This document shows positions 1-64,000 of a DNA stretch of 64,000 nt, piece by piece. Origin of the DNA: Thiospirochaeta perfilievii (GTDB lineage Bacteria > Spirochaetota > Spirochaetia > DSM-2461). Positions within the stretch are counted from its first letter, which is position 1, and the number at the start of each line of letters is the position of its first letter. The stretch is taken from positions 2,170,001 to 2,234,000 of the forward strand of contig NZ_CP035807.1 of the NCBI RefSeq assembly GCF_008329945.1. Direction: 5' to 3'. The position numbers were made by a program, and so were the translations under genes. The notes beneath the pieces are model-generated. The model did not search any database, was not told the origin of the DNA, and saw only the letters and a program-made list of their open reading frames with translations.

Positions 1-732
1 ATTACTGCAGTGGCTAAGGGTGCAGGTATGATAGAACCAAATATGGCAACAATGCTAGTTTTTATCTTAACTGATATAGCTGTAGAGCGTAAGGAACTAA
101 GATCTATTCTAAAGAGAGTTGTAGATAAAACTTTTAATAGAATATCAATAGATAGTGACCAAAGTACAAGTGATACTGCAATGATTTTTAGTTCAAATAT
201 AATCCAAGGCGTAAAAACTTCTCTATTTGAAGACTCTCTTTACTCTATCTGTTTAGATCTCTGTCAAGATGTAGTAAGAAACGGTGAGGGGACGGCCCAC
301 GTTATTCAGGTAACTGTTAAAGGTGTCCAGTGTGAAGATGATGCTTTAAAAATAGGTAAAGCTATAATAAATGCCCCACTTCTAAAAGCTGCAATCTATG
401 GAAATGATCCGAATCTAGGGCGATTATTACAAGCTATAGGGGATGTTGCAGGAAATGAGAATATTCCATTAGATCCAGAATGTATAACACTTTATATGGG
501 GGATTATATAATATATGATAATGGTGCTTTTACTCTTAACGAAGAGTTGGAGCTAAAATTAAATAGATATCTAAAAGATAGGTCGTTTAATGAAACAGCC
601 ATAGGATTTCCAGAGCATAGGAATAATGTTGAAATTGTGGTAGATTTGCAGAATGGATTAGAAAGTGCTACTGTATATGGCTCAGATCTGTCCTATGAAT
701 ACGTTAGAGAAAATGCAGATTATAGATCTTGA
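1..732 (+). CDS. argJ: ArgJ, bifunctional ornithine acetyltransferase / N-acetylglutamate synthase (5' part outside window)
   Basis: ArgJ transfers the acetyl group from N-acetylornithine to glutamate in the cyclic arginine pathway. The reading frame is open from the first base of the window, so the gene begins upstream; about 243 residues are visible against a usual length near 400. The motif KGAGMIEPNMATML is the hallmark of the family: the precursor cleaves itself between Ala and Thr here, and that Thr becomes the N-terminal nucleophile of the beta chain. The later block GNDPNLGRLLQAIGD is also typical. The stretch visible is therefore essentially the whole beta chain. It ends 19 nt before the MoxR-type gene on the same strand, but nothing functional links the two. 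Identification is secure; only the upstream half is unseen. Confidence 0.95.
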   Translation: MTAVAKGAGMIEPNMATMLVFILTDIAVERKELRSILKRVVDKTFNRISIDSDQSTSDTAMIFSSNIIQGVKTSLFEDSLYSICLDLCQDVVRNGEGTAHVIQVTVKGVQCEDDALKIGKAIINAPLLKAAIYGNDPNLGRLLQAIGDVAGNENIPLDPECITLYMGDYIIYDNGAFTLNEELELKLNRYLKDRSFNETAIGFPEHRNNVEIVVDLQNGLESATVYGSDLSYEYVRENADYRS

Positions 733-751
733 TAAGTTAAAGGAATAGTGT

Positions 752-1728
752 GTGAGTGATATAAAAATAGATGATAAAATAACAGAGGCTGGAAAGATAA
801 TTGAGACAGCTCGTGCTGAAATAGCCACTAGGATTGTAGGGCAAACAAAGTTTATTGATGGGTTAATAATGGGTATTATCGCAGGTGGGCATATCCTTGT
901 AGAGGGTGTTCCTGGTTTGGCAAAAACTCTTGCTGTAAATACTCTTTCCGATGTTTTTGATACTGATTTTAAAAGGATTCAGTTTACACCAGACCTTCTA
1001 CCAGCCGACTTAATAGGAACTATGATCTTTAAACAAGAGAGTGGGGAGTTTGTTCCAAGAAAAGGACCAATCTTTTCAAATATTATATTAGCAGATGAGA
1101 TAAATCGAGCGCCTGCTAAAGTTCAAGCCGCTCTTTTAGAATCTATGGCTGAGAAGCAGGTTACAATTGGTGGAAATACTTACGCCCTCCCAAATCCTTT
1201 TTTGTCTTAGCAACACAAAACCCTATAGAACAGGAGGGTACATATCAGTTACCTGAAGCCCAGTTAGATAGATTTATGATGAAACTCTTAGTAGATTATC
1301 CATCCCCAGAAGAGGAGCTTCAAATATTAAAGCTAATGGGTAAGGATTCTAAAATATCAGTAAAGAAGATTCTTACAACACAGATGATAAGTTCATTACG
1401 AGAAGCAGCGGAAAGTATATCTATAGATGAGATGATAGAGAAATATATAGTATCTATTGTAACAGCTTCTAGAGTTAAAGATAGAAAGTATCCATTTGTA
1501 CGTTTAATCGAATTTGGAGCTTCCCCTAGGGCAACAATCTATATTTATAGATGTTGTAAGGTTAGAGCCCTATTTGAAGGAAGGGATTATGTACTTCCTG
1601 AGGATGTTAAAAGCGTAGTATATGATGTATTAAGGCATCGAATTGTTCTCTCCTACGAGGCGGAAGCAGAAGCATTAACAGCAGATGATGTTATTAAAGA
1701 AATTTTAGCCTCTGTTCCGGTACCTTAA
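752..1728 (+). CDS. moxR: MoxR-family AAA+ ATPase, first gene of the Bat operon, interrupted by a -1 frameshift
   Basis: MoxR ATPases act as chaperone-like AAA+ proteins working with VWA-domain partners. The first half (GTG at 752, weak AAAGGA upstream) holds Walker A GVPGLAKT and Walker B with the sensor-like ADEINRAP. The frame then ends at a TAG at 1208-1210. Adding a single T to the six-T run at 1198-1203 restores the conserved reading [26 protein letters not shown] and joins it to the second half (1276-1728), which carries the lid domain. Both halves are otherwise intact, about 325 residues in total. The run reads T TTT TTG in frame, a possible -1 slippery site, but no upstream SD-like stimulator is evident, so a sequencing error or a recent mutation is more likely. 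The stop overlaps the next ATG by 1 nt. Confidence 0.85.
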
Positions 1729-2600
1729 TGGAGGATATAGACTTCTCTGGTAGAGTAAAAAGATTACAAATAATCTCTACCCAACTAATTGAAGGAATGT
1801 TTTCTGGAAATTATAGGTCAACATTTAAAGGTCCAGGGCTTGAATTTAATGAAGTTCGTGAGTATCAAGATGGGGATGATGTTAGATTTATAGACTGGAA
1901 CGTTACATCTCGAATGCAGGCGCCTTATACTAAAACATTTAAGGAAGAGAGAGAATTAATATTAAATATTGTTATGGATGTTTCCGCTTCCCTATCGGAA
2001 GTTGGTGGTGGGAAAAGTAAAAGATCTGTGGCCGAGACTATTTTTGGGATAATTGCATTTGCAGCTGTAGCTAATAACGATAGAGTAGGTGTTCTTATGT
2101 TTTCCGATATTATAGAGCACTCTGTTTCTCCTATGAAGGGGAAAAAGCATGTATTAAGATTAATCCATGATGTTTTAACATTAAAACCAAAGAAAAAAGG
2201 ATCAGACTTAGCTTTAGCACTTAGAACTGCCCAGGAATCAATGAAAAAGAGAGGGATATGTTTTATCTTGTCGGATTTTAGGTCGGCTAATTATTATAAA
2301 GAGTTATCTATTCTTTCTCGAAAGCAGGATGTTATAGCTGTTAGAATTATTGATAAGTTAGAAAGAGACTATCCTTCTACAGGTTTGATTCCCCTTGAAG
2401 ACCCAGAGACTGGTGAAATCATTAGCGGGTTTGGACGAAGTAGACGTTTTAGAAAAAAATATAGGGATTTCTGGGAGCTGGAAAGGCTTCAATGGCTCAA
2501 TAATTGTAAAAAACTAGGTATTGGTGTTTTAGAGGTTGATACTGAAGAGGATCCAGGGCAAGCTCTTTTAAGCTTTTTTAATAAAAGGAAAAAGAGATGA
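1728..2600 (+). CDS. DUF58 / VWA-like Bat operon protein
   Basis: A 290-residue DUF58 protein. The family signature is clear: GPGLEFNEVREYQDGDDVRFIDWNVTSR near residues 35-63, followed by a VWA-like fold with the metal-site start DVSAS (about residue 85) and a later LSDFR strand. DUF58 proteins are nearly always encoded directly after a MoxR ATPase and before VWA membrane proteins, as here, and are thought to be partners or clients of MoxR. No signal peptide or membrane segment is visible, so it should be cytosolic. It overlaps the MoxR stop by 1 nt and the next gene by 4 nt (ATGA), so translation is coupled. The precise biochemical role is unknown for the family. Confidence 0.92.
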   Translation: MEDIDFSGRVKRLQIISTQLIEGMFSGNYRSTFKGPGLEFNEVREYQDGDDVRFIDWNVTSRMQAPYTKTFKEERELILNIVMDVSASLSEVGGGKSKRSVAETIFGIIAFAAVANNDRVGVLMFSDIIEHSVSPMKGKKHVLRLIHDVLTLKPKKKGSDLALALRTAQESMKKRGICFILSDFRSANYYKELSILSRKQDVIAVRIIDKLERDYPSTGLIPLEDPETGEIISGFGRSRRFRKKYRDFWELERLQWLNNCKKLGIGVLEVDTEEDPGQALLSFFNKRKKR

Positions 2601-3469
2601 AAAATTTTTTATTGGTAACTCTGTTTTTTATATCTTTTCAAGTATTTAGTGAAGAGTTAGAAGTTATAAAGGCTGTTTATACACCAAAGGACTTCTATGT
2701 AGGAGACCTTGTTACCCTTCATCTACATGTTGAGACCCCCTTTAATGGGGATATTGTAAGTCCTTTGGAGATACCTACAGGGGAGTGGGTAGAGATAAAA
2801 AGTATAAACTTAGTATCAAGTGGCCCTGAAGAGTCAATTATTAGAATATCCTTTACATCTTTTGCTCCAGGACTAAGAGTAATCCCAAATATTGTTTTTG
2901 GAGAGCATATTCTAAAAGAGTTTAAAATACAAACACTCTCTATTTTGGATGATCAGTTTTCTAGTTTACAACCCCTATCCCCGCAAATGTTACCTCCTGG
3001 CACAAGCTTATTAGTCGTATTTGTACTAGTTGGACTTGTTTTTGGACCATATATACTATTTTTAATAATAAAAACACTTTATCTCTCAATAAAAATAGCC
3101 ATCAAGAAATATAAAAGAGAGAAACCTTTTAGAGCTTATTATAAAATATTAAAACAGCTAAAGGGTAGTATTAAAGAGAGTTCAGTTAGATCTTTTTATG
3201 TAGTAATAACTGAACAGTTAAGGGTTTATCTCTCTGTTAGATTTCATAAAGACTTCTATTCTGCAACTACTAAGGAGATGAGTTATTTGTTAAGAACAAT
3301 TATGGAGGAAGACTCTACAGAGGAGCTACTATCTATATGTCGTTTTGCCGACCTAGTTAAGTTTAGCCATACTAATGCTTCAACTCTACACCGTGAAAAA
3401 GATCTTAAAACAATAATTGAAATTGTCCATCAATTAGAAGGAAAGGAGAAGAGTCATGCTCGTTTTTAG
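2597..3469 (+). CDS. Bat operon membrane protein (unnamed, BatD/DUF4381-like layout)
   Basis: A 290-residue protein with an N-terminal signal peptide (residues 1-18, cleavage likely after FQVFS), a beta-rich extracytoplasmic domain to about residue 120, one membrane segment at about 137-160, and a basic cytoplasmic tail. The tail (about 175-285) has the look of the DUF4381-type domain found between DUF58 and VWA genes in many Bat loci. I do not recognise a specific name. Its position, coupled by an ATGA overlap to the DUF58 gene and overlapping the following VWA gene by 14 nt, says that it belongs to the same membrane-anchored complex. Borrelia has an unnamed gene at the equivalent position as far as I recall. 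Function is unknown. Confidence 0.8.
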   Translation: MKNFLLVTLFFISFQVFSEELEVIKAVYTPKDFYVGDLVTLHLHVETPFNGDIVSPLEIPTGEWVEIKSINLVSSGPEESIIRISFTSFAPGLRVIPNIVFGEHILKEFKIQTLSILDDQFSSLQPLSPQMLPPGTSLLVVFVLVGLVFGPYILFLIIKTLYLSIKIAIKKYKREKPFRAYYKILKQLKGSIKESSVRSFYVVITEQLRVYLSVRFHKDFYSATTKEMSYLLRTIMEEDSTEELLSICRFADLVKFSHTNASTLHREKDLKTIIEIVHQLEGKEKSHARF

Positions 3470-4460
3470 TACACCACAATACTTTTTCCTTCTACTAATA
3501 CTTCCCCTATTATTTGTATATCAAAATTTTAGAAAACGGAATAGAGGTGCGCTACTCTTTTCCCATAGTGTATGGAGTGGAAATATTTTTAAAACAACGC
3601 AACACAATGTTAACTTTTTTAAGCTTCTATCCACAATACTTCTGTATATAGGAATCCTTTCTATTATTATCTCATTAGCTGGGCCTTCAGTTGTGGGAGG
3701 AGAGACAAATTACCTCTCTAAGGGGATAGATATTATTATAGTTTTAGACGAGTCTCCTAGTATGTCAGCTAAAGACTTTCCACCTATAAATAGATTTGAA
3801 TCAGCTAAAGATATAATACAAAAGTTTATTGACGGAAGGGAAAATGACTCTGTAGGTATCGTCTCCTTTGCAGATGATGCAGTTCTACGAGTACCATTAA
3901 CCCTTGATTATGAGACTGTAAAAAGTAGTGTTAAAAACTTAAAGATAATGAGTATGGGCCAGGGAACTGCAATTGGAATGGGACTTGCGGTAAGTGTGCT
4001 TCATCTTAAAAATAGTACTTCTACATCAAAGGTTATTATCCTGTTGACAGACGGTGTTAATAACGCTGGGGAAGTTCTTCCTGAATCCGCTGCTAAAGCA
4101 GCTAAGGAGTTAGGTATAAAGGTTTATACTATCGGTATTGGAGGGGTAGATCCTGTTGAGATAGAGTTTGTAAATCCAGAGACTGGGATAGTTACAAAGG
4201 CTGATCTTCCCGCTGGTGGTTTTGACCAAACTCTTTTAGAAGAGATTGCAGCAATAACCGGTGGGAACTTTTATAAAGCTTCAAGTCCCGGTATGCTGGA
4301 GACTGTTTTACAGGGAATTGATTATTTGGAGACTAGTAAAAAAATTATTGAGACCAGAATTAAAAGCAGGCCTATTTATGACCTATTTATTATAATTAGT
4401 TTTTTCTCATTAATTGGTTACTTCATCCTTCGAAAGGGTGTCCTGGGGGAAATTTTATGA
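3456..4460 (+). CDS. batA: BatA-like VWA-domain membrane protein
   Basis: A 334-residue VWA protein with two membrane segments near the N terminus (about 7-23 and 57-78), a periplasm-facing VWA domain (about 90-275) and a C-terminal membrane helix (about 311-328). The metal-ion-dependent adhesion site is readable: DESPSMS supplies the DxSxS element, and TDGVNNAG supplies the conserved Asp strand. This topology defines the BatA/BatB family of the aerotolerance operon. The start ATG at 3456 follows an AAAGGAG at 3442-3448. Assignment as BatA rather than BatB rests on gene order, since both paralogues lie in tandem here. The exact role is uncertain; the family is linked to envelope integrity or oxidative stress in some bacteria. 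Confidence 0.88.
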   Translation: MLVFSTPQYFFLLLILPLLFVYQNFRKRNRGALLFSHSVWSGNIFKTTQHNVNFFKLLSTILLYIGILSIIISLAGPSVVGGETNYLSKGIDIIIVLDESPSMSAKDFPPINRFESAKDIIQKFIDGRENDSVGIVSFADDAVLRVPLTLDYETVKSSVKNLKIMSMGQGTAIGMGLAVSVLHLKNSTSTSKVIILLTDGVNNAGEVLPESAAKAAKELGIKVYTIGIGGVDPVEIEFVNPETGIVTKADLPAGGFDQTLLEEIAAITGGNFYKASSPGMLETVLQGIDYLETSKKIIETRIKSRPIYDLFIIISFFSLIGYFILRKGVLGEIL

Positions 4461-5443
4461 GGATAACAAATCCAGAACTGCTTTGGTACTATATTATACT
4501 TATCCCTATATTTATTGTAATAATACTATTTTATATGAGTGGTATTTCAGATTTAAAAAAATTGACAGGAACCTGGAGATTTGTTGCAGTAAAAAGAATA
4601 TACCGAGTAAGGTATGTTGTTATTAGTTTAATGTTCCTTTTATCCCTTTTATCACTTTTAATAGGATTAAGTGGGATATCATGGCAAAAAAAACCTAAAA
4701 AAGATGATTCTGTCGGGTTAGAGGTAATCTTCTTACTAGATGTTTCTAGAAGTATGCTCGCCCAGGATATTATACCTAGTAGGTTATCAAAATCGATATC
4801 ATTAATGACTACAGTTATAGATAGTATAGATGACTGTAAATTTGGAGTAGTTGTTTTTAAGGGTGAAGCATTTGTCTCAGTACCTATGACTGAGGACAAA
4901 CTTGCATTAGAGTCCTACTTATCATCTGTAAGCCCAAACATAATAACATCTCCTGGTTCAAACCAGGAAAAAGCTCTACGTTTAGCAATGTCTAGCTTCT
5001 CAGGTAATAGTAGTAATAAACGGGTTATTCTAATGATAAGTGATGGAGAAGCCCTAGAGGGAGATGTTTTCAAGGTTGTTGGTGATTCAATTAATGAGGG
5101 TATTCCTATCTATACGATTGCTGCTGGAACTGAAAAAGGTTCAAATATACCAATTGGCGAGGGCTACGTATTAAATAAACAGGGGCGGGAGGTAATTACT
5201 AAAACTGACTACTCCCTATTAGAAAATCTGGCTGATCTTACCTATGGAAAGTTTTATAAGTTAGAAGATACCCAGGTTATAGCCCAAGTGAGCCAGGAGA
5301 TAAAATCCATGGAGTACGATAGTGTGGGTGGAAGAATTAAATATATTAATGTTGTTCAATATAGACCTTTTCTTCTTTTAGCTCTAGTTTTTTTACTACT
5401 ATATATTTTTATTAAGGAGTGGAGATGGTCAGAAATTTTTTAA
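4457..5443 (+). CDS. batB: BatB-like VWA-domain membrane protein
   Basis: A 328-residue paralogue of the preceding gene with the same plan: two N-terminal membrane segments (about 9-27 and 51-72), a VWA domain (about 85-265) and a C-terminal membrane helix (about 303-320). The MIDAS element reads DVSRSM and the later strand carries SDGEALEG. Tandem BatA and BatB copies are standard in Bat operons and are presumed to form a heteromeric membrane complex. The start overlaps the BatA stop by 4 nt (ATGA), and a GGGGGAA lies about 6 nt upstream. The 3' end overlaps the next gene by 19 nt, so the whole set is a tightly coupled operon. Confidence 0.88.
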   Translation: MRITNPELLWYYIILIPIFIVIILFYMSGISDLKKLTGTWRFVAVKRIYRVRYVVISLMFLLSLLSLLIGLSGISWQKKPKKDDSVGLEVIFLLDVSRSMLAQDIIPSRLSKSISLMTTVIDSIDDCKFGVVVFKGEAFVSVPMTEDKLALESYLSSVSPNIITSPGSNQEKALRLAMSSFSGNSSNKRVILMISDGEALEGDVFKVVGDSINEGIPIYTIAAGTEKGSNIPIGEGYVLNKQGREVITKTDYSLLENLADLTYGKFYKLEDTQVIAQVSQEIKSMEYDSVGGRIKYINVVQYRPFLLLALVFLLLYIFIKEWRWSEIF

Positions 5444-6009
5444 AAATAATAATTATTACATCCCTACTTCTATTAACCTCCTGTGAGAGACTTATAGAGA
5501 GTAGTACAATTCTTGCAGGAAATCAAAAGTTTAAAAGTGGTGATTATCAAGGCTCAATAATAGACTACTTAACAGGATTAGATTCCCAAACAAATAGAGA
5601 TTATTTTTATTACAATCTAGGTAATGTTTATAGCTCCCTAGGAGAGTCCCCATCAGCTTTTGCGGTGTGGAATATGGCCAATGGAGATTCAAATTCAAGC
5701 TTAAAGTTCAGTCTCTTATATAATAAAGGATATCTTGAGTTTCAAGAGGGTAATTATGAACTGGCATATAACCATTTTAAACAGGCTCTACTTTTAATGC
5801 CTTCAAGTATAAAGGCAAAAATAAATTTGGAGTTGAGCTTAAATAAAATGAGTGCTGCAACCTATAATCAAGCTCCCGATAGTGTTAAAAATAGTGGAGA
5901 CATAGGTGCAACTGATGAGACCAAACGAATATTAGAGTATGTAAGACAGAAGGAGGCCATGACATGGGGATTAAATTACCAGGAAGAAGAGTTAGAAAAC
6001 GACTGGTAG
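5425..6009 (+). CDS. batC: BatC-like TPR lipoprotein
   Basis: A lipoprotein of 194 residues when started at the ATG at 5425, which sits 5 nt after an AAGGAG (5414-5419); an in-frame GTG at 5419 would overlap that ribosome site and is less likely. The signal peptide ends in LLTSC, a good lipobox, with Cys as the lipidated residue. The rest contains TPR-like helical pairs: the segments around FKSGDYQGSIIDY and FQEGNYELAYNHFKQALLLMPSS fit the TPR pattern with the expected Gly, Ala, Tyr and Pro positions. Bat operons regularly encode one TPR protein (BatC) between BatB and BatD. It is expected to be anchored in a membrane and to scaffold the VWA proteins. It overlaps BatB by 19 nt and the next gene by 46 nt. 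Confidence 0.82.
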   Translation: MVRNFLKIIIITSLLLLTSCERLIESSTILAGNQKFKSGDYQGSIIDYLTGLDSQTNRDYFYYNLGNVYSSLGESPSAFAVWNMANGDSNSSLKFSLLYNKGYLEFQEGNYELAYNHFKQALLLMPSSIKAKINLELSLNKMSAATYNQAPDSVKNSGDIGATDETKRILEYVRQKEAMTWGLNYQEEELENDW

Positions 6010-7982
6010 CACTTTTATTGCTTTTGTTATCTTCTTCTCTATTTGGCCAGGAGATGTCAGTTCTACCTGATATACTAATTACTGGTAGAGTTATAACATT
6101 AAAAATACAGACTGATTTTTTGTATTCTGAAAATATTGAAGTAGGAGAACTTGAGCTTCCTGATGAACTATCCCTAATCTCTGGGCCAATTGTAAGGCCG
6201 TACCGTAAAAGAGTGGATGGTAAAAACCAGATGTTTAACCAGATTACATGGGCTCTTAGGAGTAAAGAGTCTGGGGTTTATACAATACCAAATGCAGAAA
6301 TTTATGTTAAAGAAAAACTCTACTCTGTAGAGGTTCCTCTTATAAAAATTTTTAATAATGATGAAAGATTTAATAATTATCCTTTAATTGTAGAATGGAA
6401 TAAAAATATTAAGAAGACCATTTTTGTTGGGGAATCACTTCCCCTTGTTGTAGAGGCGTATAATTTAGAAGAGATAAACTTTCCAGATCGGGTAGTTACT
6501 AATAATCCTAGAAAGGGTGAGATTGTAGAAGTCTCTGGCCTTGGTGATATTAATCCTGAAAGAGTTGGGGAGGCGGACCTGTATAGAGTCCCTGTTGCAT
6601 CTTGGATATATACTCCCTTTGAGGCTGGTATGGTTACAATCCCATCAGTAAGAGTTGAGATAAATGGTTTAACCCGTTATACAGGCTCTCTTGAAGTTGA
6701 AGTTCTACCTGTAAAAGATCTAAATGAAACAGGGGGAGTTGGTGAGTTCCTAATTAGTACAGAGATAAGTGAATCACAGGTTACACCTGAGGATATGTTT
6801 CATTATAAGGTTCGGGTTTCTGGACAAGGGAATCTCCCATATTTTAAATTTCCAGAGATTAAATATGATAACTTAATCTTAATTGATAAGTCTGAAAATG
6901 AGTCTATCAGTTATACTGATAATGGTTATCTAGGTTGGAGAGAGATAGACTTAACACTGCAAGCATTAGATTCTGGAGTTAAAGAGATCGCTCTTTCAGA
7001 AGTGAGCTGGATTGATAAAAACGGATCTGAAATCTTCTATAATGGTAGTATCTCCCATTTGAATGTTGTTAGTGTTAAGATCGTATCCGAGGATATTATG
7101 CCCTTCCTCTCATTTATGAAAACCCCTGAAATTATCTCATCTTATAGAATGTTTTTATATAAAAATCCATTAATGTGGTTATTTTTAGGTTTTAGTGGAC
7201 TCTTTTATATAATAATCTCTCTATTTAAATCTATTAAGAAAAATAGAGGGAAGAAGGGCCTTCTTATGACTATCGCAATAATGCCCCTCTTTTTAACATC
7301 TGCAATTTTTGCAAAGGGTTTTGAATACCAGGGAGAGTTAGTTGCAGCAGATAAATATATAGATTCAGGTGACTTTGAAAGTGCACTTGTAATATACAAT
7401 GATCTAAGTGAGAAGCTTCCATATAATTGGGGTATTTTTGTAAATAAATCTATCCTATGGGATAAATTAGATAATGTAGCAAACTCAATATACAATATTC
7501 GTTTAGCTGAGAGAATAGCTCCAACTAACAGTAAGATAAAGCAGATTAAACTCTATCTCTCTGACTCCGAGGAGTCTAGCCAGAAGCAGGCAAAAACCTC
7601 CAATGGAGTTAATCCTGACTATATTTTTATTATACTTCTAATATTTTTTAATCTATTGGTTTTAGTATTAATAAGGTTATTAAGAGTTAAAAGTGTAACT
7701 ACCTACTCTATGTTGTTTTTAACTCTACTCTTCTCACTACTCTCTGTTATTATGCTTATTTTTATACACTCTAAAAATAGAGTAGATGCTGGAATAATAT
7801 CCCAGGGTGGGGCTCCTTTAACTAAAGTTCCTAACGAGATGGCCCTAGATTGGATGACACTAGGAGAGGGTAATTGTGTATATATTAAGGGTGAATGGAA
7901 GGATGACTACCTAATTGAAACCGAGTATGGCCTTCAGGGTTGGGTATCTAAAGATACCATTTTAGTTTTAGAAGAGAGATAA
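5964..7982 (+). CDS. batD: BatD-like protein fused to a BatE-like TPR/SH3 module
   Basis: A 672-residue protein. The start ATG at 5964 lies 7 nt after AAGGAGG. The N terminus is a signal peptide (cleavage near SLFGQ). Residues about 30-380 are tandem beta domains of the BatD type. A membrane helix follows at about 396-415, then a second hydrophobic run (LLMTIAIMPLFLTSAIFA, about 432-449) that looks like a buried signal peptide. After it come a TPR-like helical region (about 452-525), two further membrane helices (about 548-570 and 575-598) and a C-terminal SH3-like domain (about 620-672, with GWVSKDTILVL). TPR, two helices and SH3 is the layout of BatE, so this looks like a BatD-BatE fusion. 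It closes the Bat operon. Confidence 0.8.
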   Translation: MGIKLPGRRVRKRLVALLLLLLSSSLFGQEMSVLPDILITGRVITLKIQTDFLYSENIEVGELELPDELSLISGPIVRPYRKRVDGKNQMFNQITWALRSKESGVYTIPNAEIYVKEKLYSVEVPLIKIFNNDERFNNYPLIVEWNKNIKKTIFVGESLPLVVEAYNLEEINFPDRVVTNNPRKGEIVEVSGLGDINPERVGEADLYRVPVASWIYTPFEAGMVTIPSVRVEINGLTRYTGSLEVEVLPVKDLNETGGVGEFLISTEISESQVTPEDMFHYKVRVSGQGNLPYFKFPEIKYDNLILIDKSENESISYTDNGYLGWREIDLTLQALDSGVKEIALSEVSWIDKNGSEIFYNGSISHLNVVSVKIVSEDIMPFLSFMKTPEIISSYRMFLYKNPLMWLFLGFSGLFYIIISLFKSIKKNRGKKGLLMTIAIMPLFLTSAIFAKGFEYQGELVAADKYIDSGDFESALVIYNDLSEKLPYNWGIFVNKSILWDKLDNVANSIYNIRLAERIAPTNSKIKQIKLYLSDSEESSQKQAKTSNGVNPDYIFIILLIFFNLLVLVLIRLLRVKSVTTYSMLFLTLLFSLLSVIMLIFIHSKNRVDAGIISQGGAPLTKVPNEMALDWMTLGEGNCVYIKGEWKDDYLIETEYGLQGWVSKDTILVLEER

Positions 7983-7983
7983 A

Positions 7984-8448
7984 ATGGGTTTTGATGATAT
8001 TTTAAATCAGTGGGAAAGTACAAAGGGATTAAAGAAAGAACCTACTAATACTCCTAAAAAGGTAAAAAAAGTAGTTTCGATGTCCTCATTTTTAGATATG
8101 TATCCACCTGATGAGGATAGTGGAGAGGGCATTCCTGAAAAAATGACTCCAAGGCAAAAGAGAAGAAATTATCGTAGGATGAAACCCCAAGAGACTTTGG
8201 ACCTACATGGCTTTTCCCTAGCCGCTGGGATTATTGAGCTAAAAGATTTTCTTTATAGGTGTAAAAAGAGAAAAATAGAGAAAATATTAATTATTCACGG
8301 AAAAGGACTTCACTCACCAAACGGTGATTCAGTTTTAAGAGATGGTGTTATTGGTGAGTTAAAGGCTTTATCATTTATTGGAGAAATAGGCCACCCCTCG
8401 GAAAAAGAGGGTGGAGCGGGTGCTACCTGGGCCGTTATTAAGTATTAA
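7984..8448 (+). CDS. Smr-domain (MutS2 C-terminal-like) nuclease-family protein
   Basis: A 154-residue stand-alone Smr protein. The C-terminal half (about 70-154) is an Smr domain with the two signature motifs: LDLHGF and, later, IIHGKGLHS, the HGxG motif that is part of the nicking-endonuclease centre in characterised homologues. The domain ends with the usual [11 protein letters not shown]. The N-terminal 65 residues are charged and probably disordered. It begins 1 nt after the BatD stop, so it is probably transcribed with the Bat operon although no functional link is known. Its 3' end overlaps the convergent infA gene by 4 bp. Stand-alone Smr proteins have been tied to RNA or branched-DNA processing; the substrate here is unknown. 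Confidence 0.9.
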
Positions 8449-8663
8449 CGTTCTCTGAAAATAATCCTACCTCGGGTTAAATCATATGGTGATAATGCTA
8501 CTGTAACTTTATCTCCTGGTACAATTCGAATAAAATGTTTTCTCATTTTTCCTGATAAATGTGCAAGTATAATATGCTCATTCTGTAATTCTACTCTAAA
8601 TTGAGTGTTAGGCAGAGCTTCTTTAACTACGCCCTGTACTTCTATTGCTTCTTCTTTAGCCAA
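8445..8663 (-). CDS. infA: Translation initiation factor IF-1
   Basis: A 72-residue protein that fits IF-1 over its whole length: [19 protein letters not shown], then the RVEL and [13 protein letters not shown] core of the OB fold, and the PGDKVTV and GRIIFR ending. IF-1 binds the 30S A site during initiation together with IF-2 and IF-3. The start codon is TTG at 8661-8663, preceded 6 nt upstream by AGGAG. It is transcribed divergently from the dksA-like gene and convergently to the Smr gene. Adjacency of infA to the Bat operon and to a DksA/TraR-type gene is a neighbourhood I recall from Borrelia and is one of the arguments for a spirochaete. Confidence 0.95.
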
Positions 8664-8691
8664 AAAAGACTCCTGAAATGTAATTTATAAA

Positions 8692-8720
8692 AGTCTATTC
8701 AGAATAATCTTCAATGTCAA
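8692..8720 (-). promoter_or_regulatory. Sigma-70-type promoter for infA
   Basis: On the minus strand a perfect TTGACA (8715-8720) is followed after 17 nt by TAGACT (8692-8697, four of six consensus bases). It points at infA, whose TTG start lies about 28 nt further on with a normal SD. It is back to back with the dksA-like gene's promoter. Confidence 0.6.
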
Positions 8721-8724
8721 CCAC

Positions 8725-8752
8725 TTGACAAAAATGCATATAATAGTATATT
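8725..8752 (+). promoter_or_regulatory. Sigma-70-type promoter for the dksA-like gene
   Basis: TTGACA (8725-8730), a 16-nt spacer, then TATATT (8747-8752). A better hexamer TATAAT at 8739-8744 is too close to this -35 to be used with it. The predicted start gives a leader of about 30 nt before the ATG at 8789. The two divergent promoters are only a few bases apart. Confidence 0.55.
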
Positions 8753-8788
8753 TAACCGTAATTTATAAAAAATATGAAAGGAAGAGAT

Positions 8789-9145
8789 ATGACTGAAAGT
8801 TTTTTAGAAGAGATGAGGGTGCAATTAGACTCAAGAAAAAAGGATGTAGTTGAATTGCTTGCTTCTGAATTCAACGCATTTCAGGCTACAAATAGTAATA
8901 AGGGTAGAGATCTAGTAGACTTGGCTTCTAACGATTTTGATAAGCAGATTTTAGATGTTTCCAGTGCGCTAGAAGTTAAAACACTTAATAAGATAAATGC
9001 AGCTATAACACGGATGAAAAATGGTCATTATGGTATATGTGCACAATGTGGTCATACAATTGCTCAAGATAGACTAAAAGCAATGCCATATGCAGTGTTA
9101 TGCGTAAAATGTAAAACTCAAAGAGAAAGATTTATAAAAGATTAA
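8789..9145 (+). CDS. dksA: DksA/TraR-family zinc-finger regulator
   Basis: DksA-type proteins enter the RNA polymerase secondary channel and modulate initiation, often with ppGpp. The C terminus holds a four-cysteine zinc finger, CAQC followed after 17 residues by CVKC, and the flanking YGICxxCGxxI pattern is typical. The preceding helices form the coiled-coil part (about residues 1-75). I start at the ATG at 8789 because AAAGGAAG lies 4 nt upstream; an upstream ATG at 8774 would place that ribosome site inside the gene. Length is then 118 residues, short of E. coli DksA (151) but common for spirochaete and Gram-positive members. Whether it is a true DksA or a TraR/YteA-like paralogue cannot be decided here. 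Confidence 0.85.
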   Translation: MTESFLEEMRVQLDSRKKDVVELLASEFNAFQATNSNKGRDLVDLASNDFDKQILDVSSALEVKTLNKINAAITRMKNGHYGICAQCGHTIAQDRLKAMPYAVLCVKCKTQRERFIKD

Positions 9146-9169
9146 AAAAAGCTAATAGAGTTATTTAAT

Positions 9170-9195
9170 CCTCCGATAATTTAAATATCAGGAGG
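9170..9195 (+). promoter_or_regulatory. Hairpin that would mask the Shine-Dalgarno of the next gene
   Basis: CCTCCGATA (9170-9178) can pair with TATC plus GGAGG (9186-9195), with one bulged A and a 7-nt loop. The GGAGG arm is the ribosome-binding site of the gene starting at 9201. No U tract follows, so it is not an ordinary terminator. Confidence 0.55.
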
Positions 9196-9200
9196 GTTAA

Positions 9201-9569
9201 GTGATAAGTTCTGTATCATCACAAATAGGTTCATTTAGTAATTATATTGGGAGAATTGAAAATAGCTCAAAAATTGAAGTTCCAGTACCTTCTAGTATCT
9301 CGGTATATGCTCAATTTAAATATGTACGTGGCGTTCCAGCTGCAGCTAATCAGCAGCCAGTATCCCTCTCCCGAGCTCAAATAATAGATAACATGGTTTC
9401 ATATTTAAATAACTCAGCAGAGGACTTAAGTTTGGATAAAAGTAGCAGCTTTGAAGTTGAAGAGTTGGAGAGTGAGGTTCATAGAGTAATAAACGAAGAT
9501 CCTCCCAATTTTAACTCACTACCAGGATCAAATCTTGACTCTGGAGTTATCTTTAGTTTAACGGCTTAA
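9201..9569 (+). CDS. Hypothetical 122-residue protein
   Basis: I do not recognise a family. The start is GTG at 9201, 4 nt after a very strong AGGAGGG (9190-9196). The protein is Ser-rich and acidic toward the middle, without signal peptide, membrane helix or cysteine. A central YVRGVPAA followed by AQIIDNMVSYLNN is the only stretch that looks conserved. It is encoded 55 nt after the dksA-like gene with an SD-masking hairpin between, so it may be translated on demand from the same transcript. It overlaps the convergent metallo-hydrolase gene by 4 bp. The consistent codon use and ribosome site make it a real gene; the function is unknown. Confidence 0.7.
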   Translation: MISSVSSQIGSFSNYIGRIENSSKIEVPVPSSISVYAQFKYVRGVPAAANQQPVSLSRAQIIDNMVSYLNNSAEDLSLDKSSSFEVEELESEVHRVINEDPPNFNSLPGSNLDSGVIFSLTA

Positions 9570-10195
9570 GACTCTCTCCCTATAGTAGAGCTGTCTCCAT
9601 GCCCTGGGAAAACCTTGGTATCTATTGGAAGCTTCTTAAGTTTTTCTAAGCTATTTAGAAGTTGGTTGTAATTTCCTCCTATAAAATCGGTACGACCCAT
9701 TCCTCCCTTAAACATTGTATCCCCTGTAAATAGAACCTGTTTATCTTTACTGTAGAAACAGACACTACCTGGAGAGTGTCCAGGGGTGTGAATAACCTCT
9801 AATGAAAAATCTGTAAGTATATCACCGTCTTTTATTATAAAATCTGCAGGGTCATTCTCTACATAGTAGGAGTTGAAAAAATAATCACTGTTTTGACCCA
9901 TAGATTTAAACATCTCTAAATGGGTCTGACTACCTTTATCTCCTAAAAAAACGGAATCTCCACTATGGATATAAACGGGTATATTATATTTTGATTTAAT
10001 AGTTTTAACAGCACCTATATGGTCAAAGTGCCCGTGGGTTAATAGTATAGCCTCTGGTTTTAAATCTAAAACCTCAATTTTTTTTATAATCTTATCCTCA
10101 TCTGAACCTGGATCTACTATTACAATTTTATTATCACTAAAATTAAAGAGATAGGTATTAACTCCTAAATCTCCTGTTATTATTGTTTCTATCAT
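9566..10195 (-). CDS. Metallo-beta-lactamase-fold hydrolase (glyoxalase II-like)
   Basis: A 209-residue MBL-fold protein. The metal-binding signature THGHFDHIG is at about residues 53-61, followed by HTPGHSPGS (about 136-144), GDTMFKGGMGRTDF (about 158-171) and FPGHGDSS near the C terminus, all in the order and spacing of the glyoxalase II-like subgroup (GloB/YcbL type). These enzymes hydrolyse thioesters such as S-lactoylglutathione, but the substrate of the short subgroup is often unknown. It lacks the C-terminal helical domain of true GloB, so I do not assign gloB. The ATG has no ribosome-binding site; a -10 box ends 6 nt before it, which suggests a leaderless transcript. Confidence 0.9.
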   Translation of the reverse strand: MIETIITGDLGVNTYLFNFSDNKIVIVDPGSDEDKIIKKIEVLDLKPEAILLTHGHFDHIGAVKTIKSKYNIPVYIHSGDSVFLGDKGSQTHLEMFKSMGQNSDYFFNSYYVENDPADFIIKDGDILTDFSLEVIHTPGHSPGSVCFYSKDKQVLFTGDTMFKGGMGRTDFIGGNYNQLLNSLEKLKKLPIDTKVFPGHGDSSTIGRES

Positions 10196-10201
10196 AGTAA
10201 T

Positions 10202-10229
10202 ATGATACTAAAAATATATCAAACATCAA
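10202..10229 (-). promoter_or_regulatory. Promoter of the MBL hydrolase gene, predicted leaderless
   Basis: Minus strand TTGATG (10224-10229), 16-nt spacer, TATCAT (10202-10207), then 6 nt to the ATG ending at 10193. Transcription would start at or next to the A of the start codon. Confidence 0.5.
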
Positions 10230-10238
10230 GGGTTATAT

Positions 10239-11117
10239 ATGATTTTAGTTATTTTAGGTTTAGTTGTTTATCTTCTTTTTTTTATTTTAATACCAGGTTT
10301 TGGGGCTATCTCACTTAGAAGGAGGTGGAGTACTTTCAGGAATTTACTCTTTAAGTATAGTATGGTTCCTGCCCTTGAATATAATAACTTAGTAGAGGGC
10401 TCCTCCTTCTCCTTTTGTGGTCTTCTAGAATCCTTTAAAAGTGATGATATTGTTTGGTTAAAAGGGGAGTCTCTATCTATCTGTATAAACTTGAAAAAGT
10501 TGAATATTTACACTCTATCAAAAAATAATGATGAGGTTTATAAGAGTCAATGGAGGGATATCTCATCCCTGGTAGAAGGTACTGAGTTTTTTGTTTTTGG
10601 TAACCTTAAGTATGATGGAGGAGTACCCTATTTAGTTGGGTCAGAATTAGAAGACCTGTTAGTTGTTGTACGAGAGGGGCAAGGGAAAATTTTTGATCAA
10701 CTCTTGGCAAAAGGGCGGGATAAAAACGAAATGTGGAATAGTTATACTCCCTACGCTTATATTACAGGTGTATTAATTCTTATTATATTAAGTTACTTTT
10801 CATATAAGACCAGTTTTAATAAAATTAACTCATTTTATCTATTACTTATGGCTGGGACCCCATTCTATTTTATTCTACCACCAGGGTTGTTTTTTTATAT
10901 TAAATATAGGAAGAGTTGGGATATCGCTTTACGATACTCGGTATTATCAGACTTAGATAGATTAAAGGGAAGGGTTGAAAGATCTTCTCTTTTTAAAAAG
11001 AAATCTAAGGTTGTGGAAAAACTCTCTCTACTATTATATGTTCTTGGATATTTATGTAACTTGATTATTGCTGGAATAATTTTATTTAAACTATTCCAGC
11101 TTATTATTTTTAATTAG
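10239..11117 (+). CDS. Hypothetical membrane protein, 292 residues
   Basis: I do not recognise a named family. The predicted layout is one N-terminal membrane helix (about 2-22), a soluble beta-rich domain of about 145 residues, a helical pair (about 170-190 and 197-220), a basic segment, and a last helix (about 262-287). The soluble part contains short strand-turn motifs but no catalytic motif I can name. The layout loosely resembles membrane proteins with an OB-like domain. It is transcribed alone, divergent from the MBL hydrolase gene and convergent with the RNA-binding gene, overlapping the latter by 4 bp. Start ATG at 10239 with only a weak AAGGG upstream. Confidence 0.7.
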   Translation: MILVILGLVVYLLFFILIPGFGAISLRRRWSTFRNLLFKYSMVPALEYNNLVEGSSFSFCGLLESFKSDDIVWLKGESLSICINLKKLNIYTLSKNNDEVYKSQWRDISSLVEGTEFFVFGNLKYDGGVPYLVGSELEDLLVVVREGQGKIFDQLLAKGRDKNEMWNSYTPYAYITGVLILIILSYFSYKTSFNKINSFYLLLMAGTPFYFILPPGLFFYIKYRKSWDIALRYSVLSDLDRLKGRVERSSLFKKKSKVVEKLSLLLYVLGYLCNLIIAGIILFKLFQLIIFN

Positions 11118-11578
11118 ATATCTTTTTTTGCAAAGTTTACTGTAAGTTTTCTACCTCGATACTCTGTGCTATCAAGGGCTGATACTACTTTATCCGCTTT
11201 CTCTCCCGCAACATTTACAAAGGAGTAGTTATCTAAAATTTTAATGTTACCAATACTCTCTTTTTCTATCTCAGCTGTTTTGGATACAAGCTGTATTAAG
11301 TCAGAAGGGTATACTCTTCTATTTTTACCTATGTTAATGAAAATTGACTTCTCACCAGCTTTTTTTGTATTTTTTCTTCTTGGTTTTCCTAGGTACTCTT
11401 TTAAAAGAAATGCAGATACATAAGATCTTAAATTCAATGGAACATTCTTTTTAAATAATTTTTTGTATAAAAGCAGTGTTTCTAAATCTGAACTTGACTT
11501 AATTGATTCTAAAATGCTTTTGATAGATGGTTCTAGGCTCTCGTTTAATTCTGAGAACTCCTGGTTCTTGTTACTCAC
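11114..11578 (-). CDS. Stand-alone DbpA-type RNA-binding domain protein
   Basis: The C-terminal part (about 78-152) fits the DbpA RNA-binding domain that normally sits at the end of DEAD-box helicases and recognises 23S rRNA hairpin 92: FINIGKNRRVYPSDLIQLV, then IGNIKILDNYSFVNV and YRGRKLTVNFAKKD. Here there is no helicase domain; the first 75 residues are helical and acidic, followed by a basic linker (KPRRKNTKK). The start is GTG (11576-11578) with AAGGAG 5 nt upstream. It may be a ribosome-assembly or RNA-chaperone factor acting with a separate helicase. That role is inference; the domain call is firm. Confidence 0.82.
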   Translation of the reverse strand: MSNKNQEFSELNESLEPSIKSILESIKSSSDLETLLLYKKLFKKNVPLNLRSYVSAFLLKEYLGKPRRKNTKKAGEKSIFINIGKNRRVYPSDLIQLVSKTAEIEKESIGNIKILDNYSFVNVAGEKADKVVSALDSTEYRGRKLTVNFAKKDI

Positions 11579-11735
11579 CTTATCTCCTTGATAAAATTAA
11601 AAATGATTGTTTATGACTATTATGATAATCTATAATGCAAATAGTGGAAAGTGGTATGTGTTAATTAGTAGAAAGGGTCTTAAAAACCTTGTAAAATGTT
11701 AATAATATATTATCTTTAAGATAGGATGTAATAAA

Positions 11736-12851
11736 ATGAAAGATAGTGAACAGATAAATTTAGTAAAAAAGGATATTAAATCCATAGAGATAGAAAAAAA
11801 TGAGAGGATAGGTCAATTAGGTGAAATCTTCTTTGATTCAAATATAGAGTTAGAAGATAGTTCTATAATAGAAGATATCCAGAGGATTGAGAGTGAAATC
11901 CCAATAATTAAAAATAGGATGGAAGAGTTAAAGAGTTACAACCTTTCAATTACCGAGGCAGAAGAAGATGTAAAGTTATGCCATGAAAAAATTAAGGATA
12001 TAAAATCCGGTATGGGATCTATATACGAGAAAGTAGGTGTTGAACTTTTCTGTTTTGTAGGGGAAAAGGAGTTAGCTTACCCCGAAATAGCAACACTGTA
12101 TAAGGAGTTAAAGGAGGGAGAGGCTCGATCTGAATCCCTGGAAAATAAACTCTACTCCTATGAGAACAGTGCTTCAAAAAAAAGTTTTTTAAATATATTT
12201 TCCACACCCTTCCATGTTAGAGGGATAAAAAAAGAGATTCGTCTTAATAATAAACAGAGCTTAACAAATTTTAGAAAGCTAGGAGAGGTTTATACTAATA
12301 CTCCCCAGTTAGTAAAGGATGAGAGTAATGAGTCGCTACTCGATGTTTTAGAGGAGTATAATAAGTTACAAAATAGCTTAAAAAGTCAAAATGAGAAGTT
12401 AATATCATTAAATAAAAGAATTAGTGATAATGAGCAGAAAATAAAAGAAGAGAGTGACGGGTTAAAATTAAAAAGTGTATACGATAAGTGTGAAAAACAG
12501 ATTGTTGATGCTCAAAATAGGGTTTCTAAACTTTTAGTAGATCTTGGAGAGCATGTTGTTTCCATTAATAAAGAGACCTGGGAAAACCCTGAGGTAGATG
12601 AGAAGCTAGGTGTCTATAAAGAGTTAAATAAAAAATTAGAAGAGAAACAGAAAGAACTAGTCTACCTTGAGAAACAGAAAAAGTATAACAAACTCTTAAA
12701 AGAGATCAAAGAGAGGGAAGAGAGTCTAAAGGTTGAAAGGGAGCATATTGAGAAGCTAACTGAGACTTTAGAGAAAAATAAAGCTAATTTAACAGAGGTT
12801 GTTGGAGAGAGTGAACTACTTTTAAAATGGTTAAATGACAACCCTCTTTGA
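11736..12851 (+). CDS. Long coiled-coil protein, hypothetical
   Basis: A 371-residue protein almost entirely of charged heptad-like helices rich in Glu, Lys and Leu, with no signal peptide, membrane segment or enzymatic motif. The only break is near residues 145-170, where Phe, Pro and Gly occur. Such proteins may be cytoskeletal or structural; nothing here proves it. The ATG at 11736 has an imperfect AGGATG 9 nt upstream. The last 21 bp overlap the 3' end of the convergent DUF6320 gene. Compositional similarity to SMC-like proteins is expected for any coiled coil and is not evidence of homology. Confidence 0.75.
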   Translation: MKDSEQINLVKKDIKSIEIEKNERIGQLGEIFFDSNIELEDSSIIEDIQRIESEIPIIKNRMEELKSYNLSITEAEEDVKLCHEKIKDIKSGMGSIYEKVGVELFCFVGEKELAYPEIATLYKELKEGEARSESLENKLYSYENSASKKSFLNIFSTPFHVRGIKKEIRLNNKQSLTNFRKLGEVYTNTPQLVKDESNESLLDVLEEYNKLQNSLKSQNEKLISLNKRISDNEQKIKEESDGLKLKSVYDKCEKQIVDAQNRVSKLLVDLGEHVVSINKETWENPEVDEKLGVYKELNKKLEEKQKELVYLEKQKKYNKLLKEIKEREESLKVEREHIEKLTETLEKNKANLTEVVGESELLLKWLNDNPL

Positions 12852-13508
12852 CCTTGATTTGAAATAAAAAAATATTAAATAGAGTGAAGTGGGAACAATT
12901 ATTGATGTAGTTATACGTGACCACGTAAAACCCCTTGCTGTTATTAAATTGATTAAAATTAGAAATATATCTGTGACTACTAATAAGGTTACACTTCTTA
13001 GTAGTTTTGATTTAATAAAATAGAATAAAATTTTTGTTATTAATGATATTACCTGTATAGATATAAAGCAGGGTAGTGCGTAAAAAATAAACCAGTCTAA
13101 ACCAATTATTAGAACATCTAATAAGTATAGATATAGGCCCAGAATTACATTTAAATAGATATATAGAAGTAGCGGGTTTCTTTTTAGATGTAGTGTTGCT
13201 GTTACAATCATATATATAAAAATTAGAGAAATAGTAGAAATTAAGGACCAGCTTAGAACTCCCTTTAAGTAGTAGTTTATTCCTGTTGTTAGTAGTATTG
13301 TTAAAATTGTAATAAATCTTAAAAAGTGAATAGTATTTATGTCTCGGCTATTCGCCTGTCCTTTAATTATAGAAATTTTGTTAATATCTTTAGGGTATAG
13401 AGGATTTGTCTCCTTTCTTTTTTCTGGAAACTCCACTGGAATTTGGCATAGTGGGCAGTTTGAATATCTATGGTTTAGTTTAACACCACAGTGTATACAG
13501 TAGGGCAT
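12831..13508 (-). CDS. DUF6320-type zinc-ribbon membrane protein
   Basis: A 225-residue protein with an N-terminal zinc ribbon, CIHC near residue 4 and CPLC near residue 18, then a linker and five or six hydrophobic helices from about residue 70 to 215. This layout matches DUF6320 proteins, which in many anaerobes are encoded directly beside a condensation-like acyltransferase, exactly as here: the upstream gene stops 2 nt before this start. The pair is therefore likely to act together at the membrane. No function is established for DUF6320 that I know of. The ATG lies inside the translational reach of the upstream gene, so coupling is likely. Confidence 0.75.
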   Translation of the reverse strand: MPYCIHCGVKLNHRYSNCPLCQIPVEFPEKRKETNPLYPKDINKISIIKGQANSRDINTIHFLRFITILTILLTTGINYYLKGVLSWSLISTISLIFIYMIVTATLHLKRNPLLLYIYLNVILGLYLYLLDVLIIGLDWFIFYALPCFISIQVISLITKILFYFIKSKLLRSVTLLVVTDIFLILINLITARGFTWSRITTSIIVPTSLYLIFFYFKSRSKRVVI

Positions 13509-13510
13509 CT

Positions 13511-14767
13511 TTAACTCCTATTACTCTCTATTTCTACGGGTATACCATCTTTAATAAGGTGACTAAAAAACAGCTGTTCTAACTGTGTCTCTTTAACAAT
13601 GCTTCCAAAACAGATTGACATTTTATTATTATAAGTGGCAACACCAGCTTTAATTTTACATAGTGCAGATGGTGGTGGAATAAACTCTATATTTTTAATT
13701 CTCTCTTTTATTGATTCATCAAACTCTACAATACCCATATTTGATATACTAGTTGAGTATTTACTCTCCCCCATTTTTATATATAGGGATCTAAGTATTA
13801 TGTTTTTAATAAACAGCGGTATAAGTTTACTCTCCATCTGTCCTCTAATATTCCTGGATATCTGTCTGGATATATACTTATCATTCACCTCCACTTGCAT
13901 AAAATGGTGGATGATTTTTAGAATCTCTTGAAAGGTAAACTCTCCTAACTCTGGGTCAAAACTTGGTTCTATACTTAAGAAAAAGTTTCTTAGTGTTTTT
14001 GATGGGAAAATCTTTCTTAGATTAATTGGAACCATTAATCTAAACGGTTTGGAGTGTTTTCTTCTCTTCTTAGGTGGGAATGATAATAGAATTTCCTGTA
14101 ATGAGTAACCTAAAACAGTTAAGAGGTACTCTGTTATTGTTACACCAAAACTCTTTGCTACTTCTTTTACTCTATCTGCAGGGAGATACCCTGTTATTAT
14201 ATTGTAAACCTCTTTAGACTCAGCCTTCCATGGTACATGGAAGGCTTTATCACTCTTTCTAGGAGGTGGAATTTGTGGTTTAAAATATTTCTTAAAAGAG
14301 TCTTCTAGTTGCTCTTTCTTTAGTTCTTCAGTTATCTCTTGATGGCTTATAGTGTAGCCTAACCTTATAAAATACTGATGTATTAGGTGTTGTAAAAAAA
14401 TAAAAGCTCCAGTTCCGTCAGTTGATGCATGGCTTACTTCTACAGCAACCCTATTGTGAAAAACTTTTACCTGTATAGGGTGAATACCTCTTCTTCTAAT
14501 TGGAATCTTTCTACATGGATATAGACTATCTTGGGTTAATAATAACCTCTTTTTATTCTCTTCAAAGTAGAACCAGAAAAATCCTCTTCTACACTGTACA
14601 TTAAACTGGGGGTAATCCTCCATTGTTTTATCCAGCGCTTCTTGTAACTCTTTTACCTTTATTGGATGATCTAAAGTTGCAGATACTCTAAATACTGTTG
14701 TTACTCTATCTGAGACAATTGATGGATAGAATATCCCTGCATTATCCAAGGGAAACCATTTAATCAT
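13511..14767 (-). CDS. Alcohol-acetyltransferase / condensation-like acyltransferase
   Basis: A 418-residue member of the acyl-CoA-dependent acyltransferase superfamily that includes NRPS condensation domains, PapA and alcohol acetyltransferases. The active-site motif appears as SHASTDGTG near residues 113-121, that is HxxxDG with the catalytic His. The N-terminal half has the typical lead-in (DHPIKVKELQEALDKTMEDYPQF), and the C-terminal half has the floor-loop region. Such enzymes esterify alcohols, sugars or lipids; the acceptor here is unknown. It is paired with a DUF6320 membrane protein. The ATG has no ribosome-binding site, and TATACT (14774-14779) ends 6 nt before it, which suggests a leaderless transcript. 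It is divergent from ispD. Confidence 0.82.
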   Translation of the reverse strand: MIKWFPLDNAGIFYPSIVSDRVTTVFRVSATLDHPIKVKELQEALDKTMEDYPQFNVQCRRGFFWFYFEENKKRLLLTQDSLYPCRKIPIRRRGIHPIQVKVFHNRVAVEVSHASTDGTGAFIFLQHLIHQYFIRLGYTISHQEITEELKKEQLEDSFKKYFKPQIPPPRKSDKAFHVPWKAESKEVYNIITGYLPADRVKEVAKSFGVTITEYLLTVLGYSLQEILLSFPPKKRRKHSKPFRLMVPINLRKIFPSKTLRNFFLSIEPSFDPELGEFTFQEILKIIHHFMQVEVNDKYISRQISRNIRGQMESKLIPLFIKNIILRSLYIKMGESKYSTSISNMGIVEFDESIKERIKNIEFIPPPSALCKIKAGVATYNNKMSICFGSIVKETQLEQLFFSHLIKDGIPVEIESNRS

Positions 14768-14773
14768 ATTTTA

Positions 14774-14779
14774 AGTATA
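14774..14779 (-). promoter_or_regulatory. -10 box of the acyltransferase/DUF6320 operon, predicted leaderless
   Basis: Minus strand TATACT, five of six consensus bases, 6 nt before the ATG. I do not see a good -35 at 16-18 nt, so this promoter is less certain than its divergent neighbour. Confidence 0.4.
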
Positions 14780-14795
14780 GTTAATATTCTTGGTC

Positions 14796-14824
14796 TTGAA
14801 TACAATTATTAACTATTGTAATAT
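14796..14824 (+). promoter_or_regulatory. Promoter of ispD, predicted leaderless
   Basis: TTGAAT (14796-14801), 17-nt spacer, TAATAT (14819-14824), then CCCAAC and the ATG at 14831. The predicted start site is the A of the start codon, and no SD sequence is present. Confidence 0.55.
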
Positions 14825-14830
14825 CCCAAC

Positions 14831-15517
14831 ATGATTTCTACAATATTATTATCAGGTGGAGTCGGGTCTAGATCGGGCAAAAACATACCAAAACAGTACT
14901 GTGAACTAGATGGAAAAGTAATCTTTCTTTACTGTATTGATGAGCTAATTAAGGCTAATTTAGTTGAAGAGTTAGTAGTTGTTTATGGTGATGGTTTTAA
15001 GGATCTAATAGTTAAATTATTAAATAACTATAAGAACTGTTTTAGTTGTATTAAGTTTGTAAAAGGTGGTAGTACTAGACAGGAGTCTGTTTTAAATGGT
15101 CTAAAAGAGTGTAGTGGTAGCCGAGTATTACTCCACGAATCTGCTAGACCACTAATAACAGATGAAGAGCTATTAAAAGTTGCAAATCATCCTTCACAAA
15201 ATGTCACAATGGGCATAGATATTCCATTTACAGTATTAAAACATAGGGACGGTAAAATAGACTCTATACTAAATAGGGAGGAGCTTTTTAATGTGCAGCT
15301 TCCTCAAAAATTTAATAGGGAAGATCTTTTAAAAGCCCATATTTGTAGTATAAAAGATGGTAGAAGTTTTACAGATGACTCGTCGTTAATGTTTTATTAT
15401 AAGTATGATGTAGCAGTTATTTCTGGATCAGAAGAGAATATAAAAATAACTTCAGCAAATGACTTTTCAGTTGCTGAAGGAATATTAAATAGCCGAAAAA
15501 ACAGGTCGAGGGTTTAA
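14831..15517 (+). CDS. ispD: IspD-like cytidylyltransferase
   Basis: IspD joins CTP to 2-C-methyl-D-erythritol 4-phosphate in the MEP isoprenoid pathway. The 228-residue protein shows the family motifs in order: GGVGSRSG with IPKQY (CTP-binding loop), GGSTRQESV, LHESARP, the PFTVLK segment with the conserved Thr, LNREELFNVQLPQ with the conserved Arg, and ENIKIT with the conserved Lys. One position is unusual: the Asp of the common HDAARP motif is Glu. The related ribitol-phosphate cytidylyltransferases (TarI) share most of these motifs, so TarI-like activity is an alternative, but no teichoic-acid-type gene is nearby. It is coupled to the next gene by a 1-nt overlap. Confidence 0.8.
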   Translation: MISTILLSGGVGSRSGKNIPKQYCELDGKVIFLYCIDELIKANLVEELVVVYGDGFKDLIVKLLNNYKNCFSCIKFVKGGSTRQESVLNGLKECSGSRVLLHESARPLITDEELLKVANHPSQNVTMGIDIPFTVLKHRDGKIDSILNREELFNVQLPQKFNREDLLKAHICSIKDGRSFTDDSSLMFYYKYDVAVISGSEENIKITSANDFSVAEGILNSRKNRSRV

Positions 15518-16308
15518 TGGGATTAAAATTATTAGAATCAGTAGAAGAGATATTAGATAGGGTAAAGAGAGAGACAGGTAAGGAGATCCTCCTTTTTGAA
15601 AATGATAAGATGTCCTCTATGGTAGAGGTTAAGAGTGCTAGGGAGGCTGATGAGAATCATCTAATGGCTTACTCATCAAACTATACTCCAGAGATAAACC
15701 ATTTAGTAGCTTCTAAGGCTTTACAGATTATAAGAATGTTTAAAGAGACTCCAGAAAACCGAAAGATAGCTGTTGCTTATCAGGACCATTTAAACAATGC
15801 AAGGATGGGAATAGCCCTTGAGGTGGAGAGAAAACCACACTTGGAAGTTGTTTTAAATGATCATAACTTAACTTCTACATGGGTTTTAAGCCTTATCAAC
15901 CAGTTAATTAGTCAACCTGCAAACTTAAATGTAGAGAAAGAGATCTATAATAACTATCCAGATCTTAGGCAGTTTCAAAAAAGTATAATTAATTCTCAGT
16001 TTACAGATTTTAACTTAACCCTATCAAAAGAAGTTGAGAGTTTAAGCCCTAGTATAATTTATAATACATCAGCAATTATGAACTATGTATATTTAAAAAT
16101 CATAGATGATATAACTGGAAGTGATTTTATAGATAACTTAAACTATATTGTTAAAAGAAGTAAATCAGAGACTCTATACGAATATAGTAAAAAGAACCTT
16201 GAGAATTCTATTACTGGGGATATTAAAATGACCGATTATTGGGCTAAGTATCTTAACATTGAGAATTGGTATACATGGATTGATTTTGAAGATGGTGCTT
16301 CAAACTAA
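15517..16308 (+). CDS. Hypothetical protein coupled to ispD
   Basis: A 263-residue soluble protein that I do not recognise. It has no signal peptide, membrane helix, cysteine or nucleotide-binding motif. The N-terminal half contains EVKSAREADENHLMAYSS and INHLVASKALQIIRMF, which suggest a mixed alpha/beta fold, and the rest is mostly helical. The ATG at 15517 overlaps the ispD stop by 1 nt (TAATG), so it must be co-translated with ispD. Its own 3' end overlaps the convergent ABC permease gene by 4 bp. The tight coupling hints at a shared purpose, but no isoprenoid-pathway enzyme resembles it. Confidence 0.7.
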   Translation: MGLKLLESVEEILDRVKRETGKEILLFENDKMSSMVEVKSAREADENHLMAYSSNYTPEINHLVASKALQIIRMFKETPENRKIAVAYQDHLNNARMGIALEVERKPHLEVVLNDHNLTSTWVLSLINQLISQPANLNVEKEIYNNYPDLRQFQKSIINSQFTDFNLTLSKEVESLSPSIIYNTSAIMNYVYLKIIDDITGSDFIDNLNYIVKRSKSETLYEYSKKNLENSITGDIKMTDYWAKYLNIENWYTWIDFEDGASN

Positions 16309-17111
16309 TCCCTCTGTTTCTGGCTCTTTGATGTTAAAATTAGGGCTATAAGGGTAAAGATATATGGGGATGCTAGAATTAGATCCGAAGGTATATCTTG
16401 ACTCTGTCCAAAATTTGATAACATCTGAGTAACTGAAAAGAGTATACAACCTAAAAGAATTCCTATGGGATTTTTTCTTCCTAAATAAATAATAACAAGG
16501 GATATCCAACCTCTGCCGGCACTTATATTAGGGATAAAACTTCGTAACTCCATTCCTAAAAAAATACCTGCAATCCCTGAAAATAGACCTGAAACAATAA
16601 CAGCTGTAGTCCTGTAGAAATCTGGATTAATATTTGAATAGATAAGTGTCTTTTTACTTAAACCTCGAACCTTTAATCTTAATCCAAACCTAGTATGTTT
16701 CATTATGAATATTGTTAAAAATGGAATTAATAGGGATAGAAGTATTATTGAGTTCGTATCAAATTCTCTACTATTTTCTAGAAGTATAACACCCTTTGTT
16801 CTAAATATCTTATATGCTAGAGCTGATATTATTCCAAAAAAACCCATATTAACTGCTAATCCTGTAATTATAGGATTAGCCTTAAGTTTAATTGTTAAGA
16901 ACCCATGTAAAAATCCTAATACAGTAATTATAGATAGGGCTAGAAATACTCCTAAATAGAAGGAGCCAGTTACCTTTGTTATAGTAATAAAGAGGAAGGC
17001 TCCCATAGTCATATAACCCTCAATAGCTACGTTTGTAGTGCCTGAGTACTCTGTATATAGTCCTCCTATAGACGCTAGGAGAAATGGGGCCATTGTTTGT
17101 AGGAAGTCCAC
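16305..17111 (-). CDS. ABC transporter permease, nucleoside/BMP family (second permease)
   Basis: A 268-residue membrane protein with eight or nine hydrophobic helices. The opening FLLASIGGLYTEYSGTTNVAIEGYMTMGAF, given here in part only, is the conserved start of YufQ/RbsC-like permeases of the BMP-type nucleoside uptake systems: the EGYM/EG-MLMGAF motif is the diagnostic part. The gene is last of four on the minus strand (binding protein, ATPase, permease, permease), with its start overlapping the previous stop by 1 nt. Homologous systems import purine nucleosides or related ribosides. The exact substrate here is not determinable from sequence. Confidence 0.88.
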   Translation of the reverse strand: MDFLQTMAPFLLASIGGLYTEYSGTTNVAIEGYMTMGAFLFITITKVTGSFYLGVFLALSIITVLGFLHGFLTIKLKANPIITGLAVNMGFFGIISALAYKIFRTKGVILLENSREFDTNSIILLSLLIPFLTIFIMKHTRFGLRLKVRGLSKKTLIYSNINPDFYRTTAVIVSGLFSGIAGIFLGMELRSFIPNISAGRGWISLVIIYLGRKNPIGILLGCILFSVTQMLSNFGQSQDIPSDLILASPYIFTLIALILTSKSQKQRD

Positions 17112-18133
17112 TATTCAATACCTCTTTTTATAAATTTATCTTTTATTAATCTTGAAGATATAACAAAAAATAGAACACTTTTAATAATTTGTGATAGCTC
17201 TATTGTTACGTCTGAGGTTATTGTAGCATAACTTGAACCAGCATCTAAGAATGAGTAGAATAGAGAGGAGATTATAACCATTATTGGACGGCTTCCCGCC
17301 AGTAGGGCAGATGATAAACCATTCCAGCCTAGGTTGTTATTAATTCCTACAATTACAGAGTGGTGATTACCTAAAACTAGTATAACCCCTGCTGCTCCAT
17401 GGAGTACTCCACTTATAGTTAATCCCGCAACCCTATAGTTTAAGCTTTTTATACCCATTGATTCCGCAAAAACTCTATTTTTACCAGAAATGGTAAATTC
17501 GTAACCCCAAAGGGTGTTTTTTAAGTATAGAGATATAATTATAACTAATATTAGTGCTATTAAGAAACCTGCTGATAGAGCTGATGGCTCTAGTATTTTA
17601 GGAAGATAATAGGATTTATTAATTTTTGAGGTTGTAAGAATATTACTCCCCTCCATTAAAAAAGGTCCAGTTACAAAGTAGTTGCATATATGAATTATAG
17701 TCATTGAGAGTAGGTATGTTGATATAAGACTATTAACCCTGTATTTTATCTCTAACCAAGCTGATATCCAGGTTAATATCCCTGATGTAAAAAGGGCTAC
17801 AATAATTATAAATGGAAGAGTAAAAACTCCTATAGTATTATTTAGGTATATCGATAGAATACCTGTAATTGTAGCTCCTAGATAGACCTGACCCTCTCCT
17901 CCTAAGTTAAAACTGTTGGATTTTAATGCAATAAATGCTCCTAGGGAGGTTAGCATAAGTGGAGCCGCATTATTTAACATATTTCCAAAACTGTAGACAT
18001 TAGAGAATGGCCCGGTTACAAATGCATAAAATGATAATATTGGGTTGCTGCTTAATATAAGAATCAGAAGTGCAGATGGAACAATAGTTAATATTATAAT
18101 TATTATTACAGGGTGTTTAAATATTTTATTCAT
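17111..18133 (-). CDS. ABC transporter permease, nucleoside/BMP family (first permease)
   Basis: A 340-residue inner-membrane protein with about nine to ten hydrophobic helices, of the YufP type. The conserved motifs are NAAPLMLTSLGAFIALKSNSFNLGGEGQ (cited only as family landmark, residues about 49-76) with the FNLGGEGQ element, and GWNGLSSALLAGSRP near residue 275, which matches the cytoplasmic coupling loop. It overlaps the ATPase gene by 8 nt and is followed directly by the second permease. Two different permease subunits per transporter are normal for this family. Confidence 0.88.
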   Translation of the reverse strand: MNKIFKHPVIIIIILTIVPSALLILILSSNPILSFYAFVTGPFSNVYSFGNMLNNAAPLMLTSLGAFIALKSNSFNLGGEGQVYLGATITGILSIYLNNTIGVFTLPFIIIVALFTSGILTWISAWLEIKYRVNSLISTYLLSMTIIHICNYFVTGPFLMEGSNILTTSKINKSYYLPKILEPSALSAGFLIALILVIIISLYLKNTLWGYEFTISGKNRVFAESMGIKSLNYRVAGLTISGVLHGAAGVILVLGNHHSVIVGINNNLGWNGLSSALLAGSRPIMVIISSLFYSFLDAGSSYATITSDVTIELSQIIKSVLFFVISSRLIKDKFIKRGIE

Positions 18134-19496
18134 GGGTAATTCCTGAGGATAGTCTCCCTATTAATTCAGGTGTACAGTTTTTATCATTTTTAAGCTCTTT
18201 TATTACTTCACCTTTATACATAACAAATACTCTATTGGACAGTTTTAGAATTTCATCTACATCGGAGGAGAGTAGTAAAATCCCTCTGTCCCTCTGTTTT
18301 AAACTCTTTATATCCCGATATATATTGTTTGAACTCTCTAAATCTATTCCCCATGTTGGACTACACAGTATTAGTATTTTAGGGTCCTGTTCTAATACAC
18401 GGGCTAAAACACTCTTTTGTAGATTGCCCCCGCTTAGAGTTCCTGTTTGAGCATTGATAGAACCCTTTATATTATACTTATCTATTAGTTTTCTAGAGAA
18501 TGAATCAATTTTCTTAGAGTTTAGAACTCCGTGTTTTGAAAAAGATTTTCTATCCTTTGCAATTAGGGTTTCCTTAAGTTTGGAGTTTAGTTCAACCCCC
18601 TTTGTTAATCTGTCAGAAGGTACATAACCTATATTGTTTAAACCTAGGCTCATTTTTTCTAGACCCTCTTCCAATCTATGAAGGCCACAATCTCCGTAAC
18701 CAGTTATTCCAATAATCTCCCTTTCGTGCACCGTCACGTCAACATTGTCTACTATAAATTCAAATAGAGGTTCACCCTGGGGGTTTGTTGTATCGATAAT
18801 TGTTTTTATTATATCAGTACCACTCATATGTCTAGATATATCATTAAGGTTAACACTTTTTGTATTTACAGTCTCTATAAACTTACCCTTTCTCATTATT
18901 GTAAATCTATCTGAAATAGACGAGATGTCTTTTATTTTGTGGGAGATTATAATTATAGTTTTCCCATTTCTTTTTAGGGAAAGTATAGTTTTTCTAAGTT
19001 TTTGTGCTTCTATCTCGCTTAGGGCTGAGGTTGGTTCATCAAAAATAAGTATATCTGAGTTATTAAATATAACTTTTATTATTTCTACTAACTGCTTCTG
19101 ACCAATTGATAGGTCTCGGACCTTTTGGTCCACATCTAGATAAAAACCGTATATAGTTAGAATCTCTTCTAATCTTTTTTTCCCCTTCTCTCTATCTAAT
19201 AAAAAACCAAAATGTGTTGGTTCAACCCCAATTATAATGTTGTCTAAAATTGTGAGTTCTTCTATAAGTCTAAAATGTTGGGAGACCATTCCTGTTTTTC
19301 CAGAAATAGTTATCTCCCCTGAATCACACTTCTCTATGTTGTGAAGAATTTTCATAAGGGTTGATTTCCCTGCACCATTCTCCCCAACTATAGCGTGTAT
19401 CTCTCCTTCTTCAACCTCTATATGCATCTTATCTAGAGCAAGGGTATTATTTACAGAGAAGTACTTAGAAATGTTATTCATTGTTATTATATTCAT
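18126..19496 (-). CDS. ABC transporter ATPase with two ABC domains, nucleoside/simple-sugar family
   Basis: A 456-residue tandem ATPase, somewhat shorter than the usual 500. The first ABC domain is canonical: Walker A GENGAGKST (about 38-46), Q-loop SQHFRL, signature LSIGQKQ and Walker B ILIFDEPTSAL. The second domain has a degenerate Walker A (GYGDCGLHRL, without GKS/T), a good signature LSGGNLQK and a degenerate Walker B ILILCSPTWGID. A weakened second site is common in this family, but loss of the Walker B acidic residues is more marked than usual. It overlaps the downstream permease gene by 8 nt and abuts the binding-protein gene. It energises uptake of the ligand delivered by the neighbouring BMP protein. 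Confidence 0.9.
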   Translation of the reverse strand: MNIITMNNISKYFSVNNTLALDKMHIEVEEGEIHAIVGENGAGKSTLMKILHNIEKCDSGEITISGKTGMVSQHFRLIEELTILDNIIIGVEPTHFGFLLDREKGKKRLEEILTIYGFYLDVDQKVRDLSIGQKQLVEIIKVIFNNSDILIFDEPTSALSEIEAQKLRKTILSLKRNGKTIIIISHKIKDISSISDRFTIMRKGKFIETVNTKSVNLNDISRHMSGTDIIKTIIDTTNPQGEPLFEFIVDNVDVTVHEREIIGITGYGDCGLHRLEEGLEKMSLGLNNIGYVPSDRLTKGVELNSKLKETLIAKDRKSFSKHGVLNSKKIDSFSRKLIDKYNIKGSINAQTGTLSGGNLQKSVLARVLEQDPKILILCSPTWGIDLESSNNIYRDIKSLKQRDRGILLLSSDVDEILKLSNRVFVMYKGEVIKELKNDKNCTPELIGRLSSGITHE

Positions 19497-20479
19497 TATT
19501 TTTTTATGTTTTCTACTACTTTGCTCATTTTATCTTTAATATCCTGTGGTACGTATTTCTGATACAGTGGGTCATCTTGGATAAAATCTATGTAACCATC
19601 CCGTGCAGAAAATTGATCCGCATTACCAAAAATAAGATCTCCATTTATAAAGTCGGTTACTAATTTATATGTGAGCTGTTTTTGCTTGATCACAGTACTA
19701 CCAAGAATTGTGCCAGGTGCCTTGTTATATCCATTGCTGTCAAAATGAATAATATATTTACCCATATCTTGTGCTTTGCTTATAACCCCTTGAGTTGCCC
19801 CTCCTGATATTGATAAAAAGACATCTACACCCTCATTTATCATAATTGAAGTAAGTTCTGAAGCCTTAGTAGCATCCCACCAGTTTCCAACCACTCTTAG
19901 ATCCACTGTAATATCTTTATCAACATCAGCTAGACCTTTTTTAAAACCTGGGATTAGAACGTTGTCTAATACTGGGTAGTGGTAGGCTACTATTAATCCT
20001 ACTTTTTTATCTGGATTTGCACCTTCTAGCTTACTTAGTGTTATTAACCCTGCTAAATATCCAGCCATATAGGCTTGATCAAACTGTTTATACTCTGCGG
20101 TATAGATATTTTTAGAACCTTCTATATTTCCATCTAGGCATAGAAACTTCTGGGTAGGAAAACTTTCAGAAACCTCTAACATGATTTGGGGCATTGAGGG
20201 GTTAGAGCTAACAATAAGATCATACATCCCTGTCGCTGAAATCTCTTTGATTTTTTCAGGCCAACTCGCAGCATCAAATCCACCCTCAATAGTTTTTACA
20301 CCTAGTCCATGCTCCTCTGCTGCCTGCCTAACACCTGCATCTAAATCTTCATAAATTGGACTTCCTGCCATAACTCCTGGAATAAAAACTGCTATCTGTT
20401 TTATTCCACCCTCACTATCTGTTTTTGAAAAGATAGGAGTAACTAATAAAATCATTAAAATAATTGCTATTTTTTTCAT
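19496..20479 (-). CDS. BMP-family (PnrA-like) substrate-binding protein
   Basis: A 327-residue periplasmic binding protein of the BMP/Med/PnrA family: FIPGVMAGSPIYEDLDAG at the start, GGFDAASWPEKI, SNPSMPQIM, and IISG-type segments SISGGATQGVISKA all fit. In Treponema the relative PnrA (TmpC) binds purine nucleosides. The N terminus is a signal peptide (MKKIAIILMILLVTPIFS), but no lipobox Cys follows, which is unusual because most spirochaete members are lipoproteins; it may be freely periplasmic. The ATG has AGAGG upstream. It heads the transporter operon and is divergent from the FGGY kinase gene, so the kinase may phosphorylate an imported sugar or nucleoside; that link is inference. Confidence 0.9.
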   Translation of the reverse strand: MKKIAIILMILLVTPIFSKTDSEGGIKQIAVFIPGVMAGSPIYEDLDAGVRQAAEEHGLGVKTIEGGFDAASWPEKIKEISATGMYDLIVSSNPSMPQIMLEVSESFPTQKFLCLDGNIEGSKNIYTAEYKQFDQAYMAGYLAGLITLSKLEGANPDKKVGLIVAYHYPVLDNVLIPGFKKGLADVDKDITVDLRVVGNWWDATKASELTSIMINEGVDVFLSISGGATQGVISKAQDMGKYIIHFDSNGYNKAPGTILGSTVIKQKQLTYKLVTDFINGDLIFGNADQFSARDGYIDFIQDDPLYQKYVPQDIKDKMSKVVENIKK

Positions 20480-20531
20480 AAAACCTCTTAAAATAATATA
20501 TTGCTTTTACATTAGAAAGTCTATGATGTGG

Positions 20532-20560
20532 TTGAAATCCTTACCAACAAGTGGGATAAT
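20532..20560 (+). promoter_or_regulatory. Promoter of the FGGY kinase gene, predicted leaderless
   Basis: TTGAAA (20532-20537), 17-nt spacer, GATAAT (20555-20560), then 5 nt to the ATG at 20566. The match to consensus is strong. It also decides the start codon: the upstream in-frame TTG at 20560 would lie inside the -10 box. Confidence 0.55.
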
Positions 20561-20565
20561 TGCGT

Positions 20566-21693
20566 ATGATTTTAGCCGTAGATATTGGAACCACATTTTT
20601 AAAGGTTGGGATAATTGATTTTAATGGAAAAATCTCTTACTCAGAGAAGAGGGCAATTGACCTCTCTGTAGACAAAGATCTGCGGGAAGTTGACCCAACT
20701 AAATGGGTGAAGGGATTATCTAATCTTTTTCTTTCGATACCTGCAAATTTATTAGATAGTCTAACTGGTATAGTTATTAGTGGAAATGGGCCCACTTTTG
20801 TTCCTGTAGACAAAACAGGAAATTCTGCAGGTAAAGCACTTCTTTGGATCGATGATAGATCATTAACTGTTGCAGATGAGATTACAAGGCGTTTAGGCTC
20901 TCCAATCCCCCCAAACTTCTTTTTAAGTAAGGCTTTTTGGTTTAAAAAAGAGAGACCAACAGAGTATAAAAATACAATCTCATTTCTATCCTGTCCTGAG
21001 TATATCTCCTATCTGCTAACTGGCGAGAAATATACACTTCTACCCCAAGATGGCTTTATAGATCTATATTGGACAGATGATAAGATAGATAAGTTAGATC
21101 TTGACCAAAAAATGTTTCCAAAGTTTATTTCACCCTTTGAGGTTTATGGAACCCTTAGGGATAATCCTATAACCTCCGGGTTAAGAAAGGGCCTTCCTGT
21201 AATTTGTGGTGGACCAGATTTTATAATGTCGATTCTTGGAACTGGTTCAGTCTATGAGGGAGTCCTCTGTGATAGAACAGGCACTAGTGAGGGGCTTAAC
21301 TTCTGTTGTTCGGATCCAACTAGGATAGAAGGGTTAAGAACTCTTCCCCATGTAATTCCAGGGCTTTATACAATTGCTGGTTTAATTCCTAACTCAGGTG
21401 AGTATCTACTAAATGATAGACTTGATTTATTAATTGATGAGTATAAAAATAGTATTAATCTAATGGTAAAGTCCGGTCTTAAAATAAAAGAGATTAGGGT
21501 TGTTGGTGGTCATGCAGGAATAGAGAGGCTAAATATTAAAAAAGCATCTCAATTTGATATTCCTTTAAAAGTATATCCTGAGGGGTCTGACCTTGTAGGA
21601 AATGGGGTTTTAGGAAGTTTGGTTTTAGGGGTTTATCCCTCAATAGGTGAGGCTTGTTCTAGAATGGTTAAGGAGAAAGTCTGTTACAACTAA
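20566..21693 (+). CDS. FGGY-family carbohydrate kinase, short form
   Basis: The N terminus ILAVDIGTTFLKVGIIDFNG is the phosphate-1 motif of the FGGY sugar kinases (xylulokinase, gluconokinase, glycerol kinase group). ALLWIDDRS matches the substrate-domain motif of xylulokinase-like members, and VVGGHAG with GNGVLGSLVLGVYPSIGEA matches the C-terminal FGGY and adenosine region, though divergent. At 375 residues it is about 110 shorter than usual, with the loss in the middle of the protein, so activity may be altered. The substrate is unknown; divergence from a nucleoside-type transporter suggests a pentose or nucleoside-derived sugar. The 3' end overlaps the next gene by 13 nt. Confidence 0.82.
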   Translation: MILAVDIGTTFLKVGIIDFNGKISYSEKRAIDLSVDKDLREVDPTKWVKGLSNLFLSIPANLLDSLTGIVISGNGPTFVPVDKTGNSAGKALLWIDDRSLTVADEITRRLGSPIPPNFFLSKAFWFKKERPTEYKNTISFLSCPEYISYLLTGEKYTLLPQDGFIDLYWTDDKIDKLDLDQKMFPKFISPFEVYGTLRDNPITSGLRKGLPVICGGPDFIMSILGTGSVYEGVLCDRTGTSEGLNFCCSDPTRIEGLRTLPHVIPGLYTIAGLIPNSGEYLLNDRLDLLIDEYKNSINLMVKSGLKIKEIRVVGGHAGIERLNIKKASQFDIPLKVYPEGSDLVGNGVLGSLVLGVYPSIGEACSRMVKEKVCYN

Positions 21694-23297
21694 TAAAAAA
21701 ATATTTACTTCTTATTATCGTTTTATTTACCTCTTGTACATCTACTCCTCCCCCTTTAAATATTTCAAAAACATCTATTTTTGAGTATTTTAAAAGTGAC
21801 AAAATTGAGGATTGGAAAATTGGGCTGGCTGAATTAGAGAGTAGCCCTGATAAGAAGTACTTTTTATCTCTTATAGACCTATATTTTGATGACTCTTATA
21901 GGGGCATTAGATTAGAAGTTAAGGGTCTACTAACCTTATATATAGGTAGTTTTGATATAGATTATATGGAACTTATAAGTAGAGTTGATTCTATAAAGAG
22001 TGTAGAGTTATTAACTGACCTAGTTGTAGGTTTAGATGATACTGAAGTAAATTTATACTCAGTTGGACTATTTAATAATAACTCCCAATATAGGGACCTA
22101 TTTCTTCAGATGTTAGGTTCAGATATTTTAAAATATACTAATGTTGTAGAGTTATTTGACACTTTAAATAAGGAAGAGAAGTTAGGTCTTATTTTCGCTG
22201 TAGGGTTTATGAGTAATCCAAGTATAAATAACTGGTTAGTATCTGCTCTTTATAACAAGGATGATGATATCTCATCTTCTGCGGTGTTTGCACTATCAAA
22301 ACGGGGAAGTTCTGGTTATAGGCTTTTAGCGGAGAACCTCATTGATCTTTCAGATAGGATAAAGATGATTTCTTTAGACCTTTTAACCTATAATAAGGTT
22401 TATGCAGTTTATGATAAATTCCCTGAACTTCTTACTACAAAAAACGATTTAATTGCTAAGAAAATTTTCAATGTCTATAGATCTTTAGGAGAAAGAGCAG
22501 AACTTTATATATTAAATAGCTTAAAATTAGCCCACAAAGATTATCTTTTACAACTATTGGAGATTCTTGATGATTTAGAAAATAAGGATTATTTAGGTAA
22601 TATCTACTATCTTATAGATAACCCTCTAGTTCAAGGCAAAATAATTGAATTATATTTTAACAATGAGTCCGTGTATCTACTTAGAAAGATACTCTTATCC
22701 CAAGAAATAGAGGTGGTAGATATGGTAATTGACTACGCTATAAAAAATAATTCAGTCCTACTTTTTGCAAATAAACAGATTAGTGATTTAGTGCTTTCAA
22801 ATTTTCTATCTCATTACCAGACAAGTAGTGTTATAGGGTATTTTGAGAGTATCGGAATCGATAATAACTATATTGATGATTACCAGAGTTTAGAGACTAT
22901 ATATAGGGCTATTGCTGTTTTAAAGGATGTTGAAGGAAAGAATGGAGAGGTCGATTATATCTCTAAGTACTTTGAGTTTGAACAGAGTCAGGTAATTGCT
23001 CAACAGGAACTCTCTATTTTTTATAATGGAATGAAGAGTTGGCTAAAGAGTGGAAATATAGAAGACTTAGATCGCTCTTTAGCAATAAAGAGTGCAAAAA
23101 ATGCTAGTTCTGGAAGTATTGAGGATGAAAAGAGGTCTTTTGTAGACGCTTTAACAGAGGATGAGAGGTCTATTTTACTAAGTTACGAAAAATCAAAAAA
23201 AGATATATCTAGAAATTATAGAACGCTAAGCTTTAGATTAAAGTATTTTGCCCAGAAGATTATAAACGAGAGTGGTTACCAGCATTTAATAGAATAA
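21681..23297 (+). CDS. HEAT-repeat-like lipoprotein starting at CTG
   Basis: Open reading before the first ATG (21966) encodes a clear lipoprotein signal peptide: QLIKKYLLLIIVLFTSC with the lipobox FTSC. The frame is closed by a TAA at 21669-21671, and the only near-cognate start after it is CTG at 21681, 5 nt after AAGGAG (21670-21675). Starting at ATG 21966 would delete the signal peptide and about 95 residues. The full product is about 538 residues. The mature part is helical with repeated patterns of about 35-40 residues resembling HEAT or PBS-lyase repeats (for example DDDISSSAVFALSKRGSSG). Function is unknown. It overlaps the FGGY kinase gene by 13 nt and is likely co-translated with it. 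Confidence 0.8.
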   Translation: MLQLIKKYLLLIIVLFTSCTSTPPPLNISKTSIFEYFKSDKIEDWKIGLAELESSPDKKYFLSLIDLYFDDSYRGIRLEVKGLLTLYIGSFDIDYMELISRVDSIKSVELLTDLVVGLDDTEVNLYSVGLFNNNSQYRDLFLQMLGSDILKYTNVVELFDTLNKEEKLGLIFAVGFMSNPSINNWLVSALYNKDDDISSSAVFALSKRGSSGYRLLAENLIDLSDRIKMISLDLLTYNKVYAVYDKFPELLTTKNDLIAKKIFNVYRSLGERAELYILNSLKLAHKDYLLQLLEILDDLENKDYLGNIYYLIDNPLVQGKIIELYFNNESVYLLRKILLSQEIEVVDMVIDYAIKNNSVLLFANKQISDLVLSNFLSHYQTSSVIGYFESIGIDNNYIDDYQSLETIYRAIAVLKDVEGKNGEVDYISKYFEFEQSQVIAQQELSIFYNGMKSWLKSGNIEDLDRSLAIKSAKNASSGSIEDEKRSFVDALTEDERSILLSYEKSKKDISRNYRTLSFRLKYFAQKIINESGYQHLIE

Positions 23298-23302
23298 AAA
23301 AG

Positions 23303-23353
23303 CAAAAAAAACGTAATCTAAAGACTTCTAAGAAGTACAATAAGATTACGTTT
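23303..23353 (-). terminator. Rho-independent terminator of the tRNA operon
   Basis: AAACGTAATCT (23309-23319) pairs perfectly with AGATTACGTTT (23343-23353). The loop holds a second small palindrome ACTTCTAAGAAGT (23324-23336). Read on the minus strand, the stem is followed by a run of eight or so T, so it ends the tRNA transcript just 3' of the second tRNA-Asp. It may also stop the lipoprotein transcript from the other side. Confidence 0.75.
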
Positions 23354-23356
23354 ATT

Positions 23357-23430
23357 CGAGAACAACGGGGATCGAACCCGTGATCTTCGGCTTGACAGGC
23401 CGACGCGATAACCATCTTCGCTATGCTCCC
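23357..23430 (-). tRNA. tRNA-Asp (GTC), copy 2 of the operon
   Basis: Complete cloverleaf on the minus strand. The acceptor stem GGGAGCA pairs with TGTTCTC, the anticodon loop is CTGTCAA with anticodon GTC (complement of 23394-23396), and the T loop is TTCGATC. The discriminator base is G, as expected for tRNA-Asp. CCA is not encoded. It differs from the other copy by one base in the D arm (23415 versus 23534). Confidence 0.95.
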
Positions 23431-23475
23431 AATTTGTTATTAGCGCTAATTTATCTTAAAAGATAAAAAAGAGTA

Positions 23476-23549
23476 CGAGAACAACGGGGATCGAACCCGT
23501 GATCTTCGGCTTGACAGGCCGACGCGATAACCAGCTTCGCTATGCTCCC
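23476..23549 (-). tRNA. tRNA-Asp (GTC), copy 1 of the operon
   Basis: Same structure as the downstream copy, with anticodon GTC and discriminator G, and no encoded CCA. The two genes are 45 nt apart and identical except for a single D-arm base, so they come from a recent tandem duplication. Confidence 0.95.
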
Positions 23550-23566
23550 AATTAACAACCTAAGTA

Positions 23567-23639
23567 TACCCCGGAGCCGATTCGAACGGCCGGCCTATCG
23601 CTTAGGAGGCGATTGCTCTATCCCCTGAGCTACCGGGGC
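23567..23639 (-). tRNA. tRNA-Arg (CCT)
   Basis: Cloverleaf on the minus strand. Acceptor GCCCCGG pairs with CCGGGGT (last pair G-U), the anticodon loop is CTCCTAA with anticodon CCT (complement of 23604-23606), the T loop is TTCGAAT, and the discriminator is A. CCA is not encoded. It is the first gene of the three-tRNA unit. It reads AGG codons, which are common in the proteins of this window. Confidence 0.94.
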
Positions 23640-23655
23640 GCTAACAACGAAGATG

Positions 23656-23684
23656 ATATTAAAACGACTATCAAAAAGAGTCAA
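23656..23684 (-). promoter_or_regulatory. Promoter of the tRNA Arg-Asp-Asp operon
   Basis: Minus strand TTGACT (23679-23684), 17-nt spacer, TAATAT (23656-23661). The predicted start is about 10 nt before the tRNA-Arg 5' end, as is usual for tRNA units. Confidence 0.65.
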
Positions 23685-23708
23685 CACCTAAGGCATAAAA
23701 AAAAAGAA

Positions 23709-24800
23709 CTATTTATTGTAAAACCTTTTAACTCTGTGAATATTAGTTAGAATTTCATAGCTTATAGTCCCAACTTCTTCTGCTAAGCTTTCTGCATTAG
23801 GTTGATCTTTCTCTTTTCCAATTAGAGTAACCTCATCATAGAGTTTTACCTTATCATCAACTTTAACCATCATTTGATCCATGCAAATATTACCAACAAT
23901 AGGGTATAGATTCCCATTTATATATACGGTTCCAACATTAGACAGAGCCCTAAAATATCCATCAGCATATCCAACTGGAAGTGTAGCTATAATACTCTCC
24001 TCTTCTGTAATATATGTTCTTCCATAGGATATTGATGTTCCTTTTTTAACTTTTTTTAACTCTACAATTTGTGTTTTGAACTCTAAAACAGGCTCAAAAT
24101 TTAGGGTTAGCCTGTCTGTAGGCGGGTATCCGTATAAATTAATTCCGCTTCTTACAAGGTTAAATATGGATTCTGAGTTGTTAATTATTGCTCCTGAATT
24201 TGCAGCATGGAAATATTTAGGTGATATGTTAGACCCTTTTAACTGGTTTATTACCCCTTTAAATCTATCCAATTGAATATTTGTATAGTCCTGATTCTTT
24301 AGTTCTGAGGTTGAAAAATGTGTACAAAGCCCTTTAAACTTTAGATATTTTGAGTTAAAAATCCTCTTTCCCAGGTCTAGAGCATCCTCTGGAGGGCAAC
24401 CAATTCTTCCCATTCCTGTATCTACTTTCAGATGGATGTTTAGATTCTTTTTCTGATTTTCACACTGCTTTTCAAATAAAACTATGTGTTCTTTTGTACT
24501 TATTATAGGCTCTAAACCCAACCTAACGATATCCTTTATCTCTGTAGGAGTAGGTAGGGAGAAGAGTATTATTGGTCTTTTAATTCCATTTTCTATAAGT
24601 TCCAAGGCCTCGTAGATAGTAGCTACTCCAAAAAAATCACAACCAAAATCTTCTAGGCTTTTAGATACTTCAATAGCCCCGTGGCCATAGGCATCAGCCT
24701 TAACTGCAGCACAAACCGCAACGTTATTACACTGCTTTTTTATTGCTATGAAGTTATTTTTTAGATTCTCTAAATGTATTATAACCTTTGTGCTTCTCAT
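23709..24800 (-). CDS. alr: Alanine racemase
   Basis: PLP-dependent racemase making D-alanine for peptidoglycan. The PLP lysine lies in AVKADAYGHG (about residues 32-41). The catalytic tyrosine region is near residue 265 (SYGRTYITEEESIIATLPVGYADGYFRAL is the landmark, cited in part), and HLKVDTGMGRIG and NICMDQMMVKV are also family motifs. Length of 363 residues is normal. The ATG has a TAGGAG 6 nt upstream. It is a single gene, followed by a T-rich tract and then the tRNA operon in the same direction. Assignment is secure. Confidence 0.96.
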   Translation of the reverse strand: MRSTKVIIHLENLKNNFIAIKKQCNNVAVCAAVKADAYGHGAIEVSKSLEDFGCDFFGVATIYEALELIENGIKRPIILFSLPTPTEIKDIVRLGLEPIISTKEHIVLFEKQCENQKKNLNIHLKVDTGMGRIGCPPEDALDLGKRIFNSKYLKFKGLCTHFSTSELKNQDYTNIQLDRFKGVINQLKGSNISPKYFHAANSGAIINNSESIFNLVRSGINLYGYPPTDRLTLNFEPVLEFKTQIVELKKVKKGTSISYGRTYITEEESIIATLPVGYADGYFRALSNVGTVYINGNLYPIVGNICMDQMMVKVDDKVKLYDEVTLIGKEKDQPNAESLAEEVGTISYEILTNIHRVKRFYNK

Positions 24801-25011
24801 AGATTTCTCCTATAAATATTGTTATTTTCTGGAAATTATTAATATTAGTATTAAACTATTAATATGTTAAAGAATAAATACGGTTTATATTTAATATTAT
24901 TAAGGATTTTTCTCATCTCAGTGTTGGTTCAATTTATAATAGTTATTCTTCTTTTACAATTTTGAGTTATTAAGGCATAATGTATAAACTGAGTATGGAA
25001 GGTATTAATTT

Positions 25012-26559
25012 ATGAGTGATGAGATCCAGTTTATGGATGAAGATGAAGACATTGATGATATCACAGAGCAACATGAGAACTGGAAAGTATTAATCGTAGA
25101 CGATGAAAAAGAGATCCATATGGTTACAACTCATGTTCTTAAAGAGTTTCATTTTAAGGATAGAGGTATAGACTTTTTTCACGCTTATAGTGGGGAAGAG
25201 GCAAAAGAAGTTTTAAAGGAAAATCAGGATATTGCACTTATTTTCCTTGATGTTGTAATGGAAACAGATGATGCTGGGTTTAAATTAATAGAATGGGTAA
25301 GGAACTTTTTAGAGAATAAGTTTATTAGAATAGTTTTAAGAACTGGTCAGCCAGGGTTGGCACCAGAGAAGGAAGTTATTTTAAACTACGATATTGATGA
25401 TTATAGGGCTAAAACAGAGCTTACAGCTGTAAGATTGTTTACAACCACAGTTGCCTCTTTAAGAGCCTACGCTATTATGATGGATCAAGAAGAGAACAGA
25501 AGGACTCTTGAAGCCCTTGTTAAAACTTCTTGGAGTATTGGCTCTTCTAGAACTGCAGATAATTTTTTAAAGGGTTTAATGCCACAAATTAGCTCCTTTA
25601 TGTCTTTAGGGGAGAACTCCTTTCTCTCTGAGGTGGAGAGAGTTGGGGATAAAAATGTTTTAAAAGCTGTTATGGGGACTGGGCGTTTTAAAAAAATAAC
25701 CGGTGATGTCGCTGAATATTTAACAAGTCATGAACATGAGATTGTAGATAAGGCACTTTTTGATGGGCATCATGTTTTTGAAGATCAGGTAGTTGTTGGT
25801 GTTGTCCTACACAGTGACCCACAAAATAGTAGACTACTTTTTATAGAGAGTCATGAGAAGATAAAGAGTTTAGACCTCTCTGTTTTGAAAATATTTTTAT
25901 CAAGTCTAGACTCTGCATATGATAATATAAAACTCTCATATGAGGTTGAAATTGCCCATATAGACCAGATAAATATGCAAAAATCTCTTTTAGATAGGCT
26001 AAATAATGTTATATCAATTAGATCAAAGGAGACTGCAGGCCATGTAAGGCGTGTTGCAGAGTGTTCTGTTTTACTTGCTAAATACTATGGTTGCAGTAAA
26101 GATTATATTGAGATTTTTAAAACCGCATCTCCAATGCATGATATTGGGAAAATTGGTGTCCCAGACTCAATACTATTAAAGCCTGGAAAGCTTACCTTGC
26201 AAGAGAGAGCAATAATTAATACCCATGCCCAACTAGGACGAGATATGTTTGAAGGGGATGAATCTGCTTTAATAAAAATGATACGGGATGTTGCAGGAAC
26301 ACATCATGAAAGGTGGGATGGGAAGGGATACCCTGATGGATTAAAGGGGGAAGATATTCCCCTCGCTGGTAGAATAACATCAATATGCGATGTTTTTGAT
26401 GCTCTTTTATCCGAGAGACCATATAAAGAGGCACTACCCCTGGATTATGTAGTTGATATCCTGAAAAAGGGTAGAGGTAGTCACTTTGATCCTAACCTTT
26501 TAGATCTATTTATGGATCATTTAGATGAAATGAGTGAAATATTTAGAACCTATAAATAA
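25012..26559 (+). CDS. Response regulator with DUF3369 and HD-GYP c-di-GMP phosphodiesterase domains
   Basis: A 515-residue cytosolic regulator. Residues about 25-145 form a receiver domain (LIVDDEKEI, phosphoacceptor Asp in IFLDVVMET, Lys in DDYRAKTEL). Residues about 160-320 fit the DUF3369 sensor module that usually follows such receivers. Residues about 330-505 are an HD-GYP domain with the metal residues in HDIGKIG, HAQLG, THHERWDGKGYPDGL and SICDVFDAL. HD-GYP proteins hydrolyse cyclic di-GMP, lowering its level and favouring motility. All active-site elements look intact. The ATG has AAGG upstream. It is a lone gene, but a histidine kinase and a diguanylate cyclase occur within 9 kb. 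Confidence 0.93.
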   Translation: MSDEIQFMDEDEDIDDITEQHENWKVLIVDDEKEIHMVTTHVLKEFHFKDRGIDFFHAYSGEEAKEVLKENQDIALIFLDVVMETDDAGFKLIEWVRNFLENKFIRIVLRTGQPGLAPEKEVILNYDIDDYRAKTELTAVRLFTTTVASLRAYAIMMDQEENRRTLEALVKTSWSIGSSRTADNFLKGLMPQISSFMSLGENSFLSEVERVGDKNVLKAVMGTGRFKKITGDVAEYLTSHEHEIVDKALFDGHHVFEDQVVVGVVLHSDPQNSRLLFIESHEKIKSLDLSVLKIFLSSLDSAYDNIKLSYEVEIAHIDQINMQKSLLDRLNNVISIRSKETAGHVRRVAECSVLLAKYYGCSKDYIEIFKTASPMHDIGKIGVPDSILLKPGKLTLQERAIINTHAQLGRDMFEGDESALIKMIRDVAGTHHERWDGKGYPDGLKGEDIPLAGRITSICDVFDALLSERPYKEALPLDYVVDILKKGRGSHFDPNLLDLFMDHLDEMSEIFRTYK

Positions 26560-26560
26560 T

Positions 26561-26592
26561 TTAACAAAATTCTAACAATTTGATTTTATAAT
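26561..26592 (+). promoter_or_regulatory. Pho-box-like direct repeat and -10 box before the PhoB/PhoR-like pair
   Basis: TTAACAA (26561-26567) and CTAACAA (26572-26578) form a direct repeat with a 4-nt AATT spacer, 11 bp from repeat to repeat, which is the geometry of a Pho box. TATAAT (26587-26592) follows 8 nt later, and there is no good -35, as expected for an activator-dependent promoter. The position fits autoregulation of the two-component genes. Confidence 0.5.
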
Positions 26593-26621
26593 ATCAGATA
26601 CAAAAGTTTGAGGGGCTATTA

Positions 26622-27311
26622 GTGGCACACGAGAAGATTTTAATAATTGAAGATGAAAAAGATATTTTAGAACTTATTGCATTTAACCTAGAGTGTACTG
26701 GGTATACTGTATATAAAGCATCAAACGGTGAAGATGGAATTGAAATAGTTAAAAACTCTATCCCAGATTTAATTCTACTAGATCTTATGATGCCAGGTAT
26801 TGATGGTTTTGATGTTTGTAAAATTTTAAAACAGGATAAAAAGACCAAACATATTCCAATTATTATGTTAACGGCTAGAGGTGAGGATACAGATATTGTC
26901 TCTGGACTTGAAATTGGTGCAGATGATTATGTGACAAAACCCTTTAGTCCTAAAATACTTATAGCAAGAATTAGAACCGTTTTAAGAAGGCCTAATGATT
27001 CCCCTGAGGTCGGGGAGACTTTAAATGTCTCAGGAATAATTATGGACATTAGCCGTCATAGGGTAAGTATTGATAGCGAGGAGATAGATCTCTCCTCTAC
27101 AGAGTTTGATATTTTAAAAACACTAATGTCCTCTCCTGGATGGGTTTTCTCTAGGAATCAAATAATCGATGCCGTTAAGGGATCTAACTATCCAGTGACC
27201 CAAAGATCTGTAGATGTTCAAATTTTAGGTTTAAGAAAAAAGCTTGGGACTAGAGGACAGTTTATTGAAACAGTTAGAGGTGTTGGATATAAGCTAAAAG
27301 AGGTCAAATGA
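26622..27311 (+). CDS. phoB: PhoB-like response regulator (OmpR family)
   Basis: A 229-residue OmpR-type regulator: receiver domain (residues 1-120; ILIIEDEKD, phospho-Asp in ILLDLMMPGIDG, Lys in YVTKPFSP) and a winged-helix DNA-binding domain (about 130-228; LSSTEFDILKTL, VDVQILGLRKKLG, TVRGVGYKL). It is coupled by a 4-nt overlap to a PhoR-type kinase. The PhoB assignment rests on the partner and on a Pho-box-like repeat upstream; sequence alone would allow other OmpR-family roles. Start GTG at 26622, with GAGGGG 7 nt upstream. Such pairs control phosphate uptake genes. Confidence 0.82.
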   Translation: MAHEKILIIEDEKDILELIAFNLECTGYTVYKASNGEDGIEIVKNSIPDLILLDLMMPGIDGFDVCKILKQDKKTKHIPIIMLTARGEDTDIVSGLEIGADDYVTKPFSPKILIARIRTVLRRPNDSPEVGETLNVSGIIMDISRHRVSIDSEEIDLSSTEFDILKTLMSSPGWVFSRNQIIDAVKGSNYPVTQRSVDVQILGLRKKLGTRGQFIETVRGVGYKLKEVK

Positions 27312-29065
27312 AACAAAGAAGTATATTTACCACCCTCTTTTCAATCTTTTTAGTAATAATATTACTCTCAATAGGTGTCTCAGCAATTTACAGTATTACA
27401 ACTTTTAATAACTTTATATATAAGATTGAGAAGGATCGATTAGTTGAAAAAACAGAGATTTTATTAGATTTATTTCCTGTTGAAGACATTCATAATATTG
27501 AAAAAGTTGATAGATTTACCCGTGCAGGAATAAATGGCCAAACTCGGATTACAGTTATAGATAACAGTGGAGTTGTATTGTCTGACTCTATAAAAGACTC
27601 AGAAACCATGGATAACCACCTCTACCGTGAGGAGATTCAAGACTCTATAACTGGTAGGTCAGTTGTTGTTTTAAGATTTAGTGATACTTTAGACCAAATG
27701 ATGATGTATTACTCCCTTCCTATTGAGTATAAATCAAAATCTCTAGGTTTTTTAAGAACTTCAATATCCGTAGATCTTCTAGAGAAAAGGGTTCAGGTTG
27801 TAACTATAACCATAACTATTATTAGTATTGTTCTTATACTTCTCTCTGTTGCAATATGTTATATCATGACTATAAAATTTAGTATTACTATTAATTCTAT
27901 TAAACGAGTAGCTGGGTGTTACGCTGTAGGAGAGTTTAATAACTCTCTCTCCGAGAATGGACCAAGGGAGATTGCATCCCTATCAAAATCTATTAATAAT
28001 ATGGGGAACTTTTTACAAGAGCGAATATCTACTGTAGTAAAACAGAAAAATAGATATAAATCCATGTTAGAGAGTATGCATGAGCCTGTTATTAGAATAA
28101 ATAATAACTTTATAATTGATGAGATTAATAGATCTGCAGAGTTACTTTTTAATAAAAAAGATAAATACACTGTAGGAAATAATATAAGATTCTTAACAGA
28201 TAATGAAATTTTTTTGGAGTTTGTAACCCTCTGTTTAAATGAGAATAAATCCCTTGTAAAGATTATACCTCTCTCTTTAGATAAAAAGTATCACTTCCAA
28301 ATTCATAGTTCTATTCTATATGATGCAGATAATAATCGATTAGGAATACTTCTAGTAATGAATGACTTAACAGAGCATGTAAGGCTAGAGGGGATGAGAA
28401 AGGAGTTTGTAGCCAATGTATCCCATGAGATTCGAACTCCAGCAACAGCTATACAGGGGTATATTGAAACACTAATTCATAATGATGTTAGCTTAGAGCA
28501 GAGGGAGAAGTTTTTAAAAATTATCTATAGGCATAGTAACAGATTAAATAGCATTATTGACGATCTACTAATGTTAGCCGGTTTAGAGAAGAGTGATTCA
28601 AGTTTTCAGTTTGAAAAATTCCCAGTCTCTGATTTAATTTCAAGTGCAACAAATATAGTCTCTGTAAAAGCTGAGAAATCATTAATTGAAATTGTTTTTA
28701 ATATTGGGGAGAATCATCAAATATACGCCCATCCTCTGTTAGCAGAGCAAGCATTAACAAACCTACTGTCAAATTCCATAAAATATAGTCCTAAGGGTAG
28801 TACTATTAGGATTAGTACAAGATATATACATGGAGGTTTAATGGTCGAGGTTCAGGATGAGGGGTGTGGCATTCCCTTGGAAAATCAAGAGCAGATATTT
28901 GAGAGGTTTTATCGGGTAGACAGGGGACGGAGTAGAGATCAAGGTGGAACAGGTCTTGGGCTCTCAATAGTTAAGAGGGTTATGAATATACATGGTGGGA
29001 ATGCAACTTTAGAGAGTAAGGTTGATAAAGGTTCTACTTTTAGATTATTCTTCCCTGGGGAGTAA
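27308..29065 (+). CDS. phoR: PhoR-like sensor histidine kinase
   Basis: A 585-residue membrane kinase. Membrane helices lie at about 10-32 and 160-185, enclosing an extracytoplasmic sensor domain; then come HAMP-like (about 186-240) and PAS (about 250-355) regions and the kinase core. The H-box reads FVANVSHEIRTPATAIQGYIETL around residue 370, very close to PhoR, and is followed by the N box (NLLSNSIKYSP), G1 (VQDEGCGIP), F and G2 boxes (GGTGLGLSIVKR). It pairs with the regulator gene that it overlaps by 4 nt. The long extracytoplasmic domain is typical of PhoR from Gram-positive bacteria and spirochaetes. The true signal has not been shown. Confidence 0.88.
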   Translation: MKQRSIFTTLFSIFLVIILLSIGVSAIYSITTFNNFIYKIEKDRLVEKTEILLDLFPVEDIHNIEKVDRFTRAGINGQTRITVIDNSGVVLSDSIKDSETMDNHLYREEIQDSITGRSVVVLRFSDTLDQMMMYYSLPIEYKSKSLGFLRTSISVDLLEKRVQVVTITITIISIVLILLSVAICYIMTIKFSITINSIKRVAGCYAVGEFNNSLSENGPREIASLSKSINNMGNFLQERISTVVKQKNRYKSMLESMHEPVIRINNNFIIDEINRSAELLFNKKDKYTVGNNIRFLTDNEIFLEFVTLCLNENKSLVKIIPLSLDKKYHFQIHSSILYDADNNRLGILLVMNDLTEHVRLEGMRKEFVANVSHEIRTPATAIQGYIETLIHNDVSLEQREKFLKIIYRHSNRLNSIIDDLLMLAGLEKSDSSFQFEKFPVSDLISSATNIVSVKAEKSLIEIVFNIGENHQIYAHPLLAEQALTNLLSNSIKYSPKGSTIRISTRYIHGGLMVEVQDEGCGIPLENQEQIFERFYRVDRGRSRDQGGTGLGLSIVKRVMNIHGGNATLESKVDKGSTFRLFFPGE

Positions 29066-29070
29066 TTTAG

Positions 29071-29415
29071 ATGATTAATATAATATATAAGGCTACTTTT
29101 GTTCTGCTTATTTTTAAGCTGTTAATGACAATGTATCAACGTAAATTCAATGAAAATGGTGGTTACAAACGTTTAGTATCCCTATATCAGAGTCTCTACC
29201 TTGGTGTAATCTATATTGGTATGTCCAGTGTAATAGCCAGAGGATATAACCTAAACCTAGTTTATTTGGTTCTTATTGTGGGAGTTCTTGTTGGGATTTT
29301 GTTAAGGGGAAAATTATTTCCTTATACCACTAAATGTGAAACATGCCATGGTAGGCTAAAATTAAGCCAAATCCTCTTTTTAGATGATAAAAATTGCCAA
29401 AAATGTAAAAAATAG
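29071..29415 (+). CDS. Small membrane protein with C-terminal zinc ribbon
   Basis: A 114-residue protein with about three hydrophobic helices (roughly 5-20, 42-60 and 66-82) and a C-terminal four-cysteine zinc ribbon (CETC and CQKC, 18 residues apart). I do not recognise a named family. The ATG at 29071 lies 5 nt after the PhoR-like kinase stop, and a GGGAG lies upstream, so it is very likely part of that operon. A role in the same signalling or envelope response is possible, but nothing proves it. Confidence 0.72.
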   Translation: MINIIYKATFVLLIFKLLMTMYQRKFNENGGYKRLVSLYQSLYLGVIYIGMSSVIARGYNLNLVYLVLIVGVLVGILLRGKLFPYTTKCETCHGRLKLSQILFLDDKNCQKCKK

Positions 29416-29417
29416 CA

Positions 29418-29447
29418 TTGACGACTTAAAGAATTCCGTACTATAAC
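29418..29447 (+). promoter_or_regulatory. Promoter of the ROK sugar cluster
   Basis: TTGACG (29418-29423), 18-nt spacer, TATAAC (29442-29447). It gives a short leader before the ROK gene and covers the PPi-PFK cluster. Confidence 0.55.
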
Positions 29448-29449
29448 TA

Positions 29450-29474
29450 ATTGTTGATTTAATAAACAAACAAT
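29450..29474 (+). promoter_or_regulatory. Candidate ROK operator (inverted repeat)
   Basis: ATTGTT (29450-29455) and AACAAT (29469-29474) form an inverted repeat centred between the -10 box and the start codon of the ROK regulator, which suits self-repression. Confidence 0.35.
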
Positions 29475-29475
29475 A

Positions 29476-30582
29476 ATGGAGTTAGAAACAGTGGCGGATA
29501 ATAAGGCTTTTCAGAAAAAAGCTAATATCTCTTTAGTAATGCAGACCATAAGGGTTAATAAACAGATTTCTCGGATTGATATATCCCGGGAGCTTGGGCT
29601 AGACAGGTCCACAATAACTAATATTGTATCTAAACTAATCGAGGGTGAGCTACTTGTTGAACTTGCTGAGGGTTCCTCTGTCTCAAAGGGAGGGCGAAAG
29701 CCTGTTTTATTAGGATTAAATAGGGATTTTGGAACTGTTTTAGGTTTAGAAATTCAGATAAATCTATATAGAGCAACTCTAATGAATATTGATGGTTCAA
29801 TTATATGGAATCGAAGTGGCAATATAGGGAGTAGTTTAAACCTTTATGAGATAGTCTCTTCTATCTATACTGAGTTAAAAACATATCTAGATAGAAATAA
29901 CTCTCCCCTTCTTGGTATTGGTATTGGCCTCCCAGGGCATATTGATCCTGAAAATAATACAATTCTAGCTTCTAGTCCATTTTTTAAAGAGAGTGGATAT
30001 GTTGAGGACTTTTCTAAACTATTCGATTTTCCAGTGGTTTTAGACAATGATGCTAACTGTTGTGCATGGGGTGTTTTAGAGGATAGAAAGGAAGATAGTA
30101 TTAAAAATTTCCTATACTCGATATTAGAATTCCATGGGGACAGGGAAGCTGAGAGTAAGTTAGAGATAGGGTTCGGTATTGTTATAAATGGTGATGTCTA
30201 TTATGGAAGTAATTTTGCCGCCGGAGAATTAGGTGATGACTTAGTTGAAGATAGTCATCTTATTAGAGACTACAATACTTTTTTTACAAAATTAATTAAA
30301 AAGTTAACCCAATTTATATCCTTTCTAAATCCAAGCCATCTGTTTTTAGGAGGCGAGTTTATAAACCATCAAGAGTTAATAACTGATATTGTAGGGAAAT
30401 CATCTATTAATAATAAGTGCGAAGTTCTCTTTTCAAATAGAAGGGAGTTTGACGTATCTTTTGGAGCTGCAAGTATGTTTATTGAAAGATTATTTAAAAT
30501 CCCCGGACTAGATAACCAAAGAGTTACAAAGTTAACCTGGGAAAATATATTAAGTTTAAGAAGTGAGAAAAGGGGGAGATAA
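29476..30582 (+). CDS. ROK-family transcriptional regulator (NagC/XylR-like)
   Basis: A 368-residue protein with an N-terminal winged helix (about 22-70; ISRIDISRELGLDRSTITNIVSKL) followed by a ROK kinase-like fold (about 85-340; LGIGIGLPGHIDP, DNDANCCAWG, AAGELGDD). The cysteine-rich zinc motif of sugar-kinase ROKs is missing, which fits a regulator rather than an enzyme. Such proteins respond to sugars or amino-sugar phosphates. It heads a cluster with a CBM9-like protein, a PPi-PFK and a SIS-domain protein. The ATG at 29476 is used here; a GTG at 29491 preceded by GGAG is an alternative that still retains the whole helix-turn-helix. Confidence 0.88.
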   Translation: MELETVADNKAFQKKANISLVMQTIRVNKQISRIDISRELGLDRSTITNIVSKLIEGELLVELAEGSSVSKGGRKPVLLGLNRDFGTVLGLEIQINLYRATLMNIDGSIIWNRSGNIGSSLNLYEIVSSIYTELKTYLDRNNSPLLGIGIGLPGHIDPENNTILASSPFFKESGYVEDFSKLFDFPVVLDNDANCCAWGVLEDRKEDSIKNFLYSILEFHGDREAESKLEIGFGIVINGDVYYGSNFAAGELGDDLVEDSHLIRDYNTFFTKLIKKLTQFISFLNPSHLFLGGEFINHQELITDIVGKSSINNKCEVLFSNRREFDVSFGAASMFIERLFKIPGLDNQRVTKLTWENILSLRSEKRGR

Positions 30583-30583
30583 T

Positions 30584-31228
30584 CTGAAGAATCTAGATAT
30601 AAATTACTTAACAATAGACCAGGGTTGTGACCTAAAGGATATTAGGACTAGGCTTGAAGAATTGGATAGTCACAAAATTGATAGTGTAAATTGGAGTGAT
30701 TATAGTTATAAACCTGAAGTTAGCTTTAATATAGCATATTCGGACTATGCCATTTATATAAACTACAGAGTTTTTGAAGGCTCAGTTTTAGCGACAAAAT
30801 CAGAAATTAACTCTCCTGTTTATAAGGATAGTTGTGTAGAGTTCTTTGTATCGATGGATTTAGAGAGATACTTTAACTTTGAATTTAACTGTATTGGAAC
30901 AAAATATGGTGGATCCGGATTTGATAGAAGTAGTGGTACAACAATGAGTTCAGATAAAGTAAAAAAAATTAGAACTTTTTCAACCCTTGGTGATAAAACA
31001 TTTACGGAGAAAGAGATTTTTGAACCATGGAACCTTGTTGTAGAGATACCACTTGAGCTTTTTACAACAAAAAATATAGAAGAGATTAAAGGCAGTAGTG
31101 GTAGAGCTAACTTTTATAAGTGTGGAGACGAAATGTCTAAACCACATTTTATATCATGGAATAAAATAGAGACCAAAGATCCAGACTTTCATAGGCCTGA
31201 GTTTTTTGGCCAAATAAATTTTAAATAG
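30584..31228 (+). CDS. CBM9-like (DOMON-type) protein
   Basis: A protein of about 214 residues resembling family 9-like carbohydrate-binding modules: YSYKPEVSFNIAYSDYAIYINYRV, cited as the strand pair around residues 40-62, then KDSCVEFFVSMD and ending with a HRPEFFGQINF strand. Proteins of this type are common beside sugar genes in Bacteroidetes and spirochaetes. No signal peptide is seen, so it should be cytosolic, which is odd for a binding module. The likely start is CTG at 30584, 5 nt after AGGGGGAG (30571-30578) and 1 nt after the ROK stop; a GTG at 30563 without a good ribosome site is the alternative. Function is unknown. Confidence 0.7.
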   Translation: MKNLDINYLTIDQGCDLKDIRTRLEELDSHKIDSVNWSDYSYKPEVSFNIAYSDYAIYINYRVFEGSVLATKSEINSPVYKDSCVEFFVSMDLERYFNFEFNCIGTKYGGSGFDRSSGTTMSSDKVKKIRTFSTLGDKTFTEKEIFEPWNLVVEIPLELFTTKNIEEIKGSSGRANFYKCGDEMSKPHFISWNKIETKDPDFHRPEFFGQINFK

Positions 31229-31238
31229 TGGAGGAATT

Positions 31239-32447
31239 ATGTCATTAAAAGGAAATGCAATTATTGGACAGTCAGGAGGTCCTACATCTGTAATTAACTC
31301 GTCTTTAGCAGGAGTGATTGATGCTGCAATAAAAAGTGATTCTATAGATAATGTTTATGGAATGAACTATGGGATTGAGGGGTTTATGAATGAGTGGTTG
31401 TATGATTTAACTGCTCAGCCAAAGGAGATACTAGAAGGTTTAAGAGAGACTCCATCCTCTGCGCTAGGGTCATCTAGATTAAAGCTTCAGGATGAACACT
31501 TTCCTAAAATTATGGAAGTTTTAAAAAAATATGATATTAGATATTTTTTCCTAATTGGTGGAAACGATACAATGGATACTGTTCATAGAGTAGAAGCATA
31601 CTGTAAGGAAGTTGGGTATGAGTTAAAAGGAATTGGAATACCAAAAACCGTAGATAATGACCTATATGGAACTGACCATACTCCTGGTTTTGCATCAGCT
31701 GCTAGATTTAACGCCTTATCTGTAATGCAGGGTGGTCAGTTAGCTAGGGATATGAAAAAGGTTGATAAGTTTGTTGTTTTTCAAACTATTGGTCGAGATG
31801 CGGGTTGGTTAGCAGCTGCTGCAGCGTGTGGGAAGAAGAAAGAAGACGATGCTCCTCACTTGATATACTGTCCAGAGCGAAAATTTAATGCTAAAGAATT
31901 TGTAGAAGATGCTAAAGCATGCATAGAGAAGTATGGTTGGGTATCAGTTGTTGTATCAGAGGGAATTTGTTATGAAGATGGAACTCCAGTTTCTGCAGCT
32001 GTTACTAAAGATAAGTTTAATAATACAGAGTTCGGAGCTATGGGTGGCGCATCAGTTGCTCTAAATGTTCATAAGATATTAAGAGAAGCAACAGGGGAGC
32101 GGGGAGAATTTCAAATAATTGAGTCTCTAAATATGTCTGCCCATGATAGAGCTACTAAAAGTGACCTACAAGAAGCGTTTGATTGTGGTGTTGAGGCTGT
32201 AAGGTTAGCAGAATCAGGTGAAACAGGTTTTATGGTAACTATTGAGAGGGTATCAAACTCCCCTTATCAAGCTAAGGTAGGAAAAACACCTCTATCTAAT
32301 GTTGCGGTTAGAGCAAAATCTATGCCAGATGATTTTATTAATGAGAGAGGAAACTTTGTTACAGAGAAAGCTTTAGAGTATCTAAAGCCATTGGTAACGG
32401 ACCTTCCAAACTACGTAGAACTTCAACCAATATTTGTAAAAAAATAA
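31239..32447 (+). CDS. pfp: Pyrophosphate--fructose 6-phosphate 1-phosphotransferase
   Basis: A 402-residue group II phosphofructokinase. IGGNDTMDT carries Asp at the position that is Gly in ATP-dependent enzymes, and PKTVDND carries Lys in place of the Gly of PGTIDND; both are the accepted markers of PPi dependence. It makes fructose 1,6-bisphosphate reversibly with PPi instead of ATP, a normal feature of spirochaetes and many anaerobes. The start ATG at 31239 follows GGAGGAAT. Its place between ROK, CBM9-like and SIS genes puts it under sugar control. Confidence 0.95.
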   Translation: MSLKGNAIIGQSGGPTSVINSSLAGVIDAAIKSDSIDNVYGMNYGIEGFMNEWLYDLTAQPKEILEGLRETPSSALGSSRLKLQDEHFPKIMEVLKKYDIRYFFLIGGNDTMDTVHRVEAYCKEVGYELKGIGIPKTVDNDLYGTDHTPGFASAARFNALSVMQGGQLARDMKKVDKFVVFQTIGRDAGWLAAAAACGKKKEDDAPHLIYCPERKFNAKEFVEDAKACIEKYGWVSVVVSEGICYEDGTPVSAAVTKDKFNNTEFGAMGGASVALNVHKILREATGERGEFQIIESLNMSAHDRATKSDLQEAFDCGVEAVRLAESGETGFMVTIERVSNSPYQAKVGKTPLSNVAVRAKSMPDDFINERGNFVTEKALEYLKPLVTDLPNYVELQPIFVKK

Positions 32448-32462
32448 TCCAAGGAGATAAAA

Positions 32463-33479
32463 ATGAACTTAACAGATAAAAAATATTCACAGTACTCACT
32501 AACTAAAGAAATGTTGGAAACAGTAGAGGTTATGAGAAACTTTGATGTAAATATAGGAAAGAAATATAGCGCTGATATTAAGGCAAAGAAAGGTATTTTT
32601 TATACAGGAGAGGGGTCATCAAGACTTTTTCCAGGAAAAAGAGCTATTTATGAAACAATGAAGGATTCGGGACATAAACCTAGTGCTACAGATGGAGCGA
32701 CACAGGCCCTAGAGTATGATTTAAGTGATTATGCTGTAATTGGTCTATCTAATTCTGGTAAAACTAAGGAGTTAGTACGACTCTACCATAAATTAACTAA
32801 AGATAACCACAACGCCTTTTTTGGTATTACAGCCTTTGATAATACTCCTGTTGCTGATCTTCCTAAACAATCAACTGTTTTATCCTGCGGTCCAGAGATG
32901 GCAGTTGCAGCTACAAAGTCTGTAATCGAGCAGGCTTTGGTTGTTGATTCTATTGTACACGCCGTAAATGATAAGGAGATGCCAAGTTTAGAAGTTGCTG
33001 CTAATGCTGTAGAAACTGTATTAACCCAAGAGATTGATCCTGAGCTAATTAACAAAATAGCCAACGCTGGAACTATCTATTTTGCAGGTAGAAATAATGG
33101 AGTTGCAGAAGAGTTAACACTAAAAACTAATGAGATCACTCGAAAAAAATCTGACTACCTAGAGGGTACTTATGCAGCCCATGGTATTGAAGAGGTTCAA
33201 AATAAGGAAGATGTAATTATTGTTATTGACCCTTTTGAAGCTGAAGAGGAGAAATTTAAAGAGTGTCTAGTTGATGGTGTAGGTCTTACAATTATAGCTA
33301 TTTCAACCAGGGATACAATATTTCCAACAATTAAAATCCCTAAAGTTGATCACTACCAAAACTATGTTGAATTAGCAGCAGGGTGGAACTTGTTAGTTGA
33401 TACTGGTATAAAGCTAGGAATAGAGATTGATAAACCTGTTAGAGCACGTAAAGTCGGGAATGAGTTTATTCCTGAATAA
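32463..33479 (+). CDS. SIS-domain sugar-phosphate isomerase/deaminase-like protein
   Basis: A 338-residue protein with two SIS domains (about 45-165 and 195-320), like the isomerase half of GlmS and the AgaS/FrlB group. GEGSSR and LSNSGKTKE hold the Ser residues that bind the phosphate, and AATKSVIEQAL matches the ASTKxYTxQ motif of GlmS-type isomerases. No glutaminase domain is present, so it is not GlmS. A substrate such as an amino-sugar phosphate or a fructosamine phosphate is likely. It follows the PPi-PFK gene by 15 nt (AAGGAG upstream of the ATG) and is closed by a strong terminator. Confidence 0.85.
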   Translation: MNLTDKKYSQYSLTKEMLETVEVMRNFDVNIGKKYSADIKAKKGIFYTGEGSSRLFPGKRAIYETMKDSGHKPSATDGATQALEYDLSDYAVIGLSNSGKTKELVRLYHKLTKDNHNAFFGITAFDNTPVADLPKQSTVLSCGPEMAVAATKSVIEQALVVDSIVHAVNDKEMPSLEVAANAVETVLTQEIDPELINKIANAGTIYFAGRNNGVAEELTLKTNEITRKKSDYLEGTYAAHGIEEVQNKEDVIIVIDPFEAEEEKFKECLVDGVGLTIIAISTRDTIFPTIKIPKVDHYQNYVELAAGWNLLVDTGIKLGIEIDKPVRARKVGNEFIPE

Positions 33480-33488
33480 TAAATAAAT

Positions 33489-33518
33489 AAAGCCATCAAA
33501 AAATAGTTTGATGGCTTT
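33489..33518 (+). terminator. Rho-independent terminator of the ROK/PFP cluster
   Basis: AAAGCCATCAAA (33489-33500) pairs perfectly with TTTGATGGCTTT (33507-33518) around a 6-nt loop, followed by an AT-rich tail. Confidence 0.85.
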
Positions 33519-33546
33519 AATTATATTGTTGTGCTAAAATTACTAT

Positions 33547-34659
33547 GTGAAAAGTGAAAATAACTTATTTCATCTAAAAGTTATATTTAAAAAGTATCCT
33601 GTATTTCTATTTTTTTTAGGTTTTGTTGGAATCATAACCTTATTATCTGCTATGTTTATCTTTAATAACTCTATTATTCAGCTGTATATGTTCTTTCTAT
33701 CAATTATTATCTTTTTTGTTTTTTTTTACAGGGTAGGGGTTTTTCGTTATAAAAAACATCAAACAAAAAATATCCTTATCAATAAGGAGAGGGAGCTTTC
33801 TAGGGAAAAGTGTAGGGTTGATATCTTACTTGATGTGGGGCAATTATGCTCTTGGCAGTACTCTGTAAGTGCTGGGATACTTAAATTTGATGCATCAGGA
33901 GCTAATATTTTAGGGGAAACAAAGAGTTATTATACATATGAAGAGTTAATACAAAACAGATATTTAAAGAAGATTCTGGACTATATAGAAAACCTAGATA
34001 CACCTGTCTTTGATGAAGAAGCCTGTTTCCCCTTTGTTAATAAGTGGGTAATTATACGTGGAAGGTGTATAGGCCGGGATATTGATGGAAGGCCAAACCA
34101 GTTTATAGGTATTATTATTGATAATACAGAAAGAAAGCAGACCTTAAAGAAGTTGGAAGAGATATCTGTAACCGACGAACTAACCAAGCTTAAGAATAGA
34201 AGATTCTTTTTTGAAACTTTTTCAAGGGAGTTAAATCTATATAAACGTAATCACCAAGTTTTTTCAGTTGCGATGTTAGACTTAGACTATTTTAAAAAAA
34301 TTAATGATGAGTATGGGCATTTAGCAGGGGATTATATTTTAAAAAAGTTTGCCGACTTAATAACTAGAGAGGTTCGCCCCTACGATGTTGTTGCTAGATT
34401 TGGTGGAGAGGAGTTTATTATTATGTTTCCTTCAATAGATAAATCTGAGGCAAAAAAAATAGTTAATAGATTAAAAGTAAAAGTTGGGTTTCTTGAGAAC
34501 AAGTTCCATGACCAACTTATTAAATTTACCTTCTCCTGTGGGATTGGGGATGTTTCTGAAATAGGCCAGTATACGGAAGAGGAGTTTATCACTATAATTG
34601 ATGATAGATTGTACAAGGCTAAACACCTTGGTAGGAATCTCATAGTATCTGGAGGTTAA
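33547..34659 (+). CDS. Membrane diguanylate cyclase (PAS-GGDEF)
   Basis: A 370-residue protein with two membrane helices (about 20-40 and 45-65), a PAS-like domain (about 95-195) and a C-terminal GGDEF domain (about 205-365). The active site reads RFGGEEF, the fully active variant; the lead-in DELTKLKNRRFF and DLDYFKKINDEYGH, with GD at the substrate site, are intact. It makes cyclic di-GMP. The start is GTG at 33547, 6 nt after TAAAAT (33535-33540) with no ribosome site, another likely leaderless gene. It is followed by a small gene and a DMT transporter in one unit. Confidence 0.92.
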   Translation: MKSENNLFHLKVIFKKYPVFLFFLGFVGIITLLSAMFIFNNSIIQLYMFFLSIIIFFVFFYRVGVFRYKKHQTKNILINKERELSREKCRVDILLDVGQLCSWQYSVSAGILKFDASGANILGETKSYYTYEELIQNRYLKKILDYIENLDTPVFDEEACFPFVNKWVIIRGRCIGRDIDGRPNQFIGIIIDNTERKQTLKKLEEISVTDELTKLKNRRFFFETFSRELNLYKRNHQVFSVAMLDLDYFKKINDEYGHLAGDYILKKFADLITREVRPYDVVARFGGEEFIIMFPSIDKSEAKKIVNRLKVKVGFLENKFHDQLIKFTFSCGIGDVSEIGQYTEEEFITIIDDRLYKAKHLGRNLIVSGG

Positions 34660-34660
34660 A

Positions 34661-34867
34661 TTGATAGATTTAGACTTAAAAGAAGTTATTGAAGTTAGTG
34701 GTAGTGGAATAATTGTAAAGTTAACAAAGAGCGAAGAGGGAATCTACCTAAATTTCGAGTCTGAGGAGGGTGGAAGAGTTATTCGGATTCAACCCCATGA
34801 AGAGGATAAAAAAACCCTTGTACTATCCCTTGATAAAAAGAAACCATCTTTTTCCGTAGTTAAATAA
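34661..34867 (+). CDS. Small hypothetical protein, 68 residues
   Basis: Acidic and Lys-rich, with no membrane helix or known motif; likely a small beta-rich fold. The TTG start at 34661 has GGAGG 5 nt upstream, 1 nt after the diguanylate cyclase stop, and the next gene starts 2 nt after its end, so it is a genuine coupled gene. Its role is unknown; a link to the cyclase or to the DMT transporter cannot be decided. Confidence 0.65.
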   Translation: MIDLDLKEVIEVSGSGIIVKLTKSEEGIYLNFESEEGGRVIRIQPHEEDKKTLVLSLDKKKPSFSVVK

Positions 34868-34869
34868 CA

Positions 34870-35772
34870 GTGGCAAACTATTTAGGGGAAATATCCGCAT
34901 TTGGTACTGTATTCTGTTGGGTTATCTGTTCTATAGCCTTTGAAAGTGCTGGTAAAAAAATAGGTTCAATGCCAGTTAATATAATTCGATTAGTGATGGC
35001 ATTTATTTTTATCTCAATTTTTACACTATTTAGTAGAGGTCTATTTTTTCCAGTAGATGCAACTCCAAAATCCTGGTTTTGGTTATCTCTATCTGGTGTT
35101 GTTGGTCTATTTATTGGTGATTTATGCCTTTTTAGAGCCTTTGTTTTAATAGGCTCAAGAATATCCCTTTTAATATACTCCCTTGCTCCACCTATATCTG
35201 CTCTGCTTGGTTTTTTTATGTTTAAGGAGACCATGTCTATCTATGCTATAGTTGGTATGTTTATTACTATTTTTGGAATAGGTTTAGTTATTTTAAAAAA
35301 GGATAATAAGAGATATAAATTTTCCCATCCCCTAGAGGGTGTTCTGTTGGCAATAATTGGTGCTGTGGGACAGGCATTTGGTATAGGGTTAAGTAAGTTG
35401 GGTATGGCTTTAGAGAGTGGGGGAACCTACGATCCAATTGCTTCAACACAGATAAGAATTATATCTGCAACAGTCTGTTTTATTATTCTATTTTTTATTA
35501 CAAAAAGATGGTCCTATGTTTTTAAATCCTTTAAAGATCTTAAGGCTATTGGGGATGTTGCCATAGGGTCATTTTTTGGGCCATTTATAGGTGTAACACT
35601 CTCCCTTGTTGCAATAACATATACAAGTATGGGAATTGCATCTACAATTACATCCATACTGCCTGTGGCAATAATAGTTCCCCACGTTTTCATTTACAAA
35701 ACAAAGATATTTAAAAGAGAAGTATTTGGGGCAATAGTGGCGGTTTTTGGTGTATCTCTACTCTTTATCTAG
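34870..35772 (+). CDS. EamA/DMT-superfamily transporter
   Basis: A 300-residue inner-membrane protein with ten hydrophobic helices arranged as two EamA repeats (about 5-140 and 155-300). GLFIGDLCLFRAFVLIGSRISLLI is the conserved helix 3-4 region of the first repeat and is mirrored near residue 240 (GPFIGVTLSLVAITYTSMGIASTI in part). DMT proteins export or import small metabolites; the substrate is unknown. The start is GTG at 34870, 2 nt after the upstream stop. The 3' end overlaps the convergent peptidase gene by 15 bp. Confidence 0.88.
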   Translation: MANYLGEISAFGTVFCWVICSIAFESAGKKIGSMPVNIIRLVMAFIFISIFTLFSRGLFFPVDATPKSWFWLSLSGVVGLFIGDLCLFRAFVLIGSRISLLIYSLAPPISALLGFFMFKETMSIYAIVGMFITIFGIGLVILKKDNKRYKFSHPLEGVLLAIIGAVGQAFGIGLSKLGMALESGGTYDPIASTQIRIISATVCFIILFFITKRWSYVFKSFKDLKAIGDVAIGSFFGPFIGVTLSLVAITYTSMGIASTITSILPVAIIVPHVFIYKTKIFKREVFGAIVAVFGVSLLFI

Positions 35773-36588
35773 GTAGTTAAGTAGGGAATTAATACCATTT
35801 AAAACCCTCTGACTATTATTTTTAGAGTCGCTATCTAGCTCTATATCTAGGGCTATGACCCTATCTATTTTACCGGTGTAAGCGATAAACTCCCCTTTAA
35901 ATCTATCTAAGATCGGGATAGCAGGTGAGTACATCATCTCTGGTTTATATCCAATTCCTTTTCCAAGTAATTGGGCTATTTCCCATGGACGACTCTCTAC
36001 AATAAAGTTATTTCCCCTAGTTATCTTGTACTCGGGGTATACTCTTCCCCCAGACATATACCCATGTAGAGAGAGGATAATAAGCTCAGAATGTCTCTCT
36101 AGTAGTCTATCAATTAAGTCTATTAAAACTTTTGTAGTTGGAAGAACTCTGTTTATAAAGTCCCTGTTGGGGTCAACATAGTGGTCTATACCATTTATAT
36201 ATGTATTTTGATTACCATAAAAGATCCTGTAGTAGAGAGTTTTATTGAATTTAGTTAGATCGCTACCATCTTTTATATATCCTCTACTATCTAACTGCTC
36301 CCTAAGATAACCCCTTCTATTAACCTCTTTAGAGTAGAGTGTTGGGTTGACCGATGGAATAAAATAGATTGTTTTATTTCCATTAAGAGTATCTTTTAAA
36401 AAGTTAGCAACTGTAACAGTTTCCCGCTCATCTCCGTGTATACCTGCTATTATTAAAAGTGCTCTATTAGAATCTACACCGTTATTGAATAGTAAAATAT
36501 CTCTTTTCCCTGAATCGAGACCTAAACTCTCTTGGGAGAAGAGAAGTTGGGATAGACTAAGTAATATGAATAAAAGTTTAATTTTCAT
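35758..36588 (-). CDS. Exported M14-like zinc carboxypeptidase/amidase
   Basis: A 276-residue protein with a signal peptide (about 1-18, ending LLFSQ). The zinc site of the M14/AstE fold is visible: GIHGDE near residues 49-54 (His and Glu ligands), SLHGY near 174 (third ligand, His) and a candidate catalytic Glu in ALDIELD near 250. DPNRDF matches the substrate-Arg motif (NRD) of MpaA-like murein-peptide amidases. It may trim cell-wall peptides. It is 88 nt downstream of the ECF S-component gene, with a hairpin in between. The ATG lacks a ribosome site. Confidence 0.78.
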   Translation of the reverse strand: MKIKLLFILLSLSQLLFSQESLGLDSGKRDILLFNNGVDSNRALLIIAGIHGDERETVTVANFLKDTLNGNKTIYFIPSVNPTLYSKEVNRRGYLREQLDSRGYIKDGSDLTKFNKTLYYRIFYGNQNTYINGIDHYVDPNRDFINRVLPTTKVLIDLIDRLLERHSELIILSLHGYMSGGRVYPEYKITRGNNFIVESRPWEIAQLLGKGIGYKPEMMYSPAIPILDRFKGEFIAYTGKIDRVIALDIELDSDSKNNSQRVLNGINSLLNYLDKE

Positions 36589-36644
36589 TATATTTTAAAA
36601 CTAGTTTATTATTAGATGTTCTGCAAGGTAGAAGTGGATTGATT

Positions 36645-36669
36645 TTGGAGGAACATAAAACTCCTCCAA
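36645..36669. repeat. Perfect 8-bp inverted repeat between the ECF and M14-like genes
   Basis: TTGGAGGA (36645-36652) and TCCTCCAA (36662-36669) enclose a 9-nt loop. No U tract follows on either strand, so it is a weak terminator at best. Both arms resemble SD/anti-SD sequences, but neither is placed at a start codon. Confidence 0.5.
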
Positions 36670-36675
36670 TCTATA

Positions 36676-37197
36676 TTAGTTACTCTCTTTTTTAATAATT
36701 TTACTTGCTACTAAAAAGAGAATTCGTCCTCCAATAATACCTCCAAAAAGCTGGATAGTATTAGTTGGGAAAACTTCACCAATAGCCATCTCCATTCCAC
36801 CTATATCCTTTAAGAAAAAAGCTTCTCCAATAAAATAGGTTGCAACCATTAATAGACCACCAGTCAATAGTAGTAGAAGATGTTTTATACCTTTTTTATT
36901 ATAAGATAGGTAGGCCATGGAAGCCTCTAAACCCTTAGCTATAAGAGTCATAGGTGCAAACATTCCATACCCTATAACTATATCTGCTGTTGCCGCCCCA
37001 AGACCAGCTACTAAAAATGCGGCTATCATATTTCCCCAATCACCCTCTTTAATAAAGTGGGCTATAAATAATCCTGCAAAAACAACTGCAATATCACTAA
37101 AATTGAAAAAACCCACACCTACAGGTACCGCTATAAATATAGTTGTAAGTGTCACTGTTGCAAATAATACTAATAAAGTAATTACCCTTTTTGTCAT
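36676..37197 (-). CDS. ECF transporter S component (HmpT/PF07155-like)
   Basis: A 173-residue integral membrane protein with five or six helices. The segments FFNFSDIAVVFAGLF and ATADIVIGYGMFAPMTLIAKGLEA match the YpdP/HmpT-type S components (pattern NLGDxxxxLA then GYxxYAPxTFIIKGL), which bind vitamins such as hydroxymethylpyrimidine or related B6 and B1 precursors. The ligand itself cannot be read from sequence. It is the fourth gene of the ECF unit and overlaps the T component gene by 4 nt. S components give substrate specificity and work with the T and A subunits encoded upstream. Confidence 0.82.
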   Translation of the reverse strand: MTKRVITLLVLFATVTLTTIFIAVPVGVGFFNFSDIAVVFAGLFIAHFIKEGDWGNMIAAFLVAGLGAATADIVIGYGMFAPMTLIAKGLEASMAYLSYNKKGIKHLLLLLTGGLLMVATYFIGEAFFLKDIGGMEMAIGEVFPTNTIQLFGGIIGGRILFLVASKIIKKESN

Positions 37198-37823
37198 ATT
37201 TTCTCCTCTAATACTCTCTCTCTCTCTAAGAGAATTTTATATTTTGTTTCAAAACCTCTATATATTCCAAAAAATAGGGTTAATGGAACCGCTAAATAGT
37301 GATAAATTTTTTGTAGCCCCCTATTTGTTCTGTTTAGTGGGTGATATTCATAATGTATTTTTAATCTCTCCATTACCTCTGTTCCAGAGACCATTAATAT
37401 GTAAAAAATCTTACTTAGAGGACTATTTCCTGTTAAAAGGATTATATCTATAAACCCTATCTTAGAAAATATAATATTTATAAATGCAAAGAGGTTTGGA
37501 ATAATGAAAATTCTTAATACAATAGATTTCCATCTCTCTATATAAAATTCTAAAGCAAATTCTCTACCCATTACTAGGTATTTATATGTAAAAAATATTG
37601 TGTGTAGAAGAACTATTGCTATAAGTAAAAATTTTGTAAAGTTTAGAAAAGTAAGAAGTCTCTCTCTGTTACTTAAAAAAAAGTAGGTAGTGAATATAAG
37701 AAAAATCGTAAGCTGATAGGGTATGCTCTCTCTAAAAACAGTGGTTGAAGTTATTACAAATACAAATATTTGCAGAGTATATAAAATAAACTTAAACCTA
37801 GCTTTAACTATTAAAGAGTTCAA
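37194..37823 (-). CDS. ECF transporter T component (EcfT-like), divergent
   Basis: A 209-residue membrane protein with about five helices, placed between ATPase genes and an S component, which is the main reason for the call. The C-terminal cytoplasmic coupling region shows only one clear relative of the ARG motif, GIYRGFETKYK near residue 187, and the other is hard to find. EcfT normally contacts both ATPases through two Ala-Arg-Gly/Ser motifs in long coupling helices; here they are eroded along with the ATPases. It overlaps the S component gene by 4 nt and the ATPase gene by 20 nt. Confidence 0.72.
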   Translation of the reverse strand: MNSLIVKARFKFILYTLQIFVFVITSTTVFRESIPYQLTIFLIFTTYFFLSNRERLLTFLNFTKFLLIAIVLLHTIFFTYKYLVMGREFALEFYIERWKSIVLRIFIIPNLFAFINIIFSKIGFIDIILLTGNSPLSKIFYILMVSGTEVMERLKIHYEYHPLNRTNRGLQKIYHYLAVPLTLFFGIYRGFETKYKILLERERVLEEKI

Positions 37824-38397
37824 TATTAACTCCTCCCTCTTTACTACTTAGCTGTAGGGTTTGATACTCTGTTTTGAAAAGATGAGAAATAATAAATATA
37901 TGTTTACACTTTAGGTTCTCTACAAAAGTTATAAAATCTTCAACTTTCCCAAAGTACTTATCAGCCTCGTCAAATATAACCACATCTAAATTACTATATT
38001 TAGAACACTCAGTAATAATAAAACTCTTTTTTGAGTCGTCTGTTGGGGTTAGTGTTGTCTCATCATTAAACTCAAGGGGTATATTATTGTGACTATCATC
38101 ATTTAAAAAAATTGTTTTAAAAAAAGACCCCTGCTTTTTAAGAGTTTCAACAAATACTTTTACTAGATTTATAAGGTTATAACAGAGTATCTGATTCTCA
38201 ATATCCTGGGCAAAATAGAGTATAGATTTATCCTGTTTTTTTAGCTCTTTAAGTAGTACCCCTTCTATAAAGCGACTTTTACCTACCCCATTCTCTCCTT
38301 TTATAAGATATATACCTGTTGGGGAATCTATGCTCTCTTTTAGATTGTAAGTTAGTTGGGATAGTTTATCGTTGTATACTCCCTTCCTAAGCAACAT
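37804..38397 (-). CDS. Reduced ECF ATPase: Walker A/B subunit without a signature motif
   Basis: A 197-residue ABC-type ATPase. Visible motifs: Walker A GENGVGKS (34-41), Q-loop Gln in FAQDIENQI (Q64), Walker B LDVVIFDEAD (D143, E144 as catalytic Glu) and H-loop His in IFIISHLF (H172). Between Q-loop and Walker B, where LSGGQ should lie, the sequence is acidic and Asn/Thr-rich with no signature at all. Normal EcfA subunits have about 275 residues. The upstream partner has the missing motif and lacks this gene's motifs, so the pair can form one composite ATP site. It overlaps the partner gene by 11 nt and the T gene by 20 nt. Confidence 0.8.
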   Translation of the reverse strand: MLLRKGVYNDKLSQLTYNLKESIDSPTGIYLIKGENGVGKSRFIEGVLLKELKKQDKSILYFAQDIENQILCYNLINLVKVFVETLKKQGSFFKTIFLNDDSHNNIPLEFNDETTLTPTDDSKKSFIITECSKYSNLDVVIFDEADKYFGKVEDFITFVENLKCKHIFIISHLFKTEYQTLQLSSKEGGVNIELFNS

Positions 38398-38728
38398 ATA
38401 TACCCCTCTCTTCTAGGTATTTTTCTAGCTTCTCTCTGCTTTTAGGAGATAGGGATTGGGTTATATTTACTAAATTTAGGGTTACTTTTTCTAACTTCTT
38501 TTCCAATATTATATAACTTAGAGTTACAAGATACGCTATTGATCGTTGCCCACCACTTAGTGTATTTATGTTTCTTGATGGTTCAATTTTATAATTGAAC
38601 TTTGTTTCTATGTCTATAAGAATTTTTTTTTCTATCTCTGTATAATTCCATATATCATTTAAGAGTAGTTCATCCTTTATTCTGTTAGATATAAACTCTT
38701 TATTATACTCAATTGTTAAAAACCTCAT
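38387..38728 (-). CDS. Reduced ECF ATPase: signature-motif subunit without Walker A
   Basis: A 113-residue protein that matches only the second half of an ABC ATPase: it starts near the Q-loop region, continues through the helical domain, and has a perfect signature NTLSGGQRS (57-61 LSGGQ). What should be Walker B reads VTLNLVNITQSLSPKSRE, without the Asp and Glu but with a D-loop-like SLSPKSRE. Walker A is absent. The gene is not a fragment by frame: the ATG has AGGGAG 4 nt upstream, and the stop overlaps the next gene by 11 nt. In an ABC dimer the signature of one subunit faces the Walker A of the other, so this protein supplies exactly what its neighbour lacks. Confidence 0.78.
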   Translation of the reverse strand: MRFLTIEYNKEFISNRIKDELLLNDIWNYTEIEKKILIDIETKFNYKIEPSRNINTLSGGQRSIAYLVTLSYIILEKKLEKVTLNLVNITQSLSPKSREKLEKYLEERGIYVA

Positions 38729-38788
38729 CTCTCTCCCTAGGAAAATTATAATAACTTAATAGAGTAGATTGCACTAGTCTTTTTTAGC

Positions 38789-38794
38789 TATAAT
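38789..38794 (+). promoter_or_regulatory. -10 box of nudC, predicted leaderless
   Basis: A perfect TATAAT, 5 nt before the ATG at 38800, with no ribosome site. The nearest -35-like hexamer, TTGCAC at 38769-38774, is only 14 nt away, so the -35 is uncertain. Confidence 0.4.
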
Positions 38795-38799
38795 GAAAT

Positions 38800-39450
38800 A
38801 TGATTTTTAAAGGTAATTCAGTTTTAGTAAGTAAAAAAGATAATAGTGTTCTGTTAGAAAATGTGGGTGATGATGCAGAGTTTATCCCTTTAATGGATTT
38901 AGCTTCCCTTATAAGTGGTCAGGAGCTTAATAATATATTAAAAGAGTATCAGGTAGATAATTGGAAGCGACGTCATAACTTTTGTGGTACCTGTGGCAGT
39001 AAAACAACATTCGATATTGATGATCAGTGTATGGTTTGTCCAAAGTGTCAAGAACGTTTTTATCAAGCTATGTTTCCTGCAATAATTGTCTCAATAATAA
39101 AGGATGATAAAATTTTATTAGCCCATAATAAGAACTTTCCTGAGAATTTGTATTCTGTAGTTGCAGGTTTTGTGGATATAGGGGAAAACCTTGAAGAGAC
39201 TGTAGCCAGGGAGATAAGGGAAGAGGTTGGAATTGAGGTTAAGAATATAAAATATTTTGCAAGTCAAAACTGGGGTTTTACATCATCCCTAATGTTAGCA
39301 TTTACTGCTGAGTATAGTTCAGGAGAGATTGTAGTAGATCAAGAGGAGATAGACAGAGCAGATTGGTTTACTCGGGAAAATTTACCGGATCTGCCTCCTA
39401 AGATTAGTATTTCTAGGGATTTAATAGATCATTATGTTACAGGGATGTAA
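38800..39450 (+). CDS. nudC: NADH pyrophosphatase NudC-like Nudix hydrolase
   Basis: A 216-residue protein with the NudC layout: an N-terminal domain, a four-cysteine zinc ribbon (CGTCGSKT and CPKCQ with CMVCP between, about 64-90), then a Nudix domain. The Nudix box is GFVDIGENLEETVAREIREEVGI, landmark residues about 126-148, with the REx2EE catalytic core. NudC-type enzymes cleave NADH and remove NAD caps from RNA. It is shorter than E. coli NudC (257). The SQNWGFTSSLMLAF segment matches the NudC-specific SQPWPFPxSLM motif, which separates it from other Nudix proteins. Confidence 0.92.
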   Translation: MIFKGNSVLVSKKDNSVLLENVGDDAEFIPLMDLASLISGQELNNILKEYQVDNWKRRHNFCGTCGSKTTFDIDDQCMVCPKCQERFYQAMFPAIIVSIIKDDKILLAHNKNFPENLYSVVAGFVDIGENLEETVAREIREEVGIEVKNIKYFASQNWGFTSSLMLAFTAEYSSGEIVVDQEEIDRADWFTRENLPDLPPKISISRDLIDHYVTGM

Positions 39451-39451
39451 G

Positions 39452-40402
39452 TTGAAAGTTACCAGTCTTATTTTCATCTCTATTTTGGTCTTCTCATGTC
39501 AGACATATACTAAAGAGAGTCAAGAGGTACTGGATTCTAGGGATGAACTTAGAGGATTAAGATCCTACGTTTACGAAGATTGGATAGAAGCTGATCAACT
39601 TTTTGATAGGTACTTTGATGAATATACTAAGGATCTTCCTAATAGCAAATACTTTCCTGTATGGTTTAATTCCATAGGGGAGAAGATGAATGGAGTGATA
39701 TTCACTCCACAAGTTCAAACAAAGGGTACTGTCCTTTTTATACATGGTTATGCTGGTAATAGTAGAGGATTGCGATATATAGGAAATAGATTATTAAAAG
39801 ATGGATACGTAATTGCAGCTTTAACACTTCCAGGCCACGGCTTAGCTGGTGGAGATAGGGGTGATATAGATAACTTTGATGATTATGCAGTTGTAGTCTC
39901 TGATTTTATTAAAATCTTAACAGACAAGGGATTAAAACCAGATTTTGCGGTTGGTCATAGCACCGGTGGCTCATCTTTAATAATATATAACCAGAAATAT
40001 GGGTGGGAGTTTAAAAAAGTTATTTTAATAGCTCCTTTAATCCATTCTTCATATTGGTATACCTCTAAGATTACAAGGTTTATTACTAGGCCTTTTATAA
40101 AGAAGTTAGATACACGATGGACTGGCCCTTTAGCTGTTAGCACATTTCCTATGCATTGGTTTGATGAACTTACAAAATGGAATAAGAAGTTAGAAAATTA
40201 TAATAAAATGGATGATGAAATTATTGTATTACAAGGGGATAAAGATCGAATTGTAAGTTGGAGATATAATATAAAATTTATAAAAGAGTTATATAATAAG
40301 AGTGAGGTTTTAATTTATAAAGATGGAACCCACACCTTATTCCTTGATGAGGAGTGGGATGGTATAAACGTGATCAATAAGGCTTTTAATTTTTACTACT
40401 AG
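39452..40402 (+). CDS. Alpha/beta-hydrolase lipoprotein (monoacylglycerol-lipase-like)
   Basis: An alpha/beta hydrolase with a lipoprotein signal peptide KVTSLIFISILVFSC (lipobox VFSC). I start at the TTG at 39452, 1 nt after the nudC stop, because the signal peptide begins there; an ATG at 39434 inside nudC would add six residues. The nucleophile elbow is GHSTGGS near residue 165, the oxyanion region is FIHGYAGNSRG, the acidic residue lies in LQGDKDRIVS and the catalytic His in DGTHTLFLD. This set and PGHGLAGGDRG match monoacylglycerol lipase-type hydrolases. The substrate is probably a lipid ester at the cell envelope. The 3' end overlaps the convergent gene by 17 bp. Confidence 0.85.
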   Translation: MKVTSLIFISILVFSCQTYTKESQEVLDSRDELRGLRSYVYEDWIEADQLFDRYFDEYTKDLPNSKYFPVWFNSIGEKMNGVIFTPQVQTKGTVLFIHGYAGNSRGLRYIGNRLLKDGYVIAALTLPGHGLAGGDRGDIDNFDDYAVVVSDFIKILTDKGLKPDFAVGHSTGGSSLIIYNQKYGWEFKKVILIAPLIHSSYWYTSKITRFITRPFIKKLDTRWTGPLAVSTFPMHWFDELTKWNKKLENYNKMDDEIIVLQGDKDRIVSWRYNIKFIKELYNKSEVLIYKDGTHTLFLDEEWDGINVINKAFNFYY

Positions 40403-41423
40403 TGTTGGATAACTCGTTATAGCTCTCTAATAGGTCTTTATAATAAAGCGCTAACTCTGAAGATTTCTTATCAAAGTCATCTAATATTGAGGAGTCCTCA
40501 AGTGTTGTTTGACTCTTGATTCCAACAAGTTCTAAATTAAGATGTTTTAAGCTATTAATGGATGAGGTAATCTTTAATTTCAAAAGCTCCTTATCCTCTT
40601 CTAACTTCTTTATTGTAGTAATATGATTATCGATATCATCTATTAGTCTGTTATACTCCGTAATTAATACTGGTGAGTCAGTGTTCCCTTTTTTGTTTTT
40701 TAACTCTTCCTTATCAAGAATTAAGTCATTAGTTGAACTCTCCTTTAAAAGTTCATCTAAATCCTCTTCTTTTTGAGTTAGTAGTTGTATGGTCTCTACA
40801 TAGCTATCTATTTTAGGTAGAATATCCGAAGCAAAATCCTTAAACTTATGTCTTATCTCAACAATTGTCGATAGGATTGACTCTCTTAGAACTATAGCTC
40901 TTTGGAGTTGACTGTTTGTTAGAATGTCACTTATGTCATTAGGGTCTATATTTATTGGTTCTTCATAACTCTTCCTGTTTGTATAGGAAGCCCAGTGGGA
41001 GGCTACTCCAATACCCATGGCTACGATTGGTATAAAAGACCACATAAAAGCTGTTGATGTTATTATGTTTATTGTTAATAGGTATATGGAAACCGCAATA
41101 TTACTTATTATATGCTGATAAAAGTTGTGTCTTAGTCTATGGGATTTAATAAGCTCTTCTAAATCTTTAGTATCCATGTCTGTTATATTTATAACATCAT
41201 CTAGATTTTTTAAAGCGATAAATCGCTCTCCCCAATGGGAAACCATTCCTATACCCCATCCTCCTGTTACAAATAGAAACCAGGGAAAACTAGGTGAAGT
41301 CATCATATTTAATATAAATATACCAATGTTTACTGCTATGTAAGTTGTGAGATGTGTTCGTAGATTATTATAGGATTTTATCTCTTTGCTTTTTACTTTT
41401 TCTTTATATACTTTTAAATTCAT
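40386..41423 (-). CDS. Protein with two tandem 2TM domains and a coiled-coil tail
   Basis: A 345-residue protein whose first 155 residues hold two copies of the 2TM domain: FPWFLFVTGGWGIGMVSHWGERF and FMWSFIPIVAMGIGVASHWASY share the pattern F-W-x-GxGI-S-HW, each preceded by an amphipathic start with LRTHLTTYIAVN or LRHNFYQHIISN. Residues about 175-340 are charged coiled coil. The 2TM domain usually occurs once, in small proteins or before histidine kinases; duplication is uncommon. The topology suggests four membrane helices with the coiled coil in the cytoplasm. The start ATG has no ribosome site; the promoter suggests a leaderless mRNA. Function is unknown. Confidence 0.8.
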   Translation of the reverse strand: MNLKVYKEKVKSKEIKSYNNLRTHLTTYIAVNIGIFILNMMTSPSFPWFLFVTGGWGIGMVSHWGERFIALKNLDDVINITDMDTKDLEELIKSHRLRHNFYQHIISNIAVSIYLLTINIITSTAFMWSFIPIVAMGIGVASHWASYTNRKSYEEPINIDPNDISDILTNSQLQRAIVLRESILSTIVEIRHKFKDFASDILPKIDSYVETIQLLTQKEEDLDELLKESSTNDLILDKEELKNKKGNTDSPVLITEYNRLIDDIDNHITTIKKLEEDKELLKLKITSSINSLKHLNLELVGIKSQTTLEDSSILDDFDKKSSELALYYKDLLESYNELSNTSSKN

Positions 41424-41429
41424 GATTAA

Positions 41430-41458
41430 ATTCTCTATTCAAATTTGGATATTGTCAA
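41430..41458 (-). promoter_or_regulatory. Promoter of the 2TM gene, predicted leaderless
   Basis: Minus strand perfect TTGACA (41453-41458), 17-nt spacer, GAGAAT (41430-41435), then 6 nt to the ATG ending at 41421. The -10 is imperfect, but the -35 and spacing are ideal. Confidence 0.5.
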
Positions 41459-41495
41459 GTATATTGATTTGATTGGAAGAATAAAAGAAAAAAGT

Positions 41496-41579
41496 TGCGG
41501 ACGACTGGACTTGAACCAGCACGAGCGTAAGCTCACTACCCCCTCAAGGTAGCGTGTCTACCAATTTCACCACGTCCGC
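41496..41579 (-). tRNA. tRNA-Leu (GAG)
   Basis: Class II tRNA on the minus strand, 84 nt. Acceptor GCGGACG pairs with CGTCCGC, the anticodon loop is TTGAGGG with anticodon GAG (complement of 41543-41545), there is a long variable arm with GAGC/GCTC pairing, the T loop is TTCAAGT, and the discriminator is A. CCA is not encoded. A T-rich tract follows the 3' end and may end transcription. Confidence 0.95.
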
Positions 41580-41591
41580 TAACAGAGAGTT

Positions 41592-41621
41592 ATATTAACT
41601 TTTTAGAGGTAATAAAGTCAA
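41592..41621 (-). promoter_or_regulatory. Promoter of tRNA-Leu
   Basis: Minus strand TTGACT (41616-41621), 18-nt spacer, TAATAT (41592-41597), about 12 nt before the tRNA 5' end. It is the same -35/-10 pair as in the other tRNA operon. Confidence 0.65.
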
Positions 41622-41638
41622 TATTCCTATACAAATAT

Positions 41639-41667
41639 TTGACTGATAGTGATTGATGGATTATTAT
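41639..41667 (+). promoter_or_regulatory. Promoter of the candidate small RNA
   Basis: TTGACT (41639-41644), 17-nt spacer, TATTAT (41662-41667), divergent from the tRNA-Leu promoter. The predicted start is near 41674. Confidence 0.55.
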
Positions 41668-41673
41668 TAAAGT

Positions 41674-41779
41674 AGACGGAGAGTTAGTTCTCTAGATAAT
41701 AAATGTGAGAGTTTTCAGACAACATTGAATGCTCAACTGAAAACATTTCTAAAGCCGGCCAGTATAACCGGCTTTTTTT
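41674..41779 (+). ncRNA. Candidate small RNA of about 105 nt, unknown family
   Basis: The stretch between tRNA-Leu and rlmN has no open reading frame of note but contains, in order on the plus strand, a promoter, a small AGAG/CTCT hairpin (41680-41693), a perfect 8-bp stem GTTTTCAG/CTGAAAAC (41711-41718 and 41737-41744) around an 18-nt loop, and a GC-rich terminator with a T run. This is the layout of a free-standing sRNA. It does not match 6S, tmRNA, SRP or RNase P RNA in size or motifs. The neighbour on the right is transcribed toward it, so the terminator is not explained by an upstream gene on the plus strand. Confidence 0.55.
41751..41779 (+). terminator. Strong terminator (small RNA; also serves rlmN side)
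   Basis: AAAGCCGG (41751-41758) pairs with CCGGCTTT (41768-41775) around a 9-nt loop and runs into seven T. It touches the rlmN stop codon, so it may also stop that transcript from the other side, but the long T run is only on the plus strand. Confidence 0.8.
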
Positions 41780-42602
41780 AATTAATAACTCCTAGCTGTC
41801 CACAAGCCCCAGCAATTTCTTGTCCTTTACCATGTCTAATGGTTACTTTTAAGCCTAAGTTATAGAGAAAACTTGAAAACTTCTCCACATTTTCCATTGT
41901 AGGTTCTTGAAAGTTTTTACCTGGAACATAGTTATATGGAATTAAATTTATTATAACATCCAGACCCTCTAGAAAGTCCCTAATCTCTATTGCCTCGTTA
42001 AGGGACTCATTTATACCCTGGAAGTTTATTATTTCGATTATCAACCGTTTATTTGTTTTTTGTTGGTACTGTTTAAGGCTCTCTTTTATTTCGGAGAGTT
42101 TAGGTGTATTGGGCATAAGTTTATATCTTAGATCTTGGTTTGCTGTAATTAAGGAGAAGGCTAATCCTGGGAAAGGAGGGTTTTTTAGAAGTTTGTCCAT
42201 ACCAGTTATTGCACCGCTAGTAGATATTGTAATTCTCCTTAGAAAAATATTGTATGTTTTAGGGTTTGTAAATGTTTTTATCGAAGTTAGAACATTGTCA
42301 ATATTGTGCAGAGGTTCACCCATTCCCATATAAACTATGTTGGTTATATCCCTTTGGAAAACGTCTTTAAGTGCTTCAAACTGCCAAATAATCTCTGAAC
42401 TAGTAAGATTTCTTTTTAGTCCCATAGTTGCAGTTTGGCAAAATTGACAATTTTGAGCACAACCTACCTGACAACTTAAACATGCTGTAACTCTATCTGA
42501 TTGATCGATAAGTAGGACGCTTTCAATAATTGAGTTATCATCTAATTTAATTGCAATTTTTCCTGTATTATCAATTGCTCTAAGGGTTTTTATTACTTTC
42601 AT
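41778..42602 (-). CDS. rlmN: RlmN-family radical SAM rRNA/tRNA methyltransferase, short form
   Basis: RlmN methylates C2 of A2503 in 23S rRNA and A37 in some tRNAs. The radical SAM motif is CQVGCAQNCQFC (CxxxCxxC inside it) followed by TATMGLKRNLTSSEI; the C-terminal catalytic Cys lies in IAGACGQLGV, and the earlier conserved Cys is in TACLSCQVGC. At about 274 residues it lacks the N-terminal helical domain of about 85 residues that contacts the RNA in E. coli RlmN. I start at the ATG ending at 42600; a TTG at 42608 is possible, and neither has a ribosome site. It lies 12 nt after the chemoreceptor stop in the same direction. A second full-length RlmN may exist elsewhere. Confidence 0.85.
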   Translation of the reverse strand: MKVIKTLRAIDNTGKIAIKLDDNSIIESVLLIDQSDRVTACLSCQVGCAQNCQFCQTATMGLKRNLTSSEIIWQFEALKDVFQRDITNIVYMGMGEPLHNIDNVLTSIKTFTNPKTYNIFLRRITISTSGAITGMDKLLKNPPFPGLAFSLITANQDLRYKLMPNTPKLSEIKESLKQYQQKTNKRLIIEIINFQGINESLNEAIEIRDFLEGLDVIINLIPYNYVPGKNFQEPTMENVEKFSSFLYNLGLKVTIRHGKGQEIAGACGQLGVIN

Positions 42603-42614
42603 TGCCAAATATTA

Positions 42615-44759
42615 TTAGTTTACAGTAAATTGATCCATACTCTTACTTAGTTTATTAACAAGATTGTTATTTGTTATTTCTTTTGTAGTTAACTCTTGTA
42701 GTTTGGAGCCAATTTGAGTAACTGCATTAGACATTATATTTGCAGAATCTGTAACATCTATAATTATTTTGTATACTGCCTCTTCTTCATCTTGCATTTT
42801 ATTATTCATAGTATTTAATTCCGAAACTGTAGAATCAACAGTGTAGCTATTTGTTTTAAGGACAGACATAGCCTCAAGAATTTCATTGGAACCTTGATTT
42901 TGTTCTGTCATAGCGCTTTTTATTTGGTCTTGGTTTTGAGCAACAGCTTCAATTTTATCAGTTATATCTGTAAATGTTTTTTCAGTCTCAGTTGAACTTT
43001 GAACTGCAGCTGATATTGCTACTATTATATTTCCTAGGTTCTCAGTTATCCCTTTAGACTGTGAAGCTGTTGATTCAGAAAGCTTTCTTATTTCATCAGC
43101 TACAACAGCAAAACCTTTACCAGCATCACCTGCATGGGCAGCTTCTATTGCAGCATTCATAGATAATAAACTTGTTCTATCTGCTATGTCAGCAATTAAT
43201 GCATTTGCACTTTTAAGAGAATTAGAAAGTTCAAAAACAGTGTTTATTTTGTGGGTAACCTGATTTATTTGTTCTTTTCCTTTTATTCCAGAAGTCGATA
43301 AGTTTTCAACAATGCCTGCAGTTCTTTCAACACTTGTAGTTACTGTTCTAATATTCGCTATCATTTGTTCAACAGCTGCAGATGATTCCTCTACAGCTGT
43401 CATTTGCTCTTCAACAGCACCTGATAGCTTATTGGTATATGATACTACCTGATCCATCTCTTCTTTTAATGAAATAACACTGTTTTTCTCTTTATCTAAA
43501 CTAAGTTCAACACTACCTAGGGATGTGTTTACATTGTCGTTGGAACTGTTAACTTCTGTTATTATAGTTTTTAACTGATTACTGAATTCAACAAAATTTA
43601 TTCCTGTTTCTTTTATATCTGATATAAGAAGAGCTAGGCTTGATATGTAGCTATTAAAGGCATTTGATAACTTACCTATATCATCATTTATATCCTCTTC
43701 TAATAAATGAGTTAAATCTCCACCACCAGCACTCATGGCTTCAAGTCTATGGGTAACCTTGTTAATTCTTTTAATAATATAGCTTGTAATGAATATTGAT
43801 AATAAAAATATAAACAGTGTTGTAACGGAAATACCAATTATACTTCCGTTTCTTGTTGCAGTTAAGTTGTTAATAATTTTAATATTACTCTCTGCTATAT
43901 ATTTTGATTCAATACTAATCATCTCTTGTATTTGGGATATAATCCTAGTTCCATCACTCCAAACTTTTGTACTATCTAAATTATACTCTCCAAACTTATA
44001 ATTACTGTTTATTCTATTATGTACTTCTTTTAAAAATCTTAATTCATTAGATTCTAATAAACTAGTTCTAACCTTTTTGGAATTATCTGTTAATAATATG
44101 CTACTACTTTTAAGACTTAAAGCTATTGTATTAAAGTCAGAATAAATTATATCCACTACATCAGTAGGTATTGCCTCGTTTTTTTTAATAACTGAAGATG
44201 CATAACCTCTAAATCTTCCTGCAGATTCTTGAATTTCAATTAATGCATTTAAGCCTGTCAATCTTTTTCCTATACCTCCAGCAGTTTTTTCACTAACGGC
44301 GGTTAAATTAAGCTTAATTAATATATTAATAATTGTTGTATAATTTTCCATTACAGCAAAGGCTGTAATGCTTTTATTATCAACCTGTGTTCTTAAACTC
44401 TTAATTGTTTTGGTTAAAGATTCATATTCATCTTTACCTTTATTATATAAAGTACTTATATAAAGAGCATCATTGGTTTCTATATAGCTCTTATCTACGT
44501 TACTTCTTGCTTCGGTGATTTTACTCTTATTATTGTCACCATTTATGTAGTTCGAAGATAAACCTCTTTCTATTTGTATATTTGTCATTAAATTAGCTAT
44601 GGAGAAAACTAAACTAGAATTAATTGTTTGCTTTGAAGCAGTATCAATTTCACTGTTGAGTCCATTGACCTGTGTCAATACATTAAAAAGAAAGCCCATA
44701 AATGGTATTAATGCTAATATTACTAAACTTTACTTGAATGATAATTTTATTTTTTTCAT
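42615..44759 (-). CDS. Methyl-accepting chemotaxis protein with NIT sensor domain; in-frame stop at codon 10
   Basis: A chemoreceptor of about 700 residues. The sensor region contains the NIT (nitrate/nitrite-sensing) signature [15 protein letters not shown]; then come membrane helix 2 (about residues 290-312), a HAMP domain and the signalling hairpin [31 protein letters not shown], landmark only. The natural start seems to be the ATG at 44757-44759: it gives MKKIKLSFK, then TAA (44730-44732), then [18 protein letters not shown], a complete first membrane helix in the same frame. A single T-to-A change in a TTA codon would explain it. The next ATG (44699) would cut the helix in half and has no ribosome site, so the gene is probably damaged. 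Confidence 0.85.
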
Positions 44760-44765
44760 AGAATT

Positions 44766-44795
44766 ATTATACATACATTATCTGTTATATATCAA
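44766..44795 (-). promoter_or_regulatory. Promoter of the chemoreceptor gene, predicted leaderless
   Basis: Minus strand TTGATA (44790-44795), 18-nt spacer, perfect TATAAT (44766-44771), then 6 nt to the ATG at 44759. It independently supports 44759 as the original start codon. Confidence 0.55.
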
Positions 44796-44820
44796 TTAAA
44801 TTTAGTAGTATCAATTAAAT
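44790..44820. repeat. 12-bp direct repeat before mnmD
   Basis: TATCAATTAAAT occurs at 44790-44801 and 44809-44820, 19 bp apart. The first copy covers the chemoreceptor -35 box and the second ends at the mnmD start codon, so it could be an operator or simply a small duplication. Confidence 0.5.
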
Positions 44821-45495
44821 ATGGAAGAAAAATTAATTAATGAATATTTTGATGACTGTTATTTTTCAGATGAAAGCGGATATTTAGAGTCAGAATATGT
44901 TTTTATAAATGGAAATAACCTAGAAAGTAGATTGAATGAAGAGTTAAGTATTGGTGAAACGGGTTTTGGTACAGGGTTAAATCTCCTTGTCTTAGAAGAG
45001 TTCCTCGAAGGGAAATTGGTTGCTGATAAAACTGTTAAATTTACAACTGTTGAGAAGTATATAATAGAAGTTGATGTTGTTAAAAAAGCTTTAAGCAGTC
45101 TAGCAAATATCTCAGAAGAATCACTTAGTCGTCATTTAAACCTGTATGAAGAGATTTGTGCCAACAAAAAAAACGGGTGGAATTCGATATCGGTTGATAG
45201 ATCATGGGGGAGGTTAGAGTTTAACCTGTTTTATGGTGATATTATGGATTGTTTTGAAAATTATCCCATTAAAAATAATTGTTGGTTTTTTGATGGTCAT
45301 AGTCCGGATAAAAACCCAGAAATGTGGAGTGTTGAACTGTTTAAAAATGTTTCTAAACAGACAAAAAAAGGTGGAACATTTGCAACTTTTACAGCTGCTG
45401 GAGTAGTAAAAAGAGCTCTTAGAGATGCAGGGTTTACAGTAAAAAGAAAAAAAGGATTTGGTAGAAAAAGACATATGATTACCGGCTTCTTTTAA
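44821..45495 (+). CDS. mnmD: MnmD, tRNA 5-aminomethyl-2-thiouridine methyltransferase (MnmC N-terminal domain alone)
   Basis: A 224-residue SAM-dependent methyltransferase corresponding to the first domain of MnmC. It shows FDDCYFSDESGYLESEYVFINGN, landmark only, then IGETGFGTGLNLL (SAM site), WFFDGHSPDKNPEMW and TFTAAGVVKRAL with GFGRKRHM at the end, all diagnostic. It makes the final methyl transfer of mnm5s2U at the tRNA wobble base. No FAD domain is attached; stand-alone MnmD occurs in many bacteria. The ATG has no clear ribosome site. Confidence 0.92.
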   Translation: MEEKLINEYFDDCYFSDESGYLESEYVFINGNNLESRLNEELSIGETGFGTGLNLLVLEEFLEGKLVADKTVKFTTVEKYIIEVDVVKKALSSLANISEESLSRHLNLYEEICANKKNGWNSISVDRSWGRLEFNLFYGDIMDCFENYPIKNNCWFFDGHSPDKNPEMWSVELFKNVSKQTKKGGTFATFTAAGVVKRALRDAGFTVKRKKGFGRKRHMITGFF

Positions 45496-45517
45496 TTCAT
45501 TAATAAAGTTTAAAAGA

Positions 45518-45545
45518 TTGACAAATATAGGTATGAATATATAAT
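45518..45545 (+). promoter_or_regulatory. Promoter of rny-ymdB-tlyA
   Basis: Perfect TTGACA (45518-45523), 16-nt spacer, perfect TATAAT (45540-45545). A leader of about 38 nt precedes the rny ATG, which has GGAGGGA upstream. It is the best consensus promoter of the window. Confidence 0.7.
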
Positions 45546-45589
45546 GATGAATACTAAATATTAGAATAAAATTACATGGAGGGAGTCAT

Positions 45590-47122
45590 ATGCCATATTG
45601 GGTTATGATTTTAAGTTGTTCCCTCGTTGGTGTGTTAATTGGTTGGCTATTAAGATTAGCCTATGCAAAATATCAATTGTCATCTTCTGAGCAAAGGGCT
45701 ATTAGATTAAAGCAAGACGCAAAGATTGAAGCTGAAAGACAAAAAAACGAGTATTTACTTGAGGGTAAAGACCAACTTCATCGCGAACGGAAACAACAAG
45801 ATAAAGAGATTAGAGAAAGACAAAAAGAGTTACAAAAGTATGAAAAGAGAATACAAACTAAGGAAGATTCATTAGAAAAAAAACTTTCAGACATTGAAAC
45901 TCAACAGAAAACGATTACCTCAAAGGAAGTTGAACTTAATGAGAAATCCAATAACATTACTAAGTTAGAGGATGAATTAAAACTTGAACTAGAGAAGGTT
46001 TCTGGTCTTACAAGGGAAGAGGCAAAGAGAATTATTGTTGAAAGAGTTGAAAATGATGCAAAGCATGATGCTCAAGCTCTTGTTAACAAGATTGAACAGG
46101 AAGCTAAGGATACTGCTGAGAAAAAAGCTAGAGAAATTCTTGTTTCTACAATTCAAAGAATTGCTACTGATGTAACAAGTGATGTAACGGTAACTTCTGT
46201 TAGTCTACCTAGTGATGAGATGAAAGGTCGAATTATTGGTAGAGAAGGTAGAAACATTAGAACTTTAGAGACATTAACTGGAGTTGATATTATTATAGAT
46301 GATACACCAGAAGCTGTTGTTATCTCATGTTTTGATCCAATTAGAAAAGTTATTGCTAAAAAGTCATTAGAGAGACTTATCTCCGATGGAAGAATACATC
46401 CTGCAAGAATTGAAGAAGTTGTTCAAAAAGTAGCTGCTGAGATTAACCAAATTATAATTGAAGAGGGTGAAAAACTTCTATTTGATCTAGGTGTACACAA
46501 TATTCCTAGAGAGGGTGTTAAAGCCCTAGGTAGATTATACTTTAGAACAAGTTATGGACAAAATATTCTTGACCACTCTAAAGAAGTTGCTGTATTAGCA
46601 GGAATGATAGCTGCTGAAGTTGGTGCTGATAGAGAACTTGCTAAACGTGGTGCACTTCTTCACGATATTGGTAAGGGATTAGAGACCGATGGAGAGGGTA
46701 ACCATGCTGAGTTAGGTGCAGAGTTCTGTAAACGAATGGGAGAAAAACCACTTGTTGTAAATGCAGTTGCTGCCCACCATAATGATGTAGAGTTTGGATC
46801 TTTAGAGGCTATAATAGTACAACTTGCCGATGCAATTTCTGCTTCTAGACCTGGTGCTAGACGGGAGAGTTTAGATAACTATATTAAACGTTTAGAGAAC
46901 CTTGAAAGAATTGCAGAGAGCTTTACAGGTGTTGAGAAGTGTTTTGCTATACAAGCTGGACGTGAGCTTAGAATATTAGTTAACAGTGATACTGTAACTG
47001 ATAAGGATGCTCTACCACTAGCTAAAGAGATAGCTAAACAGATTGAAACAGAATTAACATACCCTGGAAGAATTAGGGTTGCAATAATAAGAGAGACTAG
47101 AGCAATAGAATATGCCAGATAG
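45590..47122 (+). CDS. rny: Ribonuclease Y
   Basis: Membrane-anchored endoribonuclease that starts mRNA decay. The 510 residues run: N-terminal membrane helix (about 4-22), a long coiled coil (about 35-190), a KH domain (about 205-265, with MKGRIIGREGRNIRTLE) and an HD domain (about 325-420, HSKEVAVLAG and LLHDIGKG), then the RNase Y tail ending AIEYAR. All parts are present and in family order. The start ATG has a strong SD. It overlaps ymdB by 11 nt; rny followed by ymdB is a widely conserved pairing. Confidence 0.96.
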   Translation: MPYWVMILSCSLVGVLIGWLLRLAYAKYQLSSSEQRAIRLKQDAKIEAERQKNEYLLEGKDQLHRERKQQDKEIRERQKELQKYEKRIQTKEDSLEKKLSDIETQQKTITSKEVELNEKSNNITKLEDELKLELEKVSGLTREEAKRIIVERVENDAKHDAQALVNKIEQEAKDTAEKKAREILVSTIQRIATDVTSDVTVTSVSLPSDEMKGRIIGREGRNIRTLETLTGVDIIIDDTPEAVVISCFDPIRKVIAKKSLERLISDGRIHPARIEEVVQKVAAEINQIIIEEGEKLLFDLGVHNIPREGVKALGRLYFRTSYGQNILDHSKEVAVLAGMIAAEVGADRELAKRGALLHDIGKGLETDGEGNHAELGAEFCKRMGEKPLVVNAVAAHHNDVEFGSLEAIIVQLADAISASRPGARRESLDNYIKRLENLERIAESFTGVEKCFAIQAGRELRILVNSDTVTDKDALPLAKEIAKQIETELTYPGRIRVAIIRETRAIEYAR

Positions 47123-47927
47123 TAAAAAGGTTGAGAACTCTTTTAGAGTTCTCATGCTAGGAGACATAATTGGTCACCCGGGCATGAGAGCTCTTTTTTC
47201 TTCTTTAAAGAGATTAAAAAAAGAACAAAAAAGTGATTTTGTTATAATTAATGGTGAAAACGCTGCAGATGGCTTTGGGCTACTTCCTAATCAGGTAGAT
47301 GAGATTTTTAGTTACGGAGCGGATGTTATTACCAGTGGTAACCATATATGGCAGAAAGAGGAGTTATATCCCCTTTTAGATAACAAAGAGAGACTTCTAA
47401 GACCTTCTAACTATCCTAACGGTGTTCCAGGCCATGGAGACTGTGTTGTTGAGTTGAAAGGTATTAAATTAGCAGTATTAAACCTACAAGGTAGGGTTAG
47501 AATGTCTGTTAATAGTGAGTGTCCTTTTAAACAGGGACTAAAAGATATTAAACGACTAAGATCAATTACAAAAAATATTGTTGTGGATTTCCATGCTGAG
47601 GATGTTACCGAAAAAGAAGCTCTAGCTGAGTATTTTAATGGTAAGGTTAGTGCTGTTGTTGGAACCCATACCCATATCCAAACTGCAGATGAGAGAATCC
47701 TTGATGGTGGAACTGCCTATATCTCTGATATTGGAATGACAGGCCCAATGAATGGTATTATAGGTTCAGACCCGGACGCTGCAATAAAAAGAACATTTAA
47801 CTCTATTCCATATAAAACATCTATCCTTGATGAAGATGCTGTAATTAATGGGGTTTTAATTGAGATAGATGCTAGTAATGGAAAGGCTGTTTCTATAGAG
47901 AGAGTATCCTACGATACTGGACTTTAA
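47112..47927 (+). CDS. ymdB: YmdB-type metallophosphoesterase
   Basis: A 271-residue calcineurin-like phosphoesterase of the YmdB/TIGR00282 family. Metal ligands are readable in MLGDIIGHPG, NGENAADGFG, TSGNHIWQ, FHAEDVTEKEA and VGTHTHIQT. In Bacillus the homologue hydrolyses 2',3'-cyclic nucleotides and affects biofilm and motility choice. It overlaps the rny gene by 11 nt and abuts tlyA by 1 nt, so the three genes are co-translated; its product may act on the cyclic-phosphate ends left by RNase action, though that is inference. Confidence 0.92.
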   Translation: MPDSKKVENSFRVLMLGDIIGHPGMRALFSSLKRLKKEQKSDFVIINGENAADGFGLLPNQVDEIFSYGADVITSGNHIWQKEELYPLLDNKERLLRPSNYPNGVPGHGDCVVELKGIKLAVLNLQGRVRMSVNSECPFKQGLKDIKRLRSITKNIVVDFHAEDVTEKEALAEYFNGKVSAVVGTHTHIQTADERILDGGTAYISDIGMTGPMNGIIGSDPDAAIKRTFNSIPYKTSILDEDAVINGVLIEIDASNGKAVSIERVSYDTGL

Positions 47928-48697
47928 TGGCTAAAAAAAATTTACTACATGTTTTAAAAGATCGTTACCCAGATATAGAAGAGAAGCAACTCTATGCATA
48001 TATTATGTGTGGAGAAGTTATCTGTAATGGTGGTAGAATTAAAAATCCAAAAGAGAAGATAAAAACAGATAGTGAGATAACCATTAAAGGGATGAAGTAT
48101 GTCTCTAGGGGTGGTTATAAACTTGAGAGTGGTTTAGACTCTTTTAATTACAGTGTAACTGACCTAATTGTTGTAGATGCAGGTTGTTCCACAGGGGGGT
48201 TTACAGACTGTCTCTTACAGCGTGGAGCTAAAAAGGTCTACTCTATAGATGTTGGGAGCAATCAACTTGCCTGGTCTCTTGTTAATGATCCAAGAGTTTC
48301 TCCTATGGAAAAAACTAATATTATGTCCATTGACAAATTAGACCCAAAACCCCACTTTGCAGTGGCGGACCTATCCTTTAGATCTGTGTTAGCCCCAGCA
48401 AGAAAACTTTTTAACCTTATTTCTGGAGATGAGATTTTAGTCCTGGTTAAACCCCAGTTTGAATGGGAAGACCCTGATAAGGACTTTGATGGAGTTGTAA
48501 GGGAAGGGGAGACTATTATATCAATATGTTTAAACCTAATAGATAAACTAGAAGAGGACTCTATCTATGTTAAAGGTGTAACCCTATCCCAAACTAAGGG
48601 GCGTAAGGGTAACCAAGAGCTTCTTTTTCTTTTAACTACAAACAGAGAGGATAAAATCAACGATATTGGACATGTTATATCATTGATGTTTGTATAA
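47927..48697 (+). CDS. tlyA: TlyA-family S4/FtsJ rRNA 2'-O-methyltransferase
   Basis: A 256-residue protein with an N-terminal S4 RNA-binding domain (about 5-60) and an FtsJ-like methyltransferase (about 60-250). The SAM site is VVDAGCSTGGFTDCLLQ, and LVKPQFEWE matches the conserved K-P-F/E part of the K-D-K-E centre. TlyA methylates 16S and 23S rRNA riboses and is the target-site partner of capreomycin; old annotations call it haemolysin. It starts on the last base of the ymdB stop (TAATG). Its 3' end overlaps the convergent prepilin peptidase gene by 23 bp. Confidence 0.92.
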   Translation: MAKKNLLHVLKDRYPDIEEKQLYAYIMCGEVICNGGRIKNPKEKIKTDSEITIKGMKYVSRGGYKLESGLDSFNYSVTDLIVVDAGCSTGGFTDCLLQRGAKKVYSIDVGSNQLAWSLVNDPRVSPMEKTNIMSIDKLDPKPHFAVADLSFRSVLAPARKLFNLISGDEILVLVKPQFEWEDPDKDFDGVVREGETIISICLNLIDKLEEDSIYVKGVTLSQTKGRKGNQELLFLLTTNREDKINDIGHVISLMFV

Positions 48698-49085
48698 TAA
48701 GACCTAGGGCTAGAAATGGAATAAATGGTATTTTTGTATACCTTTTAATTATCTTTGAAAGATATAGAATTACTGTAATAAATATTGCAGAGATTGAGCA
48801 GTATATAATTGAGTATAACCAAAACTTATATCCAAAATAGATAGCAGTAATAGAGGTATACTTTATATCTCCCATTCCAATGTTACCTCTACTACCTATA
48901 TAGAGTAAAAAGAAGGTTAAAAAAGCTATAGCCCCACTAATTAAAGACAACTTTAAATCACCAATTAAAATTTTATCTATTAAGACAAAAATAAACAAAA
49001 CTAGAAGTATTTTATTAGGAACCTTTTTATATCTTAAATCATAGTAGATTAGGTAGAGAGAGGTTAATAGAATTATATAAATCAT
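48675..49085 (-). CDS. Prepilin peptidase (A24 family, catalytic domain only)
   Basis: A 136-residue membrane aspartyl protease. The two catalytic Asp are in YYDLRYKKVPN (about residue 16) and GNIGMGDIKY, the GxGD motif (about residue 73). Only the A24 domain is present; the N-terminal methylase domain of PilD/GspO is missing, as in archaeal and TadV-like enzymes. It is the last gene of the type II secretion operon, so it should process the pseudopilins encoded upstream. The start overlaps the GspK-like stop by 4 nt. Confidence 0.88.
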   Translation of the reverse strand: MIYIILLTSLYLIYYDLRYKKVPNKILLVLFIFVLIDKILIGDLKLSLISGAIAFLTFFLLYIGSRGNIGMGDIKYTSITAIYFGYKFWLYSIIYCSISAIFITVILYLSKIIKRYTKIPFIPFLALGLIIQTSMI

Positions 49086-49936
49086 ACTAACTCCCTATAA
49101 ATAGAGATTAACCTATATTTATTCTCTGACTCAATCCACCTAAGTATCAATGTAGTTTTAAATGATTGCTTTTTATCTAATATAGTCACACCCCAAAATG
49201 TTGTTTTATTCCCTAGGTAGTGTTTTTGACTCTCTTTACTTAGACTTTTAACAGCTTCTAATAGGGATTTATCCAGATACAACTCATTCCAAAAGGGTTG
49301 AATAGTCACCCTATTTAGTAGAACATCCCCATAAATGGATATGACCCTTTTAAACTCCCTACTATCTATAGGCTTTTTACTCTTCCTTCTATTCTGAATA
49401 TACAACTTTAGACTATTAGCCTTTGATTTATTATCTGATAATTGAAAATATAATAACTCTAACATAGTATCCGACATACTGTTTATATTTGGTAGACTGT
49501 ATGTTGTAAATAGTGTTTCTAACTCTATATCATCCTTAAAAAAGTCCCTATATGTCTCCATATCTGTTGTAAAACCAACACTATTCCTATACTCCTCTAG
49601 ATCGACCCATGAAAATCCCTGCTTTAAAAGTTTATTAAACTGCCTGTTTTTAAATATGGTGAAATCAACAAAGTTAAGATCAATTTTTGATGATAGATCT
49701 ACAAACTCTATTGTGACTTGGTTATTAATTATAGTTTCTATTTTTTTATATACATCTAAGTTTTTATTAAGGTAGTCTATAACTTCTTTTACGTTATCTA
49801 TACTACTATTTAATATCTCTAACTTATCAATTGATTTATCTATTGACCTATTTAAAATAGATACTGAGTAGGCTGCTCCTATGGCTAAAATTCCCACTGT
49901 TATTGAGAACATAAAAGCCTTAATCGAGTTGGACAA
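49082..49936 (-). CDS. gspK: GspK-like minor pseudopilin
   Basis: A 284-residue protein with an N-terminal hydrophobic helix (about 7-28) and a large soluble domain, as for the tip pseudopilin GspK. The body shows the GspK pattern: SSKIDLNFVDF, the segment with Leu-Asn-Val-Asn equivalents, and LPNINSMSDTMLELL, which corresponds to the helix-hairpin region of GspK. The typical prepilin cleavage motif is not obvious, which is also common for GspK. The TTG start (49934-49936) lies inside the preceding gene by 17 nt. The name rests on position and general pattern, so confidence is moderate. Confidence 0.72.
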   Translation of the reverse strand: MSNSIKAFMFSITVGILAIGAAYSVSILNRSIDKSIDKLEILNSSIDNVKEVIDYLNKNLDVYKKIETIINNQVTIEFVDLSSKIDLNFVDFTIFKNRQFNKLLKQGFSWVDLEEYRNSVGFTTDMETYRDFFKDDIELETLFTTYSLPNINSMSDTMLELLYFQLSDNKSKANSLKLYIQNRRKSKKPIDSREFKRVISIYGDVLLNRVTIQPFWNELYLDKSLLEAVKSLSKESQKHYLGNKTTFWGVTILDKKQSFKTTLILRWIESENKYRLISIYRELV

Positions 49937-50396
49937 TAATAACTCCTAATGGAAATTTAAACTCTATATTATCCTGGGTATATAGAATAAAACCATCTTT
50001 AAAATCTATATCTCCTGTTAGGTTTTTAGATGAGTATAGAGCCTTTTTTTCAGATTCAACTATTATTCCTTCCACTCCTGTTGTGATAATTAAGGTATTA
50101 TTCTTTAAACCATTGTAGTAGTTAAGTGTTAATATTCCCCCTTCTAGTGTGTAGTTATATTGTGATAAAAACCAGGGCTGTTTGACTCTACTTGCCTCTT
50201 CTTTTAATAGAAGTTTAAGATGTAATAGATCATTTTTAACAATCAGTTTATCTACGCTACTACTGGTAAAGGATTGGATAGTAGAGCTATTTATATAGAT
50301 AATTGTGGATAATAACCCAAGGATTAGAATGGTTATAAATGTTTCAATAAAGGTATAACCATCATCCTTAAAAAAGATCTTGAATAGACTCTTCAT
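49920..50396 (-). CDS. Pseudopilin, GspJ-like
   Basis: A 158-residue pseudopilin. The leader ends with DDG, then YTFIETFITILILGLLSTIIY, cited as the N-terminal helix: cleavage after Gly with Glu at mature position 5 fits class III signal peptides. The rest is a beta-rich domain (YYNGLKNNTLIITTG). Position between GspG, a small pseudopilin and GspK suggests GspJ, but GspI or GspH cannot be excluded. The ATG overlaps the 54-residue gene by 29 nt. It needs the A24 peptidase encoded downstream. Confidence 0.82.
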   Translation of the reverse strand: MKSLFKIFFKDDGYTFIETFITILILGLLSTIIYINSSTIQSFTSSSVDKLIVKNDLLHLKLLLKEEASRVKQPWFLSQYNYTLEGGILTLNYYNGLKNNTLIITTGVEGIIVESEKKALYSSKNLTGDIDFKDGFILYTQDNIEFKFPLGVIIVQLD

Positions 50397-50532
50397 AAGC
50401 CATGTTTTCCTCTAATGTAATCTCTACCCTATTTATTGTTTTATCCTTAAACTTTGATGTCTGAATAAGAAGATCAAATGTGGAGGTTAAAGTTGTTAAT
50501 AGTATTAATAGGGCAAATATAACATCAATCAT
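50368..50532 (-). CDS. 54-residue pseudopilin-like protein without leader peptide
   Basis: A small gene that fills the gap between the gspG and gspJ-like genes. It starts with MIDVIFALLILLTTLTS, which looks like a pseudopilin helix from the mature residues onward (compare IEVLIALLIL), with Asp at the place of Glu5 and no G|F leader. It ends as EESIQDLF then TAA. The ATG (50530-50532) overlaps the gspG stop by 8 nt, and the 3' end overlaps the next gene by 29 nt, so it is coupled both ways. It has no ribosome site of its own. It may be a GspI-like minor pseudopilin that lost its leader, or a membrane-anchored assembly peptide. Confidence 0.65.
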   Translation of the reverse strand: MIDVIFALLILLTTLTSTFDLLIQTSKFKDKTINRVEITLEENMAYEESIQDLF

Positions 50533-50971
50533 AGGAGTTTATATCCTTGTTTAAACCTAAACCGCCAATTGTAGAGTCTGCACCTAATGAGCTTATTGTA
50601 AATGGTAGACCATTCTCCCCTGGGATTTTATATAAATATTCATTATCCCAAGGGTCTAAGGGTGTTTTTTTATCAATATACGGGCCATCCCAGTTTTTAG
50701 GTACAGGACTTAAAACTGGTTTTTCCCAAAGGGAGTTTAAACCCTGCTCTACAGTTGGGTAAACTTTGTTATCCTGTCTATACATCTCTAGAGCTAGTTT
50801 AAAATTCCCTATCTGGCTAGTTGCAGCTGTAACATTTGCTTTTTCCATCTGTTTTACTGCAACAACACCCACTCCTGTAGTTAATAATAGAACAATTGCT
50901 ATACCAATAATTGTCTCAATAAAAGTCCAGCCATCATCCTCTTTTAATATTTTAATTAACTTCTTTATCAT
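50525..50971 (-). CDS. gspG: GspG major pseudopilin
   Basis: A 148-residue major pseudopilin. The leader ends with DDG, then WTFIETIIGIAIVLLL, with Glu5 present. The body has the GspG-specific LEMYRQDNKVYPTVEQGLNSL, landmark only, and PLDPWDNEYLYK, the calcium-loop region, then SLGADSTIGG. These fix it as GspG rather than another pilin. The ATG has a GGAGG upstream, unlike most genes in the operon. It forms the pseudopilus shaft that pushes folded substrate through the secretin. Confidence 0.93.
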   Translation of the reverse strand: MIKKLIKILKEDDGWTFIETIIGIAIVLLLTTGVGVVAVKQMEKANVTAATSQIGNFKLALEMYRQDNKVYPTVEQGLNSLWEKPVLSPVPKNWDGPYIDKKTPLDPWDNEYLYKIPGENGLPFTISSLGADSTIGGLGLNKDINSYD

Positions 50972-51533
50972 CTTTTAAATCCTCCAATAATAGGTCTACA
51001 TATTTATAGTTACCACTTTTAAGTTCTTTTAGAATATTAATTGCTTCCTCTTTATTATCTGTTTTGATTAGATATATAGCTTTTAGATAGTTAAAATAGA
51101 TATCCTTTTTGTCTATTTTATTTAGTTTTTCTATGGTTTTTAAAGCCATACTATTCTCTTTCTCTTTTAATTCTTCCTCTAACAAGTAGATTAGATCAGA
51201 GAAACTTTGAAGGCGAATAATTAGAATACTCTCTATGTCGTAATGGTCCAGATCTACAGTTGTATCTAAAAAATTATCTCCACTTACACCTACTAAATAA
51301 CTACCAAATGTAAGCTCAGGGATTAGAAATTTCCCATCGATATCCGTATTAACACTTTTTATTACCACTCCCTGGGTATTTGTTATGGTTATTATTGCAT
51401 TTTGAACAGGGTTACTCTTTTTGTCGTATACAACACCTAAAAGGGAAGTTGTTATTCCACTATTTTTTATCTGAGTTGTTTTACAAGAGAGTAAAAGTAG
51501 TGTTCCAATTAAAATTACTATTATCTTTCTCAA
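50952..51533 (-). CDS. Lipoprotein with carboxypeptidase-regulatory-like domain
   Basis: A 193-residue lipoprotein: signal peptide MRKIIVILIGTLLLLSC with a good lipobox (LLSC). Residues about 30-105 form a beta sandwich like the CarboxypepD_reg fold (LLGVVYDKKSNPVQNAIITI, IDGKFLIPELTFGSYLVGV), and the C-terminal part is helical with a TPR-like feel (KEEAINILKEL). The gene lies between GspM-like and gspG genes in a type II secretion operon, so the product may be an outer-membrane or periplasmic partner such as a secretin pilot or a replacement for GspC, which is absent. That role is inference. The start is TTG at 51531-51533. Confidence 0.75.
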   Translation of the reverse strand: MRKIIVILIGTLLLLSCKTTQIKNSGITTSLLGVVYDKKSNPVQNAIITITNTQGVVIKSVNTDIDGKFLIPELTFGSYLVGVSGDNFLDTTVDLDHYDIESILIIRLQSFSDLIYLLEEELKEKENSMALKTIEKLNKIDKKDIYFNYLKAIYLIKTDNKEEAINILKELKSGNYKYVDLLLEDLKDDKEVN

Positions 51534-52381
51534 TTTAATACCTCATATTTGATTCCATCTTTTTCGAATAAGAACTTACTGTTCTTCTGGCCTAGATATT
51601 TCCAGTCTGAAATAGTTGCACCACTTTTGAATCTATATATTCTGCCATGGTTCCTCTCTTTGAACATGGTTATTACTCCATCTTCTTTTTTTAATAATCC
51701 AACAAAACTAAACTTATCTGTTTCTAATATTTCTATTTTGTTTATACTCTTAAGCTCTTCCTCCTGTTTTAGTGGTAAAGGTTCGGGTGTAGCTATAAAA
51801 AGTTGGACACCAAAGGGTTCTAGGATATTTGTAGTTTGTTCATTTATCTCTTCTAGTTTTCTAGGACTGTCTAAATAGAATGCTCTGTTTTTCTGATAAC
51901 TTTTTACATTCTCCATTACTTCCATATTTCCAGAGAGGTTTTCATTATCTATCATACGTAGATTAAACATAGGGTAGTAGTAAAATTTATTTTGAACCCT
52001 AACCCTATTTAAATAGGTCTCTAGATCTTTTTTAGTTCCAGTAAAGGAGAAATTTACCGACTCCTCCCCCTGGCTATACTGGCTTATTGTTAGGCCACTA
52101 TTTAGAAGATCTGCCTTAACCTTGTTAGTCATATTTTTTAAATTTGGAGAGTCTGTAAAGTAGGATTTTAACTCTTCTAACCTTTTATCTAAACTCTCTA
52201 AATCCTCTTTGCTTATTAAATCTATTGGTGGTTTATAATTATCAATTAGTGTTTGATATTTATCAATTTTACCAGCATTATCCTTGTAAACTAGGTAGTA
52301 GTTATTATACAAATGATATCCTGATAGTAGGAAAATAAGGGTTAGTAGGATCGATAGTAGAATTTTTCTCTCTAGGGGCAT
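51530..52381 (-). CDS. GspM/PilO-like inner-membrane platform protein
   Basis: A 283-residue bitopic protein: one N-terminal membrane helix (about 7-24), a coiled coil (about 35-85) and a ferredoxin-like periplasmic domain (about 85-160), the layout of PilO and GspM. The tail of about 120 residues is extra compared with those families and ends in beta strands. The gene directly follows the PilN/GspL-like gene, overlapping by 10 nt, as in other type II and type IV pilus operons. It would link the inner-membrane ATPase platform to the periplasm. Naming rests on topology and order, not on strong motifs. Confidence 0.7.
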   Translation of the reverse strand: MPLERKILLSILLTLIFLLSGYHLYNNYYLVYKDNAGKIDKYQTLIDNYKPPIDLISKEDLESLDKRLEELKSYFTDSPNLKNMTNKVKADLLNSGLTISQYSQGEESVNFSFTGTKKDLETYLNRVRVQNKFYYYPMFNLRMIDNENLSGNMEVMENVKSYQKNRAFYLDSPRKLEEINEQTTNILEPFGVQLFIATPEPLPLKQEEELKSINKIEILETDKFSFVGLLKKEDGVITMFKERNHGRIYRFKSGATISDWKYLGQKNSKFLFEKDGIKYEVLN

Positions 52382-53289
52382 ATTACCTCCCCACTAAAAT
52401 TAACCTGTTCGTATAACTTCTCTCTAACAGTAGAGTTTAGTTTGAATTTAAATATAGTTGACCTATTTAAAGAGTCTACTAAGTCTAGGCTATTAGGTGT
52501 TATTGCCACTATGGACAAAAATCGATTGTTATATGTAAAGTTTAAAACCTTGTAATTATTAGAGTTGGAGTTTAACTCATAAAATATAGAGTATATGTTT
52601 GGTGGGATATTACTCTCTAGGGATAATATTTTATCTAGTTTATTCTGGTATAACTCACTACTCTCTCCGCTAGTTGTTTGAATAATTTTATTATACTTAG
52701 ACTCTAACTCCTTTAAAGCTTTAAAACTTCTATCTGTTTTATCAATAAGGGTATAAACAGAGAGGCTTATACCTAAAAGCATAACTGTTGGAAAGAGTAG
52801 ATTTAGTCGGCTCTGCCTCTTTTTATTAAATAGTTTACCCCTGCTTATTTTATAAAGATCTTCTAGTATTAAAAGGCGTTCTTGTGGTGGCGTGTCAAAA
52901 GTGTCTAAATTTGCCCTATCTGTAACTACTATTGGATCTAAAAGTTTAGGAAGGTTATCGGTTACGCTATATATACTTAGTGTATAAAAATTTCTGTTTT
53001 TAATTTTTAGGTCTATTACTTCATTATGATAGTAGATCCTATAACTTCCATCCTTTTTTAATAGGGATTTAAAGATTAAAAATGGGTGTAGCACTTTACC
53101 CTGATATTCTAAATAGTTTTCCCTTAACATGTAGAAAAGTAGGGCTTTTTTCCCACTAACTATATAGTCATAGATTAATCTATCTGGTGCTGGGAAGTGG
53201 TTTAGAAGTTGGGATTTTATATACCTATTTATCTCATCTATCTTTTTTAAATTTGGGAAATCTATTAATACTAACTCTCCATGCACCAT
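52372..53289 (-). CDS. GspL/PilN-like platform protein
   Basis: A 305-residue bitopic protein. The first 165 residues are cytoplasmic with a reduced actin-like (PilM/GspL-type) domain; the membrane helix is at about 168-187; a coiled coil and a periplasmic ferredoxin-like domain follow (about 190-305). This is the GspL/PilM-PilN architecture, though the cytoplasmic part is only half the usual size. It overlaps the gspM-like gene by 10 nt and abuts gspF. It should bind GspE through the cytoplasmic domain. Confidence is moderate since the sequence diverges from named families. Confidence 0.7.
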   Translation of the reverse strand: MVHGELVLIDFPNLKKIDEINRYIKSQLLNHFPAPDRLIYDYIVSGKKALLFYMLRENYLEYQGKVLHPFLIFKSLLKKDGSYRIYYHNEVIDLKIKNRNFYTLSIYSVTDNLPKLLDPIVVTDRANLDTFDTPPQERLLILEDLYKISRGKLFNKKRQSRLNLLFPTVMLLGISLSVYTLIDKTDRSFKALKELESKYNKIIQTTSGESSELYQNKLDKILSLESNIPPNIYSIFYELNSNSNNYKVLNFTYNNRFLSIVAITPNSLDLVDSLNRSTIFKFKLNSTVREKLYEQVNFSGEVICP

Positions 53290-54458
53290 TATAAAAGCCC
53301 TCCCATTTTTGTTAATAGAGGTAGAATGAATAGTAGTATTAGGGTGAATAGAACACCTCCAATTAATAGGGTAAATAAGGGGTCTATTATTACCATAAAC
53401 CCATCAACCCTTTTATTACTCTCCTTAAAAAAGTAGTTACTTAAATCATCTAATACAGAGTTTAAATTCCCTGTTTTCTCACCAACTTTTATAAATGATG
53501 ATATTCTTACTGGGAAAGGGGAACTTTTAAATGCAGAGGACAAGCTCTCTCCTCCTACTATTTTATCCCTAATAATAGAGACCTCTTTTTTTAAGTAGAG
53601 GTTGGATATTACTCCCTGGGTATATAGTAGGCTCTCCTCTATGTTTAGATAACTTTGAGATAGTACAGATAGGGAGAAGACTAGGGTAAAGCTACTGTTT
53701 TCTAAAATTATCTTCCCAATAAGTGGTAGTTTTAAAAGTATTCTATCCATCCTTAAATCCTCTATTCTAAATAGTAAAAGTAGAGATGAAATAAGGAGTA
53801 AAAATCCAATTATAACGCTTTTTACTATCTGTCCCCTCTCTTCTAAACTACTCCCTAATCCATCACCAAGGGTTGAGAACATCTGGTTAAATTGGGGAAG
53901 TAGAACTGTGATAAAGAGAATACTAAATATTGATGTTAATATAAGTATAAAGATTGGGTATATCATTGCTGATTGTAACTTATCCCTAAAAAGTTTTTCC
54001 CTCTCCAGGTATGTATTTAACTGCTTTATAATTAGTTTTAAATTTCCTGTTCTCTCCCCAACTGTAATTAGTCCCTGGTATAATATAGGTAGGTTGGGGA
54101 TTAAACTCTTTAGGGTTTCCGAGAAGTTCTCCCCCCTGTTTAGCCTAATGGTTACATCTTTACATAGCTCTATAAGTTTTTTATCTGTTAAGGTTTTCCC
54201 TGCTATCTCCACTACATCGTTAATAGAGAGGTTAGCACTTATTAACATATTGATGGTTTGGGTAAAAATTAGTAACTCCTTAGGTTTTAGTTTATAACCT
54301 AATTGGGTACTACTTAATCCATTACTCTTTTTAAATGATAGTAGATGGAGATTTTTATTTTGTAGTGTTGTCTCTAAAACTTCACTACTACTGGCCTTAA
54401 TTATTACCTCTTTTATGCTTCCAGAGTCATCTACAACCCTACAGATATACTCTATCAT
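53289..54458 (-). CDS. gspF: GspF inner-membrane platform protein
   Basis: A 389-residue polytopic protein with two T2SSF domains: one at about 60-190 (FTQTINMLISANLSINDVVE, GENFSETLK, QGLITVGERTGNL) and one at about 255-385 (FSLSVLSQSYLNIEESL, GGESLSSAFK, SFIKVGEKTGNL). Three membrane helices, at about 165-190, 215-235 and 360-382, fit the family. It is the core of the assembly platform driven by GspE. It overlaps the gspE stop by 4 nt. Confidence 0.95.
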   Translation of the reverse strand: MIEYICRVVDDSGSIKEVIIKASSSEVLETTLQNKNLHLLSFKKSNGLSSTQLGYKLKPKELLIFTQTINMLISANLSINDVVEIAGKTLTDKKLIELCKDVTIRLNRGENFSETLKSLIPNLPILYQGLITVGERTGNLKLIIKQLNTYLEREKLFRDKLQSAMIYPIFILILTSIFSILFITVLLPQFNQMFSTLGDGLGSSLEERGQIVKSVIIGFLLLISSLLLLFRIEDLRMDRILLKLPLIGKIILENSSFTLVFSLSVLSQSYLNIEESLLYTQGVISNLYLKKEVSIIRDKIVGGESLSSAFKSSPFPVRISSFIKVGEKTGNLNSVLDDLSNYFFKESNKRVDGFMVIIDPLFTLLIGGVLFTLILLFILPLLTKMGGLL

Positions 54459-55840
54459 GATAGTATCCTCTGTAGTTCACTTTTTGTTGTTAATCCACAA
54501 TTAACTAAAGAGTCCCCAGCTTTGTAAAGGTCGATAAACCCTTGGGATATTAGGTGTTTTTTTATCTGGTAGGGTTTTGCTCTATCTAATATTAACTCTT
54601 CTATTTTATTATTAAGTAGGAAGCCTTCGGATATGGCAATTCTTCCCTTATATCCACTATCTAGACAGCTTTTACAACCTGATCCTTGGCAACTATTACA
54701 AGTTTTTCTAATAAGCCTTTGGGCAAATGAAGCCCTTAATACAGAGGTAATTAAATAGTCTGGAATTCCTAAATCCTTTAGCCTGCTTATTACAGAAATA
54801 GCGTCATTTGTATGTAGTGTAGATAGTACAAGGTGACCTGTTAAGGATGCCCTAATTACTAGCTCTGCTGTCTCCTTATCCCTTATCTCCCCAATCATAA
54901 TAACATCTGGGTCCTGTCTTAAAACTCTTCGTAGAATATCGCTAAATCCTAGGTTTATATTGGCCTTAACCTCGATCTGGTTAACCCCTGGAATGTTGTA
55001 TTCCACAGGATCCTCAATGGTTATGATTTTTTTCTCCCTACAATTTAGCTCTTGTAACATTGCATTTAGGGTTGTTGTTTTACCTGATCCTGTAGGGCCT
55101 GTTATTAGTATTAATCCGTGGGGATACTTTGTAACCATTTTTAATCGGTTTAGGTTATCCCCCCTGTATCCAAGATCTTCTAGGCTTTTAAGGTTATCCT
55201 TTTTAATAAAAAGTCTTAGTACTATAGACTCCCCAGAAGATATAGGCACAATAGATATCCTTAGATCTACACTTGTATCCTCTAATTTTACACTTACTCT
55301 ACCATCCTGGGGGACTCTTCTCTCCATAATATTTAGGTTGGCCATTATTTTTATTCTTGAACTAATACCTGGAAATAGGCTCTTTTTTATACTATCCCCC
55401 TCTATTAATACTCCATCGACTCTGAATCTTAAATCTATATGGTTTTTATACCCCTCTATATGGATATCCGATGCATTTAGATTAATTCCATCTATAATTA
55501 TAGAGTTCACAAGGTTAATAACTGGGGCGTCATGGGCTAATCTGTTTAGGTCGTTCTCCTGGAGGTTCTGTTGGGTATCCCCACTTAAACTAGAGTCACT
55601 TTTTGATATGTAGGATGTAAGTTCAGACTGATTTATCTGGATATACTCCAGGGTTTTATCCTTTAAAAGATGGTTTAGTCCACTCTTTTTCTTTAAGGGT
55701 AGTTTAGATGTATATCCAATTATTACACTTGTTTCATCCTCTTTTAGCTTGATGATTCCATTTGTCTTAATATATGGGATGGGGAACTGTTTTATATCTT
55801 TTAAGTAGATTTTATAATCATCTAAGGAGGGTTTTTCCAT
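54455..55840 (-). CDS. gspE: GspE secretion ATPase
   Basis: A 461-residue hexameric ATPase of the type II secretion/type IV pilus family. Visible: Walker A GPTGSGKTTTLNA (about 243-255), Asp box TIEDPVEY, Walker B GEIRDKETAE, His box LSTLHTNDA, and a tetracysteine zinc motif CNSCQGSGCKSC near 380. It is shorter than Vibrio GspE because the N1E domain, which binds GspL, is small; this fits the reduced GspL-like partner. It drives pseudopilus growth. The start overlaps the gspD stop by 1 nt. Confidence 0.95.
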   Translation of the reverse strand: MEKPSLDDYKIYLKDIKQFPIPYIKTNGIIKLKEDETSVIIGYTSKLPLKKKSGLNHLLKDKTLEYIQINQSELTSYISKSDSSLSGDTQQNLQENDLNRLAHDAPVINLVNSIIIDGINLNASDIHIEGYKNHIDLRFRVDGVLIEGDSIKKSLFPGISSRIKIMANLNIMERRVPQDGRVSVKLEDTSVDLRISIVPISSGESIVLRLFIKKDNLKSLEDLGYRGDNLNRLKMVTKYPHGLILITGPTGSGKTTTLNAMLQELNCREKKIITIEDPVEYNIPGVNQIEVKANINLGFSDILRRVLRQDPDVIMIGEIRDKETAELVIRASLTGHLVLSTLHTNDAISVISRLKDLGIPDYLITSVLRASFAQRLIRKTCNSCQGSGCKSCLDSGYKGRIAISEGFLLNNKIEELILDRAKPYQIKKHLISQGFIDLYKAGDSLVNCGLTTKSELQRILS

Positions 55841-57996
55841 TAAAGGAACTCCTTATATGCTTTTTCCATTTTTTTATCTATGTTGTCTAGTAGACCATCC
55901 TCAATATATGGAAGTAGGTAGATGGTAAACTCTGATTGGGTCTGCCTCTCTACATTTTTTCTAAAGAGGAATCCTAATAGGGGGATATCCCCTAAAAGAG
56001 GTGTTTTTTCCTGGGTAGTCTCTTTTTTACTACTAATTAGGCCCCCAATTACCACAGGAACACCCTCTCTAGTTCTAACTTCGGTATTTACTATCTTCTC
56101 CGATGTTGAAGGAATCCCTGAGTTATCCCCAGACACTGTAGTTTCATCGGAGAGGGTAGATTGAACACTTACCGTTACCATTCCATCCCCACTGGTCCAA
56201 CCCTCAATATCAAGAATTATACCCCAGGATACCTCCTGGGTAGCCCCTGTTTTTTCCACATCCCCATCGGAATTTACTGTTGTTTGATAGAACCTACTGG
56301 TTGTTGTATTTCTAAAACTTACCTTTTTCCCGGATAGGGCCTGGAGTGTTGTATCCACAAGTATTTTTGACCTGTTATTGTTTAATGCTGCATTTAGTTC
56401 AAAGCTAAAAAGTGGACCAAATGCGGACAAAACGTTGAAATTTAACCCTAGAAGATTTCCAAGGTTACCAGAAAAGGCACTCCACTCATCTTCTGGTAGG
56501 GTTATATCCCCATTCCCCTCACTATGGGCCTTTGTATTAATTCCAAAAGTAAAATCATCCCCAATACTGTTTTGTAGCACTAATATCTTATACTTTAACT
56601 GTGGAACAGGTTTGTCCATCTTATCTAGTTCAGCTAAAAATGATCTGTATGCCTGATCCTCTCCGTAGTAGTAGATAACTGATGGGTTTGGTGTTGTAAC
56701 TATTTGGTCTAAGTTTACTGTTTTAGGCAGGTTATCTAGTAGGTCCTCACTCTTTATATATTTTAGGGTGATAGTATGGCTTTTAGGAGCTAGGTCCATC
56801 TGATTTTTAAGTAGTAATAACTCTTTATACTCATTATCTGTTAGTAGTATTAAAAAAGAGTCCTTATCCATATTTATAATTGAGCTTTGACTATACTGCT
56901 TAAGAAGGATATTTTTAAAGTTATCTGCACTAATAAAGCTCGTTTTTATCAGCCTAGGTCGCTTTTGTAGATCCCTGTCTATTAGGTCTATAAATTGAAT
57001 TATTGGTTCCGTTTTAATATTAGTTCCGTAAACAATTACAGAGTTTGTATCCTCATCAACCTTTAAAACATTGTTACTCATAAAACTGCCAGGCATAAGC
57101 TTTAGTAGATCCTTTACCAGGATGTTTTCTAGCTTAATAATTCTGGTTAATATGTGTCTATTTGCGATCTCTGTCTTATTTATATCAAAGATGTAGTAGA
57201 TGTTATTAGATAATACATAGTCAGAGCTTCCCTCTTCTAATATTAGGTTTAACATCTGTTCTAGGGTTTTATCCTTGTAGTTTATCCTCTCTATAATATT
57301 GTCATTTCTGCCTTGTAGACTGTACTCCTTCCCTGCCTTTGTAAATAGCTCTTTAATGACCATACTAAATCGAACTCTATTTAAGTTAATCGAGTATAAT
57401 TCCTTATCATTTACCACAATCCCATCAGTTTCTGTTAGACCATTGGTAAGACTGTTTGGGTCTTGTATATCTTTTTTTATGTAGTAGTAGTTTTCATTCT
57501 CTTCAATAACATAGTCGTTGTACTTTTTCATAATAATTTCCAGTACAACTTTTAGCTCTAGGGTTTTAATGTTTAAACTAATTTTATCAGCTTCCAGCCT
57601 ATCGTAGAGTATGGTTTTTCCACCTAAAGTAGAGAGTCTATCTAATATTAGTTTTAAATCTACACTGTCGCAGTTTAAAGAGATCCTACTCTCCGAATCT
57701 ATATTTATTTCAATTTTGCTTACTCTGTAAACTCCATCGGCCTCTGTTAGGTAGAGCTTTTGACTCTGAAGAAATAGATTTAGTGCTTTATCAATATTCT
57801 CTGTTGTAAAGTAGTAGCTACAGTTTCCAGTAACACTCTCATCAGGGATTATGTTTTTACCAGTAAGGTCTGCTAACACCAGAAGAACATCGGTTACTGG
57901 TTTGTTGTCAAACTCTAGTACTTGGGCTTGTGAATACAATCTAGGAGTAAACACTATTATAAATAGGAGGGTTAAAGTTTGATTTTTTAATTTCAT
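55840..57996 (-). CDS. gspD: GspD secretin
   Basis: A 718-residue outer-membrane secretin with a signal peptide (about 1-22, RLYSQA). The periplasmic part starts with repeated small domains of STN/N0 type (about 27-95, 100-172, 195-272), then N1/N2-type ring domains (about 285-445), and ends with the secretin barrel (about 470-705) holding VPVVIGGLISSKKETTQ, TPLLGDIPLLGFLF and a TIYLLPYI end. Three N0-like domains in a row are more than usual. It is the first gene of the operon. The ATG has no ribosome site, and TATAAG ends 6 nt before it. Confidence 0.93.
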   Translation of the reverse strand: MKLKNQTLTLLFIIVFTPRLYSQAQVLEFDNKPVTDVLLVLADLTGKNIIPDESVTGNCSYYFTTENIDKALNLFLQSQKLYLTEADGVYRVSKIEINIDSESRISLNCDSVDLKLILDRLSTLGGKTILYDRLEADKISLNIKTLELKVVLEIIMKKYNDYVIEENENYYYIKKDIQDPNSLTNGLTETDGIVVNDKELYSINLNRVRFSMVIKELFTKAGKEYSLQGRNDNIIERINYKDKTLEQMLNLILEEGSSDYVLSNNIYYIFDINKTEIANRHILTRIIKLENILVKDLLKLMPGSFMSNNVLKVDEDTNSVIVYGTNIKTEPIIQFIDLIDRDLQKRPRLIKTSFISADNFKNILLKQYSQSSIINMDKDSFLILLTDNEYKELLLLKNQMDLAPKSHTITLKYIKSEDLLDNLPKTVNLDQIVTTPNPSVIYYYGEDQAYRSFLAELDKMDKPVPQLKYKILVLQNSIGDDFTFGINTKAHSEGNGDITLPEDEWSAFSGNLGNLLGLNFNVLSAFGPLFSFELNAALNNNRSKILVDTTLQALSGKKVSFRNTTTSRFYQTTVNSDGDVEKTGATQEVSWGIILDIEGWTSGDGMVTVSVQSTLSDETTVSGDNSGIPSTSEKIVNTEVRTREGVPVVIGGLISSKKETTQEKTPLLGDIPLLGFLFRKNVERQTQSEFTIYLLPYIEDGLLDNIDKKMEKAYKEFL

Positions 57997-58002
57997 ATAA
58001 AG

Positions 58003-58033
58003 CTTATATGTAATTTTTGTTTATATGATTCAA
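58003..58033 (-). promoter_or_regulatory. Promoter of the type II secretion operon, predicted leaderless
   Basis: Minus strand TTGAAT (58028-58033), 19-nt spacer, TATAAG (58003-58008), then 6 nt to the gspD ATG. The spacer is long, so a separate -35 or an activator is possible. Confidence 0.4.
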
Positions 58034-58112
58034 TTGTCAAAAAGAATGGAAAATTTACCTGTTATTGATACTGTAGTATCAGTAACAAGTCCATCATAAT
58101 TTGTTAATAATA

Positions 58113-58856
58113 CTAATCTATTTTTAATTTTTTAAGCTCTTCAATGGTTAACCCTGTCATTTTTGAAGTGTTTTCTAATCCAAAATTTGATTTTAAAAGG
58201 TTTATTGCAATCTCTTTTTTCCCTTTATCCAAACCCTTCTCGATACCTTTCTCGATACCTTTCTCAATACCTCTTAAGGTAAATTCTTCTTCCATTCTAT
58301 CTAATGTCGCTGCAAACATTGGTAATACCTCCTGTGGCGAATCTAATTGTTGTATTATTTCTTCATCTATATCAATATTTCTATCTTTTAAAAGACTATT
58401 TAACCATATCTTAAATCCATCAACTTCAACAGGGGATGAATCTTTTAAAAGTATAATTAAGTCATCAAATGCTTTATGTAACTCTTTTAAAGATGCATTT
58501 TCTAATAAAAATATTGCAGATACAACATTATGTATTTTAAGTAGTGTTTTTTTCTCTATCTTGTTAATTATAATTGGGTAGTATTCAAAACTAGGGATAA
58601 ACTTGTCTGGTATTGTTTTTGCATATAGCTCTTTAGGGTTTATATTAGCTGTCCATTTATCTTCACCATTATATAATAGTAGTGGGAATACCGCAGGGTA
58701 TGATTTTGTATCTTTATCCTTACCATAACTCTCGGATAGCTCTAGTATATATCTTAAAAACCTTAAAGGCATGGTTTTATCAACTGAAGATTGAAACTCT
58801 AATAATAGATAAATATAAATAGGTTTACCTCTGAAGAGAGGTGGGATCCATTTTGC
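58113..58856 (-). pseudogene. Rpn/YhgA-like PD-(D/E)XK nuclease, 5'-truncated remnant
   Basis: Rpn-family recombination-promoting nucleases contain EFQSSVDxxMPxRxLxYxxEL as a hallmark. The open frame from ATG 58772 starts just after that Glu-x-Gln catalytic motif, but the same frame continues upstream for 28 more codons (KWIPPLFRGKPIYIYLLLEFQSSVDKT, given only in part) to a TGA at 58857-58859, with no start codon available. The first 60-80 residues of the family are not seen in any frame beyond it. The 3' part is intact, with the usual tandem GIEK repeats near residue 170 and the helical tail. The gene is therefore a decayed copy, which is common for this mobile-like family. Confidence 0.82.
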
Positions 58857-58982
58857 TCAACCTGCGATACAACAGAACCTAACCATTATAGTAAGATGTA
58901 TGGACCAGTAAATCATATTCTCATGGAAGTTGAATTTGTTCTACTCGGATAAGGCTCTATTCAAACATATTTTTGATGAAAT

Positions 58983-59017
58983 AAAAAAAGAGGCTGTTAA
59001 TACAGACTCTTTTTTTT
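58983..59017. terminator. Bidirectional terminator-like hairpin
   Basis: An A-run plus GAG and CTGT pairs with ACAG and CTC plus a T-run, with one G/A mismatch and a 4-nt loop. Because the stem itself starts and ends in A and T runs, it would work on both strands. Confidence 0.55.
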
Positions 59018-59025
59018 CTAGTTTC

Positions 59026-59080
59026 TAAACTTTTTCTAATCAATTTTAATTCTAATTTTTAAAAATAAACTTTTTCTAAT
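59026..59080. repeat. 15-bp direct repeat
   Basis: TAAACTTTTTCTAAT occurs at 59026-59040 and again at 59066-59080, 40 bp apart, in AT-rich DNA. Nothing suggests a mobile element end. Confidence 0.5.
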
Positions 59081-59147
59081 TAACTTTTCTTAATAATTAA
59101 ATCTTATATCTCATTTAGCATTCTGTTAATAAGGATACTACCTCAAT

Positions 59148-59178
59148 TTGAATAGGGAAAATCCCTATTAGTTATAAG
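59148..59178 (+). promoter_or_regulatory. Promoter-like site with internal palindrome before the GNAT gene
   Basis: TTGAAT (59148-59153), 19-nt spacer, TATAAG (59173-59178). The spacer contains most of a perfect inverted repeat AATAGGGA/TCCCTATT (59151-59158 and 59162-59169), which could be an operator. Confidence 0.4.
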
Positions 59179-59234
59179 AAATGTAATATGCTAGTAAAAA
59201 AATCCGTGGTATTGTTAAAAAAAAGGAGTTATTC

Positions 59235-59732
59235 TTGGAACTATTTATGGGACTTGAGTTTAAAATTTTCGAAGAGACGGATATCGAAGTCTATACAGAG
59301 ATTATGAAATTGGCTTTTAATGATGATAGTAAGAGACACTTAAATGAGGAGAGTGGAGGGCCTCCAGGTTATGATAACGGGAGTTTTCTAAGAGAATTTG
59401 CCCTACATAAGGATAGTGTAGCGTATAAAGTCCTAAAGGATGACACCCCGGTAGGTCTTATTATTGTATGGATAAAAAGCGACGGAAATAACTACTTAGG
59501 AAACATGTTTGTAAATCCTAAATATCAGGGCCGTGGAATTGGCTTTAAGATGTGGAAGTATATAGAGGCAAAGTACGACAAAACAAAGAGTTGGAGTACA
59601 GAAACCCCAGGTTTTTCAAAGACAAATCATCATTTTTATATAAATAAGTGTGGGTTTTATCTAGTAAAAATCGATAATCCCATGGATAAGTATAACGAGA
59701 GTTATTTATTAGAAAAAAAATATAATAGATAA
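59235..59732 (+). CDS. GNAT-family N-acetyltransferase
   Basis: A 165-residue acetyltransferase. The acetyl-CoA motif A region reads NMFVNPKYQGRGIGFKMWKYIE (about 92-113, with the QGRGIG loop), and motif B near the end contains KTNHHFYINKCGFYLV, where the Asn/Tyr-Xn-CGF pattern is typical. The start is TTG at 59235 with AAAGGAG 6 nt upstream; an ATG at 59247 is a weaker option. The substrate is unknown. It is a single gene between the Rpn remnant and a symporter. Confidence 0.88.
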   Translation: MELFMGLEFKIFEETDIEVYTEIMKLAFNDDSKRHLNEESGGPPGYDNGSFLREFALHKDSVAYKVLKDDTPVGLIIVWIKSDGNNYLGNMFVNPKYQGRGIGFKMWKYIEAKYDKTKSWSTETPGFSKTNHHFYINKCGFYLVKIDNPMDKYNESYLLEKKYNR

Positions 59733-59816
59733 AGATCTCTTGTTTTTTAATCTTACTATATTGATTAATCCCTACCATACCGATATGATTAGTAGGATAA
59801 AGAAGTGGAGGAACAA

Positions 59817-61166
59817 ATGAGTAGTATAGCTATTTTATGGTTAGGTGTATTTTTAGTCCTTTTATTAGGATTAGGTTTAATTAAAAGTAAAACTGGATTA
59901 TCATTTTCAACTAGGGTTTTTATATCAATGGTTTTAGGTATAGCTCTTGGTTTGGGAATATATTTTACAACAGATGTTGAAGTTGCAGGTGGAATTAGAA
60001 AGTGGTTATCACTTGTAGGCTATGGTTATGTAGATCTATTGAAGATGCTTATATTACCACTTGTTCCTGCTAGTATAATTTCAGGTCTTTTAAAACTAAG
60101 TGATACAAGTGAATTAAAAACAATGGGTGTTAGAACTATCTCTCTATTCCTTTTTACGGCTGTTTTAGCAAGCATTATTGGTATAGTTATAGCTTCAATT
60201 TTAGGTGTAGGTAGTGGAGTAGTTGTAGGGGAATTAAAACCTAGGGAAGCAAGTAGTGTAGTAGATTTATTCTCCCAGTTTAGAAGTTTTATCCCATCTA
60301 ACCCTGTTAAGTCAGCAGTAGATATGAAGATAATACCTTTAGTTGTATTTTCTATATTTATTGGTGTAGCAGCGGTAATAGAGTCTGGTAAAAACAGTAT
60401 AAAAATAGAGCCATTTAAGGCTTTTATAGACTCTTTTTTAGTAATTGTAACAAGATTAACTAAGTTAGTAATAAAATTAACACCTTATGGTGTTTTAGGT
60501 TTAACATCCTATTGGTTATCTAACTCTGGTCTAAGTGCAATAAGAGGATTAGCCCTATTTGTTGTAGGTATTATTATTGCATGTCTAATTCAGGTATTTG
60601 TAGTTTATGGAGGTCTTCTTGTAACAACCGCAAAGGTAAATCCAATTAGATTTTTTAGAGCTGCATCCCCTGCTATGTTGTTAGCATTTACAAGTCGATC
60701 TAGTTTGGGAACATTAACATTAACTGTAAGTACAATGATAGATAGATTAAAAATAAAACCAAGGGTTGCTAACTTTGTTGGTCCTATTGGAGCAGTTATG
60801 AATATGGACGCCTGTGGTGGAATCTTCCCTGCTGTAGTTTCAATATTTGCTGCAAATGCCTTTGATATTGAGTTATCAACTCTGCAATATATTTTAATTG
60901 TTGTTGTTTCTGTATTTGCAAGTGTAGGAAGTGCCGCAGTTCCCATGGGAGCTACAGCTTTTACAATTGTAACACTAACAACAGTTGGTCTACCTGTGGA
61001 AGCTGTTGGTCTTGTTTCTGGTGTCGACTTTTTAGTTGATATGTTTAGGACAGCTACTAATGTTACAGGAGACCTTACAGCCTCTGTTGTAGTTGGAAAC
61101 TCTCTTGGTGAGTTTGATAGGGAAGCCTTTGAATCCCAGGATTTTAAGGATGTAAAAGAGGCTTAA
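59817..61166 (+). CDS. Dicarboxylate/amino-acid:cation symporter (DAACS family)
   Basis: A 449-residue member of the GltP/DctA/SstT family. Residues about 265-390 hold the signature parts: SRSSLGTLTLTVSTM, corresponding to the SSSxxTLP serine-rich loop, GAVMNMDACGG, corresponding to the NMDGT motif with ACGG in place of GT, and SVGSAAVPMGA, the second hairpin. Eight helices are visible. Substrates of relatives are glutamate, aspartate, C4-dicarboxylates or cystine; the changed MDACGG motif makes a specific call unsafe. I start at the ATG at 59817, which follows GAGGAA, rather than the GTG at 59805. Confidence 0.9.
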   Translation: MSSIAILWLGVFLVLLLGLGLIKSKTGLSFSTRVFISMVLGIALGLGIYFTTDVEVAGGIRKWLSLVGYGYVDLLKMLILPLVPASIISGLLKLSDTSELKTMGVRTISLFLFTAVLASIIGIVIASILGVGSGVVVGELKPREASSVVDLFSQFRSFIPSNPVKSAVDMKIIPLVVFSIFIGVAAVIESGKNSIKIEPFKAFIDSFLVIVTRLTKLVIKLTPYGVLGLTSYWLSNSGLSAIRGLALFVVGIIIACLIQVFVVYGGLLVTTAKVNPIRFFRAASPAMLLAFTSRSSLGTLTLTVSTMIDRLKIKPRVANFVGPIGAVMNMDACGGIFPAVVSIFAANAFDIELSTLQYILIVVVSVFASVGSAAVPMGATAFTIVTLTTVGLPVEAVGLVSGVDFLVDMFRTATNVTGDLTASVVVGNSLGEFDREAFESQDFKDVKEA

Positions 61167-61180
61167 TCTATATCAAAGGG

Positions 61181-61206
61181 TGCTTCTAGATGCTTTTCTA
61201 GAGGCA
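61181..61206 (+). other. Hairpin after the symporter gene
   Basis: TGCTTCTAGA (61181-61190) pairs with TCTAGAGGCA (61197-61206) with one G-U pair and a 6-nt loop, 15 nt after the stop codon. No T run follows, so termination would be weak; an mRNA-stabilising 3' hairpin is an alternative. Confidence 0.45.
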
Positions 61207-61338
61207 TTCTAGCTCTGGGATCTTGATTTAAACGTTTAATTGATATATTTTTATCTTATCTGAGTATTGGCTAGATGTCATACAAGGATTCATAAAATTA
61301 TCTGAACCTAAGGATTATCTAAGGGTTAAGGAGTATAG

Positions 61339-62706
61339 ATGTTTCTCGATATAGAAAAGCTAAAGAGATTAGCACGCACTACAACTGTGTCCGAAGTAGA
61401 ACTTAACAGAGTTCTAAATAAAGCAAAAGAGTTAAAGGGTCTTAATTTAGATGATGTAGCTATACTATTAGCTGTTGAATCAAAAGAGCATATTCAAATG
61501 TTATTAGAGAGTGCAGCCTTAGTAAAAAAAGAGATCTATGGTAACCGAATGGTTCTGTTCGCACCTATTTATACAGGGAATCACTGCTCTAATAACTGTC
61601 TCTACTGTGGTTTTAGAGCTGCAAATAAAGATCTTAAAAGAATATCTCTATCAAAAGATGACTTAGTAAAAGAGACTGAATTATTACTTAAAGAGGGGCA
61701 CAAAAGAGTCCTTCTCTTATGCGGAGAGTCTAATAAAACACCTTTAGAGAGCACTTTAGAGGCGATAGAAACAGTATACTCCGCAGAGTATAATGGGCAT
61801 AAAGTTAAACGAATTAATATTGAGATAGCTCCTATGGAGGTTGATGAGTTTAAAGTACTTAAAACCGCAAATATAGGAACATATACATGTTTTCAAGAGA
61901 CTTATGATCCAGAACTTTATAAAGAGTACCACCCCACAGGGAAAAAAGCTAACTATGAGTACCGTTTAAATGTAATGCATAGAGCCATGGAAGCTGGAAT
62001 TGATGATGTAGGTGTTGGAGTCTTATTTGGTTTAGCAGATTATAAATTTGAGATTTTAGCCCTGTTAGAACACGCTAGTTCCCTAGAAAAGGAATTTGGT
62101 TGTGGCCCCCACACAGTAAGTGTTCCAAGAATAGAGAAGGCAAGTGGTGCACCATTAACCGAGAATATTCCATTTCCAGTAAGTGATGATGATTTTAGAA
62201 AAATTGTTGCTATTATTAGAATGGCAATGCCATATACAGGGATAATTCTATCTACTAGGGAATCTACAGAGCTACGGGAAGAGTTAATGCATTACGGTGT
62301 ATCCCAACTATCTGCAGGTTCAAAAACTAGCCCAGGAGGTTATTCCGACTCTGAGGATAATAGCCAGTTTAGTCTAGGGGATCATAGAAGTTTGGAAGAG
62401 GTTATTTCTAATATGAGTGATGCTGGATATATACCTTCTTTTTGTACAGGGTGTTACAGAAAGGGACGAGTTGGAAATGATTTTATGGATCTTGCAAAAC
62501 CGGGATTAATTAAAAAGTTCTGCGTTCCTAATGGACTTACATCCTATGCTGAATATCTACATGACTTCTCATCTAATGAGGTTAAGGAAAAGGGATTAAA
62601 ACTAATTGATAAGTTAGCCGAAGAGATTCCCTTTCCTGAAATAAAAGAGATGACTAAAAAAAGTCTACAGGAGATAAATGTAGGCAAAAGGGATGTCTAT
62701 TTATGA
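61339..62706 (+). CDS. hydG: HydG, [FeFe]-hydrogenase H-cluster maturase
   Basis: HydG is a radical SAM tyrosine lyase that makes the CO and CN ligands of the H-cluster. The 455-residue protein has the radical SAM cluster motif CSNNCLYCGF (about 91-100, CxxxCxxC), and the C-terminal second-cluster motif is exactly C-x2-C-x22-C (CTGC ... FC, about 379-405), which separates HydG from ThiH. YTGNHCSNNCLYCGFR and TCFQETYDPELY are further landmarks. The ATG has AAGGAG upstream. It overlaps hydE by 4 nt. Its presence implies an [FeFe]-hydrogenase and hydrogen metabolism, as expected for a fermentative anaerobe. Confidence 0.95.
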   Translation: MFLDIEKLKRLARTTTVSEVELNRVLNKAKELKGLNLDDVAILLAVESKEHIQMLLESAALVKKEIYGNRMVLFAPIYTGNHCSNNCLYCGFRAANKDLKRISLSKDDLVKETELLLKEGHKRVLLLCGESNKTPLESTLEAIETVYSAEYNGHKVKRINIEIAPMEVDEFKVLKTANIGTYTCFQETYDPELYKEYHPTGKKANYEYRLNVMHRAMEAGIDDVGVGVLFGLADYKFEILALLEHASSLEKEFGCGPHTVSVPRIEKASGAPLTENIPFPVSDDDFRKIVAIIRMAMPYTGIILSTRESTELREELMHYGVSQLSAGSKTSPGGYSDSEDNSQFSLGDHRSLEEVISNMSDAGYIPSFCTGCYRKGRVGNDFMDLAKPGLIKKFCVPNGLTSYAEYLHDFSSNEVKEKGLKLIDKLAEEIPFPEIKEMTKKSLQEINVGKRDVYL

Positions 62707-63719
62707 TAGATAGAACAGTGGAAGAGATAATCGCCCTATATAAAAATGAGGATCCTACAGAGCTATATAAAGCTGCATGGGATGTTACTACAGAGTTTCA
62801 TGGGGATAGTGTCTATTTAAGAGGACTTGTAGAGTTTACAAATAAGTGTGTAATAAACTGTGAATATTGTGGTATTAGAAGGGATAACACCAATGTTTCA
62901 AGGTATAGCCTAGATAGTAAAACCATTGTGGATACCTGTTTGGAAGGCTTTAATAAAGGGCTTAGAACCTTTGTGTTACAAGGAGGAGAGGATAAGGATA
63001 TCTCTGTTTCCTCTCTATGTGATACTGTAAAAAAAATAAAAGAGTCCACAGATCATAAGGCAGCTATAACCCTAAGTTTTGGCTCTAGGAGTCTAGAAGA
63101 GTATAAGATGATGAAATCCGCTGGGGCTGATAGATATCTTTTAAGGTTTGAAACTAGCGACCCAGAGTTACACTTTAAATTAAGGGGTATTTCCCTAGAA
63201 AAGAGGCTTAAAAACATTGAGGATATTAGGTCTGCAGGACTTCAGGTTGGCTCCGGTTATATGACAGGGCTTCCAGGGGAAACAGAGGAGACAAGAATTA
63301 ATAATGCTCTACTGTGTAAAGAGTTGGACCTGGATATGGTAGGTATTGGACCTTTTATCCCAAGTGATGAGACTCCATTAGCTGGATCAGCCCAGGAGCC
63401 AATTGACTACGCATTAAGGGGTACTGCTCTATTAAGGCTTCTTCTTCCTAAGGCACATATACCTGCTACTACTGCAGCAGGTTCTCTAAAACCTACAGGT
63501 AGGGAGGATATGATAAGGGCTGGGGCAAATGTATTAATGCCCAACCTTACTCCTGTTAGCGTAAAAAAGGACTACCTACTATATCCTGGTAAAATCTGTT
63601 TAGATGAAACAGGTTCCCAATGTATCGGTTGTATGGGAATGAGGGTAAAAAGTGTTGGAAGGAAGATCGATTTCTCAAGGGCTGATGCCCTAAGATTAAT
63701 GGGCATAAGTTATGCCTGA
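62703..63719 (+). CDS. hydE: HydE, [FeFe]-hydrogenase H-cluster maturase
   Basis: HydE is a radical SAM enzyme acting in assembly of the azadithiolate-bearing diiron site. In the 338-residue protein the cluster motif is CVINCEYCGI (CxxxCxxC, about 49-58), and VLQGGED, RFETSDPELH and SGYMTGLPGET match HydE rather than BioB. Three Cys near the C terminus (CLDETGSQCIGC) may hold the optional second cluster. It overlaps hydG by 4 nt and the next gene by 8 nt. The third maturase, HydF, is not in the window and may lie just downstream. Confidence 0.95.
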   Translation: MIDRTVEEIIALYKNEDPTELYKAAWDVTTEFHGDSVYLRGLVEFTNKCVINCEYCGIRRDNTNVSRYSLDSKTIVDTCLEGFNKGLRTFVLQGGEDKDISVSSLCDTVKKIKESTDHKAAITLSFGSRSLEEYKMMKSAGADRYLLRFETSDPELHFKLRGISLEKRLKNIEDIRSAGLQVGSGYMTGLPGETEETRINNALLCKELDLDMVGIGPFIPSDETPLAGSAQEPIDYALRGTALLRLLLPKAHIPATTAAGSLKPTGREDMIRAGANVLMPNLTPVSVKKDYLLYPGKICLDETGSQCIGCMGMRVKSVGRKIDFSRADALRLMGISYA

Positions 63720-64000
63720 TTTTATAGGGGAACAGACGGCTAATGCTATACATAACTGGGGGGAGGGGGTAACCCCACCCTGCTTAGTTAAAGCCTACGC
63801 CCAGGTAAAAAAAAGTGCACTATTAGCTGTAAACGATGTAGACCCATCTCTGGGAATAGAAATTTTTAAGAAGGTAATTGAAGTTTTAGATAGAGTGATA
63901 GGTGGGGAGTTTAACCATCTATTTAAACTTCCATTAAAACAGGGGGGGCAGGAACTAGTTTAAATATGAATATGAATGAAGTTATAACTTTTTTAGTTAA
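63712..64000 (+). CDS. aspA: Aspartate ammonia-lyase/fumarase-like protein, N-terminal part, frameshifted and cut by the window end
   Basis: The first 80 residues match the fumarase/aspartase superfamily start: TANAIHNW, PPCLVKAYAQVKKSALLAVNDVD, landmark only, and IEVLDRVIGGEFNHLFKLPLKQGG. The frame then stops at a TAA (63961-63963). Adding one G to the seven-G run at 63942-63948 restores GAGTSLNMNMNEVI, the conserved substrate-loop motif (GSGTSxNMNxNEV), up to the window edge. A homopolymer indel is thus very likely. The gene overlaps hydE by 8 nt. I recall an aspartate ammonia-lyase gene beside hydrogenase maturation genes in other anaerobes; whether it supplies ammonia or fumarate for maturation is not known to me. 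Confidence 0.8.

Follow-up and report, generated by a model that had tools for sequence, protein, structure and literature searches.

A question of long standing is how many ATP molecules, one or two, an ABC transporter requires per cycle, and whether both nucleotide sites are needed. Most work on it has used point mutants or natural heterodimers in which two nucleotides are still bound. Heterodimeric ABC transporters such as TM287/288, TmrAB, TAP and CFTR combine one competent composite site with one degenerate site, and, to our knowledge, both domains of the described degenerate-site heterodimers keep their P-loops and the full fold. In the ATPase heads of SMC and Rad50 proteins, one lobe contributes Walker A and another the signature; SMC heads unite the two lobes and form two sites per dimer. 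In one energy-coupling factor (ECF) module that has been studied, the closed state brings ATP on one subunit into contact with the partner's signature motif, and closure moves the coupling helices of EcfT and expels the S component (PMC10368641). Removal of either catalytic glutamate severely impairs the function of Lactobacillus ECF modules (PMC10368641), so a motor with one site would have to work differently.

Here we describe a locus of Thiospirochaeta perfilievii in which the parts for a second site appear to be absent. The window, the whole stretch of DNA that was analysed, comprises 64,000 nucleotides of contig NZ_CP035807.1. Its reading frames include four overlapping genes on the minus strand (38728–36676) that encode, in order, a 113-aa protein, a 197-aa protein, a 209-aa membrane protein in the T position and a 173-aa S component:

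38387..38728, minus strand: 113-aa protein, C-terminal half of an EcfA nucleotide-binding domain of the domain 1 type, with the signature motif only
37804..38397, minus strand: 197-aa protein, reduced EcfA nucleotide-binding domain of the domain 2 type, with the ATP-binding side only and without a signature
37194..37823, minus strand: all-helical membrane protein of 209 aa at the place of EcfT; its sequence does not prove the family
36676..37197, minus strand: S component of the riboflavin-type family PF07155, 173 aa
35758..36588, minus strand: secreted zinc-hydrolase-like protein with weak M14/AstE similarity, a same-strand neighbour that is also beside the operon in the second species described below

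An earlier note on this DNA had reported two adjacent, overlapping ATPase genes with a clean ribosome site, and its frames, coordinates and residue numbers all proved correct. The 113-mer and 197-mer genes overlap by 11 bases, the 197-mer and T genes by 20 bases and the T and S genes by 4 bases; the 113-mer gene is preceded by the ribosome site AGGGAGAGAG-ATG, and its orthologue in the second species by AGGGAGAACA-ATG. The reading that we prefer, with a probability of roughly 0.7, is that the four genes encode a dedicated ECF-type importer, the ATPase motor of which has one ATP site and descends from an asymmetric EcfA-A protein. Like the group II ECF module of Lactobacillus delbrueckii (EcfA/EcfA'/EcfT with FolT2 or CbrT; PMC10368641), this importer would have two ATPases, a T and an S component, and it would bind ATP as that module does, with Walker A from one ATPase and LSGGQ from its partner. 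The L. delbrueckii module differs in that both of its ATPases are full length and both of its sites are ATP-bound when closed (PMC10368641).

The catalytic motifs are divided between the first two proteins as follows:

38546..38560, minus strand: LSGGQ signature, residues 57–61 of the 113-mer, invariant in the orthologue
38275..38298, minus strand: Walker A GENGVGKS, residues 34–41 of the 197-mer
38206..38208, minus strand: Gln64 of the 197-mer, the Q-loop residue, aligned with the Q-loop in domain 2 of fused EcfA-A proteins
37966..37971, minus strand: Walker B Asp143 and catalytic Glu144 (IFDEAD) of the 197-mer, in the 'DExD' form of domain 2
37882..37884, minus strand: switch His172 (IISH) of the 197-mer, aligned to the domain 2 His

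Rather than recurring in each domain, Walker A, Walker B with the catalytic Glu, the Q-loop and the switch His are present only in the 197-mer, and the LSGGQ signature is present only in the 113-mer. The 113-mer has neither the P-loop half nor the catalytic Glu nor the switch His, which leaves LSGGQ as its sole piece of the ABC catalytic set; the Walker B position reads LNLVN, with neither Asp nor Glu. No LSGGQ-like motif occurs anywhere in the 197-mer. The earlier note's account of the two motif sets, residue by residue, is thereby confirmed, and its proposal of complementary losses, after which the pair could complete one composite site and no other, is supported by motif content: in both species the two proteins together hold one complete composite site and one incomplete site, and the P-loop at the degenerate site is missing from the 113-mer and from its orthologue alike.

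The 113-mer gene is separated by 71 bases from the start of a divergent NUDIX gene on its upstream side, which leaves no room for a lost or hidden N-terminal half. A missing N-terminus or a frameshift in the 113-mer was considered and ruled out, the boundary being identical in two assemblies and the divergent gene only 71 bases away. The NUDIX protein (38800–39450 of the window) is NADH-pyrophosphatase-like with a zinc ribbon and is divergent from the operon in both species. Further away, at 41778–42608, is a short RlmN/Cfr-like radical SAM protein of 276 aa, and a 273-aa relative of it is encoded near the operon of the second species (L026:5784–6605); RlmN is usually longer than this. Neither a riboswitch near the operon nor a plasmid copy of the 197-mer was found.

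In other spirochaete genera, homologues of the S component adjoin, in most loci read, a T gene and one fused EcfA-A gene of about 440–510 residues, mostly in the operon order AA-T-S (that is, A1-A2-T-S) where the surroundings were read. This fused type is widespread across the class, and the one T protein from such operons that was checked belongs to the CbiQ family. We aligned 26 fused EcfA-A proteins (alignment A9: L027, L028, L030, L032–L034, L038 and L039, together with 18 of the loci L059–L084). Domain 1 has an LSGG or TSGG signature and intact Walker A and Walker B in 26/26, and its switch His is replaced in every case (Lys in 24, Arg in 2). Domain 2 shows the converse pattern: Walker A, a DExD Walker B (DEAD in 20/26) and the His are intact in all 26, and the signature has in all 26 been eroded to an MS[YF]G-like form that has lost the double Gly. 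From this asymmetry of motifs it follows that the fused transporters already hold one regular and one degenerate composite site. As read from the sequences, the regular site consists of the ATP side of domain 2 and the signature of domain 1. Such a family-wide one-site asymmetry of the fused spirochaete EcfA-A proteins may not have been described so far.

The 113/197 system resembles the fused EcfA-A systems with PF07155 in operon order, in the family of the S component and in the direction of the asymmetry. The fused proteins carry both P-loops and both Walker B acids on one polypeptide, whereas here there are two genes, 310 residues in total and one P-loop. In profile–profile comparison, the 113-mer aligned to the C-terminal half of domain 1 (probability 91, 79 columns; domain 2 reached only 0.3), with a score of 43 against at most 19 for column-shuffled controls, 0/100 of which reached it. 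The 197-mer matched the whole of domain 2 (probability 97.6, 142 columns), with a score of 81 against at most 21 for the shuffled controls (again 0/100), and matched domain 1 over only 24 columns around Walker A. The canonical EcfA proteins of the same genome scored more weakly than domain 1 for the 113-mer and than domain 2 for the 197-mer, in a control profile of only two sequences. These matches to domain 1 and domain 2 thus identify an EcfA ATPase domain pair, both members reduced, in which the first gene is the counterpart of domain 1 and the second that of domain 2, with the ancestral order kept. What each protein has lost is precisely the portion that belongs to the degenerate site.

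General libraries recover little of this. Searches of Pfam, NCBIfam and PDB sequences assigned the 113-mer to no family and gave only sub-threshold P-loop matches for the 197-mer, the best in Pfam being AAA_22 (1.3e-4) and DEAD (1.7e-4), below their cut-offs, and not ABC_tran. Together with a T-position protein that cannot be recognised as EcfT, these weak matches might indicate that the 197-mer is a P-loop ATPase of another kind, AAA or DEAD-like, and that the operon is not an ECF motor. We regard this as extremely unlikely, given the far stronger match to the EcfA domain 2 profile over 142 columns, the S component and the gene order; the DEAD tetrapeptide is itself a domain 2 feature, found in 20/26 fused proteins. 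An AlphaFold2 model of the 113-mer from a two-sequence alignment (pLDDT 73, pTM 0.65) has the order strand, two helices, LSGGQ helix, Walker B strand, helix, strand, with LSGGQ at the helix start. This is the order of the C-terminal half of an ABC domain, which is supportive but not proof. Foldseek with this model gave no significant match (none with E below 0.001), and ABC ATPases were prominent among its best matches (LptB, probability 0.90; MsbA, 0.85).

The same mapping bears on stoichiometry. The 113-mer resembles the signature lobe of SMC/Rad50 proteins on its own, and in those heads, too, Walker A is on one lobe and the signature with Walker B on the other; SMC C-lobes are among the weak matches of the 113-mer, which contains the signature that the 197-mer lacks. 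The proteins could accordingly assemble in another ratio, for example as (197+113)2, in which the 113-mer would supply the signature subdomain in trans to each 197-mer and two ATP sites would result. This seems unlikely to us, as the 113-mer fits domain 1, the 197-mer fits domain 2 over its full extent, the eroded helical region included, and the genes follow the order of the fused proteins, which is the pattern of two different domains and not of one split domain. Set beside SMC heads, with two sites per dimer, a one-to-one 113/197 pair would have the parts for one.

Among the genomes searched, the pair is present in that of the window and in one further genome of the same genus, the partial metagenome-assembled genome Spirochaetales bacterium SZUA-382 (QKAW01000038.1; our G002), in which gene order and flanks are unchanged. 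Identity between the two species is 50% for the 113-mer, 52% for the 197-mer, 57% for the T-position protein and 78% for the S component. All motifs listed above are invariant in the SZUA-382 orthologues, and the identical motifs are missing there; the 113-mer orthologue retains an Asp in the Walker B strand and, like the 113-mer, carries Asn where the catalytic Glu would be. With all motifs retained although the orthologues are only 50% (113-mer) and 52% (197-mer) identical, the pattern is more than chance. In a third genome of the genus (G001), the S component, the ATPases and the neighbouring NUDIX gene were not found, and because this assembly is 81% complete, loss and missing sequence are not separable there.

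Both ATPase domains are much reduced in comparison with every relative found in other genera, and the T-position protein is shorter and unrecognisable, as would be expected if the operon were decaying and its ATPase genes were remnants of a dead or nearly dead transporter. The estimates of dN and dS (Nei–Gojobori, NG86) are 0.42 and 2.5 for the 113-mer, 0.41 and 2.8 for the 197-mer, 0.35 and 1.9 for the T gene and 0.14 and 1.6 for the S gene. The resulting ratio for the two ATPase genes, about 0.15–0.17 in this two-species comparison and rough because synonymous sites are saturated, is well below 1, and decay is therefore unlikely; on these values, neutral drift at the four operon genes is excluded. 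The overlapping frames are intact, and ribosome sites and all catalytic motifs have been kept in two species while synonymous sites became saturated. We consider decay highly improbable and largely refuted. The arrangement has been kept in a species with about 50% identity, and so looks like a working, stripped-down machine and not a dying gene.

Stable evolution was also what the earlier note had claimed, and it is borne out by these low ratios, where a value near 1 would have spoken for decay, by the intact frames and by the motifs kept in the second species. Its suggestion that the same pair be sought in related spirochaetes led to same-genus orthologues that are equally reduced. The note had further taken full-length relatives as evidence against a one-site pair, and here the outcome is divided: the orthologues within the genus are reduced, but other genera do have full-length domains, yet these are already asymmetric and hence explain the reduction and do not refute it.

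The T and S components that the note had placed downstream fared differently. The S component matches PF07155 above the cut-off (E = 7e-10) and was aligned with nine relatives; its family suggests that the transported substrate is a flavin or a similar vitamin. The T-position protein has the right position, is all-helical and hydrophobic, and is called EcfT on these features and its length, not by a family match: it has no CbiQ match in Pfam, 7/100 shuffles score as high in the profile comparison, and its structure model is poor (pLDDT 51). It seems shorter at the C-terminus than the T proteins of relatives, in an alignment that is unreliable. A phylum-wide profile search with it returned itself and weak matches, nearly all with internal stop codons. 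The protein has no detectable relatives beyond the genus, despite 57% identity inside it. Possibly a strongly reduced EcfT, it may have co-evolved with ATPases that are themselves reduced. On the strand of the operon, the S gene is followed directly by the hydrolase-like gene (35758–36588), the product of which might release the transported compound from a conjugate.

The genome also holds two ordinary ECF systems with full-length ATPases, one CbiMNQO-like (L024 5837–8202) and one BioMNY-like (L025 7229–9244), and group II ECF systems are known to share ATPases. Power could then come from a full-length ATPase of the CbiO or BioM type encoded elsewhere, with the 113/197 pair regulating transport or merely binding nucleotide. 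This is very unlikely in our view: every catalytic residue is kept in the 197-mer, which would be needless for a regulator, the pair occupies the exact place of fused EcfA-A in relatives, and the single PF07155 S component found in the genome points to a dedicated module.

What is established about the one-site importer that we propose is its motif content and the purifying selection on it, the homology of its two ATPases with domains 1 and 2, the order of the genes and the identity of the S component. In its mechanism, the 197-mer would supply the entire nucleotide-binding side (Walker A, Q-loop, Walker B, catalytic Glu and switch His), and the 113-mer would give only the LSGGQ face, closing on the ATP held by the 197-mer. 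By analogy with ordinary ECF importers, ATP-driven closure at this single interface would move the coupling helices of the T protein, and the S component would be expelled or reset. Dimer formation, ATP hydrolysis, this coupling step and the identity of the T protein are elements that we infer within the best explanation. As to origin, the starting point would be an asymmetric EcfA-A with a second site that was already degenerate, the ATP-binding half of which was then deleted. The pair is best read, from its sequences, as the end point of a motor that was already asymmetric and whose degenerate site was deleted.

On balance, we favour the broader interpretation that this is a natural ABC motor with a single ATP site, in which one domain has been pared to a signature-presenting half-domain unable to bind nucleotide, and which evolved in steps from an asymmetric EcfA-A with a second site that had earlier become degenerate across spirochaetes. 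Heterodimers of the TM287/288 type keep the P-loops of their degenerate sites, whereas in the 113/197 pair the half for the second nucleotide is absent. An ABC partner cut to a signature-bearing half-domain, with the second nucleotide site physically absent, would be the new aspect; no half-domain partner of this kind was described in the open-access literature searched.

Because the second site would be physically absent, a purified complex would answer the question of one or two sites without the ambiguity of a silent occupied site. Since either Glu is essential in one tested ECF module, an ECF transporter with one site would show that the requirement for two sites is not inherent to ECF toppling. 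The fused relatives would represent the intermediate stage and make it possible to trace how two sites became one. If our reading is true, these spirochaetes have a natural motor without a second nucleotide site, and their relatives show the stage in between.

Follow-up and report, generated by a model that had tools for sequence, protein, structure and literature searches.

A probable small RNA gene of the genus Thiospirochaeta between tRNA-Leu(GAG) and an RlmN-like paralogue

What does the plus strand encode between a tRNA-Leu(GAG) gene and an RlmN-like gene, both on the minus strand, in the genome of Thiospirochaeta perfilievii P, a spirochaete from the environment that metabolises sulfur and has a chromosome of 3,667,739 bp and a plasmid of 32,844 bp (PMC7380536)? 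A first-pass annotation of the window, by which we mean the whole stretch of 64,000 nucleotides that was analysed, had placed a candidate orphan small RNA there, and a comparison of three genomes of the genus supports that claim. We propose that positions 41674-41779 on the plus strand are a real stand-alone small non-coding RNA (sRNA) gene of about 106 nt, a reading to which we give a probability of roughly 0.93. The gene has so far turned up in this genus alone and carries no name yet; it is of an ordinary kind and has a new identity. The comparison comprises three sequences only, those of the window genome (G000) and of the other two Thiospirochaeta genomes examined, G001 and G002, whose assemblies are incomplete (81% and 71%, respectively). 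The features of the locus are as follows.

41496-41579, minus strand: tRNA-Leu(GAG) gene, at the same place in the relatives' loci L131 and L132
41592-41621, minus strand: predicted tRNA-Leu promoter, TTGACT-18-TAATAT, consensus match 9 of 12, divergent from the sRNA promoter
41639-41667, plus strand: sRNA promoter, -35 TTGACT at 41639-41644, spacer of 17 nt, -10 TATTAT at 41662-41667
41670-41676, plus strand: start region AAGTAGA, identical in all three genus sequences
41678-41693, plus strand: hairpin 1 (5' hairpin), with a stem kept by covariation and a drifting sequence, absent from the first-pass annotation
41707-41749, plus strand: hairpin 2, GAGA+GTTTTCAG / CTGAAAAC+A+TTTC, 12 of 12 pairs possible in all three sequences
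41719-41736, plus strand: loop of hairpin 2, 18 nt, the likely functional site; the three species agree at 15 of its 18 positions
41751-41779, plus strand: intrinsic terminator, stem AAAGCCGG/CCGGCTTT at 41751-41758/41768-41775, loop of 9 nt, T-run 41773-41779
41778-42608, minus strand: RlmN-like radical-SAM paralogue without N-terminal domain, 276 aa, convergent neighbour of the sRNA

The gap was correctly described as free of a reading frame, in that no frame of at least 60 aa covers 41639-41777 on either strand, and the stop codon of the RlmN-like gene overlaps the end of the terminator T-run. No plus-strand gene lies directly downstream, the next one starting at 44821 beyond two minus-strand genes, which makes a leader, a riboswitch or any other cis-control of a downstream gene unlikely. 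That gene (44821-45495) encodes an MnmC2-type tRNA methyltransferase domain alone, without the oxidase half, and is an RNA-modification gene near the sRNA locus. On the other side of the tRNA, at 40386-41423 on the minus strand, lies a gene whose product has 345 aa and matches the 2TM domain twice; a relative occupies this place in G002 and not in G001.

The promoter-like sequence TTGACT-17-TATTAT is present base for base as first read, and its hexamers and spacing are kept in all three genomes (TTGACG/TATTAT in G001 and TTGACT/TATCAT in G002, each with a spacer of 17). Transcription probably starts within 41672-41676, judging from the distance to the -10 box. A promoter scan of 41000-42500 found 7 sites, compared with 6.1 (sd 2.6) in shuffled sequences, which is the chance level in a single genome. 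The sRNA promoter and the predicted tRNA-Leu promoter stand back to back with their -35 boxes 17 bp apart, and the -35 block AGTCAATA of the latter is the same in all three genus sequences. Within 41592-41667 the two -35 boxes form an inverted repeat, AGTCAA...TTGACT, which is kept in the three species except for one base in G001. Competition between these two promoters is plausible.

The inner stem of hairpin 2, in which GTTTTCAG (41711-41718) pairs with CTGAAAAC (41737-41744), can be read directly from the DNA; the 8-bp stem with an 18-nt loop that was first described is thus confirmed, and four further pairs join 41707-41710 with 41746-41749. The strong terminator, a GC-rich hairpin with seven T, is likewise present in the sequence, with a stem that is invariant across the three species, and a pattern scan of 41000-42500 returned no terminator site because its loop limit was 8 whereas this loop has 9 nt. 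Hairpin 2 and the terminator together (41706-41779) fold better than shuffled sequences (z -4.77; 0 of 200 shuffles equal), as does the whole 106 nt (z -2.92; 4 of 200), while the RNA minus the terminator gives z -0.85 (36 of 200). Read on the minus strand, these 106 nt fold well too (z -3.68; 0 of 200 shuffles equal), which is why folding energy cannot tell the strand. The signal is less marked in the relatives' RNAs (G001 z -2.72, 2 of 200; G002 z -1.71, 10 of 200). For G002 the minimum-energy structure gives hairpin 2 other partners, the G002 centroid having the common form. The evidence from a single genome is weak to moderate and comes mostly from the terminator hairpin.

At the level of sequence, conservation in the two relatives is what lifts the whole element above chance. 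BLAST matched the region in both other genus genomes, at 78% and 74% identity, and the element lies at the same place, from tRNA-Leu(GAG) to the RlmN-like gene, in all three. The outer neighbours change, with another gene to the left of the tRNA in G001 and the chemotaxis gene to the right of the RlmN-like gene missing in G002, so that the trio of tRNA-Leu, sRNA and RlmN-like gene holds together better than its surroundings. Identity varies by block: the hexamers are 83-100% identical (80-100% for the -35, the -10 and the stretch to the start region), the spacer 41-65%, hairpin 1 45-55%, the linker 29-57% and the gap before the -35 box 55-68%. The core of hairpin 2 (41704-41750) reaches 83-91%, compared with 88-96% for the tRNA-Leu and 64-66% for the RlmN-like coding DNA. 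The terminator block scored 56-79%, partly because the alignment inserts 10 gap columns into the window sequence after the T-run; all seven modelled terminator pairs are invariant and a T-rich tail is present in all three sequences.

The pattern of substitutions points to an RNA structure. Aligning the relatives for compensatory changes yields four pairs of hairpin 1 that changed on both sides and one such pair in hairpin 2, which has two more changed on one side. The hairpin 1 stem is longer in G001 and G002 (8 bp), and its length is reached by 26% of shuffles for the window, 2% for G001 and 14% for G002, or jointly by 0.08%; taken alone, the stems of the window and G002 are thus nothing unusual. 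The structure alignment has three sequences, needs one loop gap in G002 and, having been fitted to the structure, is biased in its favour. In it, standard pairs fill 78 of 80 cells and five pairs changed on both sides, a result reached by 12 of 500 shuffles; sliding the pairing partners lowers the pairing to 34-61%. Nine cells are G-U on the plus strand and a single C-A cell would be G-U on the minus strand, which favours the plus strand as the RNA. A covariance model from the window and G001 only (R2), with a structure chosen after all three sequences had been seen, finds the G002 element at 90.4 bits (E 4.5e-15 against three sources, 1.6e-13 against the G002 genome). The comparison shows conserved promoter hexamers, three helices, a plus-strand orientation and a conserved loop. 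The promoter, the stems, most of the loop and the terminator are kept in both relatives, and loss of stems and promoter beside persisting flanks, named at the outset as evidence against an sRNA, was not seen.

Outside the genus the element fades quickly. A covariance model built from all three genus members (R1), whose own scores for them prove nothing, had convincing matches only in those three (E about 1e-21) among 26 family and 394 class genomes; the class search used stricter filters and scored at most 12 candidates per genome, so weak relatives were possibly missed. The R2 model matched 3 of the 26 family genomes. Weaker R1 matches came from eight more family genomes (best E 0.15-0.72) and, within the genus, from L147 and L153. 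Five class matches (E 0.0018-0.0037) and the two best family matches, L136 and L137, were rejected as driven by the terminator or loosely aligned, with the loop in fragments at most, as was the weak own-genome match L146 (E 0.010). Another own-genome match, L151 (E 0.10), has a loop-like stretch inside a reading frame, without a terminator, and was put down to chance. A DNA search of 41 genomes (our own plus 40 relatives) gave a match at E ≤ 10 in 37, none outside the genus better than E 0.0037, and the two best non-genus matches are 35 and 29 bases long. Loci chosen by synteny (16 for tRNA-Leu, 27 for RlmN and 3 of 80 in a further set) produced one match, at E 0.59, which was rejected, and a search near the full-length RlmN copies gave one weak match, at E 0.004, within a coding frame. 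Viral contigs, searched with a 27-letter pattern, and phages gave no match, and a 30-base match at E 0.009 in four Aeromonas plasmid records was taken as chance. The sRNA thus either arose recently or has diverged so far that its relatives beyond the genus escape detection.

From these features we infer transcription, function and target pairing of the sRNA. It would be transcribed from its own sigma-70-type promoter, facing away from the predicted tRNA-Leu promoter, and transcription would end at its own intrinsic terminator. The 5' hairpin, of which only the pairing is conserved, probably protects or spaces the RNA; a variable linker would lead to the conserved hairpin 2, exposing the nearly invariant 18-nt loop, and then to the terminator hairpin. 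An inner UUGA/UCAA pairing is predicted in the loops of the window and G001 and cannot fully form in G002, which suggests that the loop is probably open, in line with the first description of it as free for base pairing, and its conservation fits a role as the likely functional site. With its own promoter, a 5' hairpin, a single conserved open loop and a terminator, the sRNA is built like a regulator that acts in trans by pairing its loop with mRNA. Most likely it works in this way, on a single mRNA or on several and independently of classical Hfq, and we lean slightly towards such pairing as its main mode of action.

The target search bears on this as follows. Loop-like and complementary sites with up to three mismatches were counted against a reversed pattern and gave no clear excess (62/54 vs 72/56 in G000, 56/43 vs 48/42 in G001 and 43/41 vs 37/45 in G002), and when the loop was set against 87 start regions of the window, 19 of 100 shuffled loops did at least as well as its best duplex. 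Thirteen loop sites with up to two mismatches occur in the examined loci, where gene names were assigned by eye. The best (one mismatch) is in a flagellin-like gene in the sense direction, three are antisense and lie 371, 401 and 1202 bases behind the start of long frames, a GAPDH-like one among them, and two fall on or close to the beginning of short frames that run against a long one and are probably not genes. By eye, locus L181 (1-972 and 1279-2127) has a transposase-like frame beside two flagellin-like genes. One and the same 18-base string, which differs from the loop by three mismatches, occurs five times in the genome, once within this transposase-like frame, and the five are perhaps copies of one mobile element.

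A search for Hfq (PF17209) found it in none of the three genus genomes, two of which are incomplete, with control rings in 5 of 14, and a divergent Hfq could be missed. Excerpts of a study of Borrelia burgdorferi describe its Hfq as unique (PMC5216591), so a divergent Hfq is possible in this genus as well. With no Hfq detected in the genus, the sRNA could reveal how RNA regulation proceeds in such spirochaetes when Hfq is lacking; its limits are well defined, its loop is a clear candidate for the functional site, and the free-living host species is available from a culture collection (DSM 19205).

An sRNA that is real could also act by binding or titrating a protein, following the logic of 6S or CsrB with the loop as the protein site, and we regard this as unlikely. 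The conserved stem and loop of hairpin 2, the lack of a target signal and the failure to find Hfq would all suit such an RNA, but 6S RNA is encoded elsewhere in the genome and no particular protein is indicated. GGA is the CsrA-type motif, and by eye its position is not shared by the three RNAs; a CsrA sponge was dropped on finding no shared GGA.

It is rather improbable that the element controls only its neighbours, with plus-strand transcription interfering with the tRNA-Leu promoter or the hairpins ending and stabilising the RlmN-like mRNA. Such control would make sense of the two conserved -35 boxes at 17 bp from each other and of a terminator hairpin right behind the RlmN-like stop codon on a minus strand that folds well (z -3.68). 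Yet the terminator stem read on the minus strand has only 2-3 T behind it, the G-U pairs fit the plus strand, and the nearly invariant 18-nt loop is left unexplained.

The convergent neighbour of the sRNA deserves attention in its own right. It had been named rlmN, and the assignment to RlmN-like proteins stands; the gene is, however, not the housekeeping rlmN and encodes a paralogue that lacks the N-terminal domain and falls below the TIGR00048 cut-off. The three genus copies score 250, 240.9 and 223.8 bits against a cut-off of 290, and their matches begin at profile position 69-71 of 355 (69 for the window copy). A second, full-length RlmN above the cut-off is present in T. perfilievii and G001, and none was seen in the 71% complete G002. 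The RlmN-like protein keeps the cysteines of the CxxxCxxC motif, a further cysteine ahead of this motif and that of the C-terminal ACG motif, which we take to be the cysteines with roles in RlmN, so the enzyme may be active. Matches at E ≤ 1e-60 occur in 144 of 394 class genomes, with frames shorter than 300 aa (277, 276 and 276) only in the three genus members; the other RlmN frames among the matches listed at this threshold have 332 aa or more. At E ≤ 1e-40 two other genomes, G043 and G052, have frames of 300 and 319 aa, and shortened RlmN relatives may exist further away from the genus. No match at 1e-60 was found in other sampled family members, so the paralogue may stem from outside the family.

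In the sampled genomes the sRNA and so shortened an RlmN-like gene, counting close matches, are both confined to the genus and adjacent. This co-occurrence is suggestive, and one genus would amount to one evolutionary event that shared descent explains equally well. That the two form a functional pair, the sRNA providing recognition in trans, as a guide or scaffold, for an enzyme without the N-terminal domain of its close relatives, or serving as a dedicated substrate, with the loop as docking or modification site, is very doubtful; an RlmN-type methylase without its N-terminal domain as constant neighbour does make a testable pair with the sRNA.

A very short coding or dual-function gene, with a tiny peptide starting in the loop (TTG/TTG/ATG), is highly improbable. 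All three sequences do have one frame that runs without a stop across hairpin 2, FQTT(L/L/M)xAQL(K/K/E)(T/A/A)FL, but, as judged by eye, it has no ribosome-binding site at the usual distance and no common upstream start, its lengths differ (18, 12 and 22 aa), and most changes hit the first position of a codon (5, compared with 1 at the second and 2 at the third). A chance arrangement of promoter-like and terminator-like sequence with no function, for which one could cite the chance-level promoter in one genome and the z of -0.85 without the terminator, is close to negligible, as the block-wise conservation, the finding of the third species by a two-species model and the compensatory changes speak strongly against it.

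How does this sRNA gene compare with known systems? The Rfam covariance search matched no family at the element, in the window or in the relatives' loci: only four tRNAs reach the cut-off in the window, and only tRNAs do so in four further loci, relatives' loci included. The first-pass annotation had set the element apart from 6S, SRP, tmRNA and RNase P RNAs, and this was borne out, for tmRNA and RNase P RNA by the lack of an Rfam match at this locus alone; ARAGORN found no tmRNA within the window. Like the element, 6S RNA (RF00013) is a small non-coding RNA with its own gene, but the 6S RNA of this genome has 181 nt and lies elsewhere (G000:C1:3014896-3015076), with no RF00013 match at the element. 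The small bacterial SRP RNA (RF00169) is of similar size, about 100 nt, but its gene too is elsewhere in the genome (G000:C1:1926844-1926939) and RF00169 has no match at the element; an SRP-type hairpin was considered and dropped. Each of these two RNAs was found in two of the three genus genomes. The best sub-threshold Rfam match, Phe_leader (RF01859), shares a hairpin followed by a GC-rich terminator, but its 19.8 bits (E 0.34) fall well short of the gathering score, 55, and the element has no plus-strand gene directly downstream. A CRISPR repeat was dropped, the locus having a single copy.

A search of titles and abstract openings, with few subscription journals covered, found no published work on regulatory RNAs of this genus; in a related field, excerpts of the sRNA catalogue of Borrelia burgdorferi include an intergenic class (PMC5216591). 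The element differs from intergenic trans-acting sRNAs in matching no Rfam family and in coming from a genus in which no Hfq was found. The intergenic trans-acting sRNAs of bacteria are a general class of RNAs that have their own promoter and intrinsic terminator, and the element resembles this class in size, in promoter and terminator, in a stem-loop that presents an unpaired conserved stretch and in its place between genes.
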